64,000 nt of DNA from an uncultured Candidatus Saccharibacteria bacterium (GTDB lineage: Bacteria; Patescibacteriota; Saccharimonadia; Saccharimonadales; Saccharimonadaceae), in contig CAMZAD010000004.1 in NCBI GenBank assembly GCA_947304155.1, positions 1 through 64,000 of the forward strand. Reading direction: 5' to 3'. Shown here in pieces: positions 1 through 64,000 of this stretch; position 1 is the first letter of the stretch; every line of letters starts with the position of its first letter. The position numbers were made by a program, and so were the translations under genes. The notes under the pieces are model-generated. The model had not been told where the DNA came from. It saw only the letters and a list, made by a program, of their open reading frames with translations, and did not search any database.

Positions 1-330
1 AAATCAACCAAGGATGAGACTTTGCCTGGGATTAATAAGGGTGAATGGGAGAATCTCATTAAGAAGTATATTCCTGGAGGTTTGAAGGATTCGGCAGACG
101 AAGATGGCGTTTATAAGATTAAAGAGGTTTGTAAATTTGGCGATACGAGTTGCACAGATTATACGAAGTTGACTTGGGAAGAAAATAAATACCAGATTTA
201 TGTGGTTTATAATGCTGAGTGTAAGAGTAATGAGAAAGAAAACCTTGTGGTATCAAGCACAAGGAAACGCCGCGTGATGGTGTATACGATTCTCGAAGGC
301 GACGAAACGTTTGTTTGTACGACAAATTAA
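1..330 (+). CDS. C-terminal part of a secreted pilin-like protein (5' end outside window)
   Basis: The reading frame is open from the first base, so the TTG at 22 is probably not the true start. About 109 residues remain. They are hydrophilic, with four cysteines including a KFGDTSC segment, and end in a pattern (Arg-rich turn, then VMVYTILEGD and a final Cys four residues from the end) that resembles the C-terminal halves of CPR type IV pseudopilins. No N-terminal helix can be seen, so the pilin call rests on C-terminal resemblance only. The stop abuts the dnaG stop codon on the opposite strand with no spacer, so the two genes are strictly convergent. Confidence 0.4.
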   Translation, partial: KSTKDETLPGINKGEWENLIKKYIPGGLKDSADEDGVYKIKEVCKFGDTSCTDYTKLTWEENKYQIYVVYNAECKSNEKENLVVSSTRKRRVMVYTILEGDETFVCTTN

Positions 331-1962
331 TTAGAGACTTTTTCTTAAAACTTGAATTTGTCGGATGATGTCGGCGGTTTTTGATTCATCTTCTTCGCAA
401 CTCTCGAGTTCGCGGGTGAGCTCGGCGATTTTATGTTTGGTCATTTCCTTTTTATAGCGGATGGTCAGAGCACTAGCCTCTTTTTTGAGATTTTCTTCGC
501 TGAATTTTGAATAGCATTGTTCAAAAATTAATTCGAGCTCGGCGAGACGGGCTTCGTCGGTTGGGATTTCGAGTGGGATTTCGCCACCAGCGGTGCCGCC
601 GTAGACTAAGATTGCTTCAAGCGAATCTTGGAGATTCTTTAGAATTTGATCTTCCTTTTCTTCTGGCTTAGTTTCGGCGATTTTAATTGGTTTTAAGCGG
701 GTAGTTTCGGTTGGGATTTTTTTGGCGAGAAGGTCGTCAACTGTGACATTAATTTTATTAGCGACAATACCCATGTAATGCTTCTTCTCTACTGGGTCTT
801 GGAGTTCGTTAATCATCTTCATGGCGATGTCTGAGAATTCCTTTTTGCCTGGGCCGGTAGTAAGGTCTAGGGATAGTTCATATTTTTTGAGGAGCCAGTC
901 GATGGCTGGTTCGCAATGATTAACACAATCTTGCCAGAGAGCTGGGTCTTTTTGAATGAGCTCGTCTGGGTCTTTGGCGCCGTGGTAGCCAGAGATGATT
1001 TTTAGGGAGATGTCGAGTTTTGAAGCGAGGGAGATTGAGCGTTCGGCGGCTTTGATGCCGGCGGCGTCGCCATCATAAGCGAGGCGAATATCGTCGGTAA
1101 GGCGGTTTAAAATCTTGAGGTGGTTTTCAGTCATGGCGGTGCCAGAGGTTGCAACAGCTTCTTTGACGCCGGCTTGGTGTGATGAGATTACGTCCATGTT
1201 GCCTTCAACGATGACAACAAATCCAGAGCGACGGATGGCTTCCTTGGCTTGGGTGAGGCCAAAGATGAAACGACCTTTATTAAAAAGGAGCGTTTCAGGA
1301 GTGTTGAGGTATTTTGGCTCACCTTTTTCGATGATGCGACCAGTGAAACCGATAATACTGCCGGTGTTGTCAAAGAATGGAACCATCATGCGGCCACGGA
1401 AAAGGTCGCCGTTATACTGGTTCAAAAGTCCAGCTTCGCGCATTTCGGCGATAGTGAAGCCTTTGGATTTTAAGAAATTAACGAGATAGTCTTTCCCTTT
1501 TGGTGCGTAGCCGATACGAAATTCAACGGCGGTTTTGCGATTCAAGTTTCGCTTATAAAAAACGTATTCACAGACAGCTTTGTTTTTGGAAAGACAGACT
1601 TGGTAGTATTTACAAGCGAGCTCGATAGCTTGTTTCATGCGAGCTTTTTTCTGGGCGATTTTTTTATCGTCGCCAGAATAGGCTTTTAATTCAACGCCGG
1701 CCTGAGCGGCAAGTTTTTCAATAGCTTCGCGGAAAGAGATGCCTTCAACTTCCATGACGAAAGTGAAAATGTCGCCGCCCTTATTAGAGGAGAAATCATG
1801 CCAAATTCCCTTTTCTGGGGACACCATGAAACTAGGGGTTTTATCTACGCCCCATGGTGAGTGGCCTTTAAGAGTCCTGCCAGCGCGTTTAAGTTCGATA
1901 TACTGCCCAACTACATCTTCGACTGGTAGCCTCGCCTTAATTTCCTCCTTGGCATCTTGCAT
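331..1962 (-). CDS. dnaG: DNA primase DnaG without zinc ligands
   Basis: Makes RNA primers at the replication fork. The protein has 543 residues against about 600 in most bacteria. The N-terminal region aligns with the CHC2 zinc-ribbon domain (KTPSF and SPEK are kept), but the usual CPFH is SPWG at residues 35-38 and the usual CFGC is DFSS at 56-59, so no zinc ligand survives. The catalytic core and TOPRIM domain are intact, with VIVEGNMDV and a DGDAAG acidic motif. The C-terminal 150 residues are helical and divergent. The start is the ATG six bases below a TATAAT box, implying a leaderless message. The identity is firm; the loss of zinc ligands is directly visible and shared, as far as I recall, by other Saccharibacteria. 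Confidence 0.95.
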   Translation of the reverse strand: MQDAKEEIKARLPVEDVVGQYIELKRAGRTLKGHSPWGVDKTPSFMVSPEKGIWHDFSSNKGGDIFTFVMEVEGISFREAIEKLAAQAGVELKAYSGDDKKIAQKKARMKQAIELACKYYQVCLSKNKAVCEYVFYKRNLNRKTAVEFRIGYAPKGKDYLVNFLKSKGFTIAEMREAGLLNQYNGDLFRGRMMVPFFDNTGSIIGFTGRIIEKGEPKYLNTPETLLFNKGRFIFGLTQAKEAIRRSGFVVIVEGNMDVISSHQAGVKEAVATSGTAMTENHLKILNRLTDDIRLAYDGDAAGIKAAERSISLASKLDISLKIISGYHGAKDPDELIQKDPALWQDCVNHCEPAIDWLLKKYELSLDLTTGPGKKEFSDIAMKMINELQDPVEKKHYMGIVANKINVTVDDLLAKKIPTETTRLKPIKIAETKPEEKEDQILKNLQDSLEAILVYGGTAGGEIPLEIPTDEARLAELELIFEQCYSKFSEENLKKEASALTIRYKKEMTKHKIAELTRELESCEEDESKTADIIRQIQVLRKSL

Positions 1963-1968
1963 AGTTTT

Positions 1969-1974
1969 ATTATA
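1969..1974 (-). promoter_or_regulatory. -10 box of dnaG, leaderless type
   Basis: On the minus strand TGATATAAT is followed by six bases and the dnaG ATG. Transcription should begin at or next to the start codon. It is an extended -10 (TG-N-TATAAT). Confidence 0.65.
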
Positions 1975-2013
1975 TCATCTCTGTTATTTATTTTTTTAAA
2001 AAATAAGTTATGA

Positions 2014-2019
2014 TATAAT
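2014..2019 (+). promoter_or_regulatory. -10 box, leaderless type
   Basis: TGATATAAT lies six bases before ATG 2026. This placement favours ATG 2026 over the GTG at 2020, which directly follows the box. Confidence 0.65.
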
Positions 2020-2025
2020 GTGCTT

Positions 2026-2655
2026 ATGGATAATATGGCCTACTTGCAGCAGATTGCTGTAGAGAAGAAAGCTGCCAAAGATGACAGCGTCTTGAAAAAG
2101 ATTTTTAACCCGAAGATTATTTTGGGGGTACTTGGGTTTATCGTTTTCTTGGTGGCCCTGGTGCTAGTACTTAAAGTAGTTTCGAAGAGTAGTTCTAAGG
2201 ATAAAGACTATTTGACGCAGAGTTATTTTAGCGCTAAATATTTGAATGAAAAAACTGTTGCAAATTATGGTAAAAAACTGAGGAATTCAGATTTGCGTGA
2301 TATGACAGTATCTTTGAAGTCGGTTTTGAATGAGATTTCAGTGGAAGAGGGGGCGCTACTTAAGAGTGAATATGACATGGATCTTAGCGCGGCAGCAAGT
2401 GAAGAGATTGCCACGAATGAGCTTGGCATGAATTCGGTTTTGAATGCGACACTGGATGACGGAGTTTTGAATGGTATCTTGGAGCGCGTGTATGTGCGTG
2501 AGATGACAATGCAGATTGCATATATAATTTCCTACCATACTGGTTGTCTTGATGCGACAAAGAATTCAAAGGTCAAGACGGTGCTAGAGAAAGAGCTAAC
2601 GAATTTGCAAAATATCTATGATCAATTTTATAATTTTAAGAGCCCAATGATTTAA
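2026..2655 (+). CDS. Single-pass membrane protein of unknown function
   Basis: 209 residues. A short cytoplasmic N-terminus is followed by one strongly hydrophobic segment at about residues 28-50 and then a long, mostly helical, charged external domain with a single cysteine near the C-terminus. I recognise no family. ATG 2026 is chosen as start because a TATAAT box ends seven bases upstream and there is no Shine-Dalgarno site. It is followed after nine bases by another small membrane-protein gene, so the two are probably co-transcribed. Confidence 0.75.
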   Translation: MDNMAYLQQIAVEKKAAKDDSVLKKIFNPKIILGVLGFIVFLVALVLVLKVVSKSSSKDKDYLTQSYFSAKYLNEKTVANYGKKLRNSDLRDMTVSLKSVLNEISVEEGALLKSEYDMDLSAAASEEIATNELGMNSVLNATLDDGVLNGILERVYVREMTMQIAYIISYHTGCLDATKNSKVKTVLEKELTNLQNIYDQFYNFKSPMI

Positions 2656-2664
2656 GGAGAAGAG

Positions 2665-3138
2665 ATGGCAAAGATAGATAAAAATACAGTTGTGAACTGG
2701 GAAGCTAGCGAATATATTCAGCACGATAAGAATGCGGGATGGTATATTGGGATGGCGATTGTGGTTTTGGCACTTGTAGCGGTGTCGGTCTTCTTAAGGT
2801 GGTTTACTTTTACTGCTTTGATTGTAGTTGCTTCAGTTTCACTTTTGATTTATGTGATGCGCCCACCTCGTAAGCTTAAATACAGGATTAATAGTGAGGG
2901 GCTATTCGAGGGTGAGAAACTCTATCGCTTTGAGGATTATAAATCATTCGGTATTTTGCAGGACGATGCAAATTTTGCAATTGTTTTGAAGCCACGCAAA
3001 CGCTTTTCTCCAGCTGTGACGGTTTACTTCCCTGAAAACCAGGGCGAAGAAATTGTTGATATGTTTGGCGCAAGGTTGCCGATGGAAGAAGTAAAACTTG
3101 ATTTGATTGATAAAATCGTCAGGAAGTTGCGTATTTAA
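2665..3138 (+). CDS. Two-helix membrane protein with a PH-like C-terminal domain
   Basis: 157 residues. Two adjacent transmembrane segments lie at about residues 27-45 and 48-65, followed by a basic PPRKLKY turn and a soluble beta-rich domain ending in an amphipathic helix. The layout matches small bacterial PH-like (bPH/DUF5673-like) membrane proteins found widely in CPR genomes, but I cannot assign a function. A good ribosome site (AAGGAGAAG) precedes the ATG, and the gene follows its upstream neighbour by only nine bases. Confidence 0.75.
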   Translation: MAKIDKNTVVNWEASEYIQHDKNAGWYIGMAIVVLALVAVSVFLRWFTFTALIVVASVSLLIYVMRPPRKLKYRINSEGLFEGEKLYRFEDYKSFGILQDDANFAIVLKPRKRFSPAVTVYFPENQGEEIVDMFGARLPMEEVKLDLIDKIVRKLRI

Positions 3139-3204
3139 TACGCTTATGCTAGAATTGGGTAAATATTAGGTCATATTAAAAATTTAAAACAGAAAGAGGT
3201 GGGT

Positions 3205-3744
3205 ATGGATGCAAGCCAAACCAATGACGATTTGCAGAATGCAATCAATGGAATAGTAAATGGTGGCGCTACGGGCGCTACTGATAATACAGCTACGGCT
3301 GCTGCTGCGACGGATGCGCCAGATTTGGGCGTTCCACCAGTACCAGCAACAGATTTAGTAATGCCAGATTTTGGCGGACCATTGCCAGATTTGACTAATC
3401 CAGATCCAGTTGATATTGCTGCTGCTCCAGCTCCAGAGGCCCCTGTTGCTCCTGAGATTACTGCTCCAGCTGCTGAACCAGTAGTTGATTTTAGCGCAAT
3501 GCCAGAACTCAACGCTACTCCAGCTACATTTTCTGACGTAAAGGAAAAAATGATTCGCGATCTTTTGCCAATTATTGACAAAGTTAACGTTGAGCCAGAG
3601 AAGAAATTTGAGCTGTATAAGCACGTGATTAGCAAGACTCACGACCAAGCGATGGTTGCAGATGCTTATGCTGCCATAAAAGACCTTGCTGATGAAAAAG
3701 CCAAGGCTGAAGCATTGCTCTTCTTGATTGACGAAGCTGAATAA
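3205..3744 (+). CDS. Ala/Pro-rich protein with a helical C-terminal domain, unknown function
   Basis: 179 residues. Roughly the first 110 are a low-complexity acidic linker rich in Ala, Pro, Thr and Asp; the last 75 form a compact, charged, probably all-helical domain (from FSDVKEKM to the end). No signal peptide is visible, so it is likely cytoplasmic. ATG 3205 is preferred over the GTG at 3199 because AGAAAGAGG sits at the right distance. No known family is recognised. A shared terminator separates it from the convergent groEL gene. Confidence 0.75.
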   Translation: MDASQTNDDLQNAINGIVNGGATGATDNTATAAAATDAPDLGVPPVPATDLVMPDFGGPLPDLTNPDPVDIAAAPAPEAPVAPEITAPAAEPVVDFSAMPELNATPATFSDVKEKMIRDLLPIIDKVNVEPEKKFELYKHVISKTHDQAMVADAYAAIKDLADEKAKAEALLFLIDEAE

Positions 3745-3756
3745 TTTTAAAAAACA

Positions 3757-3786
3757 AAATAACCCCGGCGCTCGGGGTTATTTTTA
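3757..3786. terminator. Bidirectional terminator between the 3205 gene and groEL
   Basis: A nine-base-pair stem ATAACCCCG/CGGGGTTAT with a five-base loop is flanked by an A-run on one side and a T-run on the other, so it works for both convergent genes. Confidence 0.85.
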
Positions 3787-3797
3787 TCTTAGATGAT

Positions 3798-5411
3798 TTA
3801 GTACATCATGCCGTCGTCAGCAGGAGTGGCTGGCTTTGGCTCTGGGACGTTAACGATAAGAGCGCCCATAGTCATAGTTGTAGCAGCAATACTGATGGCA
3901 TTTTGGACTGCTTCGCGGGTGACGCGAGCTGGGTCAATGATGCCGGCTTTCTTCATATCTTGAAGACCTTTTTCTGGGGCCATGACATCAATACCGAAGC
4001 CATCTTCAGCGTTTTCAACTTCAGCAAGGAGAGCCTGTGAATTTAGGCCTGCGTTTTCGAGGATGTGAACTAGTGGAGCCTTAAGGGCATTCTTGACGAT
4101 TTTAGTGCCATCGTCGGTTCCCTTTAAGGTCTTGGCAAGATTGACGAGAGTGACGCCACCACCGGCGACGATTCCCTCTGCGAGAGCGGCGCGGGTTGCG
4201 GAGACGGCATCGTCAACACGATATTTCTTTTCGTCAATTTCTGGTTCGGTTGCGCCACCAACTTTAATGACGGCGACTTTACCAGAGAGAGCGGCTTTGC
4301 GTTTTTCGAGCTCGCCACGTTCGTAATCTGAGCTTGAGATAGCGGCTTGAGACTCGATGAGGGTAATGCGGTCTTTGACGGCTTTCTTTGAGCCGGCGCC
4401 TTCAATGATGGTTGAATCATCTTTAGTGGCGATGACTTTCTTAGCGGAGCCAAGAACTTCGAGACCAGCTTCTTCGAGCTTCATGCCTTTGTCTTCTGAA
4501 ACGACGGTAGCGTCGGTTAAGACTGCGATATCTTCCATGATTTCCTTGCGGCGATCACCGAAGGCAGGAGCTTTAAGAACGATGGTATTAAAGACTCCTT
4601 TGAGCTTGTTAAGGACGAGAAGGCTGAGGGCTTCACCGGAAACTTCTTCAGCGATGATGACGAGGTCTTTCTTGCCGGATTGAGCGATTTTTTCGAGGAG
4701 TGGGAGGATGTCACCTGAAGCGGTGATTTTCTTGTCGGTTAAGAGCACGAGAGGCTTATCCATGATAGCTTCTTGGCGGTTAACATCGGTGATAAAGAAG
4801 GCGGAAGCGTAGCCTTTGTCGTAGTTGAAACCTTCAACGATTTCCTCTTCCATGTCGAGACCTTGGCCAGCTTCAACGGTGACGACGCCATCTTTGCCGA
4901 TTTTACTGATGACATCAGCGATGAGTTCGCCGATTTCTTTGTCGCCAGCAGAGATGGTGGCAACTTCGGCAACTTTTTTAGAATCGCCCTCGACTTTTTC
5001 GGAAAGGCTGTCAATTTTCTTGGTGAGTTCGCGGCCAGCTTTCTCGATTCCCTTTCTAAGTTCCATTGGGTTAACGCCAGCGGCGATGAGTTTGTTGGCT
5101 TCGGCAAGGATGTTGTAGGTTAGGACTGTAACAGTAGTGGTGCCATCGCCAGCGACTTTGTTGAGTTTTTGAGCGGCAGCCTTGATGAGGTTTGCGCCAA
5201 CTTTTTCGCCCATGTTTTCTTTAGTAGAGCCAAGGTCGACAGCTTCAGCAACAGTGACGCCATCGTGAGTGATAACAGGGGCGCCATATTCTTTTTCAAT
5301 AATAACGTTTTGGCCTTTTGGACCGTAGGTTACCTTAACGGCATCATAGAGTTTCTTGGCACCAGAGAGGACTTTGGCGCGAGCATCGTGTTCGTAATAG
5401 ATTTCTTTCAT
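3798..5411 (-). CDS. groEL: 60 kDa chaperonin GroEL
   Basis: Forms the double-ring folding chamber with GroES in the cytoplasm. 537 residues, close to the family norm. The ATP-binding motifs YGPKGQNV near residue 30 and GDGTTTVTVL near residue 87 are intact, as is the hinge region. The C-terminus ends in PADDGMMY and lacks the Gly-Gly-Met repeats typical of many GroEL proteins. The ATG is preceded by GAAAGGAAA. It lies 17 bases downstream of groES in one operon, under the CIRCE operator upstream of groES. Confidence 0.98.
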   Translation of the reverse strand: MKEIYYEHDARAKVLSGAKKLYDAVKVTYGPKGQNVIIEKEYGAPVITHDGVTVAEAVDLGSTKENMGEKVGANLIKAAAQKLNKVAGDGTTTVTVLTYNILAEANKLIAAGVNPMELRKGIEKAGRELTKKIDSLSEKVEGDSKKVAEVATISAGDKEIGELIADVISKIGKDGVVTVEAGQGLDMEEEIVEGFNYDKGYASAFFITDVNRQEAIMDKPLVLLTDKKITASGDILPLLEKIAQSGKKDLVIIAEEVSGEALSLLVLNKLKGVFNTIVLKAPAFGDRRKEIMEDIAVLTDATVVSEDKGMKLEEAGLEVLGSAKKVIATKDDSTIIEGAGSKKAVKDRITLIESQAAISSSDYERGELEKRKAALSGKVAVIKVGGATEPEIDEKKYRVDDAVSATRAALAEGIVAGGGVTLVNLAKTLKGTDDGTKIVKNALKAPLVHILENAGLNSQALLAEVENAEDGFGIDVMAPEKGLQDMKKAGIIDPARVTREAVQNAISIAATTMTMGALIVNVPEPKPATPADDGMMY

Positions 5412-5428
5412 GATTTCCTTTCAGGTTA

Positions 5429-5686
5429 TTAGAGGGTTGCAAGGACGTCTTTTTCTTCGACGATGATGTAATCTTCGTTTGCTAATTTTACGTTGGTGGT
5501 GGAGTATTCTTTATAGATGATTTTGTCGCCAACTTTGATGTTTTTGACGTCTGGGCCGACGGATTCAACGACGGCGTAGGCGGTTTCTTCTTTACCGGTA
5601 TCTGGGAGTAAGAGACCAGAAGCGGTTTTGTTTGACGGTTTTTCTTTCTTTGCAACAACGTGGTTGGTTAACGGTTTAAGTTTCAT
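5429..5686 (-). CDS. groES: 10 kDa co-chaperonin GroES
   Basis: 85 residues. The lid of the GroEL cavity. It starts with MKLKPLTNHVVAKK and contains the mobile-loop region around KTASGLLLPD, followed by the conserved VGDKIIYKEYSTT segment. AAGGAGGAAA precedes the ATG. First gene of the groES-groEL operon, repressed in all likelihood by HrcA through the CIRCE element 56 bases upstream of the start. Confidence 0.98.
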   Translation of the reverse strand: MKLKPLTNHVVAKKEKPSNKTASGLLLPDTGKEETAYAVVESVGPDVKNIKVGDKIIYKEYSTTNVKLANEDYIIVEEKDVLATL

Positions 5687-5726
5687 TTTCCTCCTTGGTT
5701 TACGGTTTACGTTGGCCTTTGTATCT

Positions 5727-5754
5727 ATTGTAGCACATAAATTAGCACTTGCAA
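5727..5754 (-). promoter_or_regulatory. groESL promoter
   Basis: On the minus strand a -35 box TTGCAA (5749-5754) and a -10 box TACAAT (5727-5732) are separated by 16 bases. The -35 box lies inside the CIRCE spacer, so bound HrcA would block RNA polymerase directly. Confidence 0.7.
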
Positions 5755-5768
5755 GGCTTGAGTGCTAA
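5742..5768. promoter_or_regulatory. CIRCE operator (HrcA binding site)
   Basis: TTAGCACTT, nine bases, GAGTGCTAA. This matches the CIRCE consensus TTAGCACTC-N9-GAGTGCTAA with one mismatch. It predicts an HrcA repressor gene elsewhere in this genome. Confidence 0.93.
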
Positions 5769-5785
5769 AACAAGCTTATGTTTAC

Positions 5786-5814
5786 TTGATTTTTTTGGCG
5801 TTTTGTGGTATAAT
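5786..5814 (+). promoter_or_regulatory. Promoter of the 5855 gene
   Basis: TTGATT (5786-5791), 17 bases, TATAAT (5809-5814), with an extended TGG before the -10. The message would have a leader of about 33 bases with a ribosome site. Confidence 0.7.
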
Positions 5815-5854
5815 TATAGGTAATGGGGGAGTTCTTTAAAAGGGAGGGAAAGAA

Positions 5855-6436
5855 ATGGGAAAAAGGTACGAAAACAATGACCATATATTATTTCTTATTG
5901 GAATTTGCCTTATAGCTTTTATGCTATGTCTTCTTATTGGAATTTCGGTTTATACCGAATTTCATAGCGAGGAAATCAATGTTCCTGGTTTTTCCAGAGA
6001 TGGCAGGACATTTGATTTTAGAGATTTTGCTGTTGAAGAAGAATTAGCTGATTTTGAGGCATATTACCTTGATGGTAAGATGACTCGAGTGCGCTTGTTT
6101 GTCTCTGATGGTAAAGAGACGTATTCTGTCTATGCAAATCTTAAGGATGAGTTGATTGGCATATATCTGCACAAGGATCATGATGAAAGTCAGATGATAC
6201 CGATTGCAGAGATTGACCAAAAAACGGATGCTTATCATGATAATGATGAGATGCCAGTCAAAATTGGCAAATATGGCGAAACGACGTCGGCTTGGGTTCT
6301 TTACGAGCTCGATTTTATCGTTAACCAAATTCAAAATGGGCGTGTAAACGCTCAGTTCGCGCGGAACGTGTTGGACACGACTCCAGTTTCGGAGTCAGAT
6401 ACTGGATCTTCGACTCCAGTTCCAATGCCGCATTAA
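5855..6436 (+). CDS. Membrane-anchored protein of unknown function
   Basis: 193 residues. After a charged N-terminus there is one transmembrane helix at about residues 11-33, then a mostly beta, acidic extracytoplasmic domain and a Ser/Thr/Pro tail. No cysteines follow the helix. I recognise no family. The gene stands alone with its own consensus promoter, a purine-rich ribosome site (AAAAGGGAGGGAAAG) and a strong terminator, an arrangement shared with several other orphan genes in this window. Confidence 0.7.
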   Translation: MGKRYENNDHILFLIGICLIAFMLCLLIGISVYTEFHSEEINVPGFSRDGRTFDFRDFAVEEELADFEAYYLDGKMTRVRLFVSDGKETYSVYANLKDELIGIYLHKDHDESQMIPIAEIDQKTDAYHDNDEMPVKIGKYGETTSAWVLYELDFIVNQIQNGRVNAQFARNVLDTTPVSESDTGSSTPVPMPH

Positions 6437-6484
6437 GCGTAGACTTAAAATCTTAAAACTAATCCTCCCCCTATAGCACTTTGT

Positions 6485-6516
6485 AAAAAAGGACGCAAAA
6501 TCGCGTCCTTTTTTAA
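6485..6516 (+). terminator. Terminator after the 5855 gene
   Basis: Twelve-pair stem AAAAAAGGACGC/GCGTCCTTTTTT with a six-base loop and a T-run. Confidence 0.9.
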
Positions 6517-6537
6517 TGGTTGATTGAGCTTGTAGTA

Positions 6538-6566
6538 TTGCTTTTTTATAGTAATTATGTTATAAT
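6538..6566 (+). promoter_or_regulatory. Promoter of the 6617 gene
   Basis: TTGCTT (6538-6543), 17 bases, TATAAT (6561-6566), giving a leader of roughly 43 bases. Confidence 0.75.
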
Positions 6567-6616
6567 TTTAATCGATTCTAAAAAATAGTTCTTTTCAAGA
6601 AAGGGGGAAATTAAAA

Positions 6617-7117
6617 ATGAATAACAATCCAGAATTTGCTTTCCAATCTTTGTCTTATGGATCGAGAGTTGAGGAGGCAGTGCCAGTTGTCACTAAGTAT
6701 CAGGATACGCTCTTTGATGTTGTTAGGGCGTATGGTGGAGCTGGTCCAACTATGGATGGACTAAGAGCGGATGGAGTTGAGACTATCGAGGACTTAAGAT
6801 ATCAGACTCCGGAAGATTTGGTCCGTCACGGCATTAAGCTGGCGCAGGCAAGAAAGATGCTCGATAAGTATGCGAATGGAGGCTATGTTCAGCCGAAGAG
6901 AGTTATTCTCGAATTTGCAGACGAGGTGCATTATAATCAGTTCCTTGATGCCGTGAGGCATAGGACAAATGCGTTTGTAGTTGCAAATGAGAATAATGCA
7001 AAGAAGCAGGCTGAGGTCTATGCTGAGCAGGAAGCTCTGCATAGAGCGGAAGCGGATGGATTTGCGGCTCCAACTCATCAGAGTTACACGGATGATGGCA
7101 GAGAAAACTGCTGGTAG
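6617..7117 (+). CDS. Soluble protein of unknown function with a helical-hairpin-like segment
   Basis: 166 residues, no signal peptide or membrane segment. Residues about 48-80 (GVETIEDLRYQTPEDLV, then LAQARKMLD) resemble a helix-hairpin-helix or SAM-like fold; a second charged helical part follows around residues 125-145. No family can be named. It has its own promoter, a leader with AAGAAAGGGGGAAA as ribosome site, and a terminator, so it is a single-gene transcription unit. Confidence 0.7.
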   Translation: MNNNPEFAFQSLSYGSRVEEAVPVVTKYQDTLFDVVRAYGGAGPTMDGLRADGVETIEDLRYQTPEDLVRHGIKLAQARKMLDKYANGGYVQPKRVILEFADEVHYNQFLDAVRHRTNAFVVANENNAKKQAEVYAEQEALHRAEADGFAAPTHQSYTDDGRENCW

Positions 7118-7171
7118 TATTCGTGGCGGTTTTGTTTGCGTTTGCCCACATGTTGGTTCATTTTTAAGATG

Positions 7172-7197
7172 AAGCACCTCTACGGGGGTGCTTTTTT
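7172..7197 (+). terminator. Terminator after the 6617 gene
   Basis: Stem AAGCACCTC/GGGGTGCTT with a four-base loop, followed by six T. Confidence 0.88.
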
Positions 7198-7202
7198 CGT
7201 GG

Positions 7203-7208
7203 TATAAT
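7203..7208 (+). promoter_or_regulatory. -10 box of the murE-type gene, leaderless type
   Basis: TGGTATAAT is followed by TGAGGT and the ATG at 7215. Confidence 0.7.
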
Positions 7209-7214
7209 TGAGGT

Positions 7215-8579
7215 ATGAGTATAAAAGCAAAGTTGATGGACAATATTCCTGGGTATAATAAGATTGTTTTGCCGTATCATTTTTTGAAGGCTGGTGTGGC
7301 GGGGGTGAAATATGGTTTCCCTGGCAAGAAGATGACTGTGATTGGGGTGACGGGGACAAACGGAAAGACGTCAACTTGTTTTTTAATCTGGAAAATGTTG
7401 AATGAGGCCGGACATAAGACTGGGCTAATGACGACGGTGGCTTGGGGTGGCGTGCCAGGAATGGCTGGAAAACCGGGCGATTCTGGGTCTCTTAGTGCGG
7501 ATAGCGACGGGCTTCACAAACAGACGAAGCATATGACGACGGTTGATTCTATGACTCTTAACCGTAGGATGAAAACGATTTATGAGGCGGGGGCGGAGTA
7601 CTTGGTTCTAGAGGTGACGTCACATGCGATGGTGCAATTTAGGACGCTTGGGATTCCGATTGAGATTGCAGTGATGACGAATGTGACACATGAACATTTG
7701 GACTATCACAAGACGTTTGAGAACTATCGCGCAGCGAAGTGTAAGCTGTTTAAGAAGGCGAAATATGGAATTGCAAACGCGGACGACAGGAGCGCGATGT
7801 TCTTCATGCATGAGGTGAAGGACGGGATTACTTATGGTGTGACGCGCGGGTCTTTGAAGGCAAGCGATGTAAAGATGAGTGCAACAGGGGTGAGTTATAG
7901 CGTGAAGGGGCCAGCTCTCAAAAAGAATTCGAACAAGGCGGATTTTCGTGTGCCAGATTTTGAAATTGAGACGCAGATTCCAGGGCAGTTTACAGTGTAT
8001 AATTCCCTGGCGGCAGTGGCAGTTGGTTTGAAGCTTGGGCTGACAACAGAGCAAATTCACGATGGAATTTTTGCGTTGAAGTCGGTTGAAGGTAGGATGA
8101 ATCGCGTGGCGGTGGGGCAAGATTTTGAGGCAATTGTGGACTATGCGCACACGCCGGATGCGTTCCAGAAGGTGTTTGATTCGGTGGCGCCAAATAAGAA
8201 AGGCAGGATTATTTCCTTGTTTGGTGGGGCGGGCAGGCGCGACGAGACGACACGCGATGAGCGTGGTGAGATTGCGGCGAAATATTCGGATGTTTGTATT
8301 ATCTGTGAAGATGATTCACGCGACGAAGACCCGATGGCGATTGCAAAGATGTTCTTAGTTGGGTGTGAGCGCGCTGGGATGAAGCTGGACGAGAACGTGT
8401 TTATAGAGATAGACCGCAAGAAAGCGATTGCGAAGGCGGTTGGCATGGCGAAGAAGGGGGATATTGTGTTGGTGCTCGGTAAGGGGCACGAGAAGACGAT
8501 TCTTCGTAAAGATGGCGCGCACCCGTTTGAAGATTTAGTAGAGACGGAAAAAGCGATTAAGAAGCTACTTAAGAAATAA
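7215..8579 (+). CDS. murE: MurE-type UDP-N-acetylmuramyl peptide synthetase lacking the N-terminal domain
   Basis: Mur ligases add an amino acid to UDP-MurNAc peptides using ATP. 454 residues. The P-loop GTNGKT is already at residues 47-52, so the usual N-terminal UDP-binding domain of about 90 residues is reduced to a short helix. The middle domain keeps THEHLDYHKT and the modified-lysine region AAKCKLF; the C-terminal domain has TPDAF, GGAGRRDETTR and DDSRDEDP at 366-373. In MurE the last motif reads DNPRxEDP in diaminopimelate enzymes, and the Arg is present here. The amino acid added cannot be settled from sequence. The message is predicted leaderless. Confidence 0.85.
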   Translation: MSIKAKLMDNIPGYNKIVLPYHFLKAGVAGVKYGFPGKKMTVIGVTGTNGKTSTCFLIWKMLNEAGHKTGLMTTVAWGGVPGMAGKPGDSGSLSADSDGLHKQTKHMTTVDSMTLNRRMKTIYEAGAEYLVLEVTSHAMVQFRTLGIPIEIAVMTNVTHEHLDYHKTFENYRAAKCKLFKKAKYGIANADDRSAMFFMHEVKDGITYGVTRGSLKASDVKMSATGVSYSVKGPALKKNSNKADFRVPDFEIETQIPGQFTVYNSLAAVAVGLKLGLTTEQIHDGIFALKSVEGRMNRVAVGQDFEAIVDYAHTPDAFQKVFDSVAPNKKGRIISLFGGAGRRDETTRDERGEIAAKYSDVCIICEDDSRDEDPMAIAKMFLVGCERAGMKLDENVFIEIDRKKAIAKAVGMAKKGDIVLVLGKGHEKTILRKDGAHPFEDLVETEKAIKKLLKK

Positions 8580-8606
8580 AAATAAGCCCTGAGGGGCTTA
8601 TTTTTA
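8578..8606. terminator. Bidirectional terminator between the two Mur-ligase genes
   Basis: AAAATAAGCCC/GGGCTTATTTTT with a short loop sits in the 35-base gap between the convergent genes. Confidence 0.85.
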
Positions 8607-8614
8607 GATGTAGC

Positions 8615-9433
8615 TTAAGCGCTTGGCTGATCTGGGTTGTAGTCGGCGATGCCGTTTTCGATTGCTTCAGTGGTGAAGCCGAGGGCTTCGGCGGTGGCGG
8701 CGGCGCAGGCCATGTATGAAACAGTGGTTTCGCCTGGGAGAAAGCTAGCGGTGACGAAGCGGTGGCCATCGTAGTTGAGGTGTGCTTCGCTACCCTTCTT
8801 GTAGAGTTTTGAAGATTCAATTAAGAGGTCGGCACGGTAATCGGTGCCGTAGGTGACGGTTCCCTGTTCGCCTTTGAAGGTTTTCTCAAAGGTCTCGTAG
8901 TTCTTGTCGTCGCGGTTTAAGATAACGAAAGCTGGTTTCATATCGAAGAGGGTGTTGTCGTCAGCTTCGTAATCTTTAGCGGTGCTGTCTTGAAGTTTTG
9001 CTGGGACATAATCGGTGAGGACGGCAGCGTGAATTTTAAGTTCGGCAAAGGTGTCGTTTGCGAGGGATTCGGCTGGAGCAGTGGTGATTACCCAGTTAGC
9101 GCCAGCTTTCCAAGCGTCGCTTAAGAATTTATGTAGCATGCCAGTTTTAATCTCGGTTTCAGAAGCGAGAGTGGCGACGCGTTCTTCGGCGTCGGTGAGG
9201 ATGTGATGGAGGAAGTGTGCAACGGTGGCCTTGCCGGTGGTGCCGGTGACACAGATAAGTTTCATGTCACGAGCAGGGTGGCCATAATAGATGCCAAAGA
9301 ATTTGGCTTTCAAGCGGTTTTTAGTGAGTTTTTTCTTCTTTTTTGGGGCAGCTGGCTTCGAATCTTTCTTGGATTTTTCAGACACAGCTTGATTATCGTA
9401 GATATTTGCGATTTCAGACTTTTCTTCCGGCAT
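8615..9433 (-). CDS. Degenerate, truncated Mur-ligase-like protein
   Basis: 272 residues. After a Lys/Ala/Pro-rich N-terminus (residues 1-45) comes a Mur-ligase central domain: FFGIYYGHPARDMKLI, then the nucleotide loop GTTGKAT at 64-70, where the P-loop Ser/Thr is Ala69. The matched Mur features continue through a Cys-poor Rossmann-like fold to GETTVSYMACAAATAE and stop; the whole C-terminal amino-acid-binding domain is missing, and no remnant of it follows. It keeps an intact frame and a ribosome site (GAGGAGAAAG), so it is probably functional but not a canonical ligase. It is convergent with the MurE-type gene. Confidence 0.7.
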   Translation of the reverse strand: MPEEKSEIANIYDNQAVSEKSKKDSKPAAPKKKKKLTKNRLKAKFFGIYYGHPARDMKLICVTGTTGKATVAHFLHHILTDAEERVATLASETEIKTGMLHKFLSDAWKAGANWVITTAPAESLANDTFAELKIHAAVLTDYVPAKLQDSTAKDYEADDNTLFDMKPAFVILNRDDKNYETFEKTFKGEQGTVTYGTDYRADLLIESSKLYKKGSEAHLNYDGHRFVTASFLPGETTVSYMACAAATAEALGFTTEAIENGIADYNPDQPSA

Positions 9434-9541
9434 AACTTTCTCCTCACTTTTCTATCTTTAATATAGCACAGGTCAGGTGTTTTCGCAAAGGGTGAGTAAT
9501 AGGGGTTTTAAGGTGACGGGATTTATGGTAAGATTGGAGAT

Positions 9542-9629
9542 GGAAGCGTGGCCGAGTGGTTGAAGGCGCACGACTCGAAATCGTGTGGGCAGCAATGTCT
9601 CGGAGGTTCGAATCCTCTCGCTTCCGCCA
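9542..9629 (+). tRNA. tRNA-Ser(CGA)
   Basis: A complete cloverleaf with a long variable arm: acceptor GGAAGCG/CGCTTCC, anticodon stem CACGA/TCGTG with loop CTCGAAA (anticodon CGA), T-loop TTCGAAT and an encoded CCA end. It reads UCG serine codons. Confidence 0.95.
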
Positions 9630-9655
9630 TTTTTCTTAAAAATGTCGTCAGCGAC

Positions 9656-9670
9656 GCGTCCCAAGGGGCG
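9656..9670. repeat. 15-base repeat, copy 1
   Basis: GCGTCCCAAGGGGCG occurs here and identically at 17066-17080. Its centre CCCAAGGGG also recurs, inverted, in the hairpin repeats near 19.7 kb. Confidence 0.6.
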
Positions 9671-9672
9671 AA

Positions 9673-9683
9673 CGCTTCCGCCA
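9673..9683 (+). repeat. Short copy of the tRNA-Ser 3' end
   Basis: CGCTTCCGCCA repeats the last 11 bases of the tRNA-Ser(CGA) gene 54 bases downstream of the original. Such a copy can be an attachment-site remnant, but 11 bases is short and may be chance or a local duplication. Confidence 0.3.
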
Positions 9684-9698
9684 GGAAGAATAAAAATG

Positions 9699-9719
9699 AG
9701 GCCCAGAGGGTCTTTTTTT
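9699..9719 (+). terminator. Terminator downstream of tRNA-Ser(CGA)
   Basis: AGGCCC/GGGTCT stem with a three-base loop and seven T. Confidence 0.7.
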
Positions 9720-9721
9720 GT

Positions 9722-9765
9722 TATAATATAGCTAGAACATGTTGGTGGAACATTTTCGTACGTTA
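9722..9765 (+). promoter_or_regulatory. -10 box and leader motif of the 9810 gene
   Basis: TATAAT at 9722-9727 is followed after 15 bases by TGGTGG (9743-9748), nine bases, and GTACGTTA (9758-9765). The same arrangement precedes the 29150 gene. Here the motif overlaps a hairpin GGAACAT/ATGTTCC (9747-9771). Confidence 0.6.
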
Positions 9766-9809
9766 TGTTCCTTCTTGTAGAGTTTGTCGTCCTGAGGAGG
9801 TGATTTTTG

Positions 9810-10316
9810 ATGACGAGTTCGTGTGCTATACCGGAAAAGTTGAACTATCTTAATGCGCGCAGGGAGTATCGCTTTGCTAAGAAGAAATGGAAGGTGATAT
9901 CAAAATTTAATCTTTCCCTGATACATGATCTAGGTGAATTAAGAATTAGGCACTTCCCTTTTAATAAGCAGGACTTCGATGAAGAGAGGTCGATAGTTGA
10001 GGACACTATAAAGTGCCATGGCTATCGCATTTCGGATGAGAAGCTGTCGGGCGGAACTAGTGTATATACTATAGAGCCTGTATCGGATTTTGTTGGCATA
10101 GTCGCAAGACCGATGCCGCATGTGCGGAATCTTGGCCCGACGTATACCTGGTCCGATAAGAAGCGAGTTTTTCGGCTTTGTGCTAACAAGGTTTTTTGGA
10201 CTTTGTGTTTTACTCTTAGTCCATCTTATCTTGATACTGGGCTCGAACGCGACAGATATCGACACGCTAAGAAAGAATATAAGTCTTATCTCAGAAGAAA
10301 AAAGAAGGAGAAGTAG
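9810..10316 (+). CDS. Basic protein of unknown function
   Basis: 168 residues, rich in Lys and Arg at both ends (NARREYRFAKKKWK near the start, RRKKKEK at the end), with no signal peptide and one moderately hydrophobic stretch near residues 125-140. No family recognised. ATG 9810 is chosen over the TTG at 9807 because GAGGAGG (9794-9800) is nine bases upstream. It has a leader of about 75 bases that shares a motif with the 29150 gene, and lies between two tRNA genes in what looks like an accessory patch. Confidence 0.65.
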   Translation: MTSSCAIPEKLNYLNARREYRFAKKKWKVISKFNLSLIHDLGELRIRHFPFNKQDFDEERSIVEDTIKCHGYRISDEKLSGGTSVYTIEPVSDFVGIVARPMPHVRNLGPTYTWSDKKRVFRLCANKVFWTLCFTLSPSYLDTGLERDRYRHAKKEYKSYLRRKKKEK

Positions 10317-10319
10317 GTG

Positions 10320-10347
10320 ATGCCCGGCGCAATGCGCTGGGCATTTT
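10320..10347 (+). terminator. Terminator after the 9810 gene
   Basis: ATGCCCGGCGCA and TGCGCTGGGCAT form a near-perfect stem followed by TTTT. Confidence 0.75.
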
Positions 10348-10365
10348 CTTGCTATGAAAATACGC

Positions 10366-10485
10366 GACAGGATACGTTCTTGCTTCGCAAGAACTACGTC
10401 GGGCGTCGTCTCCGAAAAATGAAAGTGAACTTTCTTTTTTCGTCGAGCTCCTACGACGTCCGAACCTGCGGTTCGTATCCTTGTC
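10366..10485. repeat. Multibranched inverted-repeat element
   Basis: An outer stem GACAGGATACG (10366-10376) with CGTATCCTTGTC (10474-10485) encloses a perfect hairpin TTCTTGCTTCGCAAGAA (10377-10393), a central stem GGGCGTCGT (10401-10409) with ACGACGTCC (10453-10461) capped by GAAAAATGAAAG/CTTTCTTTTTTC, and a second perfect hairpin CGAACCTGCGGTTCG (10461-10475). The element is GC-richer than its surroundings and has no coding potential. It could be a structured RNA or a miniature mobile element. Confidence 0.6.
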
Positions 10486-10498
10486 TAGATTTAACAGA

Positions 10499-10532
10499 AT
10501 AAAAAAAGAAGGCTTTCAGCCTTATTTTTTTA
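10499..10532 (-). terminator. Terminator of tRNA-Arg, possibly bidirectional
   Basis: AAGGCT/AGCCTT with a three-base loop, flanked by A-runs on one side and T-runs on the other. Confidence 0.8.
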
Positions 10533-10535
10533 TTC

Positions 10536-10612
10536 TGGTACACCCGACAGGATTCGAACCTACGACCTTTTGCTCCGCAAGCAAACGCTCTATCCAGCTG
10601 AGCTACGGGTGC
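10536..10612 (-). tRNA. tRNA-Arg(GCG)
   Basis: On the minus strand: acceptor GCACCCG/CGGGTGT (first pair G-U), anticodon stem TTTGC/GCAAA with loop TTGCGGA giving anticodon GCG, T-loop TTCGAAT and an encoded CCA. It would read CGC and CGU. Most bacteria use the ACG anticodon with A-to-I editing for this box. Confidence 0.93.
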
Positions 10613-10638
10613 ATATTAAATATATTCATGTAACTCTT

Positions 10639-10729
10639 GGTGTGGATACCGCTACGAGAGCAGTTTAAAAGCTTGCTTCAGATAGCGATTCCACCTAGAA
10701 ATTAAATGAACATCGTAGATAAACTACGA
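10639..10729. repeat. Two hairpins upstream of tRNA-Arg
   Basis: An imperfect 57-base hairpin (GGTGTGGATACCGCTA at 10639 with TAGCGATTCCACC at 10683-10695) and a perfect six-pair hairpin TCGTAG/CTACGA (10713-10729) occupy the gap between the metallopeptidase terminator and tRNA-Arg. Role unknown. Confidence 0.45.
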
Positions 10730-10782
10730 CACTCGTATTTTATCACATTTTAGCGGTTTTTACAAGAGTTAAAAGAAATAAA

Positions 10783-10812
10783 AAAGCACCCAAAATTGCT
10801 GGGTGCTTCTTT
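10783..10812 (-). terminator. Terminator of the DUF1704 gene
   Basis: AAAGCACCCA/TGGGTGCTT stem followed on the minus strand by a T-rich tail. Confidence 0.85.
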
Positions 10813-10836
10813 AGGTGCTAGGTTTGGTTCTTGTCC

Positions 10837-12147
10837 TTAGGCGATGCTTTTGACGAACTCTTCTCGACGCTCGGAATCAAACATGAACTCTAGAGCTCTT
10901 ATTGCAAGATACTCGCAATTTACCGCTTCTTGTCTGATGCTTGCGGGGTCGATAGAATCCATCAACTGTTTCAACCCCTCTTTATCGAGAGTACTGAAAT
11001 TTAGATAGACATCTTGTCCATTCTCAATCAGCTCGCGAGCATACTTGTATCCTTCGAAGTATGCCCGGTCTTTCGTAAAGGCATATCCGAACGGATTGCT
11101 CGTATCCGAAATACCGCGGAATGCTCTATAAGTGTAAACCCAGAGCTTCTTTGCACGTGCTTCGCCAGTGAGGTCGTCTGGCAAATAACGATCCAACTCG
11201 TTAGCCGTCTCAGCAAATGACTTGCCAGAAAGAGCAAGTTTTTCGGCGATTATGTAGTAAGGTACTGGTTCGCTGTCGACACCAATACGTTCTCCCCACA
11301 TAACGTCCATCACTTTTGCCAGCCCCTCGTAGATTAGCTCATCGTCGAGTTTTAAAGCGCCAATGCTGAGCGCATTAATAGAGCTGCGCCAGTGAGCTTC
11401 AATCTCATGGCCAATGAGTTTAACCAGCTCTAGACCGGTCACTACTCGAGAGGTTGGAATGACTATCATTGGCTCTCCGGACGAGTTTTTGTCTCGTACA
11501 TCGATAGCGCTGGCGTCGTCGGTAATAATGACTACCCAGGGCTTAATGTCCGGATGCCGCTTGCAGTATTCGTGCATTACCCAAAGGAAGGCAATGCGGA
11601 TTTCTTCTGCATTAAACGTCGTCGTCTTCAGCTGCTCGTAGAACTCTTTGGTGATGTGCATTTCTATTTCACCAGTTTTTCCCTTCTTGAGTTCAAGGGC
11701 TTTTGCGACAGCATAAATGCAGATGCTTTCTTCGGGAACACCATACTTAGCCTCAACTGCCTCCTTTAATGCAAGGTCATCGTGGTTTAGTATGGCACGC
11801 GCCATTTTGATTGATAACAGTGCGTCTGTTATCGACCTGAGCGTGCGCTCGTAAATAATTTTCGCCGCTCTACTTTTGGCTTCGTAGGCTGCGATAACCC
11901 GGAAAGATTTCTCGATGGCGCTCTCCATACCTACGATTTTTTTGAGCAGCTGCTCATTGTAGGTGAATACTGGATTATCAAAGAATCCAGCAGCTGCGCG
12001 CTTAATCCAGTCGTTTTTAATCTTGCTAACACCGTCCGGTGTTACAAACTCGACTGGGTTGATGCTGTAGATTAGCATCATGATTTCTCGGAGAATTCTC
12101 TCCACTTTCTTTACTGCTTTCTTGCATTCTCGTAACGTTATTTTCAT
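10837..12147 (-). CDS. DUF1704/MATCAP-like zinc metallopeptidase
   Basis: 436 residues, no signal peptide. Residues 247-252 are HEIEAH, an HExxH zinc site, and 22 residues later YEGLA (Glu274) supplies the expected third ligand. Spacing and wording (IGHEIEAH, then YEGLAKVMD) fit the DUF1704 gluzincin family, whose human members (MATCAP) cut the C-terminal tyrosine from tubulin; bacterial members have no known substrate. The N-terminal half is helical and holds no recognised domain. Start ATG 12147 follows AAAGGGGGAACG. The long leader (about 85 bases) starts below a TATAAT box. Family assignment is by motif, not by a database match. Confidence 0.65.
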   Translation of the reverse strand: MKITLRECKKAVKKVERILREIMMLIYSINPVEFVTPDGVSKIKNDWIKRAAAGFFDNPVFTYNEQLLKKIVGMESAIEKSFRVIAAYEAKSRAAKIIYERTLRSITDALLSIKMARAILNHDDLALKEAVEAKYGVPEESICIYAVAKALELKKGKTGEIEMHITKEFYEQLKTTTFNAEEIRIAFLWVMHEYCKRHPDIKPWVVIITDDASAIDVRDKNSSGEPMIVIPTSRVVTGLELVKLIGHEIEAHWRSSINALSIGALKLDDELIYEGLAKVMDVMWGERIGVDSEPVPYYIIAEKLALSGKSFAETANELDRYLPDDLTGEARAKKLWVYTYRAFRGISDTSNPFGYAFTKDRAYFEGYKYARELIENGQDVYLNFSTLDKEGLKQLMDSIDPASIRQEAVNCEYLAIRALEFMFDSERREEFVKSIA

Positions 12148-12236
12148 TAACGTTCCCCCTTTCTTTTTGTGTTTTTAGGATGCAAAAAAAATAGAACCAA
12201 ATTTTTAAAGGCCGAAAGAACCAACCTTATGGCTAT

Positions 12237-12242
12237 ATTATA
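12237..12242 (-). promoter_or_regulatory. -10 box of the DUF1704 gene
   Basis: On the minus strand TGATATAAT lies about 90 bases upstream of the ATG, leaving a long leader. Confidence 0.6.
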
Positions 12243-12280
12243 TCATAAAATGAATAAAAAATCAAGAGAGAGGAGGTGTA

Positions 12281-12312
12281 AAAATAAGGGGTGGCACTAG
12301 TGCGCTCCCCTC
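12281..12312 (-). terminator. Terminator of the HIT-family gene
   Basis: On the minus strand AGGGG-AGC-GCAC/GTGC-CA-CCCCT is followed by TATTTTT. Confidence 0.7.
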
Positions 12313-12320
12313 AGAATTGT

Positions 12321-12698
12321 TTAGTTTAGTGAAAGAGTCTTCTGGATTTCGAGGAATTCGGCCTCTGAGAGCTCGAGAGTTTTGCCGTATGACCAATCTG
12401 GATCAAGAGGCATAAGGTGGACGTGAGCGTGAGGAACGTCGGTACCGACGACTTTCCAGAGAGTGCGGGCGCCAAGTTTTTCTTCCATGTTTTTACTGAT
12501 GCGTTTACAGACGCTCATTAAATGGGTGAAGACGTCATCTTCTAGGTCGTAGATTTTATCGACTTCGATTTTTGGAATGACGAGGGTGTGGCCCTTGGAT
12601 TCAGGATGGATGTCGAGAAAAGCGAGAACGGTCTCGTCTTCGTAAATTTTATAGCATGGGATTTCGCCAGCTACGATTTTTGAAAAAATGCTTGCCAT
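12321..12698 (-). CDS. HIT-family nucleotide hydrolase
   Basis: 125 residues. Small HIT proteins hydrolyse adenosine dinucleotides or AMP-lysine type compounds in the cytoplasm. The protein opens with SIFSKIVAGEIPCYKIYED, the typical PKCI/Hint start, and has the histidine triad HAHVHLMP near residue 90. Exact substrate unknown. GAGAGGACTT lies before the ATG, and a minus-strand TATAAT at 12724-12729 gives a short leader. Divergent from the sugar transferase gene. Confidence 0.93.
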   Translation of the reverse strand: MASIFSKIVAGEIPCYKIYEDETVLAFLDIHPESKGHTLVIPKIEVDKIYDLEDDVFTHLMSVCKRISKNMEEKLGARTLWKVVGTDVPHAHVHLMPLDPDWSYGKTLELSEAEFLEIQKTLSLN

Positions 12699-12723
12699 AA
12701 GTCCTCTCTTTAAATTTGTAATA

Positions 12724-12729
12724 ATTATA
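12724..12729 (-). promoter_or_regulatory. -10 box of the HIT gene
   Basis: TGCTATAAT on the minus strand, 25 bases upstream of the ATG, leaving room for the ribosome site. Confidence 0.6.
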
Positions 12730-12774
12730 GCACATTACCAGATAAAAATGACTTTAATTACAGCGTGGCTGTGA

Positions 12775-12780
12775 TATAAT
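12775..12780 (+). promoter_or_regulatory. -10 box of the sugar transferase gene, leaderless type
   Basis: TGATATAAT ends seven bases before ATG 12788. The ATG at 12779 overlaps the box itself and cannot be the start of this transcript. Confidence 0.65.
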
Positions 12781-12787
12781 GAAATTA

Positions 12788-14263
12788 ATGTTTACAAAGA
12801 GATTGGGTACGTTTTTTTCAAATATTGTTGCCATTGTGGTGGCATTTTTGATTGCTTATACCTTCCGCTTCGGTTGGGAACCGGAAGATACATTTAGAAA
12901 TATTAACGATGCGTTGGTACTTTCGTATCTGTTGTTCTGCTATGTGGCTGTGTTCATGTTCTATAAGAGCTCTGGTGTGACTTCAAGGCGCGGGATTTTG
13001 AGAATTTTTAAAGAATCGTTTATTAATACTCTGTTTGTGGCGGCACTTTTTGCAACGATTGTTTACATGACACATATTTCTGATTCGATTCCACGTCTGT
13101 TCTTTGGCTATTTCTTTGGATTCTACTTCGGGTTCTCATTTGTGCTTTCTACTTTGGTAAACTTCGTGATGCGCTCAATCCAGGCACATCATAAGAGACA
13201 GACTGTGATTTTTACAGATAGAAAAGACCGCAAGGTTTTGATTAAAAATTTGCTTAAAAACGGGGCGGATGATTTTGAGGTGATTGGACTGGCTGACCTT
13301 AGTGGTAAGACCGATGTATTTTATAGGGTTGAAACAGAGGTGCCAGAAGAACTAAATACGAAGGCGGCTGAGGCTGGTTTTGTGTCAATTGACCCAGAAG
13401 TTTTGGAATATAAGTTTAAGAAAGATGAGAATGACCCGATTTCATTCTTAAAAAACCACAACGTGGATCTTGCAATTATTGCGGTGGACCACTTGGACAA
13501 AGATAGGATTAGAAATACAATTGATCTCGTGGGCGAGATGGGTATTGAGTCCATGATGACACTTGATAGCTTTGCGGCAGATACGTTTGATTCAAAGATG
13601 GAAGACTTCGGTACGCTTGAAGTGGTACGTTTTGCGCCAAGGATTTTCTCTGAAGCGGAGCTGTTTGTTAAGAGAGTGTTTGATATTGTTGGCGGATTAG
13701 TTGGCTGTATTATTTGTCTTATTATCGGGATTTTCGTGGCACCATTAATCTTAATTGAAGATGGTGGACCGGTGATTTTCAAACAGAAGAGAGTCGGTAA
13801 GAACGGTAAATACTTCAATATGTACAAGTTTCGTTCAATGTACAATGACGCCGAGGAGCGTCGCAAGAAGTTGATGAAGAGCGGCAAGAACGAGATGGAT
13901 GGTGCAATGTTTAAGATGAAAGACGACCCAAGGATTACGAAGGTCGGAAAGTTCATTAGGAAGACTTCGCTGGATGAGTTCCCTCAGTTCTTCAACGTCC
14001 TGAAGGGCGATATGTCGCTCGTTGGGACAAGACCACCGATGATAGATGAGTATCAACAGTACTCGATTCATCATAAGCGTAGGCTGTCGATTAAACCTGG
14101 AATTACGGGTTTGTGGCAGACGAGCGGCAGGTCTGAGATTACAGATTTTGAAGAGGTAGTAAGGTTAGACTGTTATTACATTGATCACTATTCAGTGGCG
14201 TTCGATATTAAAATCCTGTTAATGACAGTAGTCGCAGTGATTACAGGTAAGGGCTCAGAGTAA
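12788..14263 (+). CDS. Undecaprenyl-phosphate sugar-1-phosphate transferase
   Basis: 491 residues. WbaP/WcaJ-type enzymes attach the first sugar phosphate to the lipid carrier for surface polysaccharide. Four hydrophobic segments occupy the first 130 residues, a Rossmann-like CoA-binding-type domain follows (about 135-285), then a re-entrant hydrophobic helix near 300-325 and the catalytic domain: FKQKRVGKNG, YKFRSM, then TSLDEFPQFFNVLKGDMSLVGTRPP and PGITGLWQ. All conserved motifs are present. The sugar is unknown. The gene precedes valS by 15 bases. Confidence 0.93.
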   Translation: MFTKRLGTFFSNIVAIVVAFLIAYTFRFGWEPEDTFRNINDALVLSYLLFCYVAVFMFYKSSGVTSRRGILRIFKESFINTLFVAALFATIVYMTHISDSIPRLFFGYFFGFYFGFSFVLSTLVNFVMRSIQAHHKRQTVIFTDRKDRKVLIKNLLKNGADDFEVIGLADLSGKTDVFYRVETEVPEELNTKAAEAGFVSIDPEVLEYKFKKDENDPISFLKNHNVDLAIIAVDHLDKDRIRNTIDLVGEMGIESMMTLDSFAADTFDSKMEDFGTLEVVRFAPRIFSEAELFVKRVFDIVGGLVGCIICLIIGIFVAPLILIEDGGPVIFKQKRVGKNGKYFNMYKFRSMYNDAEERRKKLMKSGKNEMDGAMFKMKDDPRITKVGKFIRKTSLDEFPQFFNVLKGDMSLVGTRPPMIDEYQQYSIHHKRRLSIKPGITGLWQTSGRSEITDFEEVVRLDCYYIDHYSVAFDIKILLMTVVAVITGKGSE

Positions 14264-14278
14264 AAGAAGGGAGAAGTT

Positions 14279-16996
14279 ATGAGATTTGCAAGTAGTTATG
14301 AACCACAAAATTTTGAAACCGACATTTATGCTGGTTGGGAAGCTGCGGGTAAGTTCTTGCCGGTCAAGGGCGCTACGGGAATGGGTCTAGAAGGCTCTGA
14401 CGCGAAACGTAAGCGCTTTTCAATCGTAATGCCGCCTCCTAACGCAAATGGAAACTTGCACATCGGACACGGCCTTACAATCGCCCTAGAGGATAGTTTA
14501 ACGAGATATCACCGCTTACGCGGAGAGAGTTCTTGGTATGTTCCTGGTGCAGACCATGCTGGGTTTGAGACCTGGGTGGTTTATGAGAGAAATCTTGAGA
14601 AAGATGGTCACACTCGTTTTGAGTTTTCACGCGATGAACTTTATGCGCGTGTTTGGGATTTCGTCCAACAACAACGTGGCAACATGGAGCTCCAGCTTCG
14701 TGCGCTTGGCGCAAGCTGTTCTTGGGAAGATTTGACCTTTACACTTGATGAGAACGTGGTGCGCCGTGTTTATTCTACCTTCGAGAAGATGTGGAAGGAC
14801 GGCATGGTTTATCGTGGCGAGAAGCTTGTGAACTTTTGTACAAAGCACCAGACCGCCTTTGCTGATATTGAGGTGACACATGTAGATGAAGAGGGCCATC
14901 TCTGGGATATCGCATACGAATTAGTTGAGCCAACTGATTCCCTTTCTGAAATTATCGTTTCAACTACTCGTCCAGAAACTTTGTTTGGTGATACGGCTGT
15001 GGCTGTGAACCCTGAGGATGCTCGCTATAAGAACGTGATTGGTAAGATGGTGAAGTTGCCACTTACAAAACGTGAAATTCCAATTATCGCTGATGAACAC
15101 GCTGACCCAGAATACGGCACCGGTGCGGTGAAGATTACGCCTGCACACGACCCAGATGACTATGAGGTCGGAAATCGCCATGATTTGCCACGTATTACTG
15201 TGATTGGTTTTGATGGCAAGATGCTTGAGAATGTTGGCGAAGAATATGCTGGACTTACAACTACTGATTGTCGCAAGAAAGTTTTGAAGGACCTTGAAGA
15301 GCAAGGGCTTCTTCGTGGTGAGAAAAAGATTACGCACGCAGTTTCACATTGTTACAAGTGTGACACGGTAATTGAGCCACTTCTTAAGGAACAATGGTTT
15401 ATTGATACAGAGAAGCTTGCAAAGGTAGCAATTGAGCACCTCGAGAAAGACGAGATTAAGTTCTATCCTGAGAATAAGAAGAAGGTTTTGATTAACTATC
15501 TTAAGGGCCTTAAAGACTGGAATATTTCACGTCAGATTCCTTGGGGTATTGCAATCCCAATGTTTAAGAAGGTTGATCCAAACGCGCCTGGTGAAGATTG
15601 GGTGTTTGATACACGTGTAAACTTGGCTGAGATTGAAATTGGTGGTGTGAAATATCGCCGTGACGAAGATACGTTTGATACTTGGTTCTCATCAAGCCAC
15701 TGGCCAATCGTTTGTACCGACTGGGAAGAAAATATGCCATCTGAGTTCTATCCACTTGATGTGATGGAGACGGGCGCTGACATTCTCTTCGCTTGGGTTG
15801 CACGTATGATTATGATGGGTCTTTATGTGACTGGTGAAGTGCCATTTAAGGAAGTTTATCTCCATGGTCTCGTGCTTGATGCACATGGCAAGAAGATGTC
15901 TAAGTCTAAGGGTAACGTGATTAACCCAATGGACCTTGTTTCAAAGTATGGCTCAGATGCGTTCAGGCTTGGAATTTTGCGTGGACGTTCAGCTGGTATG
16001 AACCAGGCGTTCTCTGAGAATTCAGTGATTTCTGGACAGAAGCTTTGTAATAAACTTTGGAATATTTCACGCTTCATTCAAGGTATCGTGGATGAGGAAG
16101 TTTCTGAGAAGGGCTTCTCTTATGCGAACGTGGATGTGGTGCTTGAGAACGAGGGTGAAGGCGCTGACTCAGCAGTTCACTCTTCTGAATCTGATGAAAT
16201 TAACCCTGAGCAATACCAATACACGACTAACCACATGGGCGAAGACTGGATTTGTAGAGAATTGAACAACTGCCGCGAAACGGTTGAACAATGTATGAAA
16301 GATTATCGTTTTGCTGAGGCGGTTGAGGCGCTCTATTCAACGATTTGGGATAAATATGCAGACTGGTTTGTTGAAAGCCAGAAGATTTACAAGAATACTT
16401 CACTTCTTAAGGCAACGCTTGAGTCATTACTCACGATGCTTCACCCATTTGCGCCATTCGTAACAGAGGCAATTTGGCAGAACTTGAGCTGGACTGACGG
16501 TATGATTATCGACGCAAAGTGGCCATCAGTGATGGAATATGATGAGATTTCAGCTGAGAACTTTGAACGCTTAAGAGACGTGGTGGCGGAAGTCCGCGCA
16601 ACTAACGTTTCCCTTTTTAACGTAGCTCGTGGCAAGAAATTCGGTTTGCTCTACGGCGAAGATATGTTGGTTGATGATAACACGCTTCTTGTGAAATATT
16701 TGTCTCGCGTGCCATCAATTGCATCAGTTAACGGTGCACCAAGAGGCTTGCATCTTGCTCTTCCTGGACATGATCTTTACTTGGATGTTCCAGCAGAGGT
16801 GGTAGCGGCTTACCGTGCTGAGCTTGAAGAGAAAATTTTGAGTATTGGACGTGAACTTGACGGGCTTAACGCTAGGATGATGAATCCATCATACGTGGAG
16901 CGTGCACCAGCAGAGCTCGTAAAAGAGACACGTGATGCAATCACAGAGAAAGAGGATATGATTGCTAGATTGAAACAACAACTAGAGGTCATTTAA
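14279..16996 (+). CDS. valS: Valyl-tRNA synthetase
   Basis: 905 residues. Class I synthetase charging tRNA-Val. HIGH is NLHIGH in PPPNANGNLHIGH near residue 60, KMSKS is near 540 (GKKMSKSKGN), the editing domain has TTRPETLFGDTAV, and the C-terminal coiled-coil arm typical of ValS is present. DHAGFETW replaces the more usual DHAG-IATQ. GAAGGGAGAAG precedes the ATG. It probably shares a transcript with the sugar transferase. Downstream is a large palindromic element rather than a simple terminator. Confidence 0.97.
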   Translation: MRFASSYEPQNFETDIYAGWEAAGKFLPVKGATGMGLEGSDAKRKRFSIVMPPPNANGNLHIGHGLTIALEDSLTRYHRLRGESSWYVPGADHAGFETWVVYERNLEKDGHTRFEFSRDELYARVWDFVQQQRGNMELQLRALGASCSWEDLTFTLDENVVRRVYSTFEKMWKDGMVYRGEKLVNFCTKHQTAFADIEVTHVDEEGHLWDIAYELVEPTDSLSEIIVSTTRPETLFGDTAVAVNPEDARYKNVIGKMVKLPLTKREIPIIADEHADPEYGTGAVKITPAHDPDDYEVGNRHDLPRITVIGFDGKMLENVGEEYAGLTTTDCRKKVLKDLEEQGLLRGEKKITHAVSHCYKCDTVIEPLLKEQWFIDTEKLAKVAIEHLEKDEIKFYPENKKKVLINYLKGLKDWNISRQIPWGIAIPMFKKVDPNAPGEDWVFDTRVNLAEIEIGGVKYRRDEDTFDTWFSSSHWPIVCTDWEENMPSEFYPLDVMETGADILFAWVARMIMMGLYVTGEVPFKEVYLHGLVLDAHGKKMSKSKGNVINPMDLVSKYGSDAFRLGILRGRSAGMNQAFSENSVISGQKLCNKLWNISRFIQGIVDEEVSEKGFSYANVDVVLENEGEGADSAVHSSESDEINPEQYQYTTNHMGEDWICRELNNCRETVEQCMKDYRFAEAVEALYSTIWDKYADWFVESQKIYKNTSLLKATLESLLTMLHPFAPFVTEAIWQNLSWTDGMIIDAKWPSVMEYDEISAENFERLRDVVAEVRATNVSLFNVARGKKFGLLYGEDMLVDDNTLLVKYLSRVPSIASVNGAPRGLHLALPGHDLYLDVPAEVVAAYRAELEEKILSIGRELDGLNARMMNPSYVERAPAELVKETRDAITEKEDMIARLKQQLEVI

Positions 16997-17154
16997 AAAT
17001 TTAACAGTCTTTCTGGGCACGCGTCCTTCGCGCCCGTAGCTATGACGCTACGCGTCTACGCTTCCGCGTCCCAAGGGGCGGTCGTCATAGGGCTACGGCG
17101 CTCTGCCTCGGTCGTAACCTCCGGAAGGCCCAGTAAGACTTTAAATTTTTAAAT
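16992..17154. repeat. Large nested palindromic element after valS
   Basis: Outer arms of about 27 bases (16992-17017 and 17128-17154; core AGTCTTTCTGGGC with GCCCAGTAAGACT) enclose a second pair, CGTAGCTATGACG (17035-17047) with CGTCATAGGGCTACG (17083-17097). Between and beside these lie smaller GC-rich hairpins and the 15-base repeat at 17066. No frame is coding. It may terminate valS transcription, but it is far larger than a terminator; a structured RNA or a MITE-like element is possible. Confidence 0.6.
17066..17080. repeat. 15-base repeat, copy 2
   Basis: GCGTCCCAAGGGGCG, identical to 9656-9670, in the apical loop of the palindromic element. Confidence 0.6.
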
Positions 17155-17167
17155 AGTAGTTTGTTTT

Positions 17168-17413
17168 TTAATCTAGAAATTCTTCTGGTGAGTCGCTGAA
17201 GTCGTCTAATAAGTCATATCTTTCGTCATCAAGGTTTGGGATGATTACGCGGTGTTTGCGGAGTTCTGCGAATTTTGCAGTTCTTTTTACTGCTCCGGCA
17301 TGACCGGCTAGGGCTGCGTATGGCGCGAACTGCCCTGCTCTCATTTCGCGGGACATTCTCGGGTGATTTTTGGGTTCGTAGTGAGGATGATTGATTATTT
17401 CGTCGTATGTCAT
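17168..17413 (-). CDS. Small YolD-like partner of Y-family polymerase
   Basis: 81 residues. The segment HPRMSREMRAGQFAPYAAL is typical of short proteins encoded with UV-repair Y-family polymerases in Firmicutes. Function unknown; likely accessory to translesion synthesis. Its ATG overlaps the polY stop (ATGA), so translation is coupled. This TGA stop also shows that the standard bacterial code is used. Confidence 0.75.
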   Translation of the reverse strand: MTYDEIINHPHYEPKNHPRMSREMRAGQFAPYAALAGHAGAVKRTAKFAELRKHRVIIPNLDDERYDLLDDFSDSPEEFLD

Positions 17414-18855
17414 TTTCGGTGTCCTCCGATTTGGGCGTTTCTTTCCCTGCCCGTTGCTCCCTCTTCGTAATTTACCCCTGTTAGGATTGCATTTTTGCCG
17501 TAGCGCTTTTTTATTGCGAGGATTGCTTCGTTTTTGCGGATTTCTTTCGCGTTATCTTTTTTCTCGTCAAATAGTCCGAGCTGTTTTGGTTCGTTTTCTG
17601 CTTCTTCTTCGGTTTTTACGTGATTTACATCGATCGTTATTCGGCGAATCAGAAGATTTTTGTCTACTAGTTTTTCAAATAGATTTTTTACAGCTGTTCG
17701 AATTTCTTGGGATGAGCAGCTATGGTCTTTTAGGTTGTAGGTGCCGTGCGCGTGTTTTGGCACTAAGCGGCCGTAGAAATCTGCTTTCACTTCACCGTCG
17801 TAGCCATTTTTGACATTTAACACATCGTAGCCGATAGTTAGGACCACTTGGTCTGTCAATAGATGGTGTTTTAGTAAATGGAGGCTTACTTCATCGGCCA
17901 TTTCTAATGCTACTACTAGGGCTTTTTCGTAAGTATATGGTTCCTTTAGGACTTGGCCGGATGAAAAAGATTTAGTCTTTGGTTTACACTTTTTAATATC
18001 GGCGATTTCGCACGGTTCCCAGCCCCAGGCGTGATCGATCAAAAGTTCAGCGTTTATTCCAAATAATTTATACAAGTAGTCTTCATTTTTCTCCGAACAA
18101 AGTGCAATGTCGCCCATTGTGTGAAGGCCGACTGATTCTAGCCGTTTTGAGTAGCCGCGACCTACGCGCCAAAAATCGGTCAGAGGGCGGTGAGACCATA
18201 GTTCTTTTCGATAGCTCATTTCATCTAGCTCTGCGATTCTAGCGCCGTCCTTATCTGGTTTCGCGTGTTTTGCTACGATATCCATCGCCACCTTGGCGAG
18301 ATACAGGTTGGTTCCGATTCCTGCCGTGGCAGTAATTCCAGTCTCTTTTAGAACATCCTTCATTATCTTGGTTGCGAGCTCGCGTGCGGTCAGTTTGTAG
18401 TTTGTGAGATATGGCGTTGCATCAATAAAGACTTCGTCGATTGAGTAGACGTGCATGTCCTCTTCGGCGATGTATTTGAGGTAGACGTTATAGATTCGCG
18501 TGCTGTAGCTAATGTAAAAGGCCATTCGTGGTACCGCTACGATGTAATCGAGGGCGAGGGCTGGATTGTTTTTGAGCTCGATGGCGTCGGTTGATTTGCC
18601 GGTTAGCGGTTTGCCGTATTTTCGTTCGCGTTCCTGATTGATTTCTCGGACTTTTTGGACGACTTCATAAAGTCGGGCTCTGCCTGATAGTCCGTAGGCT
18701 TTTAAGGCGGGTGAAACTGCGAGGCAGATTGTTTTGTCGGTTCGCTCTTTGTCTGCCACTACGAGATTTGTGGTAAGAGGGTTTAGGCCACGCTCAACAC
18801 ACTCTACTGATGCGTAGAAAGATTTGAGGTCAATGGCGATATAGCTCTTCTGCAT
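17410..18855 (-). CDS. Y-family (UmuC/DinB-like) translesion DNA polymerase
   Basis: 481 residues. Copies damaged DNA with low fidelity. Catalytic motifs: AIDLKSFYASVE near the N-terminus and SIDEVFIDAT around residue 130. Thumb, helix-hairpin-helix and little-finger regions follow, and QLGLFD close to the C-terminus is a sliding-clamp binding motif. The ATG at 18855 is six bases below TATAAT, so the in-frame upstream start at 18870 is rejected. Sequence style and the overlapping YolD-like gene match Firmicutes polY operons, suggesting transfer. Confidence 0.92.
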   Translation of the reverse strand: MQKSYIAIDLKSFYASVECVERGLNPLTTNLVVADKERTDKTICLAVSPALKAYGLSGRARLYEVVQKVREINQERERKYGKPLTGKSTDAIELKNNPALALDYIVAVPRMAFYISYSTRIYNVYLKYIAEEDMHVYSIDEVFIDATPYLTNYKLTARELATKIMKDVLKETGITATAGIGTNLYLAKVAMDIVAKHAKPDKDGARIAELDEMSYRKELWSHRPLTDFWRVGRGYSKRLESVGLHTMGDIALCSEKNEDYLYKLFGINAELLIDHAWGWEPCEIADIKKCKPKTKSFSSGQVLKEPYTYEKALVVALEMADEVSLHLLKHHLLTDQVVLTIGYDVLNVKNGYDGEVKADFYGRLVPKHAHGTYNLKDHSCSSQEIRTAVKNLFEKLVDKNLLIRRITIDVNHVKTEEEAENEPKQLGLFDEKKDNAKEIRKNEAILAIKKRYGKNAILTGVNYEEGATGRERNAQIGGHRK

Positions 18856-18861
18856 ACCTCT

Positions 18862-18867
18862 ATTATA
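18862..18867 (-). promoter_or_regulatory. -10 box of polY, leaderless type
   Basis: On the minus strand TATAAT is followed by AGAGGT and ATG 18855. Confidence 0.65.
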
Positions 18868-19029
18868 CACTGTTTATCTCTGTTATTGTTGTGATGTTGA
18901 CAAATATAATAAAATGTTTTGTAATATAGAACTGGGAAGAATTTACCTCTGTTAGATAGAGGTGCGATAAGTTGTGTAGGAGATTTCTTGGCTGTTTCTT
19001 GGGATGTGGATAGGTTGTTTAGTTCCCCG

Positions 19030-19329
19030 CTAATCAATTTTTTCGAAGCGGAATTTTTGCATAACGCTTGGATACTTTTTGTGATCAACTTCTGAAACGA
19101 ACATGTTTAGTGGGCGAGCGTAGAGTTTGTAATTCCCTACCGAGTCCTTGCTATATAAGGCTTTGTAAATGACAAGTGGTTCTTCGGTTTCGGTATGGGT
19201 GGCAAGGCCAACAATCTCGTAGTGATAAAGGTCTGGTTCTTTAGCAAGGGATTCTTCGGTTTGTAATTCCCTTTTGAAATGTTTAACACGGTCGCCGGGA
19301 TGGAAACGGCTGTAAAAATCGGATTCCAT
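19030..19329 (-). CDS. DUF1653 protein
   Basis: 99 residues from ATG 19329, which has AAAGGA at the right distance. The content matches the DUF1653 family: [12 protein letters not shown] at the start, then [29 protein letters not shown] and the family-typical end [14 protein letters not shown]. Soluble; biochemical role unknown. It lies upstream of polY on the same strand with a 175-base gap. Confidence 0.85.
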
Positions 19330-19694
19330 TTTTCCTTTCAAAAAACTGCGCTTTCGCGTGAAAACGCTTGCGGTTTGCTTCTAAATATGTTTTGACAATA
19401 AAATACTTATGCTCGTGGTATAAGCATTTTCTCGTGAAATTTTTTGCGTGAAATTAACATAAGTTTTTTAGCACTTGACAAAATATATCAAATGTTTCCT
19501 GCTTATGATTTCACATCTGTTTTGAAAAAATTTCTGTCTTCCCAATTATGCTAAAAACATAATTGTTAAGCTTATTGTATATAAAATGGGTTGCTAAGTC
19601 AACAGTCTGCTAATAATACGGATAAAGCATTAGCGAAAAGGGAATTAAAACTGTGGAATTCTTGGTGGAACTCAAAGATTTTAAGACCTAAAAA

Positions 19695-19803
19695 TAGGTA
19701 TTTTACCCCTTGGGCGCTTCGCGCCCAATCTGCACATTAAAGGTTTACAAGCCTCAAAAAAGGTATTTACCCCCTTGGGCGCCTTCGGCGCCCTATGGCA
19801 CAT
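19695..19803. repeat. Two tandem copies of a hairpin-bearing repeat
   Basis: Each copy reads roughly AGGTATTT(T)ACCCC(C)TTGGGCGC, a TTCG loop, GCGCCC, AT, then GCACATAAA. Copy 1 starts near 19695, copy 2 near 19760. The second hairpin is a perfect GGGCGCC-TTCG-GGCGCCC with a UUCG tetraloop; the first has a GGGCG/CGCCC stem. Only two copies are present. Confidence 0.6.
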
Positions 19804-19844
19804 AAAATTTTATCTTGTCATTAGAGGTTAAAAGGGAACTATGA

Positions 19845-19850
19845 TAAAAT
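19845..19850 (+). promoter_or_regulatory. -10 box, leaderless type
   Basis: TGATAAAAT is followed by GAGGTT and ATG 19857. Confidence 0.55.
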
Positions 19851-19856
19851 GAGGTT

Positions 19857-20063
19857 ATGGCATACATCCGTAAATTTGAAACTGCTTCTGGCGCAACAGG
19901 CGTGCAGGTTTGTTATAAGGAGCAGGGAAAAGTGGTGAAGACAATTCATGTCGGTTCGGCGGTGTCGGAGAAAGGGATTACAAAGCTTCTTCATAAGGCG
20001 CAGGAAATCATCGATGGAGATAAATCGCCGCTGTTTGATCTTGATAAATACAACAAAAAATAG
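19857..20063 (+). CDS. Orphan N-terminal fragment of an IS1634-like transposase
   Basis: 68 residues. The sequence FETASGATGVQVCYKEQGK followed by HVGSA and LLHKAQEII closely resembles the first 60 residues of IS1634-family transposases (typically MAYIRKVKTASGATAVQ ... HIGSAHT). A full transposase has about 500 residues; here a stop comes straight after this domain and a terminator follows. No DDE domain is present nearby. With its own promoter and terminator it may be a retained stand-alone domain rather than simple debris. Confidence 0.65.
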   Translation: MAYIRKFETASGATGVQVCYKEQGKVVKTIHVGSAVSEKGITKLLHKAQEIIDGDKSPLFDLDKYNKK

Positions 20064-20086
20064 ACCAGGGAAGAGGTCTATTTTTC
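20056..20086. terminator. Terminator between the 19857 gene and femX
   Basis: AAAATAGACC/GGTCTATTTTT with an eight-base loop, usable from both sides. Confidence 0.8.
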
Positions 20087-20090
20087 TTTC

Positions 20091-21035
20091 TTATTTTTTA
20101 ATTTTTCTAATTGTGCGGTTTACTTTTCGCATAGCGTTGTAGAGTTTATATTTGGCTGGTTTTAGAACGATATCGTAGGTGCCGCAGTATGTAACGGGGA
20201 AGCCGCCGAAGCTCTTCTTGAACTCAGTGAAGCCGGCCCATGGGTGATTCTTTGGTGCATCATCTGGTGCGATACCCCAGAAGTCAAAGTATTTAAGGCC
20301 TTTTTCCTTGGCATCGAATAGGGCGGAAGTGAGGAGGGTGACGGTTGCAGGGAGTTTGCGGAAGTTGTAATCGCTGGCGGATTGCATATAGAAGCGGGTG
20401 TCTTCAAAATCAAAGAATAGGGAAGCAGCGATGATTTTATCTTGGTTGTCTGCTGGATCGGTGTAATGAACGAGATAGAGGGAAGCGAATGGCTGCTCAA
20501 GCTCGGTTTTTAGATATTCTTCAGAGAAGGCGTTGATGCCTTTGTCTTTAGCGACTTGGTGTTGAAGACGGACGAGCTCTTTAATTTTCTCAGTATCTTT
20601 CGTGACTTCAACAGTGAGACCTTTTTTCGGGCCTTGGTTATAACGGGTGCGAGTACCTTGAGAAAAGCCGGAAATGATAGCTTCTTTTTCAGTAGTAATA
20701 TCAAGAACCCAGGTATGTGCTGGATTTAGGTCTGTAGACTTCTTAATATTAGGCAGTTTAAGCAATTCTGAGGCGTTCTCAGGGCTTTGTGTTTCAATTC
20801 TGATAAAGCTTACGTTTTTCTCGGTCGCGAGCTTCTGGAGTGCTTTCAGGGCCTTAGAAGCGGCTTTTTTATTTGCGAGTACTGGGCCGTAAGGCAGGTA
20901 AAGATAATTTCCGAATTTAGTTTTCTTGAAGATTGCGAGAAATTGAAAATCATTTTCATTTACGAAAAAGGTGGACTCACCGAGGTCTTGCTGTAATTTC
21001 TCCCATTCTTTGCTCTGTTGCAGAGGTGTTTTCAT
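20091..21035 (-). CDS. FemAB-family peptidoglycan bridge aminoacyltransferase
   Basis: 314 residues. FemX/FmhB-type enzymes add amino acids from aminoacyl-tRNA to the peptide of lipid II. The double GNAT-like fold is indicated by YLYLPYGPVL in the first half and by the C-terminal motif YFDFWGIAP with HPWAGFTEFKKSFGG, which is diagnostic. The basic C-terminal tail may contact membrane. Predicted leaderless. It complements the Mur ligases of this window in wall synthesis. Confidence 0.88.
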   Translation of the reverse strand: MKTPLQQSKEWEKLQQDLGESTFFVNENDFQFLAIFKKTKFGNYLYLPYGPVLANKKAASKALKALQKLATEKNVSFIRIETQSPENASELLKLPNIKKSTDLNPAHTWVLDITTEKEAIISGFSQGTRTRYNQGPKKGLTVEVTKDTEKIKELVRLQHQVAKDKGINAFSEEYLKTELEQPFASLYLVHYTDPADNQDKIIAASLFFDFEDTRFYMQSASDYNFRKLPATVTLLTSALFDAKEKGLKYFDFWGIAPDDAPKNHPWAGFTEFKKSFGGFPVTYCGTYDIVLKPAKYKLYNAMRKVNRTIRKIKK

Positions 21036-21041
21036 GGGTTA

Positions 21042-21047
21042 ATTATA
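21042..21047 (-). promoter_or_regulatory. -10 box of the FemAB gene, leaderless type
   Basis: On the minus strand TGCTATAAT is followed by six bases and the ATG. Confidence 0.65.
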
Positions 21048-21084
21048 GCATACTTTTTGGGTTTAATTCTGGAAGTGCTTATGG

Positions 21085-21090
21085 TAAAAT
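21085..21090 (+). promoter_or_regulatory. -10 box of the FISUMP protein gene
   Basis: TGGTAAAAT ends 11 bases before ATG 21102; no Shine-Dalgarno site. Confidence 0.5.
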
Positions 21091-21101
21091 AGAACAAAGA
21101 A

Positions 21102-22460
21102 ATGGGAAGTTTCTGTATTAAAAGTATAACTGCGAAGAAAAAGGCGACTTTTGGTGTCGGGATTTTTTCGTCGTCACTACTTTTGGCTTTTTCGGCGATT
21201 TGTATTTATTCGCCAACTTTTGGTTCACATGCGGATGAGTCTAAAAAAGTAAAAGTTTCTGCGACTTTAACGCCAGTGGTTTCGTTGTCGCTTGATGCAA
21301 GTGCTTTAGATTTTGATATCACTCCAACTGCGAGTGGTGTGTTCTCGTCTAAATCGGTGACTGCGACTGTGGACACAAATAGTTCGGGTGGGTATGAATT
21401 ATATTTCTCGTCCGAGGATAATACAACAAATATGACTTCACTTGTGAGTGAGTCGGTGATTACTTCTGATTTTAATGATGCAGTGACTAGTGCAAATATG
21501 GCTTCAAATAGGTGGGGTTACTCGCTTGATAATACGAATTTTTCAAAGATTCCGGCATCATCTAGTGTGGCGACAATTCGCAATTTGAGTGAACTTCCGA
21601 CTTCAGCAGAGAAGGTGACTTCAGTTTATCTGGGTATGAAGCTTAATTCGGATTTGCCTTCTGGGGCATATAGTAAGACGGTTGTATTTTCTGCGATTGC
21701 ACACCCAGATCCAAACGTGAACTGGTTGGCACGACTTGAGAGTATGCAAGATCCAAACTTGGCGAAATATTGCGCAAATACGTACACTCCAACTAGCGCT
21801 GCGACTTTAAGAGTTTATGATAGGACTTTCTATGGTGATAGTGTTCCAAGTGCAGTACTTGAGGACTTACGTGACCAAACTGAATATACTATTTCTAAAT
21901 TGGCAGATGGCAGATGCTGGATGGTGCAGAATTTGAAGATTGCAGGAGTCGAGCTCTCGAGTGAGCTATCTGATTTTACGGGAAGTGATACGTTTACTGT
22001 TCCTACGACTGGACCGACTGATAGTTATAGATATCCGTATTCAACTGCATTGAATGGTACATATCTAGATACAACTTACGGAGCATATTATACGTGGTAT
22101 ACAGTTACGGCTGGTCATGGAGATTCAACCATTACAACTGGAAATATAGATTCCTCCATTTGTCCAAAAGGTTGGAGATTGCCTATTGGTGGCACCGGCG
22201 GTGATTATTCTACTATCTATAATTTCTATAATAGCCCTAACCTTTTGATGGGGGCGCCTGGTTTCCAACTTGGTGGCAATGTTTATGCGGGGTTAAGTAA
22301 TACTGAGCAAGAAGCGGAATATGTTTCTTCTACCTCATATTCATATAATCAGGTATTTGTGCTTGGTTTTCAAAAATATGAATCTTCTTATGAAGGGGCA
22401 AATTCTGCTTATCAATTCAAGAATGCTTACTTTAATGTGCATTGTATTGCAAGAGATTAA
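21102..22460 (+). CDS. Secreted surface protein with FISUMP domain
   Basis: 452 residues. A signal-peptide-like N-terminus (basic residues, then a hydrophobic stretch at about 18-38 ending near GSHA) is followed by a Ser/Thr-rich beta-sandwich domain (about 45-210) and a C-terminal FISUMP domain: YTISKLADGRCWMVQNL, ICPKGWRLP, and a terminal cysteine in HCIARD. No membrane anchor follows. The beta-sandwich part is clearly homologous to the protein at the end of the window (shared SLSL, SGGYELYFS/MGYNLYFS, ITSANM). Likely an adhesin or host-contact protein. Its stop overlaps the convergent tsaD stop by three bases. Confidence 0.85.
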   Translation: MGSFCIKSITAKKKATFGVGIFSSSLLLAFSAICIYSPTFGSHADESKKVKVSATLTPVVSLSLDASALDFDITPTASGVFSSKSVTATVDTNSSGGYELYFSSEDNTTNMTSLVSESVITSDFNDAVTSANMASNRWGYSLDNTNFSKIPASSSVATIRNLSELPTSAEKVTSVYLGMKLNSDLPSGAYSKTVVFSAIAHPDPNVNWLARLESMQDPNLAKYCANTYTPTSAATLRVYDRTFYGDSVPSAVLEDLRDQTEYTISKLADGRCWMVQNLKIAGVELSSELSDFTGSDTFTVPTTGPTDSYRYPYSTALNGTYLDTTYGAYYTWYTVTAGHGDSTITTGNIDSSICPKGWRLPIGGTGGDYSTIYNFYNSPNLLMGAPGFQLGGNVYAGLSNTEQEAEYVSSTSYSYNQVFVLGFQKYESSYEGANSAYQFKNAYFNVHCIARD

Positions 22461-23491
22461 TTGATTGCTGAGCGAGGCATGATGTTGAGTTTGTAAGGGT
22501 CGGTTGGGGCGACGCCGGATTTGATTTCAAAGTAAGCGGCGGCTGCAACCATGGCGCCATTGTCGCCAGAGAATTTTGGTTCTGGGAAGAAGACATTTGG
22601 CAAACGTTTTACGGATTCTTCGCGGAGTGCTTGGTTGGCAGAAACGCCACCAGCGACAACAAAGGATTTTGTTTCTGGATACATTTCGTAGGCTTTTTCA
22701 AGTTTTTCTAGGAGATAGTCGACAGCAGTTTTTTCAAAGCTGGCGGCAAAGTCGGAAATTTGTTGTTCAGATAAATGATTTTTAAGATCGTAAGATGGGT
22801 GCGAAATTGGAAGGCCGAGTTCGGATTGGACAGCGCGGAGAACGGCGGTTTTTAGGCCAGAGAATGAAAAATCGAGACCATCAACATTTGGTTTTGGAAG
22901 TTTGAATTTGTTTTTGTCGCCAGAAAGACCAGCTTTGGTGATGGCTGGGCCACCAGGGTAAGGGAGACCAAGGATTTTTGCGACCTTGTCGAAACACTCA
23001 CCAACGGCATCGTCACGAGTGGTGCCAATAATTTCAAAATGATTGTGAGCGTTCATTCTTAAAATCTGGGTGTGGCCACCAGAAACGACAAGAGCGAGTA
23101 ATGGGAATTCTGGAAGGGAATCAGCATTAATCCAGTTGGCGTAAATGTGAGATTTTAAGTGGTGAACGGCGTAGAGTGGTTTGTTGTGAATGATGGCGAG
23201 AGTGCGGGCAGTGAGGGTGCCGACAAGAAGGGAGCCGAGGAGGCCTGGGGTGTGAGTGACGGCGATAGCGTCAATGTCGTCCCATGTTTTTCCGGCATCT
23301 TCGAGGGCTTTTCTGACGACTGGCATCATAACCTCAAGATGGTTTCTGGCTGCGACTTCTGGAATGACGCCTCCATATTCGGCAAAGATATCAATTTGAG
23401 AAACAACAACGTTGCTCAAAACTTTGCTTCCGTCTTCTACAACGGCAGCTGCAGTTTCGTCACAAGATGTTTCAATACCCAAAATTAGCAT
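22457..23491 (-). CDS. tsaD: tRNA N6-threonylcarbamoyladenosine transferase TsaD
   Basis: 344 residues. Transfers threonylcarbamoyl to A37 of tRNAs reading ANN codons. Starts LILGIETSCDETAAA; iron-binding histidines lie in HHLKSH near residue 115, and the ASKHA phosphate motifs VVSGGHTQ and GGVSANQALR are intact. The ATG is six bases below TATAAT (23498-23503), so the message is predicted leaderless. Confidence 0.97.
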   Translation of the reverse strand: MLILGIETSCDETAAAVVEDGSKVLSNVVVSQIDIFAEYGGVIPEVAARNHLEVMMPVVRKALEDAGKTWDDIDAIAVTHTPGLLGSLLVGTLTARTLAIIHNKPLYAVHHLKSHIYANWINADSLPEFPLLALVVSGGHTQILRMNAHNHFEIIGTTRDDAVGECFDKVAKILGLPYPGGPAITKAGLSGDKNKFKLPKPNVDGLDFSFSGLKTAVLRAVQSELGLPISHPSYDLKNHLSEQQISDFAASFEKTAVDYLLEKLEKAYEMYPETKSFVVAGGVSANQALREESVKRLPNVFFPEPKFSGDNGAMVAAAAYFEIKSGVAPTDPYKLNIMPRSAIN

Positions 23492-23497
23492 AATGAT

Positions 23498-23503
23498 ATT
23501 ATA
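23498..23503 (-). promoter_or_regulatory. -10 box of tsaD, leaderless type
   Basis: On the minus strand TGTTATAAT, six bases, ATG. Confidence 0.65.
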
Positions 23504-23543
23504 ACATAACAGGGAAAGAATGCGAGCTTAAGCGCTATCTTAA

Positions 23544-24794
23544 CTAGTTGGATTTTAGAGAGTCAATTGGGTTTCTGAGAGAAGCCTTGATTGCTGGATA
23601 CATGCCAAAGATGGTGCCAACAATGATTGGAACGAGGATTGATGCTCCAATAATGACGAGGTCAATGTATGGCCCGAATGGTGTGACGGTTGAAAGAAGG
23701 AAGGCGAGGATGTAACCAAAGGCGAGGCCAATGATACCGCCAAGACCACAGAGAATTAAGCTTTCGAAGAGGAATTGGAGGAAGATGTTGAGGTTTGAAG
23801 CGCCAACAGCCTTTCTGATACCAATTTCGTGAGTGCGTTCTGCAACTGCGACGAGCATGATGTTCATGACGCCGATACCACCAACGATGAGTGAGATGCC
23901 AGCGACAATTGTCATCATGCCAGAGATAACATCGAAGAGCGCGCTAGATGGGTGTGTAATGTAATCACCGTAAGTAACAGAGAAGTTAGTGTCACCATTT
24001 TTAGCTTCGGTCAAAATTTCGCCAATTTTATTTGCGGTGCGTTCAACTGATTCTTCGTTTGCGAGACGGACGTCGATTTGTTGGATTTGAAGATTTGATT
24101 CAAGATTCTTTAAGTGATTGATGTTGATAATTACGGTGTTGTCAAAATCAACGTTGTTGTAGTTGATTGGGAGATTTGCTTCAGCCAAGATACCAACTAC
24201 GATGAATTTTTCGCCAAGGATTGTGAGGGTTTTGCCAACTGGTTCGGTAGTACCGAAGAGATGGAGTGACAAAGTTTTACCAATTACAGCGGATTTAACG
24301 ACGCCTTCGCGGAGGAAGGTACCAGTCTTAATGTTTAGACCGACGAGATCTTTGAATGATTCGCTCGTACCGAGGACGCTGCCAGATTTAACAACACGTT
24401 CACCAGCTGTAAGAGTATATGTGTTGATTGAAAGTGGAGCGACAGCGGTGATTGGGAATTCGGAATCGGTCGCGTTCTTTGGATTTATTGCGGAAATTTT
24501 TTCAACATCGGAAAGGTTGAGACTGGAGTTGTGATAGTGGTTGACGTTGGCAAGTTCGCCAATGATGCCATCAAAGCGATCCTTGTCGTCGCTTGGGCGG
24601 ACAACGATAAGATTGCCACCGGCGGTGTTGATTTGGTCTTTGATGATTCTTTTAATGCTACCCATGAGGCTAAGAATTAAAACGATGCTAGCGATACCAA
24701 CAGCGATACCAACACAAGTAAGAATTGTGCGACCACGGCGCTCTTTTAGAGAAGTGCGTGCAAGATTGAAGTGTGTGCGAATAAGAGCTCCCAT
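23544..24794 (-). CDS. MacB-type ABC transporter permease
   Basis: 416 residues. One transmembrane helix near residues 25-48, a large periplasm-type external domain (about 50-280) and three more helices at the C-terminus with the FtsX/MacB signature ERTHEIGIRKAVGAS. The family exports peptides or lipoproteins or transmits mechanical signals; the substrate here is unknown. Its ATG overlaps the stop of the ATPase gene (TAATG), so the two are translationally coupled. Confidence 0.92.
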   Translation of the reverse strand: MGALIRTHFNLARTSLKERRGRTILTCVGIAVGIASIVLILSLMGSIKRIIKDQINTAGGNLIVVRPSDDKDRFDGIIGELANVNHYHNSSLNLSDVEKISAINPKNATDSEFPITAVAPLSINTYTLTAGERVVKSGSVLGTSESFKDLVGLNIKTGTFLREGVVKSAVIGKTLSLHLFGTTEPVGKTLTILGEKFIVVGILAEANLPINYNNVDFDNTVIININHLKNLESNLQIQQIDVRLANEESVERTANKIGEILTEAKNGDTNFSVTYGDYITHPSSALFDVISGMMTIVAGISLIVGGIGVMNIMLVAVAERTHEIGIRKAVGASNLNIFLQFLFESLILCGLGGIIGLAFGYILAFLLSTVTPFGPYIDLVIIGASILVPIIVGTIFGMYPAIKASLRNPIDSLKSN

Positions 24795-25900
24795 TATTTA
24801 TTCTCCTTTTTCATGAGGTCATCAAAAGTTGGTTTTTTAGCTGAGCGAACGCTTGTGTCAACAGTGTTCGAATCTTTACCTACGACAGGGAAGGTAGCAG
24901 AAACTTTGTTAGATTTTTTGGTAGATTTTTTAGATACTTTTTTAGCTGGCTTAGCTTTTGGTTTCTTAGAAGATTTTTTAGCTTTTGGCTCTTTTGCTTC
25001 TTCGTCAATGAGGTCGCCAAGAGTTGTAGCTTCTTCGTCTTTTTTGAATTCTTGTTTTTTTAGAGCTTCAAATTTTTCGAGGTCAGCTTCTGGTTTGTCT
25101 TCTTTTATGACGAATTGTTCTGGTTCAGAATCGGCCGCATTATCGCGTTCGACGCGGTCGTGAATTGGAACTGGCAAATCTTCATCGGAAACAGTCTTAA
25201 TATCTTCATCAATGCCGCCATCGAGCATATGAATTACGCGAGTTGCGTAAGTGGTGAGGTTAGGGTTGTGGGTTACCATGATGATAGTGTTGCCTTCAGA
25301 GTGGACACGGCGAAGCTCTTCCATAACGATATGAGAACTACGAGAATCAAGGTTGCCAGTAGGCTCGTCAGCGAGGATGATTTCAGGTTTTGAAATCAAA
25401 GCGCGAGCGATAGCAACGCGTTGCTTTTGGCCACCAGAAAGCTGGTGTGGGTAATAGTATTCACGTTCTTGAAGATGGAAGCGAGACAAGGTATCAGAAG
25501 CTTGGATTAGACGGTGAGTCTTAGAAGCGCCAGAGTAAATTAGTGGAAGAGCGACGTTTTCAATGACGGAAAGATTTGGGATTAGGTTAAAATCCTGGAA
25601 AATAAAACCAATGTCTTTTGAGCGGATACGTGATTTGCCTCGACTAGACAAGGTGTTAACTTTTTTGCCGTTTAAGAAATACCTACCGGCGGTTGGTTTA
25701 TCTAAAAGACCAAGGACGTTCAAAAGCGTGGTTTTACCACAACCCGAAGGGCCCATGATCATAATAAATTCGCCACGTTTGACGGTCATCGAGAAATTTC
25801 TTAGAGCAAATGACTCTGCATCTCCGTAGCCGTAGCTGCGGCAAATGTCTACTAATTTAATAAGCTCGTTTTCAGAGCTTCTCTCATCCTCACTTTTCAT
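24794..25900 (-). CDS. MacB/LolD-type ABC transporter ATPase with a long basic tail
   Basis: 368 residues. The first 230 form a complete ATPase: Walker [10 protein letters not shown], signature [14 protein letters not shown], Walker [13 protein letters not shown], switch His in THNP. A tail of about 135 residues then follows, charged at first and ending in Lys/Ser-rich repeats ([14 protein letters not shown]), which is unusual for the family. It powers the adjoining permease. The -10 box at 25909-25914 is eight bases from the ATG. Confidence 0.93.
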
Positions 25901-25908
25901 TAATTATT

Positions 25909-25914
25909 ATTATA
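25909..25914 (-). promoter_or_regulatory. -10 box of the ABC operon
   Basis: TATAAT on the minus strand, eight bases from the ATG; short or absent leader. Confidence 0.55.
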
Positions 25915-26003
25915 GTGCACAAAAAGTGCAAAAATCAAGGTTTGAAATTAAGGATTTTATATGTTAAAATGGTTATAATTAAAAAAAGTGGAGTTCAATT
26001 TTT

Positions 26004-27596
26004 ATGGTTAATAAGAAGGTTGTTGCTTCTTCTAGAACAGGGAGTGACAAAACAGTTAAACGTAGTGGTGTGGTTGACCCAATGATGGTAGCGAGGCCAA
26101 GGGCAAAAAGCCGTGCGGCTGCTGATGCTTTTTTGAGTGATGAAAGCTCATATAATATTGACGATCTCTATGATGAGAACGGCGCATTGATTATGGATGA
26201 GGCTGACAATGCTCTTAAAACTACTGCAAAAACTACAACCCGTAAAAACACTCCAACTCTAGTTGCTAAGCAAACAAAAAATGTAAAGAAGGAAAAGATG
26301 GCTAAAGATTTTGACGAAGAATTTAGTGACGAATTTGATATTTCCGACGATGATATCGCCGCAGTATTAGATGATGGTGACACCGATAAAAAAGGTAACA
26401 AGAAGAAACTAAGCAAGGCCGAGCGCAAGAAACAGAAAAAAGCTGAGAAGCGCCGCAAAAAAGAGGAGAAGAAGGCTCGTCGCCGTACTCCACTTTGGGC
26501 AAAAATTACAATTGTCGTCTTGGTTTTGATTATCATCGGCATTCTTGGCGCAGGCGCATATATTTATATGATTTTGACAAAGACTTCAGCTGTGTTTGAA
26601 GGTAACCCAATGGATATCTTCATTAAGGCTCCACTTGCAAAAGACGATTATGGCCGTACAAACATCTTGGTCTTCGGTACTGCTGAAGATGATGAGGGCC
26701 ATGGTGGCGCAATGCTTACCGACTCAATCCTCGTGATTTCAGTCGATCAGGAACGCAAGATTGCTTCAACCTTCTCAGTTCCACGTGATTTGTGGGTAAA
26801 CTACACTGTTCCTGGTGAAAAAACTCTTGCTTGTACAGTTGGTTATAAGGGTAAAATTAACGCAACTTACTTCTGTGCTCGTAGAGCAAATGGTGATGAT
26901 ACTGAGAAAGCTTCAATCTACTTCTCAAAGAAGATTTCTGAGATGACTGGCCTTAATATTCAATATTATGTAGCAGTAGACTTTAGAGTTCTTCGTGATG
27001 TGGTTAATATCCTCGGTGGTATCGATGTCGATGTTCACTCAACTGACGAACGTGGTATCTATGATATCTGTATGCACAACTTGAAACTCAAGAAAGGCAT
27101 GAACTACAACCTTAACGGTGATATCGTACTTGATCTCGCTCGTGCTCGTAACGCTAAGGGTGGCTATGGTCTTGCAAACTCAAACTTCGACCGTGAGATT
27201 AACCAACAGAGAATCATGAACGCAATTAAGGCAAAGGCACTTAACGTCGGTATTCTTGCAAACCCAACCAAGGTTCTTTCAATTCTCGATTCAATGGGTG
27301 AAAACATCAAGACTAACGTATCGATGGCTGAGATGGGTACATTTATTGATATCGTGCTTGGCATGGAAGGTGATGTTACCTCAATCAAGACACAAAGGTT
27401 ATTCAGAACTGGTAGAATTGGTAATCAAAGCGTAGTAGCACCAGCTGGAGCAACAATGGATGTAACCTCAAGTTCACTTTACAACTACCGCTCAATTACA
27501 CTTTATCTCCGCAACCAAATCGATGATGCAACCAAGGCATACGACAAGGCACAGGAAGATAAGAAAGCTAAAGAACGCGCAGAAGCATCAAACTAA
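26004..27596 (+). CDS. LytR-CpsA-Psr (LCP) family wall-polymer ligase
   Basis: 530 residues. LCP enzymes move polymers from undecaprenyl phosphate to peptidoglycan outside the membrane. An intrinsically disordered, charged N-terminus of about 170 residues ends in a Lys/Arg-rich stretch before one transmembrane helix (about 173-195). The LCP domain has GRTNILVFG, LTDSILVISVD, SVPRDLWV and, further on, LARARN with NFDREINQQ, the pattern of the catalytic arginines. The sugar transferase at 12.8 kb may supply its substrate. A weak GTGGAG sits before the ATG. Confidence 0.93.
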   Translation: MVNKKVVASSRTGSDKTVKRSGVVDPMMVARPRAKSRAAADAFLSDESSYNIDDLYDENGALIMDEADNALKTTAKTTTRKNTPTLVAKQTKNVKKEKMAKDFDEEFSDEFDISDDDIAAVLDDGDTDKKGNKKKLSKAERKKQKKAEKRRKKEEKKARRRTPLWAKITIVVLVLIIIGILGAGAYIYMILTKTSAVFEGNPMDIFIKAPLAKDDYGRTNILVFGTAEDDEGHGGAMLTDSILVISVDQERKIASTFSVPRDLWVNYTVPGEKTLACTVGYKGKINATYFCARRANGDDTEKASIYFSKKISEMTGLNIQYYVAVDFRVLRDVVNILGGIDVDVHSTDERGIYDICMHNLKLKKGMNYNLNGDIVLDLARARNAKGGYGLANSNFDREINQQRIMNAIKAKALNVGILANPTKVLSILDSMGENIKTNVSMAEMGTFIDIVLGMEGDVTSIKTQRLFRTGRIGNQSVVAPAGATMDVTSSSLYNYRSITLYLRNQIDDATKAYDKAQEDKKAKERAEASN

Positions 27597-27600
27597 TCTG

Positions 27601-27627
27601 AAAAACGCCCTTCGGGGCGTTTTTTTG
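27601..27627 (+). terminator. Terminator of the LCP gene
   Basis: AAAAACGCCC-TTCG-GGGCGTTTTTTT, a perfect stem with a UUCG loop. Confidence 0.95.
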
Positions 27628-27655
27628 AGGCTGGCGTTTAAGGTATAGTATATGA

Positions 27656-27661
27656 TATAAT
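27656..27661 (+). promoter_or_regulatory. -10 box of tRNA-Ser(GGA)
   Basis: TGATATAAT ends nine bases before the tRNA 5' end. Confidence 0.65.
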
Positions 27662-27670
27662 CGGGAAAGT

Positions 27671-27760
27671 GGAAGTGTGTCCGAGTGGTTTAAGGAGCAC
27701 GCCTGGAACGCGTGTAGGCTCGCAAGGGTCTCGGAGGTTCGAATCCTCTCGCTTCCGCCA
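27671..27760 (+). tRNA. tRNA-Ser(GGA)
   Basis: Complete cloverleaf with long variable arm; anticodon stem CACGC/GCGTG with loop CTGGAAC (anticodon GGA), T-loop TTCGAAT, encoded CCA. The last 30 bases are identical to tRNA-Ser(CGA). Reads UCC and UCU. Confidence 0.95.
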
Positions 27761-27774
27761 TTTTTGTGTAAAGA

Positions 27775-27798
27775 AAAACCACCCGTTTGGGTGGTTGT
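27775..27798 (-). terminator. Terminator of the 27812 gene
   Basis: AACCACCC/GGGTGGTT with a four-base loop, followed on the minus strand by TTTC. Confidence 0.75.
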
Positions 27799-27811
27799 TA
27801 AGTGAGGGTGG

Positions 27812-28321
27812 TTAGTCGTCGAAAGCTCCTCTGCCAACATCAATGTCGTCATGAATGGCTTGATATCCGATGATATCGTGCTTTTTATAGACGGCTTTTT
27901 TAAATGGCATTTCTAGATTCGTATTGACTACTTTCAAATTTACAGGGTCTTTCACTATTTCTCCATACTTAACTTCTCTCGCATTAAAAATTGTGGCGCG
28001 GCCATCACACCAAGCATCGTGATAAAGTGTTATTCCGATAATTCCAAAAACTGGTTTTGGGACAATCGGGCGATCAATATGAATTAGGAAATACCCCATC
28101 TCGTCGTATTGGCCAGCAAGTTCATCAAGATACTTCTGGTCATCCGTTAAGAACTTTTCTCTCGCGCTCCATTCAGCTAGGGCAAAAATACTGAGCGCTG
28201 GTTGATGAAGAGAATTCACGGGTTCACGATCTACAACTGGGACGGATTTTAATGGGAGCCAGATAAAACAACTGGGGCCCAACTCGCGAAATTTAAAACT
28301 ATTAACATTGATATAGTTCAT
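27812..28321 (-). CDS. Soluble protein of unknown function
   Basis: 169 residues, no signal peptide or membrane helix, mixed alpha/beta composition with a hydrophobic core strand FGIIGITLYHDAWC in the middle. No family is recognised. AAAGGAGGTGG before the ATG is one of the strongest ribosome sites in the window. It stands alone, convergent toward tRNA-Ser(GGA), in a patch of three orphan genes between that tRNA and pyrG. Confidence 0.7.
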   Translation of the reverse strand: MNYINVNSFKFRELGPSCFIWLPLKSVPVVDREPVNSLHQPALSIFALAEWSAREKFLTDDQKYLDELAGQYDEMGYFLIHIDRPIVPKPVFGIIGITLYHDAWCDGRATIFNAREVKYGEIVKDPVNLKVVNTNLEMPFKKAVYKKHDIIGYQAIHDDIDVGRGAFDD

Positions 28322-28473
28322 ACTGCCACCTCCTTTAAAGTACGCCTCACTTATCTGTTATTTTAACATAATTTCAGGCTTTTGTAAAACAGGGAAGTGC
28401 TAACGCTTTACCCCCATTAAGAGAATGTGTTATAAATATGATAGATGCTCGTAAAGAAAAGGGAGGTGATGAT

Positions 28474-28998
28474 ATGGGCAGGATCTTTAAGTTAAAGGGG
28501 AATTTTACCCAAAGTATGAAGTGGGCTAATGAAAGAAGCCCGGCGTTTGTTGGTGAAATTGTGATTGAAGACGACGGGACGTTCCATGGATATTGTGATG
28601 AGTTGTATGAATCTGACACTGTCGGTGAGGACAGAACAAGATATCTTGCAGGAATGTCCATGGGCGATGGCATTGCGTTCTACAAGCTATCTAATTTGGA
28701 GCCGCAATTACCACTGTTTTTCCTTGTGCCAAATGTGGAAGAGACCATTGGTTACTGGGCAACGTTTAGCGTGCACGGATGCTTCAAACAAGGTGCGGCC
28801 GTGGTTGCGCTTGAGGAACAGCCGTATAGCAAAGAGAGTGAGGATGTAATCAAAGGTATTTTTAGTGATGTAGATAGGACTGTTAATCGTAACTATGAAT
28901 ATCTGGATGAAGTGCATCGTTGCCAAGATGTCTTGGATTGTAGTGATACGTCTGAAATGCGTGAGATTCTGAGACGTTACCAGCAAGATGTGTGGTAG
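28474..28998 (+). CDS. Soluble protein of unknown function
   Basis: 174 residues from ATG 28474, chosen because GGGAGGTG lies eight bases upstream; the earlier ATG at 28438 sits on the probable -10 region. The first half looks beta-rich (FVGEIVIEDDGTFHGYC, then YWATFSVHGCF), the second half helical. No membrane segment. No family recognised. It is a single-gene unit ended by a strong hairpin. Confidence 0.7.
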   Translation: MGRIFKLKGNFTQSMKWANERSPAFVGEIVIEDDGTFHGYCDELYESDTVGEDRTRYLAGMSMGDGIAFYKLSNLEPQLPLFFLVPNVEETIGYWATFSVHGCFKQGAAVVALEEQPYSKESEDVIKGIFSDVDRTVNRNYEYLDEVHRCQDVLDCSDTSEMREILRRYQQDVW

Positions 28999-29008
28999 GT
29001 TCCCTAAT

Positions 29009-29037
29009 AGAGGTCGCGAAGTTCGCGGCCTTTATTT
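29009..29037 (+). terminator. Terminator after the 28474 gene
   Basis: AGGTCGCGAA/TTCGCGGCCT stem and a T-rich tail. Confidence 0.85.
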
Positions 29038-29052
29038 ATTGGGTAAAAATGA

Positions 29053-29149
29053 TATAATATATATAGTGTTGTCTGGTGGTGAGACGAAGTACGTTAAGTA
29101 TTAGTCTTATTTTTTATTATGGTCTCATTTTGAAAGGGGGTGACCAAAA
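29053..29149 (+). promoter_or_regulatory. -10 box and structured leader of the 29150 gene
   Basis: TGATATAAT (box 29053-29058), then after 15 bases TGGTGG (29074-29079), nine bases, GTACGTTA (29089-29096). TGAGAC (29080-29085) can pair with GTCTCA further down. The motif and its spacing match the leader of the 9810 gene. Confidence 0.6.
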
Positions 29150-30628
29150 ATGGAGCGCCAAAGAGATTTTTTGTTCAGGATGCTGTTGGAAAAGACATCA
29201 GAACTTGGTCATCAAGTCACCTCCGAAGAGATGACTAGTGATAAGAAGATGCCGAAGCCGAACGACTACGCTTATTACTTTGGTTCGTTTGTGAATGCTG
29301 CAAGAGAAGCTTGGAGACAAGTGAATTCTGATTTGAAATCTGGAGAAAAAAACAAGGGGGTGAAGGCATTGAAAGTTATTTCAAAAGATGAGAAAGAGAA
29401 GGAGAACTACGTCATTTCAGAAATCGTTAATATGTATATCGAGTTGGGTGGCACATTGCCATCTACGCGCGATATCAAGAAGAACTCACTAATTAATGAG
29501 GATGATGTAGCAAGACTTCGGCGACGTGGCTTAATCTCGGAGGGGAAGATTCGAGAGCTGGCTGAGGAAAGAACTGGTAAGAAGTATTTAACTCCTTACA
29601 AACGTGCAGCAAAAAACCGAGAAGAACAGAGAGAGCGCGAAAGGGAGGCTATGAAAATGAAGGAAGAGAAACAGAAGGAGACGGAACAGAAAGTAGTGCA
29701 AGAGGTGAAGCAGGAGGCGACACAAGAAGTTGCACAGGAGGCGACACAAAAAGTAGAGCCCAAGGCGGCTGAAAATGCAGTGCCCGTGGAGAGAAAAGGG
29801 AAGATGAAATTTTTGAAGAACCCTTTGTATACTTACGAGTATTGCAAGGATATACTCTATAAGGAGTGTAAAGCTGTTGGTTACGTTTTATCGCAGGCCG
29901 AGATTATCGGTATTAGTACTACTACGGATAACTTTCCATCTTATCCGACGCTCAAGAAAAAACTTGGGCCTTGGTGGGGTTGGAGCAAGCTACTTGACTT
30001 ACCCTTTAAGTCTGAAGCTATGGCTCGGCAAGCTAGGCGCGCAGAGAAAAGAGCCAACGGTGGCTTACTGCTAGCTGGATCTGAAGGTGATGCTGCTCTA
30101 AAGTCTGAGATGCAAGATGCGAAGGACGTAGCAGTAGTACCGAAGCCTAAGCTGGCTAAAGCAAAGCAGAAAAAGGATAAGAGAAAGTCCAGATACAGCT
30201 TCGACTATTGTAAGAAGCAACTACTTATGGCAAGTACGAGTGTCGGGCACGTTTTGACTCAGGATGAAATTTTGAAAACAAAAGTTCATTTGAAGGATTT
30301 TCCGTCTGTCCCGACGCTTGAGAAATATCTTGGTCCATGGTGGGGATGGAGCGAATTGCTTGGTTTGCCATTTAAAACTGAATCTCTCGCTAAGCAGGCC
30401 TATATGGCAAAGATAATGGCTAAAGGAGGAGCAATTAAGGTTGTTGAGCCTGAGCCTGAATCTGTGCCTGAGGCGGAAGTGAATACTGAGCCCGAGGTGG
30501 AGCTCGAGCTGGAGTCTGAAACTAAGGTTGAACCTGAGGCTGAAATGGTGAAGATGCGAGAAATTCCGTTTAAGCTGCTCGTGCCGGAAGGCGTAAGTGG
30601 AACTGTAACTATTCAAATTAATCTCTAA
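29150..30628 (+). CDS. Multi-repeat protein resembling homing-endonuclease-associated repeats
   Basis: 492 residues, acidic and basic tracts alternating, no nuclease motif. Two clear repeats of about 55 residues (about 225-285 and 345-405) share VGYVLSQAEI/VGHVLTQDEI, FPSYPTL/FPSVPTL, LGPWWGWS and LPFK. A third, divergent copy is at the N-terminus (LGHQVTSEEM ... YYFGSF) and possibly a fourth near 85-140. The pattern fits the HNH-associated repeat (PF18780-like), a DNA-binding helical unit. A Glu/Lys/Gln coiled coil separates the repeats; the C-terminus has a Pro/Glu repeat before a short beta domain. GAAAGGGGGTGA precedes the ATG. A DNA-binding role is inferred. Confidence 0.6.
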   Translation: MERQRDFLFRMLLEKTSELGHQVTSEEMTSDKKMPKPNDYAYYFGSFVNAAREAWRQVNSDLKSGEKNKGVKALKVISKDEKEKENYVISEIVNMYIELGGTLPSTRDIKKNSLINEDDVARLRRRGLISEGKIRELAEERTGKKYLTPYKRAAKNREEQREREREAMKMKEEKQKETEQKVVQEVKQEATQEVAQEATQKVEPKAAENAVPVERKGKMKFLKNPLYTYEYCKDILYKECKAVGYVLSQAEIIGISTTTDNFPSYPTLKKKLGPWWGWSKLLDLPFKSEAMARQARRAEKRANGGLLLAGSEGDAALKSEMQDAKDVAVVPKPKLAKAKQKKDKRKSRYSFDYCKKQLLMASTSVGHVLTQDEILKTKVHLKDFPSVPTLEKYLGPWWGWSELLGLPFKTESLAKQAYMAKIMAKGGAIKVVEPEPESVPEAEVNTEPEVELELESETKVEPEAEMVKMREIPFKLLVPEGVSGTVTIQINL

Positions 30629-30647
30629 TCATAAGACTAATCAGGTG

Positions 30648-30678
30648 CCCCCGATATAATATCGGGGGTATTTTTTTG
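30648..30678 (+). terminator. Terminator after the 29150 gene
   Basis: CCCCCGATAT/ATATCGGGGG palindrome followed by a T-run. Confidence 0.95.
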
Positions 30679-30804
30679 TAAAATTTTCTTTGAAAAAAAA
30701 TTTGGTTGTGTTAAAATGAAATAGATATAAGAGGTTTGACTATGGGAAGGTTGTTTCTGTAGTTAGTTTAATAAAATAAGGATGGGCGAAAGGAGAGGTG
30801 CCCA

Positions 30805-32484
30805 ATGATAAATAAAAATAAAAATTGTAAATATATCTTTGTAACGGGCGGCGTTCTTTCTGGTGTCGGTAAAGGGATTACTGCCGCTTCGATTGGCGCA
30901 ATTTTGAAAGCAAAGGGATATCGTGTGACGATGCAAAAGTGTGATCCATATCTTAATGTGGACGCAGGGCTTTTGAATCCAGTTGAGCACGGTGAATGTT
31001 ATGTAACTCATGACGGTGTAGAGACAGACCTCGATCTCGGGCACTATGAGAGATTTTTGGATTTCGAAACTAACAAATATTCAATTACCCTTTCCGGTTC
31101 GGTCTTTAAAGAGTTGATTGATAAGGAGCGTGCAGGTGGATTTGGTGGTAAAACTGTTCAGCTTGTGCCACATTTCACAAACATTGTCCAAGAGAGAATT
31201 GAAAAAGCTTCAAAGGATTCGGACATCCACATTGTTGAGATTGGTGGAACGGTCGGGGATTATGAGGGTTTGTCATTCCTCGAAGCGATTCGTTTGTTTG
31301 CAAACAAAGTTGGTCGCAGAAATTGTTTGTACCTTGATGTGGTTTATGTCCCTTGGATTAATACTTCAAAAGAATTCAAGACTAAACCAGCACAGAACGC
31401 CTTAAAGGACCTTCGTGGTTTTGGTATTATTCCAGATATCGTTTGTGTTCGTACAGAGAAGCCAGCAGGCCGTGAGATTTGTGAAAAGATTGCGCGCTTT
31501 GCGGGTATCTCGGAAGATGCAGTAGTGAACTTGCCAGATATTAATTCAGTTTATGATGTGCCATTTAACGTTTTGAAATCTGGTGTGCTTTCAATTTTGA
31601 ATGACTTTACAGGTGATGACATTGAACCAAATATGACTCGTTGGGAAGATTTCTCAGCTCGTCGTGCAAAGACTTACGACAAGACTGTAAAGGTTGGTTT
31701 GGTAGCAAAGTATGTTGGTAATGAAGATACTTACATCTGTGTAACTGAGGCTTTGAAAGCTGCAGCAGCTTGGGCAGAAGTTAATCTTGAGATTAAATGG
31801 ATTAACGCAGAAGCACTTGGCGACAAAGATGAGAAAACAATTAAGGCGCTTGATATAGTTGATGGTTTAGTGGTACCTGGTGGATTTGGTGTCCGTGGTA
31901 CAGAGGGCAAAATTGCTGCGGCAACTTATGCACTCGAAAATGATAAACCATATCTTGGACTTTGCCTTGGTCTCCAAATGGCATGTGTAGCAGCGGCTAG
32001 AAGAGCAGGTCTTAAGAAAGCAAATTCAGAAGAGTTTGACCAAAAGACTAAAGAGAACGTGGTCTATATCATGGAAGATCAGAAGGGGAAGGAATCAACC
32101 GGCGGCACGATGCGTCTTGGTGATTATCCAGCAGTTCTTAAAGCTAATACGAAAACCGCAGAAATTTATCGTAAGGCAATTGATAATTTGAAATCTGGAA
32201 AGGTTGCTGGTGCTGAAGGATGGTGGGGCACTTATCTTAAAGACGGTACCGTGAAGACAATTGAGCGTCATCGCCATCGCTATGAAGTGAATCAGAAGTT
32301 CTTGAAGGATATTGAGAAGGGTGGAATTGTTGTTTCTGGTACATCGCCAGATGGTAAGTTGGTAGAATTTGTCGAAGCTCCAGGGAAGAAATTCTTTGTT
32401 GCAACTCAAGCTCACCCAGAATTTAAGTCTCGCCCAATTACTGTTCATCCACTCTTTGTTGAGTTTGTGAAGAGCTTGAAGTAA
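30805..32484 (+). CDS. pyrG: CTP synthase
   Basis: 559 residues. Makes CTP from UTP with glutamine or ammonia. Synthetase domain: FVTGGVLSGVGKGI at the start, YLNVDAG and the switch to EIGGTVGDYE. Glutaminase domain: nucleophile in GLCLGLQMA near residue 385 and the His-x-Glu in HPEFKSRP near the end. The ribosome site AAAGGAG lies in the loop of a short hairpin TGGGC/GCCCA ending right at the ATG. First gene of a housekeeping stretch pyrG-argS-orn-yjbR. Confidence 0.97.
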   Translation: MINKNKNCKYIFVTGGVLSGVGKGITAASIGAILKAKGYRVTMQKCDPYLNVDAGLLNPVEHGECYVTHDGVETDLDLGHYERFLDFETNKYSITLSGSVFKELIDKERAGGFGGKTVQLVPHFTNIVQERIEKASKDSDIHIVEIGGTVGDYEGLSFLEAIRLFANKVGRRNCLYLDVVYVPWINTSKEFKTKPAQNALKDLRGFGIIPDIVCVRTEKPAGREICEKIARFAGISEDAVVNLPDINSVYDVPFNVLKSGVLSILNDFTGDDIEPNMTRWEDFSARRAKTYDKTVKVGLVAKYVGNEDTYICVTEALKAAAAWAEVNLEIKWINAEALGDKDEKTIKALDIVDGLVVPGGFGVRGTEGKIAAATYALENDKPYLGLCLGLQMACVAAARRAGLKKANSEEFDQKTKENVVYIMEDQKGKESTGGTMRLGDYPAVLKANTKTAEIYRKAIDNLKSGKVAGAEGWWGTYLKDGTVKTIERHRHRYEVNQKFLKDIEKGGIVVSGTSPDGKLVEFVEAPGKKFFVATQAHPEFKSRPITVHPLFVEFVKSLK

Positions 32485-32533
32485 CTCCTAGTTTAGATTT
32501 TTGCTTACGCTTTAATTCATCTTAGAAAAATGT

Positions 32534-32539
32534 TATAAT
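32534..32539 (+). promoter_or_regulatory. -10 box of argS
   Basis: TGTTATAAT ends ten bases before ATG 32550; no ribosome site, so near-leaderless. Confidence 0.55.
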
Positions 32540-32549
32540 TTTGATAATT

Positions 32550-34226
32550 ATGGATGATATAAAAGCGAAACTCACTACTGTAATTTCCGAAATTTTTGGA
32601 ATTGATGCAAATCCAAACGTGACGGTTGCACCAAAAGATTTTGATGCCGATTATTCAACTAATGTGGCAATGGCAATCTGTAAACAGGTAGGGAAGAATC
32701 CGCGTGAGGTGGCGAGTGCGATTGTTGATGGCATGAAAGATTCAGGCTATAAAATCGAAATTGCTGGTCCAGGTTTTTTGAATTTTAAATCATCCGATGA
32801 ATATTTTAAAGAAAAAATTGCCGATTTTAGCACTAATTTTATGGCAAATATATCACAGGATGAATATTCTGGTCAAACTGTGATTTGTGAGTTCTCTGAT
32901 CCAAATCCATTCAAGGTGCTTCATGTTGGACATCTTTACACTTCAATTGTGGGTGATTCGATCTCTCGTCTCGTAGAATTTGCTGGCGGTAAAGTGGTGC
33001 GCGCAAACTTTGGTGGCGATGTTGGTCTTCACGTTGCAAAAACACTTTATGCAGTTGAAAAAGACAACGTCGGCACGGATGATATTGAGACAATTGCAAA
33101 GAGTTATGTTAAAGGTACGGTCGCTTATGAGGATGATGAAGCAGCACACGCTGAAATCACAGACCTTAATAAAGAGATTTATGTAATTGCGGCAAGTGGC
33201 CCAGATTTTGAATATGGTGACCCAGAAAAAGCTAAGCTCGCAAAACTCTATTGGACTGGTCGTGAAGTAAGCTATGATTACTTTAAAGATTTTTATGCAC
33301 GTATTGGTGTGAAATTTGATAAATATTATCCAGAATCAACCGTGGCGCCAAAAGGCCTTGAAATGGTGAAGGCGCATGTGGGTGACGTCTACGAAGAGTC
33401 GGATGGTGCGATTGTTTATAAGGGCGAGAAAGATGGACTCCATACTCGTGTATTCATTAACAAGAACGGACTCCCAACTTACGAAGCGAAGGATGTTGGT
33501 CTTTTGTTTACGAAGTATGATGATTTCAAATTTGATAAATCAATCGTGATTACTGGTAACGACATTATTGACTATATGAAGGTGGTTTTGACTTCGGTTT
33601 CGAAGTACGCGCCAGAACTGGTTGAGAAAACCTTGCATATCACACATGGCAACGTGAGACTCCCAGGGAACGCAAAGATGTCTTCAAGGAAGGGCAACTT
33701 TATTAAGGCCGTGGATGTGCTTGATGCAGTGAGAACTGCACTTTCAGAAAAACATGATTCAAAAGACGAGAAGGTGATGCTTGGCGCAACGAAGTATGCC
33801 TTCTTAAAATATAAGGTTGGCGGGAATATTATCTTCGAGCCAGATGAGTCAGTTTCGATGACCGGAAACTCTGGTCCATACCTCCAATACTCAGCAGTGC
33901 GTGCTTCAAAAATCATTGGCAACCTCCTTCAAGGTGGTGTTTCGGCACAAAATGAGGCTTGGGAATTAACTGAGCGTGAGCGCGAATTGATTAAGAAAAT
34001 CATTGCTTATCCAAATGAACTGAAGGCGACAGTGAAAGAACTTGCACCAAATAAACTTTGTACATATTTATATGAACTTGCACAAGAATTTTCAAGATTT
34101 TATGAAACAACAAAAGTTACAGGTAGTGAATTTGAGTTCGAACGTGGACAAATTGTGCTCGCTTATCTTAAAACTTTGACTCATGGACTTAGCTTACTTG
34201 GCATTGAAGTTCCAGAAAGGATGTAA
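32550..34226 (+). CDS. argS: Arginyl-tRNA synthetase
   Basis: 558 residues from ATG 32550 (the TTG at 32541 is too close to the -10 box). N-terminal additional domain, then SDPNPFKVLHVGHL as HIGH motif, NFGGDVGLHVAK, KMSSRKGNF as KMSKS motif, and the helical anticodon-binding domain. All expected ArgS motifs are present. It overlaps the next gene by one base (TAATG). Confidence 0.96.
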   Translation: MDDIKAKLTTVISEIFGIDANPNVTVAPKDFDADYSTNVAMAICKQVGKNPREVASAIVDGMKDSGYKIEIAGPGFLNFKSSDEYFKEKIADFSTNFMANISQDEYSGQTVICEFSDPNPFKVLHVGHLYTSIVGDSISRLVEFAGGKVVRANFGGDVGLHVAKTLYAVEKDNVGTDDIETIAKSYVKGTVAYEDDEAAHAEITDLNKEIYVIAASGPDFEYGDPEKAKLAKLYWTGREVSYDYFKDFYARIGVKFDKYYPESTVAPKGLEMVKAHVGDVYEESDGAIVYKGEKDGLHTRVFINKNGLPTYEAKDVGLLFTKYDDFKFDKSIVITGNDIIDYMKVVLTSVSKYAPELVEKTLHITHGNVRLPGNAKMSSRKGNFIKAVDVLDAVRTALSEKHDSKDEKVMLGATKYAFLKYKVGGNIIFEPDESVSMTGNSGPYLQYSAVRASKIIGNLLQGGVSAQNEAWELTERERELIKKIIAYPNELKATVKELAPNKLCTYLYELAQEFSRFYETTKVTGSEFEFERGQIVLAYLKTLTHGLSLLGIEVPERM

Positions 34227-34777
34227 TGAAAAAAGCAAAATTACTTTGGGTTGATTTGGAAATGACCGGTCTTGAGCCGGAAAAAGACCGTATTTTGGAA
34301 GTGGCGGCAATTGCAACGGATTGGGATTTTAATGAAGTTGCACGTATGACCGCAATTGTAAAAGTTCCAAATACTGTAATTAAGAAGCGCATGGTTGGTG
34401 AGTTCTGGGAGAAGAACTTTGAATCTTACGCACAGCTTGTTTCGCAGAATAAGAAGGGCGAGAAGTCAGCGGAAGTTGAGAAGAAATTGCTTGAATTTGT
34501 TGATAAATATTTTGGCGATGAAGTGATTTTGGCAGGAAATTCAATTCACCAAGACCGCAGGTTTATTCGTCATGAGTGGAAGAAACTCGATAAGAGACTT
34601 CATTATCGTATGTTTGATGTGTCAGCTTGGAAAGTTTATTTTGAAAATGCACTCGACATTAAATTTATTAAGCGCGATGAGCACAGGGCACTAGATGATA
34701 TTGAAGGCTCAATTGAAGAAATCTCATATTACTTAGAGCGCGTAAAAGGCTCAAAGTTTGAGAAGAAAAAGAGGTAG
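34226..34777 (+). CDS. orn: Oligoribonuclease
   Basis: 183 residues. Degrades 2-5-mer RNAs left by other RNases. DEDDh exonuclease motifs are complete: VDLEMTGL at the start, GNSIHQDRRFI in the middle and HRALDDI near residue 153. Length matches Orn. Translationally coupled to argS. Confidence 0.95.
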   Translation: MKKAKLLWVDLEMTGLEPEKDRILEVAAIATDWDFNEVARMTAIVKVPNTVIKKRMVGEFWEKNFESYAQLVSQNKKGEKSAEVEKKLLEFVDKYFGDEVILAGNSIHQDRRFIRHEWKKLDKRLHYRMFDVSAWKVYFENALDIKFIKRDEHRALDDIEGSIEEISYYLERVKGSKFEKKKR

Positions 34778-34778
34778 G

Positions 34779-35090
34779 ATGGACTTTGACATTGAAAAAG
34801 TTTCTGGAATTGGTGAGTATGCCAAGAAGAACTTATTAGAAGATGGCGAGAAAAAAGGAATAGTTTTTCAGGCGCCAAACGAAAGAGCATTCGCAGTCTG
34901 GCATTTTGGCAAGACTTTGGAAGTGCGCACGGATTCAAATTTGGCAAAACTTTTGACAGAAAAATATGAGACCGTGATGCAGTCTAGATACTTCGGTCGG
35001 GGTGGAATTGAAATAGTTTTGTCTGGTCAGATTCCAGAAGAAGAAATATACGATTTAGTTAGATTATCTTATAACTTAACGGTTGAATAA
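34779..35090 (+). CDS. MmcQ/YjbR-like protein
   Basis: 103 residues from ATG 34779, one base after the orn stop, with AAGAGG as ribosome site. The content FAVWHFGKTLEVRTDSNLA and the C-terminal LSGQIPEEEIYDLVRLSY fits the YjbR family (CyaY-like fold, DNA-binding in some members). Function in this operon unknown. Confidence 0.75.
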   Translation: MDFDIEKVSGIGEYAKKNLLEDGEKKGIVFQAPNERAFAVWHFGKTLEVRTDSNLAKLLTEKYETVMQSRYFGRGGIEIVLSGQIPEEEIYDLVRLSYNLTVE

Positions 35091-35120
35091 AAAATAGCCC
35101 CGAAGCCGGGGCTATTTTGA
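35089..35120. terminator. Bidirectional terminator between the yjbR-like gene and mscL
   Basis: AAAATAGCCCCG/CGGGGCTATTTT with a four-base loop. Confidence 0.93.
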
Positions 35121-35630
35121 TTATTTCTTGAGTTTTTTGTCGATGCTTTCGAGAAGAGCGATAATCTTTTCGTTGTCGGTTGGACCTTTTCCAACTACTT
35201 CAGCAGCTTCTTCTTCAGCCTTTTTGAGGCTGAGCTTGTTAATGAGCTTTACGAAGAGGAAGACACAGAAGGCAACGATTAAGAAATCTACAATGTTTTG
35301 GATGAAGACGCCGTATTGAAGTACTGCACCTTCACCTTCGCCGATCCATCTTGGAAGGGTGACGTAGAGATTTGAGAAATCAAGACCACCGATAATAACA
35401 CCTACGAGAGGCATGATAATGTTGTTGACGAGGCTGGTAACAATTTTACCGAAGGCGCTACCAATGATAACACCTACAGCTAGGTCAACGACGTTACCGC
35501 GGTTGATGAAATCGCTGAACTCCTTAACGATTTTTGGTTGTTTTTTCTTGAGGGCGATTGCTTTTGCTTTTGCAGCGCTAGCACGCTCTTTTGCTGACTT
35601 TGCAGCATTCTTAATAGTTTCTCTTGCCAT
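35121..35630 (-). CDS. mscL: Large-conductance mechanosensitive channel MscL
   Basis: 169 residues. Releases solutes on hypo-osmotic shock. The family core begins at [22 protein letters not shown], with the second helix near 105-130 and the C-terminal amphipathic bundle ending in ESIDKKLKK. It carries an extra basic, Ala/Lys-rich N-terminus of about 35 residues. The -10 box at 35640-35645 lies nine bases from the ATG. Confidence 0.95.
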
Positions 35631-35639
35631 GATAATCTT

Positions 35640-35645
35640 ATTATA
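35640..35645 (-). promoter_or_regulatory. -10 box of mscL
   Basis: TATAAT on the minus strand, nine bases before the ATG. Confidence 0.5.
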
Positions 35646-35675
35646 AACTAATTATACTTAAAAGAGAAACATAAG

Positions 35676-36506
35676 CTAGAAGACGAGAAGGTGTTTTATA
35701 ATCCAGTCGCTAAGAAGAAAAATGGCGATGAAGGCAGTAATTAAAAATGGCCCAAAAGGAATTTGGTGGTCTTTTTTCTTGAGGGTAATTGGGACCGAGG
35801 CGAGACAAGCGAGGAAGTTTGAGAGGAAGAGCTCGACAATGGCGAGTTCTGGACGACCAAGGAAAATCGCGATGGAAAGACAGAGAATCCAGTCACCGCC
35901 ACCAACCCACTTTTCTTTAGAGAAGAAATAGAGAAGGTAATAAATGCCGGCAAGAATACCGACGGCCATGAGGGTTCGGAGCGGGTCACCATGCATGAGT
36001 GCGAATTGATAAAACAGGGAAAGAGCGACTAAAACTAACATTGGGAGGACTGGAAGTTCGCCCCATTTTGCATCGTAGATTAATAGAATCCAAAAGAGAA
36101 CAGCGGAGATTAAGACGATGATGGTTGGGAAAAAATAGAAGAAGTCGTTAGAAATAAAAGCGTAAAATGAGGTTGCGTCGCCGTTTTGGTTAAAACAGAA
36201 TGGTGAGATTAGTTTAAGGCCGATGAGAAGAAAAGTTAGACCAAGAGAAAGCTCGGAGAGAATTTCGGCTTTGCCGATTTTAGCGTGGCAGAAACGACAT
36301 TTGCCACGAAGAAGAAGCCAACTTAAAACAGGGATATTGTCATACCATTTTAGCTGCTTGTTGCAGGACATGCAGACAGAGCGGGAACCGAGTTTTTTAT
36401 GTTCGGATTTGGCGTGGATGCGCCAAGCTTGGCAACAGGCAAAAGAACCAAAAACGGCACCAAAAATGAAGAGTGCCGCTAAAAGAATGATAAATTCGAT
36501 TACCAT
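35676..36506 (-). CDS. pilD: Prepilin peptidase
   Basis: 276 residues. Cleaves and methylates type IV prepilins at the membrane. The N-terminal methylase-type domain has the zinc pair CMSC ... CRFC (about residues 45-73); aspartyl-protease aspartates are in LIYDAKWGELP and in the GxGD motif WVGGGDW. About seven hydrophobic helices. It serves the pilus operon 20 kb away. Predicted leaderless. Confidence 0.95.
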   Translation of the reverse strand: MVIEFIILLAALFIFGAVFGSFACCQAWRIHAKSEHKKLGSRSVCMSCNKQLKWYDNIPVLSWLLLRGKCRFCHAKIGKAEILSELSLGLTFLLIGLKLISPFCFNQNGDATSFYAFISNDFFYFFPTIIVLISAVLFWILLIYDAKWGELPVLPMLVLVALSLFYQFALMHGDPLRTLMAVGILAGIYYLLYFFSKEKWVGGGDWILCLSIAIFLGRPELAIVELFLSNFLACLASVPITLKKKDHQIPFGPFLITAFIAIFLLSDWIIKHLLVF

Positions 36507-36512
36507 AACCTA

Positions 36513-36518
36513 ATTATA
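36513..36518 (-). promoter_or_regulatory. -10 box of pilD, leaderless type
   Basis: TGCTATAAT on the minus strand, then TAGGTT and the ATG; it lies in the 19-base gap after xerC. Confidence 0.65.
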
Positions 36519-36525
36519 GCACGGG

Positions 36526-37470
36526 TTAATCTTTTGTTTCGGTGTGGAAGCGCTCGTGAATCTCGCGGAGATGTGGGTCGGTGACGTGAGTGTAAATCTG
36601 GGTAGTAGAGATATTGGCGTGGCCAAGAAGGGACTGGACCGAGCGGAGGTCGGCACCATTCATGAGAAGATCAGTAGCGAAAGAGTGGCGAAGTGTGTGT
36701 GGGGTGATATGTTTGGTGATGCCGGCTTTTCTGGCGTAACCTTGAACGATGCGTTCAATAGAACGAGGGGTGAGACGGCGGTAATCACCAGAAGTGGAAG
36801 GGATTTGTTGGTTTTGGGAGTTGTTTAAAAAGAGAGCTGGGAGGGAATCGGTTCTGGCGTCAAGATAATCCTTGATACGGTCGGCGGTGGACTGGTCAAT
36901 GAAAATTGGGCGGTCCTTTTTGCCTTTACCACGAACTACGAACTCGCGGCGTTCGAGATTGATGCTGTCACGGTTAAGATTGCAAAGTTCGGAAACACGA
37001 AGTCCACCCGAGAAGAGAAGCTCAATGATGGCGCGGTCTCTAAGGCCAGTTTCAGTGTCGCTTGGAATCTCGGCAAGCATACGCTCAATTTCGTCGTAAT
37101 GCAAGAACGTGACCTGTTTTTTAGCGGCGCGTGGAAGATCTACGAGGCTTGGGTCCAGGGAATTAATGCCGCGCTTAGCAAGGTATTTTAAGAATCCACG
37201 AAGAGCAATAAGGTGATAGCTCTGGGTCAGAGCGGAAAGACGTTCGTGGTTTTGGTTGTCTTCAAAACGATTTAATTTTAGGCGATATTTGCGAAGCATC
37301 TCTGGGGTAATGTCGGATGGTTTAAGATCGTCATCGCCGTTTAACTCTTCGGCGCAAAGGGTATAAAAACGGTCAAGATAAAGGCTGTAATTGTCAATAG
37401 TTCGGGTTGAGCGGCCTTTTTCAATTTCAAGTGATTCAAGAAAATCGGAAATTAATTCAGATACATACAT
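36526..37470 (-). CDS. xerC: XerC/XerD-type tyrosine recombinase
   Basis: 314 residues from ATG 37470. Resolves chromosome dimers at dif. N-terminal SAM-like core-binding domain, then catalytic Arg in SGGLRVSEL, HTLRHSFATDLL, LLGHANISTTQIYTHV with the tyrosine nucleophile. The start is fixed by a TATAAT box six bases upstream, so the longer frame beginning at 37614 is rejected. Usual Xer length about 300. As a single copy it may act as the sole Xer recombinase. Confidence 0.92.
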   Translation of the reverse strand: MYVSELISDFLESLEIEKGRSTRTIDNYSLYLDRFYTLCAEELNGDDDLKPSDITPEMLRKYRLKLNRFEDNQNHERLSALTQSYHLIALRGFLKYLAKRGINSLDPSLVDLPRAAKKQVTFLHYDEIERMLAEIPSDTETGLRDRAIIELLFSGGLRVSELCNLNRDSINLERREFVVRGKGKKDRPIFIDQSTADRIKDYLDARTDSLPALFLNNSQNQQIPSTSGDYRRLTPRSIERIVQGYARKAGITKHITPHTLRHSFATDLLMNGADLRSVQSLLGHANISTTQIYTHVTDPHLREIHERFHTETKD

Positions 37471-37476
37471 ATATAT

Positions 37477-37482
37477 ATTATA
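37477..37482 (-). promoter_or_regulatory. -10 box of xerC, leaderless type
   Basis: TGCTATAAT on the minus strand followed by ATATAT and ATG 37470. Confidence 0.65.
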
Positions 37483-37511
37483 GCACGCGGGTGATAGAGA
37501 AACGCTTGTGG

Positions 37512-37517
37512 TATAAT
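37512..37517 (+). promoter_or_regulatory. -10 box of the 37525 gene, leaderless type
   Basis: TGGTATAAT, seven bases, ATG 37525. Confidence 0.65.
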
Positions 37518-37524
37518 ATAAGAT

Positions 37525-38658
37525 ATGAGCACTAAGGAACAAAAACAAGAAATGAATGATAGTGCTTTTTCTGATTTTAAGGTTGACGAGACTGCTAAAA
37601 AAGATGCGGAGCAAGGCAACCAGATTGTTGAACCTTTAACTGGTAGCGCGGTTTTAGTGGAGCCAAAAGCTGAGGCGAAGGCGCCAACCAATGGTTTTCC
37701 GATTGGCTATGGTCCAAACGCACATATGACGAAGATTGAAAAGCCGAAGAAACCGAAACTAGGTGAACGTTTGAAGTATGCCCGCAAAAAGATGACAAAA
37801 AAGCAGAAGATTTTGGCAATCTCAATTCCGGCTGCGACAGCGGTGCTTGTTGGTGGTTTTATTGTGCTCGCGTCTGTGACGGGAATGTTCAAGATTGATT
37901 ATTCAACAATGTATCAGTCTGCAAAAGAGTTGAAAGGCGAGATGCAGAAACTAAGGTCTGATGGTAGCTGTGAGAAGGTGATTGATTATTTGGATAATCA
38001 ATATACTACAATGAAGGTCTATTCTAGTTATGTTGAAGGTTGTAAAACAGTGGGCGAAGGCGTGACGGCCGGGGTGATTAATGCAGTGGGGAACACAGAA
38101 GGTGTCTTAAAAGACGATGAGGTCCGCCAAAAGTACAATGCATTCAAGATTGTGATGGACGCGTCAAAAGACGGAAATAAGCGCACGAACGAGACGCTGG
38201 ATATTTATACGGTTTGGCATTCTTGGGTGATTGCGGAATCGTCCGGGAATTCATCGCATAATGACTGGCGTTGGACAGAAGCTGACCTTAAAAATGCAGC
38301 AGAAATTTTGACGAGTTCGGAAGTGCCAGAGTTTAAGAAATATGGTGAGGAATGGTTAGCGAAGAAAAAAGCGGCAGCGGAAGTAACGAATGCTTACTTT
38401 AACCATGCACTTAATACGGCACAGAGTTTGAAGGAATTATACGACCAGATGATTCAGGCACAAACTGAGTTTAATGATTGGAAAAAGAATAATGCGATTA
38501 ACGTGTCTGAGCTCTATCCTTTGGAGATGGTAGATATGAATAAACTCTATAACAAGTTTGAGCAGATGTATGATTACATGCGCGAAGTGTATCAAAATAA
38601 TTACAACCCGAAAGCTGGTGGTTGTAAAGAGCTGGTCGGTTCAGTAATTTGCGACTAA
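37525..38658 (+). CDS. Single-pass membrane protein with helical external domain
   Basis: 377 residues. A charged, disordered cytoplasmic N-terminus of about 90 residues ends in a Lys-rich stretch, then one membrane helix (about 93-115). The external part is predicted helical, with SCEKV, EGCKT and two cysteines at the very C-terminus (GGCKELVGSVICD), so disulfides are likely. No family recognised. Single-gene unit with its own terminator. Confidence 0.75.
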   Translation: MSTKEQKQEMNDSAFSDFKVDETAKKDAEQGNQIVEPLTGSAVLVEPKAEAKAPTNGFPIGYGPNAHMTKIEKPKKPKLGERLKYARKKMTKKQKILAISIPAATAVLVGGFIVLASVTGMFKIDYSTMYQSAKELKGEMQKLRSDGSCEKVIDYLDNQYTTMKVYSSYVEGCKTVGEGVTAGVINAVGNTEGVLKDDEVRQKYNAFKIVMDASKDGNKRTNETLDIYTVWHSWVIAESSGNSSHNDWRWTEADLKNAAEILTSSEVPEFKKYGEEWLAKKKAAAEVTNAYFNHALNTAQSLKELYDQMIQAQTEFNDWKKNNAINVSELYPLEMVDMNKLYNKFEQMYDYMREVYQNNYNPKAGGCKELVGSVICD

Positions 38659-38667
38659 AAAGGGAAC

Positions 38668-38700
38668 AAAAAAGTGGAGCTTCTCGCTCCACTTTTAATT
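38668..38700. terminator. Terminator between the 37525 gene and ndk
   Basis: AAAAGTGGAGC/GCTCCACTTTT with a five-base loop, usable from both sides. Confidence 0.9.
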
Positions 38701-38706
38701 TTTTAA

Positions 38707-39231
38707 TTACCAGTTACCACGGGTGTATTTTTCAGAAAGATCTTCGTAGTCGTAGGTCTCGTCTGGCTTGAACCAGAGTTTGACTTCTTCTTTAGCTTCT
38801 TCAACTGAACCAGAAGCGTGGACAAGGTTTGGAACACCGATACCTTTTGCATCTGAGTAGCCAAAGCTCATGTGGCTGAAGTCACCACGGATAGTGCCCA
38901 TAGGAGCTGATTTTGGTTCGGTTGGGCCAACGATTTTTCTAACGAGCTCGACAGCTTCAACGCCTTCAAGACAGATAGCAATGACTGGACCAGTTAGCAT
39001 GTAGTTAAGGTTGTAGCGGAAAGTTTGTTCGCCACGACGAGTGATAAGTTTACCAATTTCTTCGTAGTGTTTTTCGTAAAGGTCTGCATCTGGTGAAACC
39101 ATTTTGATACCGACGATTTTGAGGCCGACACGTTCGAAACGTTGGAGAATTTCACCAACGATACCGCGTTGAACAGCATCAGGTTTACAAAGAACTAATG
39201 TGCGTTGGACAAGATCTTTTTCTTTTGTCAT
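38707..39231 (-). CDS. ndk: Nucleoside diphosphate kinase
   Basis: 174 residues, about 30 more than usual because of extra segments after residue 100 and at the C-terminus. Opens RTLVLCKPDAVQRG, with the active-site histidine in NLVHASGS. Balances NTP and dNTP pools together with tmk, tdk and pyrG in this window. AAGGAG precedes the ATG and a TATAAT box lies at 39255-39260. Confidence 0.95.
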   Translation of the reverse strand: MTKEKDLVQRTLVLCKPDAVQRGIVGEILQRFERVGLKIVGIKMVSPDADLYEKHYEEIGKLITRRGEQTFRYNLNYMLTGPVIAICLEGVEAVELVRKIVGPTEPKSAPMGTIRGDFSHMSFGYSDAKGIGVPNLVHASGSVEEAKEEVKLWFKPDETYDYEDLSEKYTRGNW

Positions 39232-39254
39232 TAGAAAACTCCTTACTTTTTCTG

Positions 39255-39260
39255 ATTATA
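39255..39260 (-). promoter_or_regulatory. -10 box of ndk
   Basis: TGGTATAAT on the minus strand, 23 bases before the ATG, leaving a short leader with AAGGAG. Confidence 0.6.
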
Positions 39261-39293
39261 CCATAAAAACAGGGAAAGTCTATAATGCCACGA

Positions 39294-39316
39294 AAAAATG
39301 ACCGCAAGGTCATTTC
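39294..39316 (-). terminator. Terminator of tRNA-Asp
   Basis: AAATGACC/GGTCATTT with a four-base loop and a T-rich tail on the minus strand. Confidence 0.85.
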
Positions 39317-39319
39317 TAG

Positions 39320-39396
39320 TGGCGGATCCGACGAGACTCGAACTCGCGACCTCTGCCGTGACAGGGCAGCGCTCTAACCAACTGAGCTACGAATCC
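39320..39396 (-). tRNA. tRNA-Asp(GTC)
   Basis: Cloverleaf on the minus strand: acceptor GGATTCG paired with CGGATCC, anticodon stem CTGCC/GGCAG with loop CTGTCAC (anticodon GTC), T-loop TTCGAGT, encoded CCA after the discriminator G. Confidence 0.95.
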
Positions 39397-39410
39397 ATTC
39401 ACTGTTAGTT

Positions 39411-39439
39411 ATTATATCTTAAATTTCAAAAATATGCAA
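39411..39439 (-). promoter_or_regulatory. Promoter of tRNA-Asp
   Basis: On the minus strand TTGCAT (39434-39439), 17 bases, TATAAT (39411-39416), about 14 bases upstream of the tRNA. Confidence 0.75.
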
Positions 39440-39461
39440 GAGGAAAACAATTTTTTGATGG

Positions 39462-39467
39462 TATAAT
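39462..39467 (+). promoter_or_regulatory. -10 box of the 39474 gene, leaderless type
   Basis: TGGTATAAT, TAAGGT, ATG 39474. Confidence 0.7.
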
Positions 39468-39473
39468 TAAGGT

Positions 39474-40982
39474 ATGAATGAGAGTAAAACTAAAAAGGCA
39501 CATATTTTTTCAATGTTCATGCCAGTTTTTGCTGGTGTGATATTCTTCGTGCTCGCACTGATTAATATTAACGGTTCAATCTGGTTTGATGAGTCATATT
39601 CAGCTTATTTAGTGCGTGGCGACTATCAACAAATTTGGGGTTTGACGGCACTTGATGTGCATCCACCTCTATATTATTACGCATTAAAAATATGGTCTTC
39701 AATGTTTGGCACAGATATTGTGGCAATGAGGATGATGTCAGTCTTGTTTGGACTTATCGCAATTGTCTTCATGTATCATGTAGTGAAGCGTTGGTTTGGC
39801 GTAAAAGCTGCATCTGTTAGCTCAATCGTGGTGGCAGTTTCGCCAATGTTTATCCGCTTTGGACAAGAGATGCGCATGTATACGATGGCGCTCGCGATTG
39901 TAATGGCGGCAACATATTTCTTAGGTTTAGCTCTCGATAACATCAAAAATAAGGGTGGTAAAAAATATTGGATAATTTATGCTGTACTAGTTTCAATGGG
40001 AATGTGGACACATTACTTTACGGCATTCGCATGGCTAACGCACTTGGGGTTAATCGTATATTATCTCGGTGGAGTAAAGAAGGTTTGGAATAACAAGGCA
40101 TATGTTAAAACAATTGTTTTGACTTATGCTGTGGCGGTGGCGCTTTATTTACCATGGTTGCCATGCTTCATTGGCCAGGCAAAGATGGTTCAAAATGGTT
40201 TTTGGATTCCAGAAATGTCAATGGTAACACCTGTGAATTACTTATCTGAAGCGTTGGTTTATGCTGAAGCCGAGGATGTGATGTCTTGGGTGGCGCTATT
40301 TGCTTGTGCGCTGATGGTGGTATTTGTCTTTGCTTATCTTAAGGTTAAAAAGAGTACAAATACTATTACAAAGAAACGTTTGACGTTTATTTTGACGATG
40401 GCAGTACTTCCAGTTTTAATTATGGCAGCCTTGTCACTTCCTCCATTTAAGTCAACCTTCTTGAATAGATATACATTATATAGTATTATTTCACTTTGGG
40501 TTCTATTCGGTATTGTGATTGCACTTTTAAAGAATAAACGTTTACAAATTGCGATGGTGGCACTGGTATCACTTGTGGCATGGTTTGGAGTTTGGAATGT
40601 TGAGAAGAGGGAACCGGCTGGTTACATCAAAGACATTATGGCGGAAGTGTTTATTGATGCAGATGAAGGTGAGCCGATTATCGCAAATACGTTCTGGATT
40701 TATTACGATGCAATTTTCTATTCAAGCGAGAAATATCCAGTGTATTTGTTTGCGGAGGGAATTACGTATGACTGGGGTTCACTTGAGCCAATCAAAGAAT
40801 ATCATGTGAATCTAGTCGACAAGCCAAGTGAATTCTTGAAGGACTATGAGAAAGTTTGGCTTATCGTGGACACGCCAGAGAAAGACGAGGGGATTGAACT
40901 TCCGGAAGTGTTTAAGAATTATCGCATTATAAATGAGATGGCACTCGAACATCACACGGCGTTAGAACTGATTAGAAAATAA
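39474..40982 (+). CDS. GT39/ArnT-like membrane glycosyltransferase
   Basis: 502 residues, about ten membrane helices. The first external loop holds WFDESYSAY with the catalytic acidic pair and DVHPPLYYY, the motif of the protein-O-mannosyl/ArnT (GT-C) superfamily, which uses lipid-phosphate sugars. A soluble C-terminal domain of about 110 residues follows the last helix. The acceptor, protein or lipid, cannot be told. Confidence 0.85.
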   Translation: MNESKTKKAHIFSMFMPVFAGVIFFVLALININGSIWFDESYSAYLVRGDYQQIWGLTALDVHPPLYYYALKIWSSMFGTDIVAMRMMSVLFGLIAIVFMYHVVKRWFGVKAASVSSIVVAVSPMFIRFGQEMRMYTMALAIVMAATYFLGLALDNIKNKGGKKYWIIYAVLVSMGMWTHYFTAFAWLTHLGLIVYYLGGVKKVWNNKAYVKTIVLTYAVAVALYLPWLPCFIGQAKMVQNGFWIPEMSMVTPVNYLSEALVYAEAEDVMSWVALFACALMVVFVFAYLKVKKSTNTITKKRLTFILTMAVLPVLIMAALSLPPFKSTFLNRYTLYSIISLWVLFGIVIALLKNKRLQIAMVALVSLVAWFGVWNVEKREPAGYIKDIMAEVFIDADEGEPIIANTFWIYYDAIFYSSEKYPVYLFAEGITYDWGSLEPIKEYHVNLVDKPSEFLKDYEKVWLIVDTPEKDEGIELPEVFKNYRIINEMALEHHTALELIRK

Positions 40983-40991
40983 TATTTATGG

Positions 40992-40997
40992 TAAAAT
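40992..40997 (+). promoter_or_regulatory. -10 box of pyk
   Basis: TGGTAAAAT ends ten bases before ATG 41008. Confidence 0.5.
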
Positions 40998-41007
40998 AAA
41001 GGGTAAT

Positions 41008-42441
41008 ATGAGTAGATTATTTAAGAGAACAAAAATTTTGGCTACGATTGGGCCAAGCGTATTTACGCAAGAAAAAATCGAAGAACTTATTATGGCTGGC
41101 GTAAACGGCTGCCGTTTGAACTTTTCTCACGGTGATTATACTGAACGCGATCAACAAATTAAATGGATTCGCGCTGCAGCTGAAAAGAAAGGTCGTTCTG
41201 TAGCAATTTTGCAAGATTTACAAGGTCCAAAGATTCGTCTTGGTGAGCTCAAGGATAATCACTTTGATGTAAAAACTGGTGATGAATTGATTTTGGATTC
41301 TGCTTTGACTGAACATGATGGCTCAAATATTTTGCCAGTCCAATACAACCTTGCAGAACGCATGAAAGTTGGTGAACCACTTTATATGTTTGATGGTAAA
41401 GTGAAGTCACACGTAATTGAAATTGTTTCAAAAACTGCAATCAAGGTAAAAGTTGAGAATGACGGCTTCATCATGAGTAAGAAGGGCTTGAACCTTCCTG
41501 ATACAGATTTTGGTGGCGATGTGATTACTGATAAAGATATGGCTGATATTGAGTTTGGTGCAGGTCGTGATTTCGACTATGTTGCAATGAGCTTTGTCCA
41601 AAGCGCTGATGATATTGATAAGCTCCGCCAAATTTTGCTTTCACACGGTTCAACTGCACAGATTATTGCAAAGATTGAAACTAAGAAGGCAATTGAATCT
41701 GATGAGAAAATGGAAGAAATCGTCAAAGCAACTGATGGTATCATGGTGGCACGTGGCGATATGGCTGTTGAAGCTGGAAACGAAGTTGTACCTATCGTTC
41801 AACGTAAACTTATCGCACTTTGCCGTCAATATGGCAAAATCGTGATTGTTGCAACCCAGATGATGGGCTCAATGGTTGATTCTCCAGAACCAAGCCGTGC
41901 AGAAGTTTCTGACGTAGCAAACGCAGTAATCCAAGGTGCTGATGCAGTGATGCTTTCAGATGAGACTGCAAATGGTAAGTATCCAGTTGAAGCTGTGAAG
42001 CAAATGAAGAAGGTGATTCTTTATACTCAGAACAATTCAAAAGTTGCACCAATCTCACACGAAGTAATTGGTGAATACCAGAATTACGATGCAGTGGCAC
42101 ACGCCGCAGCTCGTCTTGCTGAAAAAATCGAGGCCGACATTATTATTTGTCAGACTTCATCAGGTGCAACCGCAGCATCAATCGCAGCACAACGTCCAAA
42201 TGTTCCAATTATTTCTGTAACTTCAAACGCACGTGTGGCTGGACAGTTGGCACTTACTTATGCAAACTCAGCATTTGTGCGTCCATACTCTGATACTTAT
42301 GGTCTTGATCTTGCACAGGAACTTTCAGCTTCAGATTATTTGAAGAAGGCTGAAGGTCGTGACTACATCTTGGCGGTGATTGTTTCTGGTCAACCAAACA
42401 CGGTTGGTGGAACTGACACGATTCAAATTCGTAGAATTTAA
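41008..42441 (+). CDS. pyk: Pyruvate kinase
   Basis: 477 residues. Converts PEP and ADP to pyruvate and ATP. KILATIGPS at the start, LQDLQGPKIRLG, the catalytic lysine region AKIETKKAI, MVARGDMAVE, and TQMMGSM. Normal length with the C-terminal regulatory domain. It lies 10 bases upstream of pgk; the two probably form one lower-glycolysis operon. Confidence 0.97.
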   Translation: MSRLFKRTKILATIGPSVFTQEKIEELIMAGVNGCRLNFSHGDYTERDQQIKWIRAAAEKKGRSVAILQDLQGPKIRLGELKDNHFDVKTGDELILDSALTEHDGSNILPVQYNLAERMKVGEPLYMFDGKVKSHVIEIVSKTAIKVKVENDGFIMSKKGLNLPDTDFGGDVITDKDMADIEFGAGRDFDYVAMSFVQSADDIDKLRQILLSHGSTAQIIAKIETKKAIESDEKMEEIVKATDGIMVARGDMAVEAGNEVVPIVQRKLIALCRQYGKIVIVATQMMGSMVDSPEPSRAEVSDVANAVIQGADAVMLSDETANGKYPVEAVKQMKKVILYTQNNSKVAPISHEVIGEYQNYDAVAHAAARLAEKIEADIIICQTSSGATAASIAAQRPNVPIISVTSNARVAGQLALTYANSAFVRPYSDTYGLDLAQELSASDYLKKAEGRDYILAVIVSGQPNTVGGTDTIQIRRI

Positions 42442-42451
42442 GGAGGTAAAA

Positions 42452-43519
42452 ATGAAAACTTTGTCTGATGCTGATGTCCAAGGCAAAATTGTTTTGGTGC
42501 GCGTTGATTATAATGTGCCAATTGTGGATGGGGAAGTAGAAAGTGATTTAAGAATTCGCGCGAGTATCCCAACGCTTAAGTATTTACTTGAAAATGGCGC
42601 GAAGAAAATTGTTCTGATTTCACATCTAGGACGTCCAGATGGCGAGAAGAAGGCGGAGTTTTCATTAAAACCAGTGGCCTTGGAACTTGAAAAAGTTGCA
42701 AAGAGTGAGGCGGTTGATGCTGAAATTAAATTTGTACCTGACACGATTGGTGAGATGGTTGAAAATGAAGTTTTAAACGCGAAAGACGGTAGTATTGTTT
42801 TGCTTGAAAACTTACGTTTTTATCCTGGGGAAGAAGAAAATTCAGATGAATTCGCAAAGGCAATAATTGCAGCAACACATGCTGAAGTATTTGTGCAAGA
42901 TGGCTTTGCAGTAATTCATCGCGTGCACGCTAGTACTTCAGTAATCACGAAAGATTTACCAAGTTTTGCTGGATTTTTAGTCGAGAAAGAAGTTAAAACT
43001 TTGAAAAAGGCGACAGAAAATCCAGAAAAGCCAGTGTTAGTAATTATTGGCGGCGCAAAGGTCGATGATAAGAAGCCTTTGATTGAAAAATTCTTACCAA
43101 TTGCAGATAATATCGTAGTGGCGGGGAAGATTGCGGCAGATGGATATGTGCCAGAATCTGAAAAGATTTATGTCGTGAAAGATTTTGTATTGGATGAAAA
43201 TGGCGATAAACCTGATATGGGCGAAGAATCTGTTCAGAAAGTAATTGAAATGATTGATGCAGCTAAGACTGTAGTTTGGAATGGTACAGTTGGCGTAACT
43301 GAAAGACCACCATACGACAAGGGCTCGAGAAGACTAGCTGAAGAAATTGGTAGAAGAGACATGACGTCAATTATCTGCGGTGGCGATACGACTGGGTTCG
43401 TATTAAAGGTACAGAAAGAGCAACCAGATTTGAAATTCACTTTGGTTTCAACTGGCGGTGGAGCAAGTTTGGAGCTTTTGTCTGGACTTGAACTTCCGGG
43501 CTTAACGGCGCTTGAATAA
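42452..43519 (+). CDS. pgk: Phosphoglycerate kinase, compact form
   Basis: 355 residues from ATG 42452, which has AAGGAGG upstream; most PGKs have about 395. Conserved parts: VRVDYNVP, SHLGRP, LLENLRFYPGEE, VIIGGAKVDDK, GGDTTGF and STGGGASLELL. The usual substrate segment NDAFGTAHRAHAS appears as DGFAVIHRVHAS. The missing residues are mostly between the two lobes. Makes ATP from 1,3-bisphosphoglycerate, coupled to pyk upstream. Confidence 0.94.
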   Translation: MKTLSDADVQGKIVLVRVDYNVPIVDGEVESDLRIRASIPTLKYLLENGAKKIVLISHLGRPDGEKKAEFSLKPVALELEKVAKSEAVDAEIKFVPDTIGEMVENEVLNAKDGSIVLLENLRFYPGEEENSDEFAKAIIAATHAEVFVQDGFAVIHRVHASTSVITKDLPSFAGFLVEKEVKTLKKATENPEKPVLVIIGGAKVDDKKPLIEKFLPIADNIVVAGKIAADGYVPESEKIYVVKDFVLDENGDKPDMGEESVQKVIEMIDAAKTVVWNGTVGVTERPPYDKGSRRLAEEIGRRDMTSIICGGDTTGFVLKVQKEQPDLKFTLVSTGGGASLELLSGLELPGLTALE

Positions 43520-43523
43520 GATT

Positions 43524-43558
43524 TAAAAAATCCCTAGGGAAACTTAGGGATTTTTTGA
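43524..43558 (+). terminator. Terminator of the pyk-pgk operon
   Basis: AATCCCTA/TTAGGGATT stem flanked by A and T runs. Confidence 0.92.
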
Positions 43559-43619
43559 TGGTAATAGGGGTGATAAGAGAGAAAATATGCTACAATAGAG
43601 GTAATACGAGAGGTTACCT

Positions 43620-45491
43620 ATGTCCGATATCAAGATTCTAATTGCCGCGCATAAAGAGAGTGAATTACCGAAAAATGAACTATTTTTGCCGATTGAAGTT
43701 GGTGCGGCAAATAGGAAACAACATCTTAAAGGATATCAGCGAGATGATATCGGGGATAATATTTCGAAGAAGAATCCAAATTATTGCGAGTTAACGGCGA
43801 TTTATTGGGGATGGAAAAACTTAAATTGCGACTTTCTTGGTATTTTTCATTATCGTAGGTTTTATTCTTTTTCGGAAAAACGATATCCGGTAAGTAAGGA
43901 CGGGCGAAAAATGATTCGTTGGCCAGCAGCAACACAAGGTCGTTTTTCTGAGTTTGGATTACTTGATGAAGAAAAAATGCGCGAGGTAATTGAGGCAAAT
44001 GATTTAGTGGTGGCGGAGTCACAGAATGTAAGAAAGATTTATACACCAAGAAATCGTCGTCGGGGAAATGTTTTGAAACATTATATCGATCATGAAGATT
44101 GCATTATTAAGATGCGAGATTTAAATTTGGCGCTTGAAATTGCGAGCGAGAAATTTCCGGAGGTGGCACCATATATTAATAAATATATGCATCAAAAAAT
44201 GTATCTTGGGTATAATATGTGGATTGCGAAGAAGGCAATCTATGACGAGATTTGTGATTTTATGTTCTCGGTGTTGTTTGAAGTAGAGAAGAAAATTAAT
44301 ATTCGTCATTATGGGGCGCAGATGTCGAGAGTGTATGGATATCTCGCGGAGGTGCTTTCGAGTGCGTATATATATTATATACGGCAGACGCGTGAGATTT
44401 CGGTGGCGGAACAACAGATGATTTATATTGAGGACACGGAAAAAGTAACGCCGATTCTGACGGGTAAGAATGTATGTTCAGTGATTTTTGATTTGACGAC
44501 GCCTGTAAAAACGCAGTATCTTCCGATGTTGTTTGAGCCGTGCTTTGAAAAGTTTTTAATGACACTAAATAAAAAACAGAAATATAATATAGCGATATTT
44601 TATAATGACGATACGACGCCAATTACGCAGAATGCTTTGGCGGCGATACGTAAGACAGTAGGGAAATATAAAAACTGTAGCTTGAGTCTGCTGGATTTGA
44701 AGCTGGAACTTAGCCGTCAGGATGAGAAATTTGACCCAAAGAAGAGTCTGCTTGATTATCTGGACATTCTTCCGATTGAATGTGAGAAGGCGGTATATTT
44801 TAAGTGGAGCACGATTGTTAATGAAGATCCGGCGAAGTTGTTTAAACTTGGAACTAGGAAGCCAATAATTGCGACGGCAGATTTATTGGAAGAAGGGAAA
44901 ATGAATCAGTTTAAGTCTAAGACTTTGGCTAGACTAAATGAGATGGATTTGACTTACGCGGATGTTTTTGAGCCAAGTGTGATGCTGATTAATCCGAAAA
45001 AAGCGGGAACTGTGATTTATAAAAACAGAATTAGTGATGAGTTTAGGCGAAAAAATAAGCTAAGTGAGAAGGAAGTATTGTGGTTGACGTTTAAGGGGGA
45101 GTGGGGAAGGTTGGCACAGGATTGGAACTTTAGGGTGCCGCTATATCCGGGTGATGAATTTGATATTACGTTAGCGCCAGCGAAGGATTTTTTGAAGCGA
45201 CCAACTATGGACAAAGCGAAGGTGGTGAGCTTTGAATTTGAAAGCGTGTGTGCGGTGGGGACGAGCGAATTTTATGGAAAGTATTTTGAGCTGATGAGAA
45301 AATCGGCTGCGTATCCATATTATCTTGGAACGGTGATGCAACAAAAGAAGTTTGATTATATACATAGTATGGTGATGACGGGAAAGTTTCCGGTTGGTTC
45401 GCCAAGACGTGAACTATTGTCGAAGATGTTCCCACACGGAACGAGAAGGCGAGATTTGATTAATCGGGTGATTAGAATATTTTTGCACTAG
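43620..45491 (+). CDS. DUF4422 glycosyltransferase fused to a second glycosyltransferase-like domain
   Basis: 623 residues, no membrane helix. The N-terminal 260 residues match DUF4422: ILIAAHKESELP, DNISKKNPNYCELTAIYWGWKN and LGIFHYRRFY. The following part (about 280-600) resembles a GT8-like fold by pattern (SVIFDLTTPV, then NIAIFYNDDTTP, YLDILP, CEKAVYFKWS) but weakly. The protein ends in a basic tail. It probably adds sugars to a surface glycan. A GAGAGGTTACCT stretch precedes the ATG. Confidence 0.8.
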   Translation: MSDIKILIAAHKESELPKNELFLPIEVGAANRKQHLKGYQRDDIGDNISKKNPNYCELTAIYWGWKNLNCDFLGIFHYRRFYSFSEKRYPVSKDGRKMIRWPAATQGRFSEFGLLDEEKMREVIEANDLVVAESQNVRKIYTPRNRRRGNVLKHYIDHEDCIIKMRDLNLALEIASEKFPEVAPYINKYMHQKMYLGYNMWIAKKAIYDEICDFMFSVLFEVEKKINIRHYGAQMSRVYGYLAEVLSSAYIYYIRQTREISVAEQQMIYIEDTEKVTPILTGKNVCSVIFDLTTPVKTQYLPMLFEPCFEKFLMTLNKKQKYNIAIFYNDDTTPITQNALAAIRKTVGKYKNCSLSLLDLKLELSRQDEKFDPKKSLLDYLDILPIECEKAVYFKWSTIVNEDPAKLFKLGTRKPIIATADLLEEGKMNQFKSKTLARLNEMDLTYADVFEPSVMLINPKKAGTVIYKNRISDEFRRKNKLSEKEVLWLTFKGEWGRLAQDWNFRVPLYPGDEFDITLAPAKDFLKRPTMDKAKVVSFEFESVCAVGTSEFYGKYFELMRKSAAYPYYLGTVMQQKKFDYIHSMVMTGKFPVGSPRRELLSKMFPHGTRRRDLINRVIRIFLH

Positions 45492-45499
45492 GGATTTGC

Positions 45500-45528
45500 T
45501 TGACAAGAATAAACATAACTGATATGTT
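45500..45528 (+). promoter_or_regulatory. Promoter of the beta-helix surface protein
   Basis: TTGACA (45500-45505), 17 bases, TATGTT (45523-45528). One of few consensus -35 boxes in the window; leader about 43 bases. Confidence 0.65.
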
Positions 45529-45577
45529 GTAATCAGAATAAGGCCATATATAAAAACTAAAAACAAAAAGGAAAAAT

Positions 45578-47401
45578 ATGAAAAAGCGCTATATTGTTCC
45601 GTCGGCAGTGATGTTTGCTGTGAGTGTATTTGGTGGAGTAGCTTTTGGTGCTCAGAATACGTATGCAGAAGAGCTGCCAAATTGTGTTGCCAGAAAATAT
45701 ATTCCAATGGCAGGCGATAATCAATATGCTGAGGTTACATCTCCAATATCTTTAACAGAAGATACGATTGCATCCTTTGTGGTTCCAGATCAGGATACGA
45801 GATGTAAATTTGAAATTAACCTAAACGGCAAGAAACTTTCGGGTGCTGCTACTAGTAATGGTTCTGATGAAAATGTTCGTCCAGCAATTGAGATTGGTAA
45901 TAATGTTGAAGCAGTATTGGAAGGCAATAATGGCTCGATTGAATATATAGAGCCAAGTAATTCGACGACAGTTTTTGAACTTGCAAGTCAGGTAGTAGTA
46001 AAGAGTGGTGGCTCTCTTACTATAAATAATGTTTCATCAATTGTACCAGAGTCTGATAGTCACTTCTCTGGATATGCGATAGAAAACAAAGGCAACGTAG
46101 TGATTAACAACTTATCCACTGAAAGTAATATTTGGAATGAAGGTGATATTACAATTAATGACGGTACGTATGGTGGCCGTTTATTGACTGCTGGTAGCAA
46201 TGCACATGCGGTGGTCAACGGTGGCTCATGGGGTTCATTTGCAGCCCAGGCTGGTTCAAAGTTGGATATTAGAAATGCCAATGTGAATGATGCCGTAGTT
46301 GTGAATAGGATTCATTATTGTGAAACAAATACAACATTGGGTTGTCCAGCGAATTTAGAGTTTGATGAAGCTACTAATAGCCCATATGATCCAGATATTG
46401 CGATGACTGATAATATTACTATATATGACGGTACTTATAATAATGTTAGGTTCATTGGAAAAGTTAACATCAAGAATGGTACATTCACGAATCCTGAATT
46501 TGAAAATGGCGCAATAATAGAAAATGGTACATTTAATTCTCCTATAATTAATGATATTGCAGAGATATCTAATGGCGTATTTAAGAATGCTACGATTGAG
46601 AAGGATACATCTTCTTCTTCATATGGTAGTGCAGCTAATCCTTCTAAGATAAGTAGAGTGACTGTTTCTGGTGGCACCTTCGATCAAACGGCAGTACTTC
46701 CTGGTGGTACGCTTAATGTTTCTGGTGGTCAACTCACTAATACAATGGTTGCGTCTGGGGCAATTATGAATACTACTGGCGGAACATTGAATATAGTAGG
46801 TGTGTTTGATGACGGTACACTTAATGTTAATGGCGGAATATTTAAAGGCGTGCAAGCATATGGTGGCACATATGGTATTATCGTTGATGAAGATGGTGTG
46901 GTAAATATTAGTAATGGAGCAGTTACAACAATTGACGTGATTGATGGAACGGTAAACATTACTGGTGGTAGAGTTGAAAAAATCAATGCTGAAGATGATG
47001 GCGAAGTAAATATTACTGGTGGTAGAATTGGTGCCTTGAATGTACCAAATTCAAATCTCAATATCTATGGCGGCACATTTAGTGCAGCTCCAGAATCTGA
47101 TACTATGCCAGATGACGCAGTGGTGACGCAAAACAGTAACGGTACGTACACAGTCACGAGTAGCGCTTCGACAAATCATCCAGAAGACAGCGTAGATGAT
47201 GCTCCTAATGATGTTCCTGATGATGACGATGATGATACGGTTGGTGCGCCTGATACTGGTGCGATGTTCCAATTTGAGACAAGTGGGAAGATTGCACTTA
47301 GTATCGCAGCGGTGCTTGCAGGAATTGTGGTATTTGCTAAACTTGGCGGATATGCACATGAACGTGCACGTGCTAAACGCGTAATCGATTTCGATAAATA
47401 A
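45578..47401 (+). CDS. Secreted beta-helix surface protein with PDTG-type anchor
   Basis: 607 residues. Signal peptide (KKRYIVPSAVMFAVSVFGG, cleavage near NTYA). The body consists of many short turns with [VI]-x-[GND]-G-[TVI]-[FLYV] (VSGGTF, VSGGQL, VNGGIF, ITGGRV, ITGGRI, IYGGTF, IKNGTF, IENGTF), the signature of a right-handed beta-helix. An Asp/Pro linker leads to GAPDTGAM, a hydrophobic helix and a basic-acidic tail. This looks like a sortase-type signal with PDTG for LPxTG, but the tail after the helix is about 16 residues, longer than usual. Probably an adhesin. Confidence 0.85.
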   Translation: MKKRYIVPSAVMFAVSVFGGVAFGAQNTYAEELPNCVARKYIPMAGDNQYAEVTSPISLTEDTIASFVVPDQDTRCKFEINLNGKKLSGAATSNGSDENVRPAIEIGNNVEAVLEGNNGSIEYIEPSNSTTVFELASQVVVKSGGSLTINNVSSIVPESDSHFSGYAIENKGNVVINNLSTESNIWNEGDITINDGTYGGRLLTAGSNAHAVVNGGSWGSFAAQAGSKLDIRNANVNDAVVVNRIHYCETNTTLGCPANLEFDEATNSPYDPDIAMTDNITIYDGTYNNVRFIGKVNIKNGTFTNPEFENGAIIENGTFNSPIINDIAEISNGVFKNATIEKDTSSSSYGSAANPSKISRVTVSGGTFDQTAVLPGGTLNVSGGQLTNTMVASGAIMNTTGGTLNIVGVFDDGTLNVNGGIFKGVQAYGGTYGIIVDEDGVVNISNGAVTTIDVIDGTVNITGGRVEKINAEDDGEVNITGGRIGALNVPNSNLNIYGGTFSAAPESDTMPDDAVVTQNSNGTYTVTSSASTNHPEDSVDDAPNDVPDDDDDDTVGAPDTGAMFQFETSGKIALSIAAVLAGIVVFAKLGGYAHERARAKRVIDFDK

Positions 47402-47408
47402 TATATAT

Positions 47409-47446
47409 AAAAAATGGCGGTTAAAGCTTTAATCGCCATTTTTTGT
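47409..47446 (+). terminator. Terminator of the surface protein gene
   Basis: AAAAATGGCGGTTAAA/TTTAATCGCCATTTTTT stem with a minimal loop. Confidence 0.92.
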
Positions 47447-47473
47447 GCGCTTGAAAGAAAAAATAAATTTCAT

Positions 47474-47479
47474 TATAAT
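47474..47479 (+). promoter_or_regulatory. -10 box of the ABC exporter operon, leaderless type
   Basis: TATAAT ends eight bases before ATG 47488. Confidence 0.55.
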
Positions 47480-47487
47480 GGTTTATT

Positions 47488-49239
47488 ATGTTCAAGATGA
47501 TGAGGTTCATTCGTCCATATACTTTACAGGCGATTTTGTTGCTTCTCGCAATTGGCCTGCAATCATGGGGAACGCTTAGACTTCCAACTTTAATGTCTCG
47601 TATTGTGAATGACGGTATCGTTAAAAATGATATGGGATTTATTTTTGGTACTGGTGGGTTAATGTTGGCGTGGGCTCTTGCTTCGGCTCTTGCGGCGTTA
47701 GTCTCGTCGTATCTTTCAGCTAAAATTGGTGCAGCAATTGGACGAGATATTAGGGAAGAACTATTTAAGAAAATCTTGTCATTTTCAGTGACGGAAGCAG
47801 ATAGTTTTTCAACAGCATCTTTGATTACGCGTACAACAAATGATATTTCAACTGTTCAATCAACTCTTTCAATGATGCTTTCGATGATGCTTAGGGCTCC
47901 GATGATGGCAACTTTTGCAATTATTGAAGCGGTGGCATTGGCACCAGACATGACTTGGATTCTTGCGCTTTCAGTTGGCATCTTGATCTTCTTTATTGTT
48001 TTGATTTTGTCATTCGTGATTCCGAAATTTATGCTTTATCAAAAGTTGGCAGATAAAGTAAATTTGCTTACACGTGAGAACTTAACTGGTCTTCGCGTGA
48101 TTCGTGCGTTTAATAACGAAAAATATGAACAGAAGAAATTTGATAAAACCAATACGACGATTCTAAAAACGGACTTCTTTATTTCAAAATTAATGTGTCT
48201 TGAAGGTCCGTTGATGATGTTGATTTTCAATGGTACGAGCTTACTTTGTATCTGGATTGGTATTTCGCATTTGACTCTTGATGCATCGTATCTTGGTAAA
48301 ATGATGGCATTTATGCAGTATGCAACTCAGGTGATTTTGTCATTCTTGTTTATTGCAGTAGTGTTCGTGATGATTCCAAGAGCTTCAGTTTCGGCGAAAC
48401 GTATTAACGAGGTTTTGAAAACTAAGCCAAAAGTTGTTTGGAAGAAGAGTGGCGGCGAGAGCGGGGAATTAGTTCCGTCTGTTGAGTTTAAGAAGGTTTC
48501 ATTTAGGTATGATGGAGCGGATGAGGATGTGATTACGGACGTTTCGTTTGTAGCAAAAGCTGGTGAAACGACAGCATTTATCGGCTCAACTGGTTCTGGA
48601 AAGTCAACGTTAATTAATTTGGTGCCAAGATTCTATGATGTGACGAGCGGTGAGGTTTTGGTGGATGGAAAGAATGTGCGTGATTATTCGGCTGAGGGAT
48701 TAATGAAGAAAATTGGATATGTTCCACAAAAAGGATTCTTGTTCTCTGGAAGTGTGAAGTCCAACATCTTGTTTGGTGTGGATGATGAGGACGAGAAACG
48801 TATGAAAGATGCGGCAAAAATTGCGCAAGCTGATGAGTTTATTAATAAGCTACCAGAAAAATATGATGCAAAAATTGTTGAGGCGGGAACGAATGTTTCG
48901 GGTGGACAAAGGCAGAGGCTTTCGATTGCGCGTGCAGTGGCAAAGAATCCAGAAATATATATTTTTGACGATGCATTTTCGGCGCTTGATATGAAAACGG
49001 ATAAGAAATTACGTGAGGCTTTGAGGCCGGTGACGAAGAATTCGGTAGTTCTCATCGTAGCGCAACGTGTTTCAACGATTCGTGACGCAGAGCAAATTGT
49101 AGTGCTCGATAAAGGTAAGGTAGTTGGAACGGGGAATCACCTTGAACTAATGAGAAAGTGTAAAGTTTATCAGGAGATTTGCAAATCACAACTTTCGGAT
49201 GAAGAATATGAGAAGGAGGTTTTAAATGCCGGGGCCTAG
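47488..49239 (+). CDS. Heterodimeric ABC exporter subunit with degenerate site
   Basis: 583 residues. Six-helix exporter domain (about 1-310), then an ATPase with Walker A GSTGSGKS, signature VSGGQRQRLSIARA, Walker B IYIFDDAF where Asp replaces the catalytic Glu, and switch loop IVAQRVST with Gln for His. These changes define the degenerate nucleotide site of heterodimeric exporters such as TM287/288. The substrate is unknown. The next gene overlaps by 14 bases and supplies the partner. Confidence 0.93.
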   Translation: MFKMMRFIRPYTLQAILLLLAIGLQSWGTLRLPTLMSRIVNDGIVKNDMGFIFGTGGLMLAWALASALAALVSSYLSAKIGAAIGRDIREELFKKILSFSVTEADSFSTASLITRTTNDISTVQSTLSMMLSMMLRAPMMATFAIIEAVALAPDMTWILALSVGILIFFIVLILSFVIPKFMLYQKLADKVNLLTRENLTGLRVIRAFNNEKYEQKKFDKTNTTILKTDFFISKLMCLEGPLMMLIFNGTSLLCIWIGISHLTLDASYLGKMMAFMQYATQVILSFLFIAVVFVMIPRASVSAKRINEVLKTKPKVVWKKSGGESGELVPSVEFKKVSFRYDGADEDVITDVSFVAKAGETTAFIGSTGSGKSTLINLVPRFYDVTSGEVLVDGKNVRDYSAEGLMKKIGYVPQKGFLFSGSVKSNILFGVDDEDEKRMKDAAKIAQADEFINKLPEKYDAKIVEAGTNVSGGQRQRLSIARAVAKNPEIYIFDDAFSALDMKTDKKLREALRPVTKNSVVLIVAQRVSTIRDAEQIVVLDKGKVVGTGNHLELMRKCKVYQEICKSQLSDEEYEKEVLNAGA

Positions 49240-51016
49240 GAAGGGTGGCGAGAAGCCAAAGAATTTTGAGAAGGCTTTAGGCCGATTCATGGTTGAAGTG
49301 AAGCCTTATAAGAAAGCGATTATTTTTGCGATTATTCTTTCGGTCGTGGCGGTGCTTTTGACGGTCTTTGGACCAATGGTGCTCGGTTTAATGACGACGA
49401 GTGCAATCACTTCAGTATCAGAAGGAAAAGGAATTTTATGGGATGAAATTACTTTTCTTGCAGTGTTACTTTTGGTGCTTTATGGCATTTCTGGAATCAT
49501 TAATTATATTAAAGAATTGATTTTGATGCGAACGTCGGCAAGATTTTCGAAGGCGATGCGCGCGAAGATTTTGGAGAAGATTTCGAAGTTGCCGATGGAT
49601 TATTTTGATAAGGTTAAAATCGGCGATATTATGTCTAGAATGTCGAATGACGTGGATGCAGTTTCAATGGAGCTTGCATCAACAGTTTCAAATATTGTGA
49701 CGAGTGGCGTGACAATTATTGGCATTCTTGGAATGATGCTGTTTATTTCAATTCCACTTTCAATTGTGGCGATCGTGGCAATTCCAGTTTCGATGGTATT
49801 TGTAAAACGTGTGGCTGAAAAAGCGCAGAAACACTTTAAGAAACAGCGCGCGATTTTGGGTGAGCTTAATTCACGTATCGAGGAGGATTATACTGGACAG
49901 TTAATCATTAAAGCAAATACACACGAAGAAAAAACTTTGGCGGAGTTTGCTGAGAAAAATAATGCGCTCTATGAGGCAAGCTGGAAGTCGCAATTCTTTG
50001 GTTCGTTGCCATTTCCGATTACACATATTTTTACGCATCTTGCATATATATTAATATGTATTTTGGGCGGATCATTTGCGATTGCAGGGAAGATTGCGAT
50101 TGGTAATGTTCAGGCATTCATTCAGTATGTCGGGCAGTTTAACCGTCCAATTACAGAAGTAGCGCAGCTTTCGGCAACGATTCAACAAATCATGGCGGCA
50201 GCAGAGCGTGTATTTGAATTCTTGGATGCAGAGGAAATGGCAGAGGAAGATGAAGTTGTCTCGGAAATGCCGGAAGCAACAATTGGTGAGGTGGAATTTC
50301 ATGATGTGAATTTCTCATATGATAAAAAGAAGCCAATTATCAAGAACTTTTCGGCAAAGATTCTGCCGGGAATGCAAGTTGCGATTGTTGGTCCAACGGG
50401 TGCTGGAAAAACCACAATTGTGAATCTTTTGATGCGTTTCTATGAACCAGATTCTGGCTATATCACGATTGATGGCAAACCAATTCGTGAGATGAAACGC
50501 AGTGAAGTTAGGAAGAAATTCGGTATGGTGCTTCAGGATACTTGGCTATTTTCTGGTACGATTTTGAATAACTTGAAATATGGAGCAGGAAAGAATGTTC
50601 CGGATGAAGTGGTAGAAAAAGCGATTAAAACAGTTGGGATTAAACATTTTATTGATTCGTTGCCACAGGGACTTTTGACGGAAATCGATGAGGATTCAGA
50701 TAATATTTCAGCAGGCGAAAAGCAGCTTCTGACGATTGCACGCGCGATGGTTGCAGAGCCACCAATGATGATTTTAGATGAGGCAACTTCAAATGTTGAT
50801 ACACGTACAGAACAAATGATTCAGAATGCATTTTCAAAATTGACGAAGGGTAGAACGTCATTTGTGATTGCACATAGGCTTTCAACAATTCGCAATGCTG
50901 ATTTGATTTTAGTAATGAAAGACGGAAATATTGTTGAGCAAGGAAAGCATGATGACTTGTTGAAACTAAACGGATTTTACGCGGAGTTATACAATTCACA
51001 ATTTGCTGAGGATTAG
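49226..51016 (+). CDS. Heterodimeric ABC exporter subunit with canonical site
   Basis: 596 residues. Exporter domain and ATPase with Walker A GPTGAGKT, Walker B MMILDEATSNVD with the catalytic Glu, and switch IAHRLSTIR with His. Its signature is ISAGEKQLLTIARA, altered from LSGGQ, as expected because this loop completes the degenerate site of the partner. AAGGAGG lies upstream of the ATG inside the previous gene. Confidence 0.93.
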   Translation: MPGPRKGGEKPKNFEKALGRFMVEVKPYKKAIIFAIILSVVAVLLTVFGPMVLGLMTTSAITSVSEGKGILWDEITFLAVLLLVLYGISGIINYIKELILMRTSARFSKAMRAKILEKISKLPMDYFDKVKIGDIMSRMSNDVDAVSMELASTVSNIVTSGVTIIGILGMMLFISIPLSIVAIVAIPVSMVFVKRVAEKAQKHFKKQRAILGELNSRIEEDYTGQLIIKANTHEEKTLAEFAEKNNALYEASWKSQFFGSLPFPITHIFTHLAYILICILGGSFAIAGKIAIGNVQAFIQYVGQFNRPITEVAQLSATIQQIMAAAERVFEFLDAEEMAEEDEVVSEMPEATIGEVEFHDVNFSYDKKKPIIKNFSAKILPGMQVAIVGPTGAGKTTIVNLLMRFYEPDSGYITIDGKPIREMKRSEVRKKFGMVLQDTWLFSGTILNNLKYGAGKNVPDEVVEKAIKTVGIKHFIDSLPQGLLTEIDEDSDNISAGEKQLLTIARAMVAEPPMMILDEATSNVDTRTEQMIQNAFSKLTKGRTSFVIAHRLSTIRNADLILVMKDGNIVEQGKHDDLLKLNGFYAELYNSQFAED

Positions 51017-51039
51017 ACGCCGGGAAATGTCCCAGGTGA

Positions 51040-51045
51040 TATAAT
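51040..51045 (+). promoter_or_regulatory. -10 box of tdk
   Basis: TGATATAAT, then a short leader of about 12 bases with GTGAGG before ATG 51064. Confidence 0.55.
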
Positions 51046-51063
51046 TAGAAAAAGTGAGGTAAT

Positions 51064-51666
51064 ATGTCTAAGTTATATTTTAGGTACGGGGCAATGGGGT
51101 GCGGAAAAACAATGCAGCTACTTCAAGTCGCATTTAATTATGAAGAACGTGGGCATCAAGTTTTGGTGATGAAACCAAAAACCGATACAAAAAATGGCGA
51201 GAAGCTTTTGACTAGAATTGGACCAGAAAGAAAAGTTGATTTTTGTTTTAGCAAAACGGATAATGTGTTTGATTTCGTGTCGAAACATCTTAAAAAAGGT
51301 GGCAAGAAGATTTCTTGTGTGCTGATTGATGAAGCACAGTTCTTGACGGCAGATCAAGTAGATGAATTAATGCAAGTTGTGACGGAATTTGGAATTCCTG
51401 TAATGGCATATGGCCTTCGGTTGAACTTCCGTTTGACCGATGGTGGTTTTGAAGGTGCAACGAGGCTACTTCAAATCGCGCATGATATTGACGAGATTAA
51501 AACGATTTGTGAATGTGGTAGAAAAGCGACTTGTAATGCGAGATTTTTGAATGGAAAGTTTGTAGCGGACGGGCCGGATATTTTAATTGACGACGGAAAA
51601 ACGGAGATTGAATATCGCGCGATTTGTCCGAAATGTTTTGCAGACTACAAGGCGGGGAAAAAGTAA
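51064..51666 (+). CDS. tdk: Thymidine kinase
   Basis: 200 residues. Salvages thymidine to dTMP. P-loop GAMGCGKT at residues 9-16, Walker B VLIDEAQFL, the lasso region with zinc cysteines CECGRKATC and CPKC at the C-terminus, and YGLRLNFR. Type II Tdk with usual length. Upstream of tmk and ung in a DNA-precursor cluster. Confidence 0.96.
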   Translation: MSKLYFRYGAMGCGKTMQLLQVAFNYEERGHQVLVMKPKTDTKNGEKLLTRIGPERKVDFCFSKTDNVFDFVSKHLKKGGKKISCVLIDEAQFLTADQVDELMQVVTEFGIPVMAYGLRLNFRLTDGGFEGATRLLQIAHDIDEIKTICECGRKATCNARFLNGKFVADGPDILIDDGKTEIEYRAICPKCFADYKAGKK

Positions 51667-51705
51667 TTTGGTGCTATAATTTAAAGAAATAACAGAGAGG
51701 TTTTC

Positions 51706-52329
51706 ATGCATATTGTAATTGAAGGACAGGATGCGACAGGAAAAGATACACAGGCAAAGTTGCTTGCAGAATACTTACGCTCGAAGGGTAAAAATGTGGT
51801 ACATTATGCGGAGTCTGGAACGGCGAGTGAAGACCCATTTGTGGCTGAAATTGCGAAACTGACTTACGGTTCAAAACAGGACATCGATCATCGCACTCGT
51901 GTGATGCTTTATCTCATAAATCGTTATGAGCAATGGCGAAAGTTGGCAGAGCCAGCACTTAGAAATGGTGACATTGTAATTACAACGCGTAGCTGGTTTT
52001 CGACTTTGATTTATGAAGGTTATGCAGCTGGTGTTTCAAGGAATTTCATTAAAAAGTTACATAAGACCGTGATGCCGGAAAGTTATTTCCATCCAGATAA
52101 GCAGGTAATTATGACGCTTTCTGATGAGGCACGTGCAAAGAGACTTGGCACTCAGGCAAAAGAACAAGGCAGAACTGGTGAAGTTTGGAAGTCTCAGCCG
52201 GATGAATTCCAACGTAAAGTTAACGCAGGTTATCTTAAGGTTGCGAAGGAATTTGACGTGCCAACGCTTGATGCGGCAGGAACGATTGAAGAAGTATTTG
52301 AAAGTCTCAAAGAGTTATTTGAGCTTTAA
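51706..52329 (+). CDS. tmk: Thymidylate kinase with unusual P-loop
   Basis: 207 residues. Converts dTMP to dTDP, directly after tdk. The P-loop reads EGQDATGKDTQ: the Ser/Thr after GK is Asp. The DR-x segment is TTRSWFSTLIYEG with the arginine kept. The C-terminal helical region matches the family. AGAGAGG precedes the ATG. A less likely alternative is a related nucleoside kinase. Confidence 0.85.
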   Translation: MHIVIEGQDATGKDTQAKLLAEYLRSKGKNVVHYAESGTASEDPFVAEIAKLTYGSKQDIDHRTRVMLYLINRYEQWRKLAEPALRNGDIVITTRSWFSTLIYEGYAAGVSRNFIKKLHKTVMPESYFHPDKQVIMTLSDEARAKRLGTQAKEQGRTGEVWKSQPDEFQRKVNAGYLKVAKEFDVPTLDAAGTIEEVFESLKELFEL

Positions 52330-52992
52330 ATGGAGTGCGAGATGCACGAAAGTTGGAAACCATTTTTGAAATCTGAATTTGCGAAGCCGTATTTTGTCGA
52401 ACTGAGTAAGTTTTTGCATGATGAATATGAGAAGAAGACGATTTTTCCGCCGAAGCAGTATGTTTTTCGAGCGTTCTCGACGGATTTAAGTGAAGTTAAA
52501 GTGGTGATTTTAGGACAAGATCCGTATCATACACCTGGCGTGGCAGACGGATTGGCGTTTTCGATTTCGGCGAAGAATAATTATATGCCGCCAAGCTTAG
52601 TTAATATTTATAAAGAAATTGATGCGGATTTAGGAAAGCATGCGAATTCGAGCGGTAGTTTAGTACCGTGGCAGGAGCAGGGGGTGCTACTTCTTAACAA
52701 CGTTTTGACGGTTGAGGCACATAAGGCTGGTTCACATCGAGGAAAAGGTTGGGAAGAGTTTACGGAAGCAGTGATAAAATATTTGAATGCGGAGCGAGAG
52801 AACTTAGTGTTTATTCTTTGGGGAAGGGATGCAAGAAATAAGAAAAAGTTGATTGATACTTTAAAACATTTAGTCTTGGAATCGGCACATCCATCACCGC
52901 TATCGGCATATAATGGGTTTTTTGGTTCGAAGCCATTTTCAAAGGCAAATGAGTATTTAAAAGCACATGGAAAACCTGGAATAAACTGGTAG
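52330..52992 (+). CDS. ung: Uracil-DNA glycosylase
   Basis: 220 residues. Removes uracil from DNA. Catalytic water-activating motif GQDPYH near residue 62, LLLNNVLTV, and HPSPLSA near 187. All family-1 UDG motifs are present. The ATG directly follows the tmk stop without a gap. Confidence 0.97.
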   Translation: MECEMHESWKPFLKSEFAKPYFVELSKFLHDEYEKKTIFPPKQYVFRAFSTDLSEVKVVILGQDPYHTPGVADGLAFSISAKNNYMPPSLVNIYKEIDADLGKHANSSGSLVPWQEQGVLLLNNVLTVEAHKAGSHRGKGWEEFTEAVIKYLNAERENLVFILWGRDARNKKKLIDTLKHLVLESAHPSPLSAYNGFFGSKPFSKANEYLKAHGKPGINW

Positions 52993-53055
52993 CTTTTAAG
53001 ATTAAAATGAGAATAAAAGCGTGGCGCTAATGCTTGAAAAAAATGAAAATGTAGG

Positions 53056-53061
53056 TATAAT
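53056..53061 (+). promoter_or_regulatory. -10 box of rpoD, leaderless type
   Basis: GGTATAAT ends eight bases before ATG 53070. Confidence 0.6.
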
Positions 53062-53069
53062 TTCTTGTA

Positions 53070-54035
53070 ATGGATAATACTGATGATGAAATTTTGACGG
53101 GTTCTTTTGAACCTCAGGAGCCGGGCCTTTCTGATTTGACTGATGAGGAAGAGCTCACTGATGAGGATCTTGAGATCACCGCAGAAAACGTAGACCAATT
53201 TGCGGACGATTCTGTTCGTATGTATCTTCGCGAGATTGGTAAAATTCCTCTTTTGTCTGCAGAAGAGGAGCAAGAATTAGCTCAAAAGGCAGCAAAAGGT
53301 AACAAGAAAGCAAAAGATAAAATGGTCGAGGCGAACATGCGTCTTGTTGTGTCAATTGCAAAACGTTACTCTGGCCGCGGCCTTGATTTCTTGGATTTGA
53401 TTCAAGAGGGAAACACTGGCCTTCTCCGTGCCGTAGAGAAATTCGATCCTGAAAAAGGTTTCAAGTTTTCAACTTATGCAACTTGGTGGATTCGCCAAGC
53501 TATTACTCGTGCAATTGCTGACCAGGCTCGTACAATTCGTATTCCAGTGCACATGGTTGAGACAATCAACAAGGTTCTTCGTGCTTCAAGAAAACTCACA
53601 GCTGAGCTTAATCGTGAGCCGACTATTGAAGAAATTGCGGAAGAAATGGATATGGACGTCGAGAAAGTCGACTATGTAATGCGCATTAAACAAGATATCG
53701 CATCACTTGATGCTTCAGTTGGCAAAGATGGTGATGATGAAGATTCTGTGCTCGGTGATTTCGTAGAAGATGAAGAGCGTGTTTCTCCGGAAGATGCAGC
53801 CGCAAGTCAGATGCTTAAGGAACAACTTGCTGAGATCATCGCAACTTTGACAGATAGGGAACAGAAGATTATTAAACTTCGCTTTGGTATTGGTGGTGGT
53901 CGCCCACATACGCTTGAAGAAGTTGGCGCTGAATTTTCTGTAACTCGTGAACGTATTCGCCAAATTGAGGCAAAGGCGCTTTCAAAATTGAAAAAGCATA
54001 AAGATACGAAGAAACTTCAAGAGTATTTACGCTAA
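53070..54035 (+). CDS. rpoD: Primary sigma factor RpoD
   Basis: 321 residues, short because region 1.1 is reduced to an acidic stretch of about 45 residues and the non-conserved insert is absent. Regions 1.2-2 include [29 protein letters not shown] and [13 protein letters not shown] (the -10 recognition and melting helices); region 4 has [24 protein letters not shown]. The region 2.4-3.0 helix that reads extended -10 boxes is kept ([15 protein letters not shown]), which fits the promoters found here. Confidence 0.96.
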
Positions 54036-54049
54036 AAAAATAACTATGG

Positions 54050-54055
54050 TACAAT
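54050..54055 (+). promoter_or_regulatory. -10 box of the 54062 gene, leaderless type
   Basis: TGGTACAAT, AAAGAT, ATG 54062. Confidence 0.6.
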
Positions 54056-54061
54056 AAAGAT

Positions 54062-54406
54062 ATGGATATAGAAGGTATTCTTACGGTTTTATCAGTTAAA
54101 GCGGAACAATGTCATACTGCGATTTTGCATTTTGATTGTGGAGATGGTGGTCAGGCTATGTTTGATTTGTTAGCTCTGGTAGTTAATATTTTCTCATATG
54201 GCATTGGTGCGGCAGCTGTGATTGGTGTAATGATTGCTGGTATTCAATATATTACTGCGCGTGAGAACCCAAATGCAGTGGCAAAAGCAAAAACTCGTTT
54301 ATTCCATATCACTCTTGGCTTAATTGCTTGGGTATTCATGTGGGGTATTTTGCAGTTCTTGCTTCCTGGTGGCTTGTTTGCAAATAATAGCGCTAACCAA
54401 ATGTAA
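54062..54406 (+). CDS. VirB2/TrbC-like small membrane protein
   Basis: 114 residues. Two hydrophobic helices (about 33-62 and 82-102) joined by a polar loop YITARENPNAVAKAKTR, the layout of type IV secretion pilin-like (TrbC/VirB2, PF18895-type) proteins common in CPR genomes. Two cysteines precede the first helix. No other secretion gene is adjacent, so its partner machinery is unknown. Confidence 0.65.
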   Translation: MDIEGILTVLSVKAEQCHTAILHFDCGDGGQAMFDLLALVVNIFSYGIGAAAVIGVMIAGIQYITARENPNAVAKAKTRLFHITLGLIAWVFMWGILQFLLPGGLFANNSANQM

Positions 54407-54433
54407 TTTCCTCGTTGGAAGTGGGCAACTAAA

Positions 54434-55411
54434 GTGGATTTTTCAAAGGTACTAGAAAAAATCAAAAAGCTGATTCAGAAAAATGAGTCAGTTTTTGTTG
54501 GTAATAAACCACGCGTAATGTTGATTTATAATCCAAGATCAACAAAAGCGAGTTTGGTTGAAGAAAAAGTTATAAAGCCTTTAAGAGAATTTAAAGGGAT
54601 TGTTTTTGGTAAATACGAGGTAAAGCCAACTAATGTTGACGATAATGCAAGCTCACTGGCTAAAGTCTTAAATGACGGAGATATTGTTATTGCAGCAGGT
54701 GGGGATGGAACGGCGACGATTGGCCTAAACGGCGTAGTTCTATCTAAAAAGGAAGTTTATTTTACGGCGGTTCCATTTGGCAATTTTAATGATATGGCTA
54801 GGACTTTGAAACGTGCGAGTGGCAAGAAGATTTATCCACTTGAAGCTGTAGTGAATGGGAAACACTTTAGATATGCAGCATGCTATTTTACGATTGGCAT
54901 GTTTGCAGAATCGACCGAAGTGTTCGACGAGGACAAGAATCGCAAACGTTTGCGCAAGAAAAAGAAGAATTTCTTCTTCTCACTTAAAACTTTGTTTAAG
55001 TGGTATTTGAAGAATAAGCGAAAGACGTTTATTCCAGAGTTTGAGTTAATTACTTGTAAGGTTGTAAACGGTGAAATGGATGAGGAACGTAAGGTCTTTA
55101 GGAAGGCATCTGATTATATTGCCTCAAATGGTGCAACTGTAGCAAAGTTAATGAAGGGGAAGAAGGGAATATGTTCAGATGATGATACGTTCCTAGCAAC
55201 CGCGAAATCTCTTAGAAGTATTTTTGCGCTAGGCATGTTTATGATGAAAAGCGTACTCTTTAGAATTCCTGGCGAGATTGTGGTTTGTAGTAAAATGTAT
55301 TTTGACGAGCCGGCGAAGGTTGAGATTCAAGCCGAGGGGGAATATAAGAAACTTGAAAATGTTGAAAAAATTGAAATTAGAAAAGTTGATAATCCAATAA
55401 AAATCTTGTAA
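54434..55411 (+). CDS. Diacylglycerol kinase-like lipid kinase
   Basis: 325 residues from a GTG start. The DAGK catalytic motif AAGGDGTATIGLNG is at about residue 95, preceded by VMLIYNPRST, and followed by VPFGNFNDMART, which fits YegS/DgkB-type enzymes (NDFAR-like). The C-terminal beta domain is present. Probably phosphorylates a membrane lipid. Between the small pilin-like gene and pilM, likely co-transcribed with the former. Confidence 0.85.
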   Translation: MDFSKVLEKIKKLIQKNESVFVGNKPRVMLIYNPRSTKASLVEEKVIKPLREFKGIVFGKYEVKPTNVDDNASSLAKVLNDGDIVIAAGGDGTATIGLNGVVLSKKEVYFTAVPFGNFNDMARTLKRASGKKIYPLEAVVNGKHFRYAACYFTIGMFAESTEVFDEDKNRKRLRKKKKNFFFSLKTLFKWYLKNKRKTFIPEFELITCKVVNGEMDEERKVFRKASDYIASNGATVAKLMKGKKGICSDDDTFLATAKSLRSIFALGMFMMKSVLFRIPGEIVVCSKMYFDEPAKVEIQAEGEYKKLENVEKIEIRKVDNPIKIL

Positions 55412-55438
55412 TTTTGTTATTCATAAGAACTTTTATGA

Positions 55439-55444
55439 TATAAT
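55439..55444 (+). promoter_or_regulatory. -10 box of the pilus operon
   Basis: TGATATAAT ends ten bases before the pilM ATG. Confidence 0.55.
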
Positions 55445-55454
55445 CATAAGTAGT

Positions 55455-56501
55455 ATGAGTTTATTACATGGTGTGGGCGATTTCTTCGCATTAGATGTCG
55501 GTACAAATTCAATCCGTTTAATACAGCTTTCTGGTAACACGGAGCGTGGTTGGACTCTCGAAAAATATGCTTATGTGCCAATCGACCCAAAAATTGCACT
55601 AGATGACTCTGAAATCGGCCAAAGAAAATTAGCCGAGACTATTTTGGGTGCAAAGGAACAGGCTGGTATTACAACTAAGAACGTTGCGCTCGGTTTGCCA
55701 GCAAGAAAGACTTATACTTCTATTATTGAAGTGCCAAATGCACCAATGAAAGAGATTAAGAACACGATTAAATATGAAGCTGACCAATATATTCCAATGC
55801 CAATTGACGAGGCAAAGGTTGATTATGCAATTCTTGGTGTTTCACCAAATGATGCAATGAAGGCAGAAGTTTTGATTTCTTCAACAGCAAAAGAATATGC
55901 TGAAGAGAGAATGGAACAAGTAGAAATGCTTGGTCTTAACGTAATTGCTCAAGAGCCAGAGCCAATTTCAATGGCTCGTGCACTTGCTCCAATTGGTATG
56001 ACCGACGGTAGAATGCTGATTGATCTTGGTGAGAAATCTACAGATATTGTAGTGGTTTATCAAGGCGCTCCACGTTTGGTACGTTCAATTCCTGGTGGTC
56101 TTTCTCAGTTTGTGACGACAATTGCTGATTCATTATCTGTTAGACCAGATCAGGCAAAGCAATTCATTTTGAAATTTGGTTTGGCACAAGATAAACTTGA
56201 TGGCCAAGTCTTTAAGGCACTTGATAATTCGCTTGAAACTTTTGCAATGGAACTTTCGAAATCTGTTCGCTTCTTCCAGACAAAATATGTTGGCGCACAA
56301 GTTGGTGGAATTATTCTCTCGGGTTATGCCGGTGTGATTCCATTTATCGCAGAATACATGGAAGTTAAAACTAATATTCCAACAATTCAGGGTAACCCAT
56401 GGCAATATGTACGTGTTACACCAGAGCAACAACAAGCATTGCTCCCGGTGGCTTCTGAATTCGCGGTAGCAATTGGCTTGGCGGAAAGGAGTAATGAGTA
56501 G
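55455..56501 (+). CDS. pilM: Type IV pilus assembly protein PilM
   Basis: 348 residues. Actin-like cytoplasmic protein that binds the N-terminus of PilN. FFALDVGTNSIRLIQL at the start, YEADQYIPMPIDE, LIDLGEKSTDIVVV and GGIILSGYAG are the expected ATPase-fold motifs. First gene of the pilus operon; its TAG overlaps the GTG start of the next gene. Confidence 0.95.
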   Translation: MSLLHGVGDFFALDVGTNSIRLIQLSGNTERGWTLEKYAYVPIDPKIALDDSEIGQRKLAETILGAKEQAGITTKNVALGLPARKTYTSIIEVPNAPMKEIKNTIKYEADQYIPMPIDEAKVDYAILGVSPNDAMKAEVLISSTAKEYAEERMEQVEMLGLNVIAQEPEPISMARALAPIGMTDGRMLIDLGEKSTDIVVVYQGAPRLVRSIPGGLSQFVTTIADSLSVRPDQAKQFILKFGLAQDKLDGQVFKALDNSLETFAMELSKSVRFFQTKYVGAQVGGIILSGYAGVIPFIAEYMEVKTNIPTIQGNPWQYVRVTPEQQQALLPVASEFAVAIGLAERSNE

Positions 56502-57928
56502 TGGCAAAGAAATATGATTTTAGTTCAATGCACCTTTCTGATATTCCAGGATTTATTGGTGCAGCTGTAACTGGTAAGCTTGGTGATACTGGTGAAATGA
56601 TGACCACTCAAACTGGGTTTTATGAGATTAATCTCGTGCCAGATATCAAGAGTGAGATGATTAAGACTCAGAAGATTAGAAATATTGTTTTCTTCGTTTG
56701 TATCATTATTGTACTTATCGCTGGGGCGTCGGTTGGTGTACTTGCATCAATCAAAGGTGCACAGGACATTACGATGGCTAGCCAAGATGGACATCTTAAG
56801 AAGTTGTCTGATAAAGTGATGAGTTACTCTGATTTGACAGAATTTTTGACAATTCAGAACCAGCTTAATGGTATTGCTAGTGTTGAGGATCAACTTAAGG
56901 TGATGCCACGTTCAGTTTTGTACTTGAAGTCTTTGATTCCAAATGGTCCTGATACGGTTCAGGTTTCTGAACTTAGTATTAGTCTTGATGAATCAACTTT
57001 GTCGTTCGATGCACAAGCAAATGCTGGGACCGAACCTGATATCGACTACCGCGTGCTTGAATCGTTCATTAAACGTGCAAATCTCATGACCTTTGATTAT
57101 GGTAGATACGTTGATGATAAGGGAAATGAAATCCCGACTCGTTGTATTGTTGAATATGATTCAAATAACAAGATGTTCCAAGAAAATGGTAGCATTTACG
57201 CAATTTGGACACGTGGCCGCAAAGGTTGTGACCCAGGACGTGATGACTATGAGGTAATTGAGGGTCAAAAGATTAGCTTCATGAATGCAACAATCGAGTC
57301 AACTAATGTGTTGTCAAATGAGTCAATCTTAAAGATTAAGAAGAACGATGCTGGTGAAGATGTGAGCATTCTTGAGTATACTCCAAGTGAAAAAATCTAT
57401 CGTACACCACAATTTACAAACTGGTATAAGGGTGTAGAACAGAGCACTGCAAAAGATGGAATTGAGGATGACGTTAAAGTTATTCCTCCAACCAGTAGCA
57501 CCTTGGTGAATATTACTTACTATCGCTACACTCCAGAAATGAGTCTCTCTGGTTCAATCTCGGGCGTGCCGCATTTTGAAAGTCAATGTATTACTTACAG
57601 TGGTACAGAAGAGGAATCTGATGGCGAGGTTAAAATTAAATGGTCCGCATCAAATGAATGTATGTTGATTCCTGATGGAATCACGGTAAACGATTCTTCA
57701 AACGGTCGTGACGCAGATGAAAACTTGGTTTTGCGCTTCTCGGCAGTTGTAAAACTTAACGAGGATGCTTTGAAATATAGAAACAAACATGTGATGGCAA
57801 TTGGTCCAAACGGCCAGAACGTGACAGACTCTTACGTCCAGCTTAATAAGATATTTACACAACCTGCACGCGCATGTTCTGCAAACGATACAACGTGTAA
57901 CAACACGCCAACGAAAGGAGATAAATAA
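56501..57928 (+). CDS. pilN: PilN-like pilus assembly protein
   Basis: 475 residues, much longer than typical PilN (about 200). The PilM-binding motif YEINLVPDIK is at about 42-51, followed by one membrane helix (about 65-90) and a ferredoxin-like region to about 190. The remaining 280 residues form an extra beta-rich external part with six or more cysteines, peculiar to this lineage. GTG start coupled to pilM; the stop overlaps the next ATG (TAATG). Confidence 0.85.
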   Translation: MAKKYDFSSMHLSDIPGFIGAAVTGKLGDTGEMMTTQTGFYEINLVPDIKSEMIKTQKIRNIVFFVCIIIVLIAGASVGVLASIKGAQDITMASQDGHLKKLSDKVMSYSDLTEFLTIQNQLNGIASVEDQLKVMPRSVLYLKSLIPNGPDTVQVSELSISLDESTLSFDAQANAGTEPDIDYRVLESFIKRANLMTFDYGRYVDDKGNEIPTRCIVEYDSNNKMFQENGSIYAIWTRGRKGCDPGRDDYEVIEGQKISFMNATIESTNVLSNESILKIKKNDAGEDVSILEYTPSEKIYRTPQFTNWYKGVEQSTAKDGIEDDVKVIPPTSSTLVNITYYRYTPEMSLSGSISGVPHFESQCITYSGTEEESDGEVKIKWSASNECMLIPDGITVNDSSNGRDADENLVLRFSAVVKLNEDALKYRNKHVMAIGPNGQNVTDSYVQLNKIFTQPARACSANDTTCNNTPTKGDK

Positions 57929-58857
57929 TGGCTGAAGTAGCAGTTGGTAAAAGAATCAGAATCAACAAGCTTCAACAGCAAATTATGTTGGCTGTGCTTG
58001 GCGCATCGTTGGCATTTGGTGTTTGCTTAGTGTTGGTGATTTTCTTAACGAAGTTCATTATATTCAATACGAAAGTCATTTCAGAAAAAGATAAGGCGAT
58101 TGATAGCTATTATAGTGCAATTAAAAATGTTGGTATTTGTATCGACAATAACAAAGATGGTAAATATACCGATAATGAACTTGATAAATGTCAGCCAAAC
58201 GAAATTGATGTAGCTGATATTCCTGGAACATTGCGCTATAACGTTCTCGTAAATATGACAGAGAATAACGCGCTTGAATCGGTCGCACGTGATAGTCATT
58301 CAGATTGTTATGATACGAGCGGAAATAAAATCGATTTTGGCAAACGTTATGATGATGCAACTACTGATGAAGAACGTGAACATAACATGTACATGTTTAA
58401 AGTTTGTTCATCACTTAGGGTGATTCCGGATGCTTTGCCGGCATCATATAACGCGGAGGCTTTGATGTCTTCAGTGAACAAAATTTTCTTAATATCTGGT
58501 TTGCAACCTGATGGTTTGATGCCGGATAGTGGTGGTGCAAGTTTTAGCAATAATGGCGTATCACTCGTAGCAATTCCAATTACATTAACCGTAAAACAGC
58601 CTGCAACTAAGGCACAGGCTTTGCTTGATAACTTCTATAAGTCAATTCGTTTGTTTAGCTTTAAGTCAGCAAACTATAAGTGGAGTAATCAACTTGAAGT
58701 TTCTGCAACTGGTGAAGCATATTACACAAACCAAGTGAAGGCTTCAGAAACAACCAAGACAGTTTATGCCTCAAAGGAAGCTAGAAAGCAAGCTTCTGGA
58801 AATGCTGCTTTAGTCAATAACACAGTTGATGATGTTGTCAACGGAGGAGGAAATTAG
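57928..58857 (+). CDS. pilO: PilO-like pilus protein with EF-hand loop
   Basis: 309 residues. One membrane helix at about 19-42, then an external coiled and ferredoxin-like domain, in the PilO position of the operon. Residues 73-84 (DNNKDGKYTDNE) form a canonical EF-hand calcium loop with ligands at positions 1, 3, 5 and 12 and Gly at 6. It is flanked by Cys71 and Cys88, 16 residues apart. This insert is not part of ordinary PilO. Calcium binding is inferred. Confidence 0.82.
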   Translation: MAEVAVGKRIRINKLQQQIMLAVLGASLAFGVCLVLVIFLTKFIIFNTKVISEKDKAIDSYYSAIKNVGICIDNNKDGKYTDNELDKCQPNEIDVADIPGTLRYNVLVNMTENNALESVARDSHSDCYDTSGNKIDFGKRYDDATTDEEREHNMYMFKVCSSLRVIPDALPASYNAEALMSSVNKIFLISGLQPDGLMPDSGGASFSNNGVSLVAIPITLTVKQPATKAQALLDNFYKSIRLFSFKSANYKWSNQLEVSATGEAYYTNQVKASETTKTVYASKEARKQASGNAALVNNTVDDVVNGGGN

Positions 58858-58858
58858 T

Positions 58859-59167
58859 ATGAAACAATCAGATATTTTCTCAGTGATTATTATCGCAGTA
58901 GTTGGAACATTGGTAGCATTCTTTGTGACGAATTCGTTGCTTGGCGATCCAGATATGCAATATGTAACATTTAAAACAATGAATACAATTTCTCCAACTT
59001 TGATTGAGCCAGACATTGAGGTGTTTAACCCTGACGCAATTAACCCAACGGTTGAAGTTTATGTTGGTGATTGCGAGGACGTAGATAAAAACGGTATTTT
59101 GTCTCCAGAAGAAATGGCAGCTTGCGAAAAGGCTGAAGGAGATTCCAAAAACATAAATGCTTTGTAA
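58859..59167 (+). CDS. Small membrane-anchored pilus-operon protein with EF-hand loop
   Basis: 102 residues from ATG 58859, with GGAGGAGG upstream. One membrane helix at about 6-28, then a short external domain. Residues 74-85 (DVDKNGILSPEE) form a second EF-hand loop, bracketed by Cys72 and Cys89, again with 16 residues between the cysteines. It sits between pilO and pilB, where a PilP-like or minor component would be; I cannot name a family. Probably calcium-binding at the outer face of the membrane. Confidence 0.75.
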   Translation: MKQSDIFSVIIIAVVGTLVAFFVTNSLLGDPDMQYVTFKTMNTISPTLIEPDIEVFNPDAINPTVEVYVGDCEDVDKNGILSPEEMAACEKAEGDSKNINAL

Positions 59168-59203
59168 TAATCTTTTAAAGGAGATTAGACAAGAAGGGTA
59201 AAA

Positions 59204-60970
59204 GTGGCATTACTAACTAAAGAATTACAAGAACAGGTTGTAAAGCTTCTCGTTACAGAAGGGTTAGTTTCTGCTGCGCAAGTTCAAGAAGTACAGGAAG
59301 AGGTGCTAAAAACACGTCAGCCAATTTTGGCGTTTTTGACATCTCATAAATATACTGATGATGAGACAGTGAGTCATGCTACGGCTTCTGTGATGGGTAT
59401 CCCATATGTGAACTTGAATAATGTCAGAATTGAAAATGACATTCTTTTGAAGATTCCTTATGACGTGGCGGAACGCACGATGGTGGTGCCGCTAGGCGAG
59501 AAAAATGGACAGCTTTATGTAGCGATGCTTGATGCGCAGAACGTGCAATCAACAGATTACATTTCTACACTCGTGCAAAAGCCGGTTCGCACGATTATGT
59601 CGAGCGAAGCTGGGATTCGTTTGATTCTTGCGCAATATCAGGGTGATTTTACGGCGGTTAAGGATGCTGTTAAGACGACCAACCAAGAGATTTTGGCAAG
59701 TGAGCAAAAAGCGGACGTAAAAACAATTACGCAGGATTCGCCAATTTCAAAGGCACTTGTGACGATTCTTGAATATGCTGCAAAAACCAAGGCATCTGAT
59801 ATTCATATTGAACCGCTAGAAAAGTCGCTAGTAATTCGTTGTCGCGTGGATGGCGTGCTTAGGAAAATTATGGAGCTTCCAAAGACGATTGAGCCGGCAC
59901 TAGTTTCACGTATTAAAATTTTGTCTAATCTTAAAATTGACGAACATCGTATTCCGCAAGACGGCCAGTTTACTGTGATGGCAGCAGGGAAAGAGATTGA
60001 CCTTCGTATTTCAACTTCTCCAGTGGTTTGGGGTGAGCAGGTTGTGATTCGTCTTTTGGACAAGAGTGGTACAACGCTTGCAATTGAACAAATGGGTATG
60101 ACTGGTCGTGTACTGAGAATGGTTGAAAGTGGCATTTCAAAACCAAATGGTATGATTTTGACATCTGGTCCTACTGGTTCTGGTAAAACTACGACGCTTT
60201 ACGCACTAGTAAATAGAATTTTTGATGAGAAGATTAATATTGTGACACTCGAGGATCCAGTTGAGTATAAGATGGATGGTGTAAACCAGATCCAAGTAAA
60301 TGTTGACGCTGGTCTGACATTTGCGGCTGGGCTTCGTTCAATTTTGCGTCAAGACCCTGACGTAGTGATGGTTGGTGAGATTCGTGACTCTGAGACTGCA
60401 AACTTGGCAGTGCAGGCTGCACTTACTGGCCACTTGGTGTTTTCGACACTGCATACCAACTCAGCAGCTGGTATTTTGCCACGTCTTCTAGATATGGGAA
60501 TTGAGCCATTCTTGCTTGCCTCGACACTTAATACTGTGATTGGTCAGCGCTTGGTGCGTCGCGTATCGGATAAGAGGGAAGCATATACTTCAACTGAACT
60601 TGAAACAAGGGAAATTAATGAGGCGCTTGGATATGTTTTGCCAAAGACACAACAAGATGTGGCGATGGTGTCAGAAGATTTGGGCTATCCAGGCTTGCCG
60701 ATTGCAAATAATAATGGCTATACGCTCGTAAGAGGGATTGATGACCGTGATACCCCGGGCGGTTATAAAGGTCGTGCTGGTCTTTATGAAACGATTGAAG
60801 TGGATGAAGATATTCAAAAACTAGTCACAACGAGGTCAACTTCAGCCGAGATTATGAAAGTTGCAAAAGAAAAGGGCACGTTAACGATGAAGCAGGATGG
60901 GATCCTGAAAGCTCTATCTGGAATTACAACGATTTCCGAGGTTAATCGTGTGGCGTCAGACCTTGCTTAG
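59204..60970 (+). CDS. pilB: Pilus extension ATPase PilB
   Basis: 588 residues from GTG 59204 (AAGAAGGG upstream). N-terminal GspE-type domain (MshEN-like), then SDIHIEPLEK, LSNLKIDEHRIPQDGQF, Walker A GPTGSGKTTTLY, Asp box EDPVEYKMDGVNQ, Walker B LRQDPDVVMVGEIRD and His box TGHLVFSTLHTN. The usual C-terminal tetracysteine zinc site is missing: RRVSDKREAY stands where RRLCxxC is typical. Confidence 0.95.
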   Translation: MALLTKELQEQVVKLLVTEGLVSAAQVQEVQEEVLKTRQPILAFLTSHKYTDDETVSHATASVMGIPYVNLNNVRIENDILLKIPYDVAERTMVVPLGEKNGQLYVAMLDAQNVQSTDYISTLVQKPVRTIMSSEAGIRLILAQYQGDFTAVKDAVKTTNQEILASEQKADVKTITQDSPISKALVTILEYAAKTKASDIHIEPLEKSLVIRCRVDGVLRKIMELPKTIEPALVSRIKILSNLKIDEHRIPQDGQFTVMAAGKEIDLRISTSPVVWGEQVVIRLLDKSGTTLAIEQMGMTGRVLRMVESGISKPNGMILTSGPTGSGKTTTLYALVNRIFDEKINIVTLEDPVEYKMDGVNQIQVNVDAGLTFAAGLRSILRQDPDVVMVGEIRDSETANLAVQAALTGHLVFSTLHTNSAAGILPRLLDMGIEPFLLASTLNTVIGQRLVRRVSDKREAYTSTELETREINEALGYVLPKTQQDVAMVSEDLGYPGLPIANNNGYTLVRGIDDRDTPGGYKGRAGLYETIEVDEDIQKLVTTRSTSAEIMKVAKEKGTLTMKQDGILKALSGITTISEVNRVASDLA

Positions 60971-61019
60971 CAAAAATTCTTATGGTAAAATTAAATAAGT
61001 ATTAAGGGTAGGTTTTAAA

Positions 61020-62300
61020 ATGCAAAACGAAAATCCAGCAAACACAAACCCAATGATGCAACAACCTGCACCAGTGGCACCAAATCCAGTTGCGGCTATG
61101 CCGGCTGCTCCTGCTATGCCTACCGTTGAGCATTCGGCTATGAATAATGGCTCTGAAGCGGATGAAATTGCTGTTCCAACAACTGCGTCTCATGCGGCAG
61201 CAGCTGCTGCAGCGGCGACTCCAACCGCAGTTCCTTCATCTGTTAGAATTGAGATTTTGCTTGAAGAATGTATTAAGAAAAATGCTTCAGACCTTCATAT
61301 TCAGGTTGGACTCCCTCCAATTTTACGTATTGATGGTGCATTGCAACCAATTCCAAACACTCCAGTTTTGACTGAAGATATGGTTGAGAAGTTGATTTTC
61401 TCAACGCTTGATTCAATGCAACGTGAAACTTTGTCAAAAGATAAAGAGTTTGACTATTCATTTGCATTTGGTGATATCGCTCGTTTCCGTGCAAATGCCT
61501 TTAATGAAAAAGGGAATCTTGCAGCAGCATTTCGTCTAATCCCAACTAAGATGCCAACAATTGAAGAACTTGGTATGCCACAAGTTGTATCCACATTTGC
61601 AGATTACCCACGTGGTTTGGTGCTTGTGACTGGTCCTACTGGTTCCGGTAAATCTACGACTTTAGCAGCACTCGTGAATAAAATTAATATGGAAAAATCA
61701 GTCCATATTGTGACGATTGAAGACCCAATTGAGTTTACACATAAACCAAAGCGTTCAGTAGTGGTGCAACGTGAAGTTCACTATGATACCTTCTCGTTTG
61801 CACGTGCTTTGAAATCTGTGCTTCGTCAAGACCCTGATGTGGTATTGCTCGGTGAGATGCGCGATCTTGAGACAATTTCATCTGCGATTACAATTGCTGA
61901 AACTGGTCACTTGGTGCTTGCAACGCTTCATACTAACTCGGCAGCACAATCGGTTGACCGTATTATTGATGTGTTCCCAGCAGAGCAACAACCACAGATT
62001 CGTTCACAGCTTGCATCAGTTCTGATGGCGGTTTGTTCACAACGTCTCATTCCAGCAATTGGAGGTGGACGTGTAGTGGCAGCCGAAGTGATGGTTGCAA
62101 ATTCAGCTGTCCGTTCAATCATTCGTGAAGGGAAAACCCACCAGCTCGATACGACGATTCAAACTGGTGCAAACGAAGGTATGCAGACAATGGACCGCAC
62201 GCTTGCTAAGCTCGTGCAACAAGGTACGATTACTTATGATAACGCGCGTGAATGTGCAATCGATGTAAATGAATTCGATAGATTGGTAAAGGGAATCTAA
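61020..62300 (+). CDS. pilT: Pilus retraction ATPase PilT
   Basis: 426 residues. A Pro/Ala/Met-rich, probably disordered N-terminus of about 75 residues precedes the PilT core: ASDLHIQVGLPPILRIDG, Walker A GPTGSGKSTT, Walker B LRQDPDVVLLGEMRD, TGHLVLATLHTNSA, and the PilT-specific IREGKTHQLDTTIQTG (AIRNLIREGK equivalent). Indicates retractable pili, hence twitching or DNA uptake. Confidence 0.95.
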   Translation: MQNENPANTNPMMQQPAPVAPNPVAAMPAAPAMPTVEHSAMNNGSEADEIAVPTTASHAAAAAAAATPTAVPSSVRIEILLEECIKKNASDLHIQVGLPPILRIDGALQPIPNTPVLTEDMVEKLIFSTLDSMQRETLSKDKEFDYSFAFGDIARFRANAFNEKGNLAAAFRLIPTKMPTIEELGMPQVVSTFADYPRGLVLVTGPTGSGKSTTLAALVNKINMEKSVHIVTIEDPIEFTHKPKRSVVVQREVHYDTFSFARALKSVLRQDPDVVLLGEMRDLETISSAITIAETGHLVLATLHTNSAAQSVDRIIDVFPAEQQPQIRSQLASVLMAVCSQRLIPAIGGGRVVAAEVMVANSAVRSIIREGKTHQLDTTIQTGANEGMQTMDRTLAKLVQQGTITYDNARECAIDVNEFDRLVKGI

Positions 62301-62303
62301 TAG

Positions 62304-63518
62304 ATGAAGCGTTTTTCCTACAAAGCAAGGGACTCGAAGACCGGAAGGTCAGTCAGAGGCGCAATCCAGGCAGAGAATGAACGAACTGCCGGAAAGCTTT
62401 TGATTGAGCAAGGTTTTACACCAGAGTCGATTGTTGAGGAGGAAGAGGGCGGAAACTTTTTAGATAGATTCCGCAATAAGATTAGAGGGAAAGATAGGAA
62501 CGTCTTTACGAGGCAGTTTGCAACTTTGATTGGTGCAGGTTTGCCACTTTCTAACTCTTTGCGTGTAGTGGCAGAACAGACTACTTCAAAGCCAATGAAG
62601 AAAGTAATTGAAGCAATTTTGGCAGATGTTGAAGGTGGTCGTACTTTAACGCAGGCATGTTCAAAGTATCCAGAGGTGTTTAATAATTTGTATATTGCAC
62701 TTTTGAAAGCTGGTGAGGCATCTGGTACGCTTGATATGTCACTTGTGCGTTTGGCTGACCAGAACGAAAAAGACGAGAAAATGATGTCTGACATTCGTGG
62801 CGCTTTGACGTACCCAGCAATTATCATGTTGGTCATTATTGCAGTGTTGGTATTCATGGTGATTGTGGTGGTGCCACAAGTTGAGAACTTGTATCGCGAC
62901 CTTAAAAAGGATCTTCCTGGCGCAACGGCGTTCCTTGTTGGAATTTCAAACTTTATTACGTCATATTGGTATATTGTTTTGGTAGCAGTGGCGGTATTGA
63001 TTTGGTTCATTGTACAATTTGCGAAGACCGATGTTGGTAAAAGATGGATTGCGATTGGTAAATTGAATGTGCCATTGTTTAAGGGGTTATTCTTAAGGCT
63101 TTATAACTCACGTTTTGCACGTACGGCACAAAACTTGCTTTCGACCGGCGTTTCAATCCAGGATGCTTTGAAGATTTCTGGTGAAGCAGTAGGGAATATC
63201 ATGGTGCAAGAACAAATTGAAATCGTAATGGAGAAGATTAAACAAGGTAAGCCATTATCTGATTCAATGAAGGAACGTGATTATATTTTGCCACTTTTGC
63301 CGCAGATGGCAAACATTGGTGAACAATCCGGTAAGATTGATGAGATGCTCGGTAAGGCTGCGACGGTCTATGAGAACGAGCTTGATGAACAAATTCGTAC
63401 GATTTCAACTTTGATTGAGCCGATTTTGATGGTCGTAATGGCTCTTCTCGTTGGGTTCATTGTGATTGCAGTTTTGATGCCAATTTATGCAATCGTTTCT
63501 GATGTTCAAACTGGTTAA
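62304..63518 (+). CDS. pilC: Pilus inner-membrane platform protein PilC
   Basis: 404 residues. Two GspF-type domains (about 60-185 and 265-390), each followed by hydrophobic helices; FTRQFATLIGAGLPL and RTAQNLLSTGVSIQDALK are the domain starts. Coordinates PilB and PilT at the base of the pilus. The start follows the pilT stop by three bases. Confidence 0.96.
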   Translation: MKRFSYKARDSKTGRSVRGAIQAENERTAGKLLIEQGFTPESIVEEEEGGNFLDRFRNKIRGKDRNVFTRQFATLIGAGLPLSNSLRVVAEQTTSKPMKKVIEAILADVEGGRTLTQACSKYPEVFNNLYIALLKAGEASGTLDMSLVRLADQNEKDEKMMSDIRGALTYPAIIMLVIIAVLVFMVIVVVPQVENLYRDLKKDLPGATAFLVGISNFITSYWYIVLVAVAVLIWFIVQFAKTDVGKRWIAIGKLNVPLFKGLFLRLYNSRFARTAQNLLSTGVSIQDALKISGEAVGNIMVQEQIEIVMEKIKQGKPLSDSMKERDYILPLLPQMANIGEQSGKIDEMLGKAATVYENELDEQIRTISTLIEPILMVVMALLVGFIVIAVLMPIYAIVSDVQTG

Positions 63519-63525
63519 AGTAGTG

Positions 63526-63531
63526 TATAAT
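63526..63531 (+). promoter_or_regulatory. -10 box of the 63552 gene
   Basis: TGTATAAT, about 20 bases before the GTG start, with TAGGAGG in the leader. Confidence 0.55.
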
Positions 63532-63551
63532 AAAAACAAATAGGAGGTAAC

Positions 63552-64000
63552 GTGAAGAGTAAGATTGAAAGAAAAACGAGGATTATGCCGCTTGTTGGTA
63601 TTTTTTCGGGTTTTTTCTTGCTCGCGCTAGTTACTGCATACTTCTATTCACCAGTGAAGAAGAGTTTTGCTGATAACAAAACTAGCAATTATACTTTTAG
63701 TGTTGATGTTTTACCAGCTCTCTCGTTGTCTGCAGTTGATGATGTATCGTTTAGTTTTAATAATACCACGAGTGGTGAGTTTCAATCTAAGCCAGCAAGT
63801 ATTGTTGTCACGGCTAATATGCCAATGGGGTATAATCTGTATTTTTCGACGATAGACAAAGGAACTAGTTTAGTGAATCCAAAGTCTCCAACTCAAATCG
63901 TTTCAGACTTCACTAATGGCATTACAAGTGCCAATATGCCAGATAATAACTGGGGTGTTTCGGCTGATAACGAAACATTTGATAAAATTATGGGTCTTGA
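63552..64000 (+). CDS. N-terminal part of a secreted protein homologous to the 21102 surface protein
   Basis: Runs off the window after 149 residues. GTG start with TAGGAGG nine bases upstream. Basic N-terminus and hydrophobic segment (about 12-31) ending near SFADN as a signal peptide, then a beta-sandwich domain with PALSLSAVDDVSF, MGYNLYFST and ITSANMPDNNWGVS. This domain matches residues 45-150 of the FISUMP protein at 21102 along its whole visible length, so a FISUMP domain probably lies beyond the end. Confidence 0.8.
   Translation, partial: MKSKIERKTRIMPLVGIFSGFFLLALVTAYFYSPVKKSFADNKTSNYTFSVDVLPALSLSAVDDVSFSFNNTTSGEFQSKPASIVVTANMPMGYNLYFSTIDKGTSLVNPKSPTQIVSDFTNGITSANMPDNNWGVSADNETFDKIMGL

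Follow-up and report, generated by a model that had tools for sequence, protein, structure and literature searches.

The window analysed here is the whole stretch of 64,000 nucleotides, whose source very likely belongs to the parasitic Saccharibacteria of the genus Candidatus Nanosyncoccus or its GTDB equivalent. It carries a type IV pilus (T4P) operon in the order pilM, PilN-position gene, pilO, small-protein gene, pilB, pilT-like ATPase gene and pilC. Its counterpart in Nanosynbacter lyticus is T4P locus one, i.e. the locus bearing the retraction ATPase (PMC12206443). Two cysteine-bracketed loops of EF-hand type, hereafter modules 1 and 2, lie in PilO and in the small protein encoded next to it. 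The features are the following:

55455..56501, plus strand: pilM (Pfam PilM_2, E=6.8e-38)
56501..57928, plus strand: PilN-position protein, 475 aa (ORF and position; homologues at the same position in relatives)
57928..58857, plus strand: PilO, 309 aa (M. xanthus PilO profile; 2rjz fold)
58138..58191, plus strand: module 1 in PilO, C71-x-DNNKDGKYTDNE-x3-C88, with the loop (residues 73-84) at 58144-58179
58306..58407, plus strand: C127 and C160, a second cysteine pair within the PilO insert (invariant alignment columns)
58859..59167, plus strand: small protein, 102 aa, between pilO and pilB (ORF from ATG 58859)
59072..59125, plus strand: module 2 in the small protein, C72-x-DVDKNGILSPEE-x3-C89, with the loop (residues 74-85) at 59078-59113
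59204..60970, plus strand: pilB, extension ATPase (T2SSE E=5e-121, MshEN E=1.2e-13)
61020..62300, plus strand: pilT-like ATPase (T2SSE E=1e-51)
62304..63518, plus strand: pilC, platform (T2SSF E=8e-58)

Ahead of the operon, a gene at 54062-54406, located upstream of a diacylglycerol-kinase-like gene, encodes another small protein whose similarity to T4SS_pilin is weak (E=2.1e-5, below the cut-off). The PilN-position protein gave no match in Pfam or NCBIfam. Its ectodomain contains three cysteine pairs (C215/243, C363/387 and C459/466), which recur in relatives, and its length of 475 aa compares with ~240 aa in other genera. None of the 146 PilN proteins examined, which include some cut off at a contig or locus end, contained the Cys-bracketed EF loop.

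PilO was assigned on profile similarity, predicted fold and the presence of pilM, the PilN-position gene, pilB and pilC together with pilO. The protein is composed of a transmembrane (TM) segment with a long helix (residues 4-68), an insert (~66-160) and the PilO core (163-270). The M. xanthus PilO (3jc8) was matched by profile at E=2.8e-5, and the core fold (residues 163-270) aligned with 2rjz (Z 10.7, rmsd 2.3, 89 residues aligned) and 5uvr (Z 9.1), Foldseek returning 2rjz_A at E=1.1e-4. The Pfam PilO model matched 11 of 70 PilO relatives (best 7.7e-5) and gave no match to the window's PilO itself; no matches were obtained when the genome contigs were searched with the single PilO sequence. 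The insert of ~90 residues is lineage-specific, being absent from the homologues of 218-250 aa found in other genera of the family. In the AlphaFold2 model, helix 4-68 is followed by a loop and by helix 82-87, with a pLDDT of ~92-94 in that part, and module 1 is thus predicted to form the helix-loop-helix of an EF-hand atop the membrane-proximal helix. Among curated EF-hand models, EF-hand_5 was matched by three of the 70 PilO relatives (best 0.0025). Module 1 belongs to an alignment-complex protein of the T4P and is located past its membrane helix, in agreement with the location at the outer face of the pilus motor given by the earlier note.

The small protein was taken to start at ATG 58859, which yields 102 aa and agrees with the residue numbers of the earlier note; the mechanical ORF used an upstream TTG at 58826. 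It consists of a TM helix (residues 3-28) and a conserved linker ending in NPTVEVYVG, after which module 2 follows. Its gene adjoined pilO in the loci examined, and its conserved core comprises a single membrane helix plus a stretch that closes with NPTVEV-x-[VI]G. A longer form of this core, EP-x3-[VI]FN-x3-[AI]-NPTVEV-x-[VI]G, recurs throughout the family (loci L001-L202) between pilO and pilB. An alignment search gathered 149 relatives; Pfam and NCBIfam contained no matching model. AlphaFold2 predicted helix 3-28, a long low-confidence linker, a hairpin (67-74), the loop and a helix (83-100), with a confidence of 82-84 at the loop and an overall pTM of 0.28. Strand 72-74 precedes the loop in this model, giving a strand-loop-helix arrangement, which is a described setting of the same calcium loop (PMC3123361). 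VIA-align with this model (pTM 0.28) found no match. EF-hand_1 gave matches at E<=0.1 (best 0.0011) to 8 of the 36 relatives of the small protein.

Both modules follow the form Cys-x-[loop]-x3-Cys with exactly 16 residues between the cysteines, and both loops have 12 residues, acidic or amide ligands at positions 1, 3, 5 and 12 and Gly at position 6, so that the earlier description of two canonical EF-hand loops was accurate to the residue. Its remark that the surrounding sequences differ needs a minor correction, as G-x-C precedes the loop in both. The pairing of EF loops within one domain was discarded, the window proteins and most relatives having one loop per chain. Specificity was assessed by searching DNA for Cys-x-D-x-[DN]-x-[DN]-G-x5-[DE]-x3-Cys, with the reversed pattern as a control. 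The 770,681-base genome contained two matches, namely the two modules, and none to the control; 100 genomes of the same genus contained 51 matches in 35 genomes, mapping to syntenic PilO or small-protein genes, and one to the control. The other genomes sampled across the phylum (about 286-287) gave two matches, each in a short reading frame with no link to pili. These counts rule out a chance origin of the pattern. The loop alone, searched in the own genome and requiring a codon of hydrophobic type at position 8, retrieved the small protein only, a definition that excludes PilO with its Tyr at this position. The window proteins had no Pfam EF-hand match. When the PDB was searched with either module by itself, only weak hits short of significance were returned, most of them resembling EF-hands. 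The small-protein query matched PilO of relatives over residues 64-95 (E ~0.02-0.1).

In the 51 loops of the small protein, D, G and E were invariant at positions 1, 6 and 12, as were both cysteines, position 3 was D/N, position 5 N/D and position 8 L/I, and positions 2, 7, 10 and 11 varied freely; the 26 PilO loops behaved similarly, with positions 1 and 12 invariant and a slight relaxation at position 6. Part of this invariance arises by construction, the loops having been chosen by pattern. As an independent check, 36 small proteins, collected for the most part by whole-protein similarity, were aligned, and C72, D74, G79, E85 and C89 proved invariant. Judging from these sequences, the ligand pattern of the small protein is under selection and bears the signature of ion coordination.

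In line with the earlier note, the cysteines behaved as disulfide partners, being both invariant and even in number: the PilO ectodomain had exactly four in 110 of 110 proteins, and the small-protein tail had 0, 2, 4 or 6 in 143 of 143. Two DsbA-like thioredoxins with membrane anchors (CPAC and CPYC) are encoded in the own genome. Because cysteine counts are even and DsbA-like oxidases are present, the bracketing cysteines very likely form disulfides. No VKOR was found in a search of this genome. A multi-span membrane protein with a GCPTCG motif is encoded next to a DsbA-like gene (L207:1264-1884, minus strand, on contig C2 of the own genome); VKOR being absent, it could be the re-oxidising partner of the DsbA-like protein.

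The distribution was examined in a non-redundant set of 147 loci. Outside the genus, the small protein is mostly ~72-77 aa long, ends after the conserved core and usually lacks cysteines; 16 other-genus loci had no PilO insert, and cysteines were absent with few exceptions. A related group of 18 loci has different cysteine loops in the small protein, e.g. CGPMEVWDANAKVC; in the small proteins of L012, L172 and L177-L188, such a loop occupies the calcium-loop site. Within the genus proper, the bracket cysteines of PilO, as well as C127 and C160, are invariant even where ligands are missing. A ligand-free bracket, C-K-xPKGxxYSDEEL-x2-C, one residue shorter, occurs in the PilO of 59 species, whose small protein typically has C-x-EYDxxGxC; from the recurring KPKG form, the sequences suggest that the ligand-free bracket is old. 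The small-protein EF loop was found in 54 species. In 26 of these it is accompanied by a PilO EF loop under a PROSITE-like definition, and no species has the PilO loop alone, i.e. the PilO loop is nested within the small-protein one (26/26). In 27 species, the small-protein loop is present and that of PilO is missing. Additional EF loops with cysteines are present in some small-protein tails, three in L046 and L142 and two in L161, the second of which is at the C-terminus.

On the PilB tree, the ligand-free group forms a single, fully supported clade. Three changes are required for the small-protein loop and at least five for the PilO loop (relaxed definition, parsimony, without direction). 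The co-occurrence of the loops stems from one part of the tree with few independent changes, and the sign test had too few independent pairs; because of this phylogeny, nesting is weak evidence for an interaction between PilO and the small protein. The proposal of a general Saccharibacteria module was too broad: the small-protein ligands are kept clade-wide, but most of the genus has the PilO bracket without ligands, and the module is confined to part of the Nanosyncoccus clade. Records bearing it are mostly ruminant-gut MAGs, with one human oral single-cell genome (HOT 351). No habitat link was seen, species lacking the module sharing the same habitats, which lends no support to the suggested role of salivary or host-surface calcium.

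We consider it rather probable that the modules act as a structural staple, combining disulfide and calcium at the extracytoplasmic face of the PilMNO alignment complex, and not as a switch. Each loop would be a single EF-hand-type calcium site shut by the disulfide between its flanking cysteines. The PilO loop, where the lineage-specific insert begins, would cap the membrane-proximal coiled-coil helix at its upper end, and that of the small protein would be appended to the conserved NPTVEVYVG segment. Extracellular calcium would keep the sites mostly filled, and calcium and disulfide together may stiffen an assembly of PilN, PilO and the small protein, probably against retraction load. Because the PilO cysteine pair is invariant even without ligands, structure would have come first, with calcium as an added reinforcement. 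Against a calcium staple, the many relatives that lack ligands show that the pilus machine can dispense with calcium, and an EF loop without a partner often binds only weakly. The lack of a VKOR to re-oxidise the DsbA-like proteins also counts against it.

The earlier note had instead envisaged a sensor, in which external calcium fills or empties the loops and thereby tunes pilus extension, retraction or attachment. Canonical loops in an alignment complex speak for it, as does the action of calcium on the pilus protein PilY1 in other systems (PMC3248442, PMC8833165). A conserved regulator is nevertheless difficult to reconcile with PilO sites that change state so often on the PilB tree and are missing from most of the genus, or with the lack of a habitat link, and closure by a disulfide at millimolar calcium would favour constant occupancy; a sensor is less likely than a structural cap and on the whole unlikely. 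Similarly doubtful is that the disulfide-closed loop alone matters, the acidic residues being a surface or interface feature and no calcium being held in the cell. The brackets without ligands, almost equal in length, that most of the genus carries would fit, but not the small-protein loop, in which strictly invariant positions 1, 6 and 12 and D/N-only positions 3 and 5 alternate with freely varying ones.

Similarly unlikely is the reading that the loops of PilO and the small protein pair between chains as a split EF-hand, calcium zipping both proteins together. The adjacency of the genes, the shared loop and cysteine spacing and the confinement of the PilO loop to species with the small-protein loop are as it would predict. 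However, pairing is not required in the 27 species with the small-protein loop only, the association reflects few independent changes, and the small protein is predicted as strand-loop-helix, not helix-loop-helix. If it were nonetheless true, calcium would fasten two alignment-complex partners in part of the Nanosyncoccus clade.

In the Saccharibacteria investigated to date, type IV pili have proved essential or important (PMC10633639, PMC12206443), and their machinery has until now been regarded as conserved. In the present case, lineage-specific ectodomains, rich in disulfides and predicted to hold calcium sites, have been added to the alignment complex, and the pilus operon includes, across the family, an unnamed small protein whose core is conserved in its own right. 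These features offer a clear, testable handle on the bracing, outside the membrane, of a wall-spanning pilus machine that has no secretin. A full-text search of the literature, covering open-licence papers only, brought up no mention of EF-hand loops in either PilO or the small protein.

Regarding known systems, PilP is encoded after pilO in pilMNOP and, like the small protein, is attached to the membrane at its N-terminus and continues as an extended stretch. The small protein differs in having a single TM helix and ~100 aa. It has no lipobox cysteine, there being no cysteine before residue 72, and no PilP domain was recognised by Pfam or NCBIfam; the likeness is positional only, and the small protein is possibly a functional counterpart of PilP. 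The window's PilO shares the TM segment, the long helix, the core domain and the place after pilM-pilN with PilO of type IVa pili (2rjz, 5uvr and 3jc8), from which it differs by the ~90-residue insert between coiled coil and core, with its two cysteine pairs and EF loop. With the EF-hand superfamily and Dx[DN]xDG calcium loops (PMC3123361), the modules have in common the 12-residue loop, the canonical ligands and the predicted settings, helix-loop-helix in PilO and strand-loop-helix in the small protein; unlike them, they are single Cys-bracketed loops in T4P alignment-complex proteins. Finally, the calcium sites of PilY1/PilC are likewise calcium-type D-rich loops in a pilus-associated protein, but PilY1 is a tip or priming protein, whereas the loops described here belong to the membrane-anchored assembly machinery.
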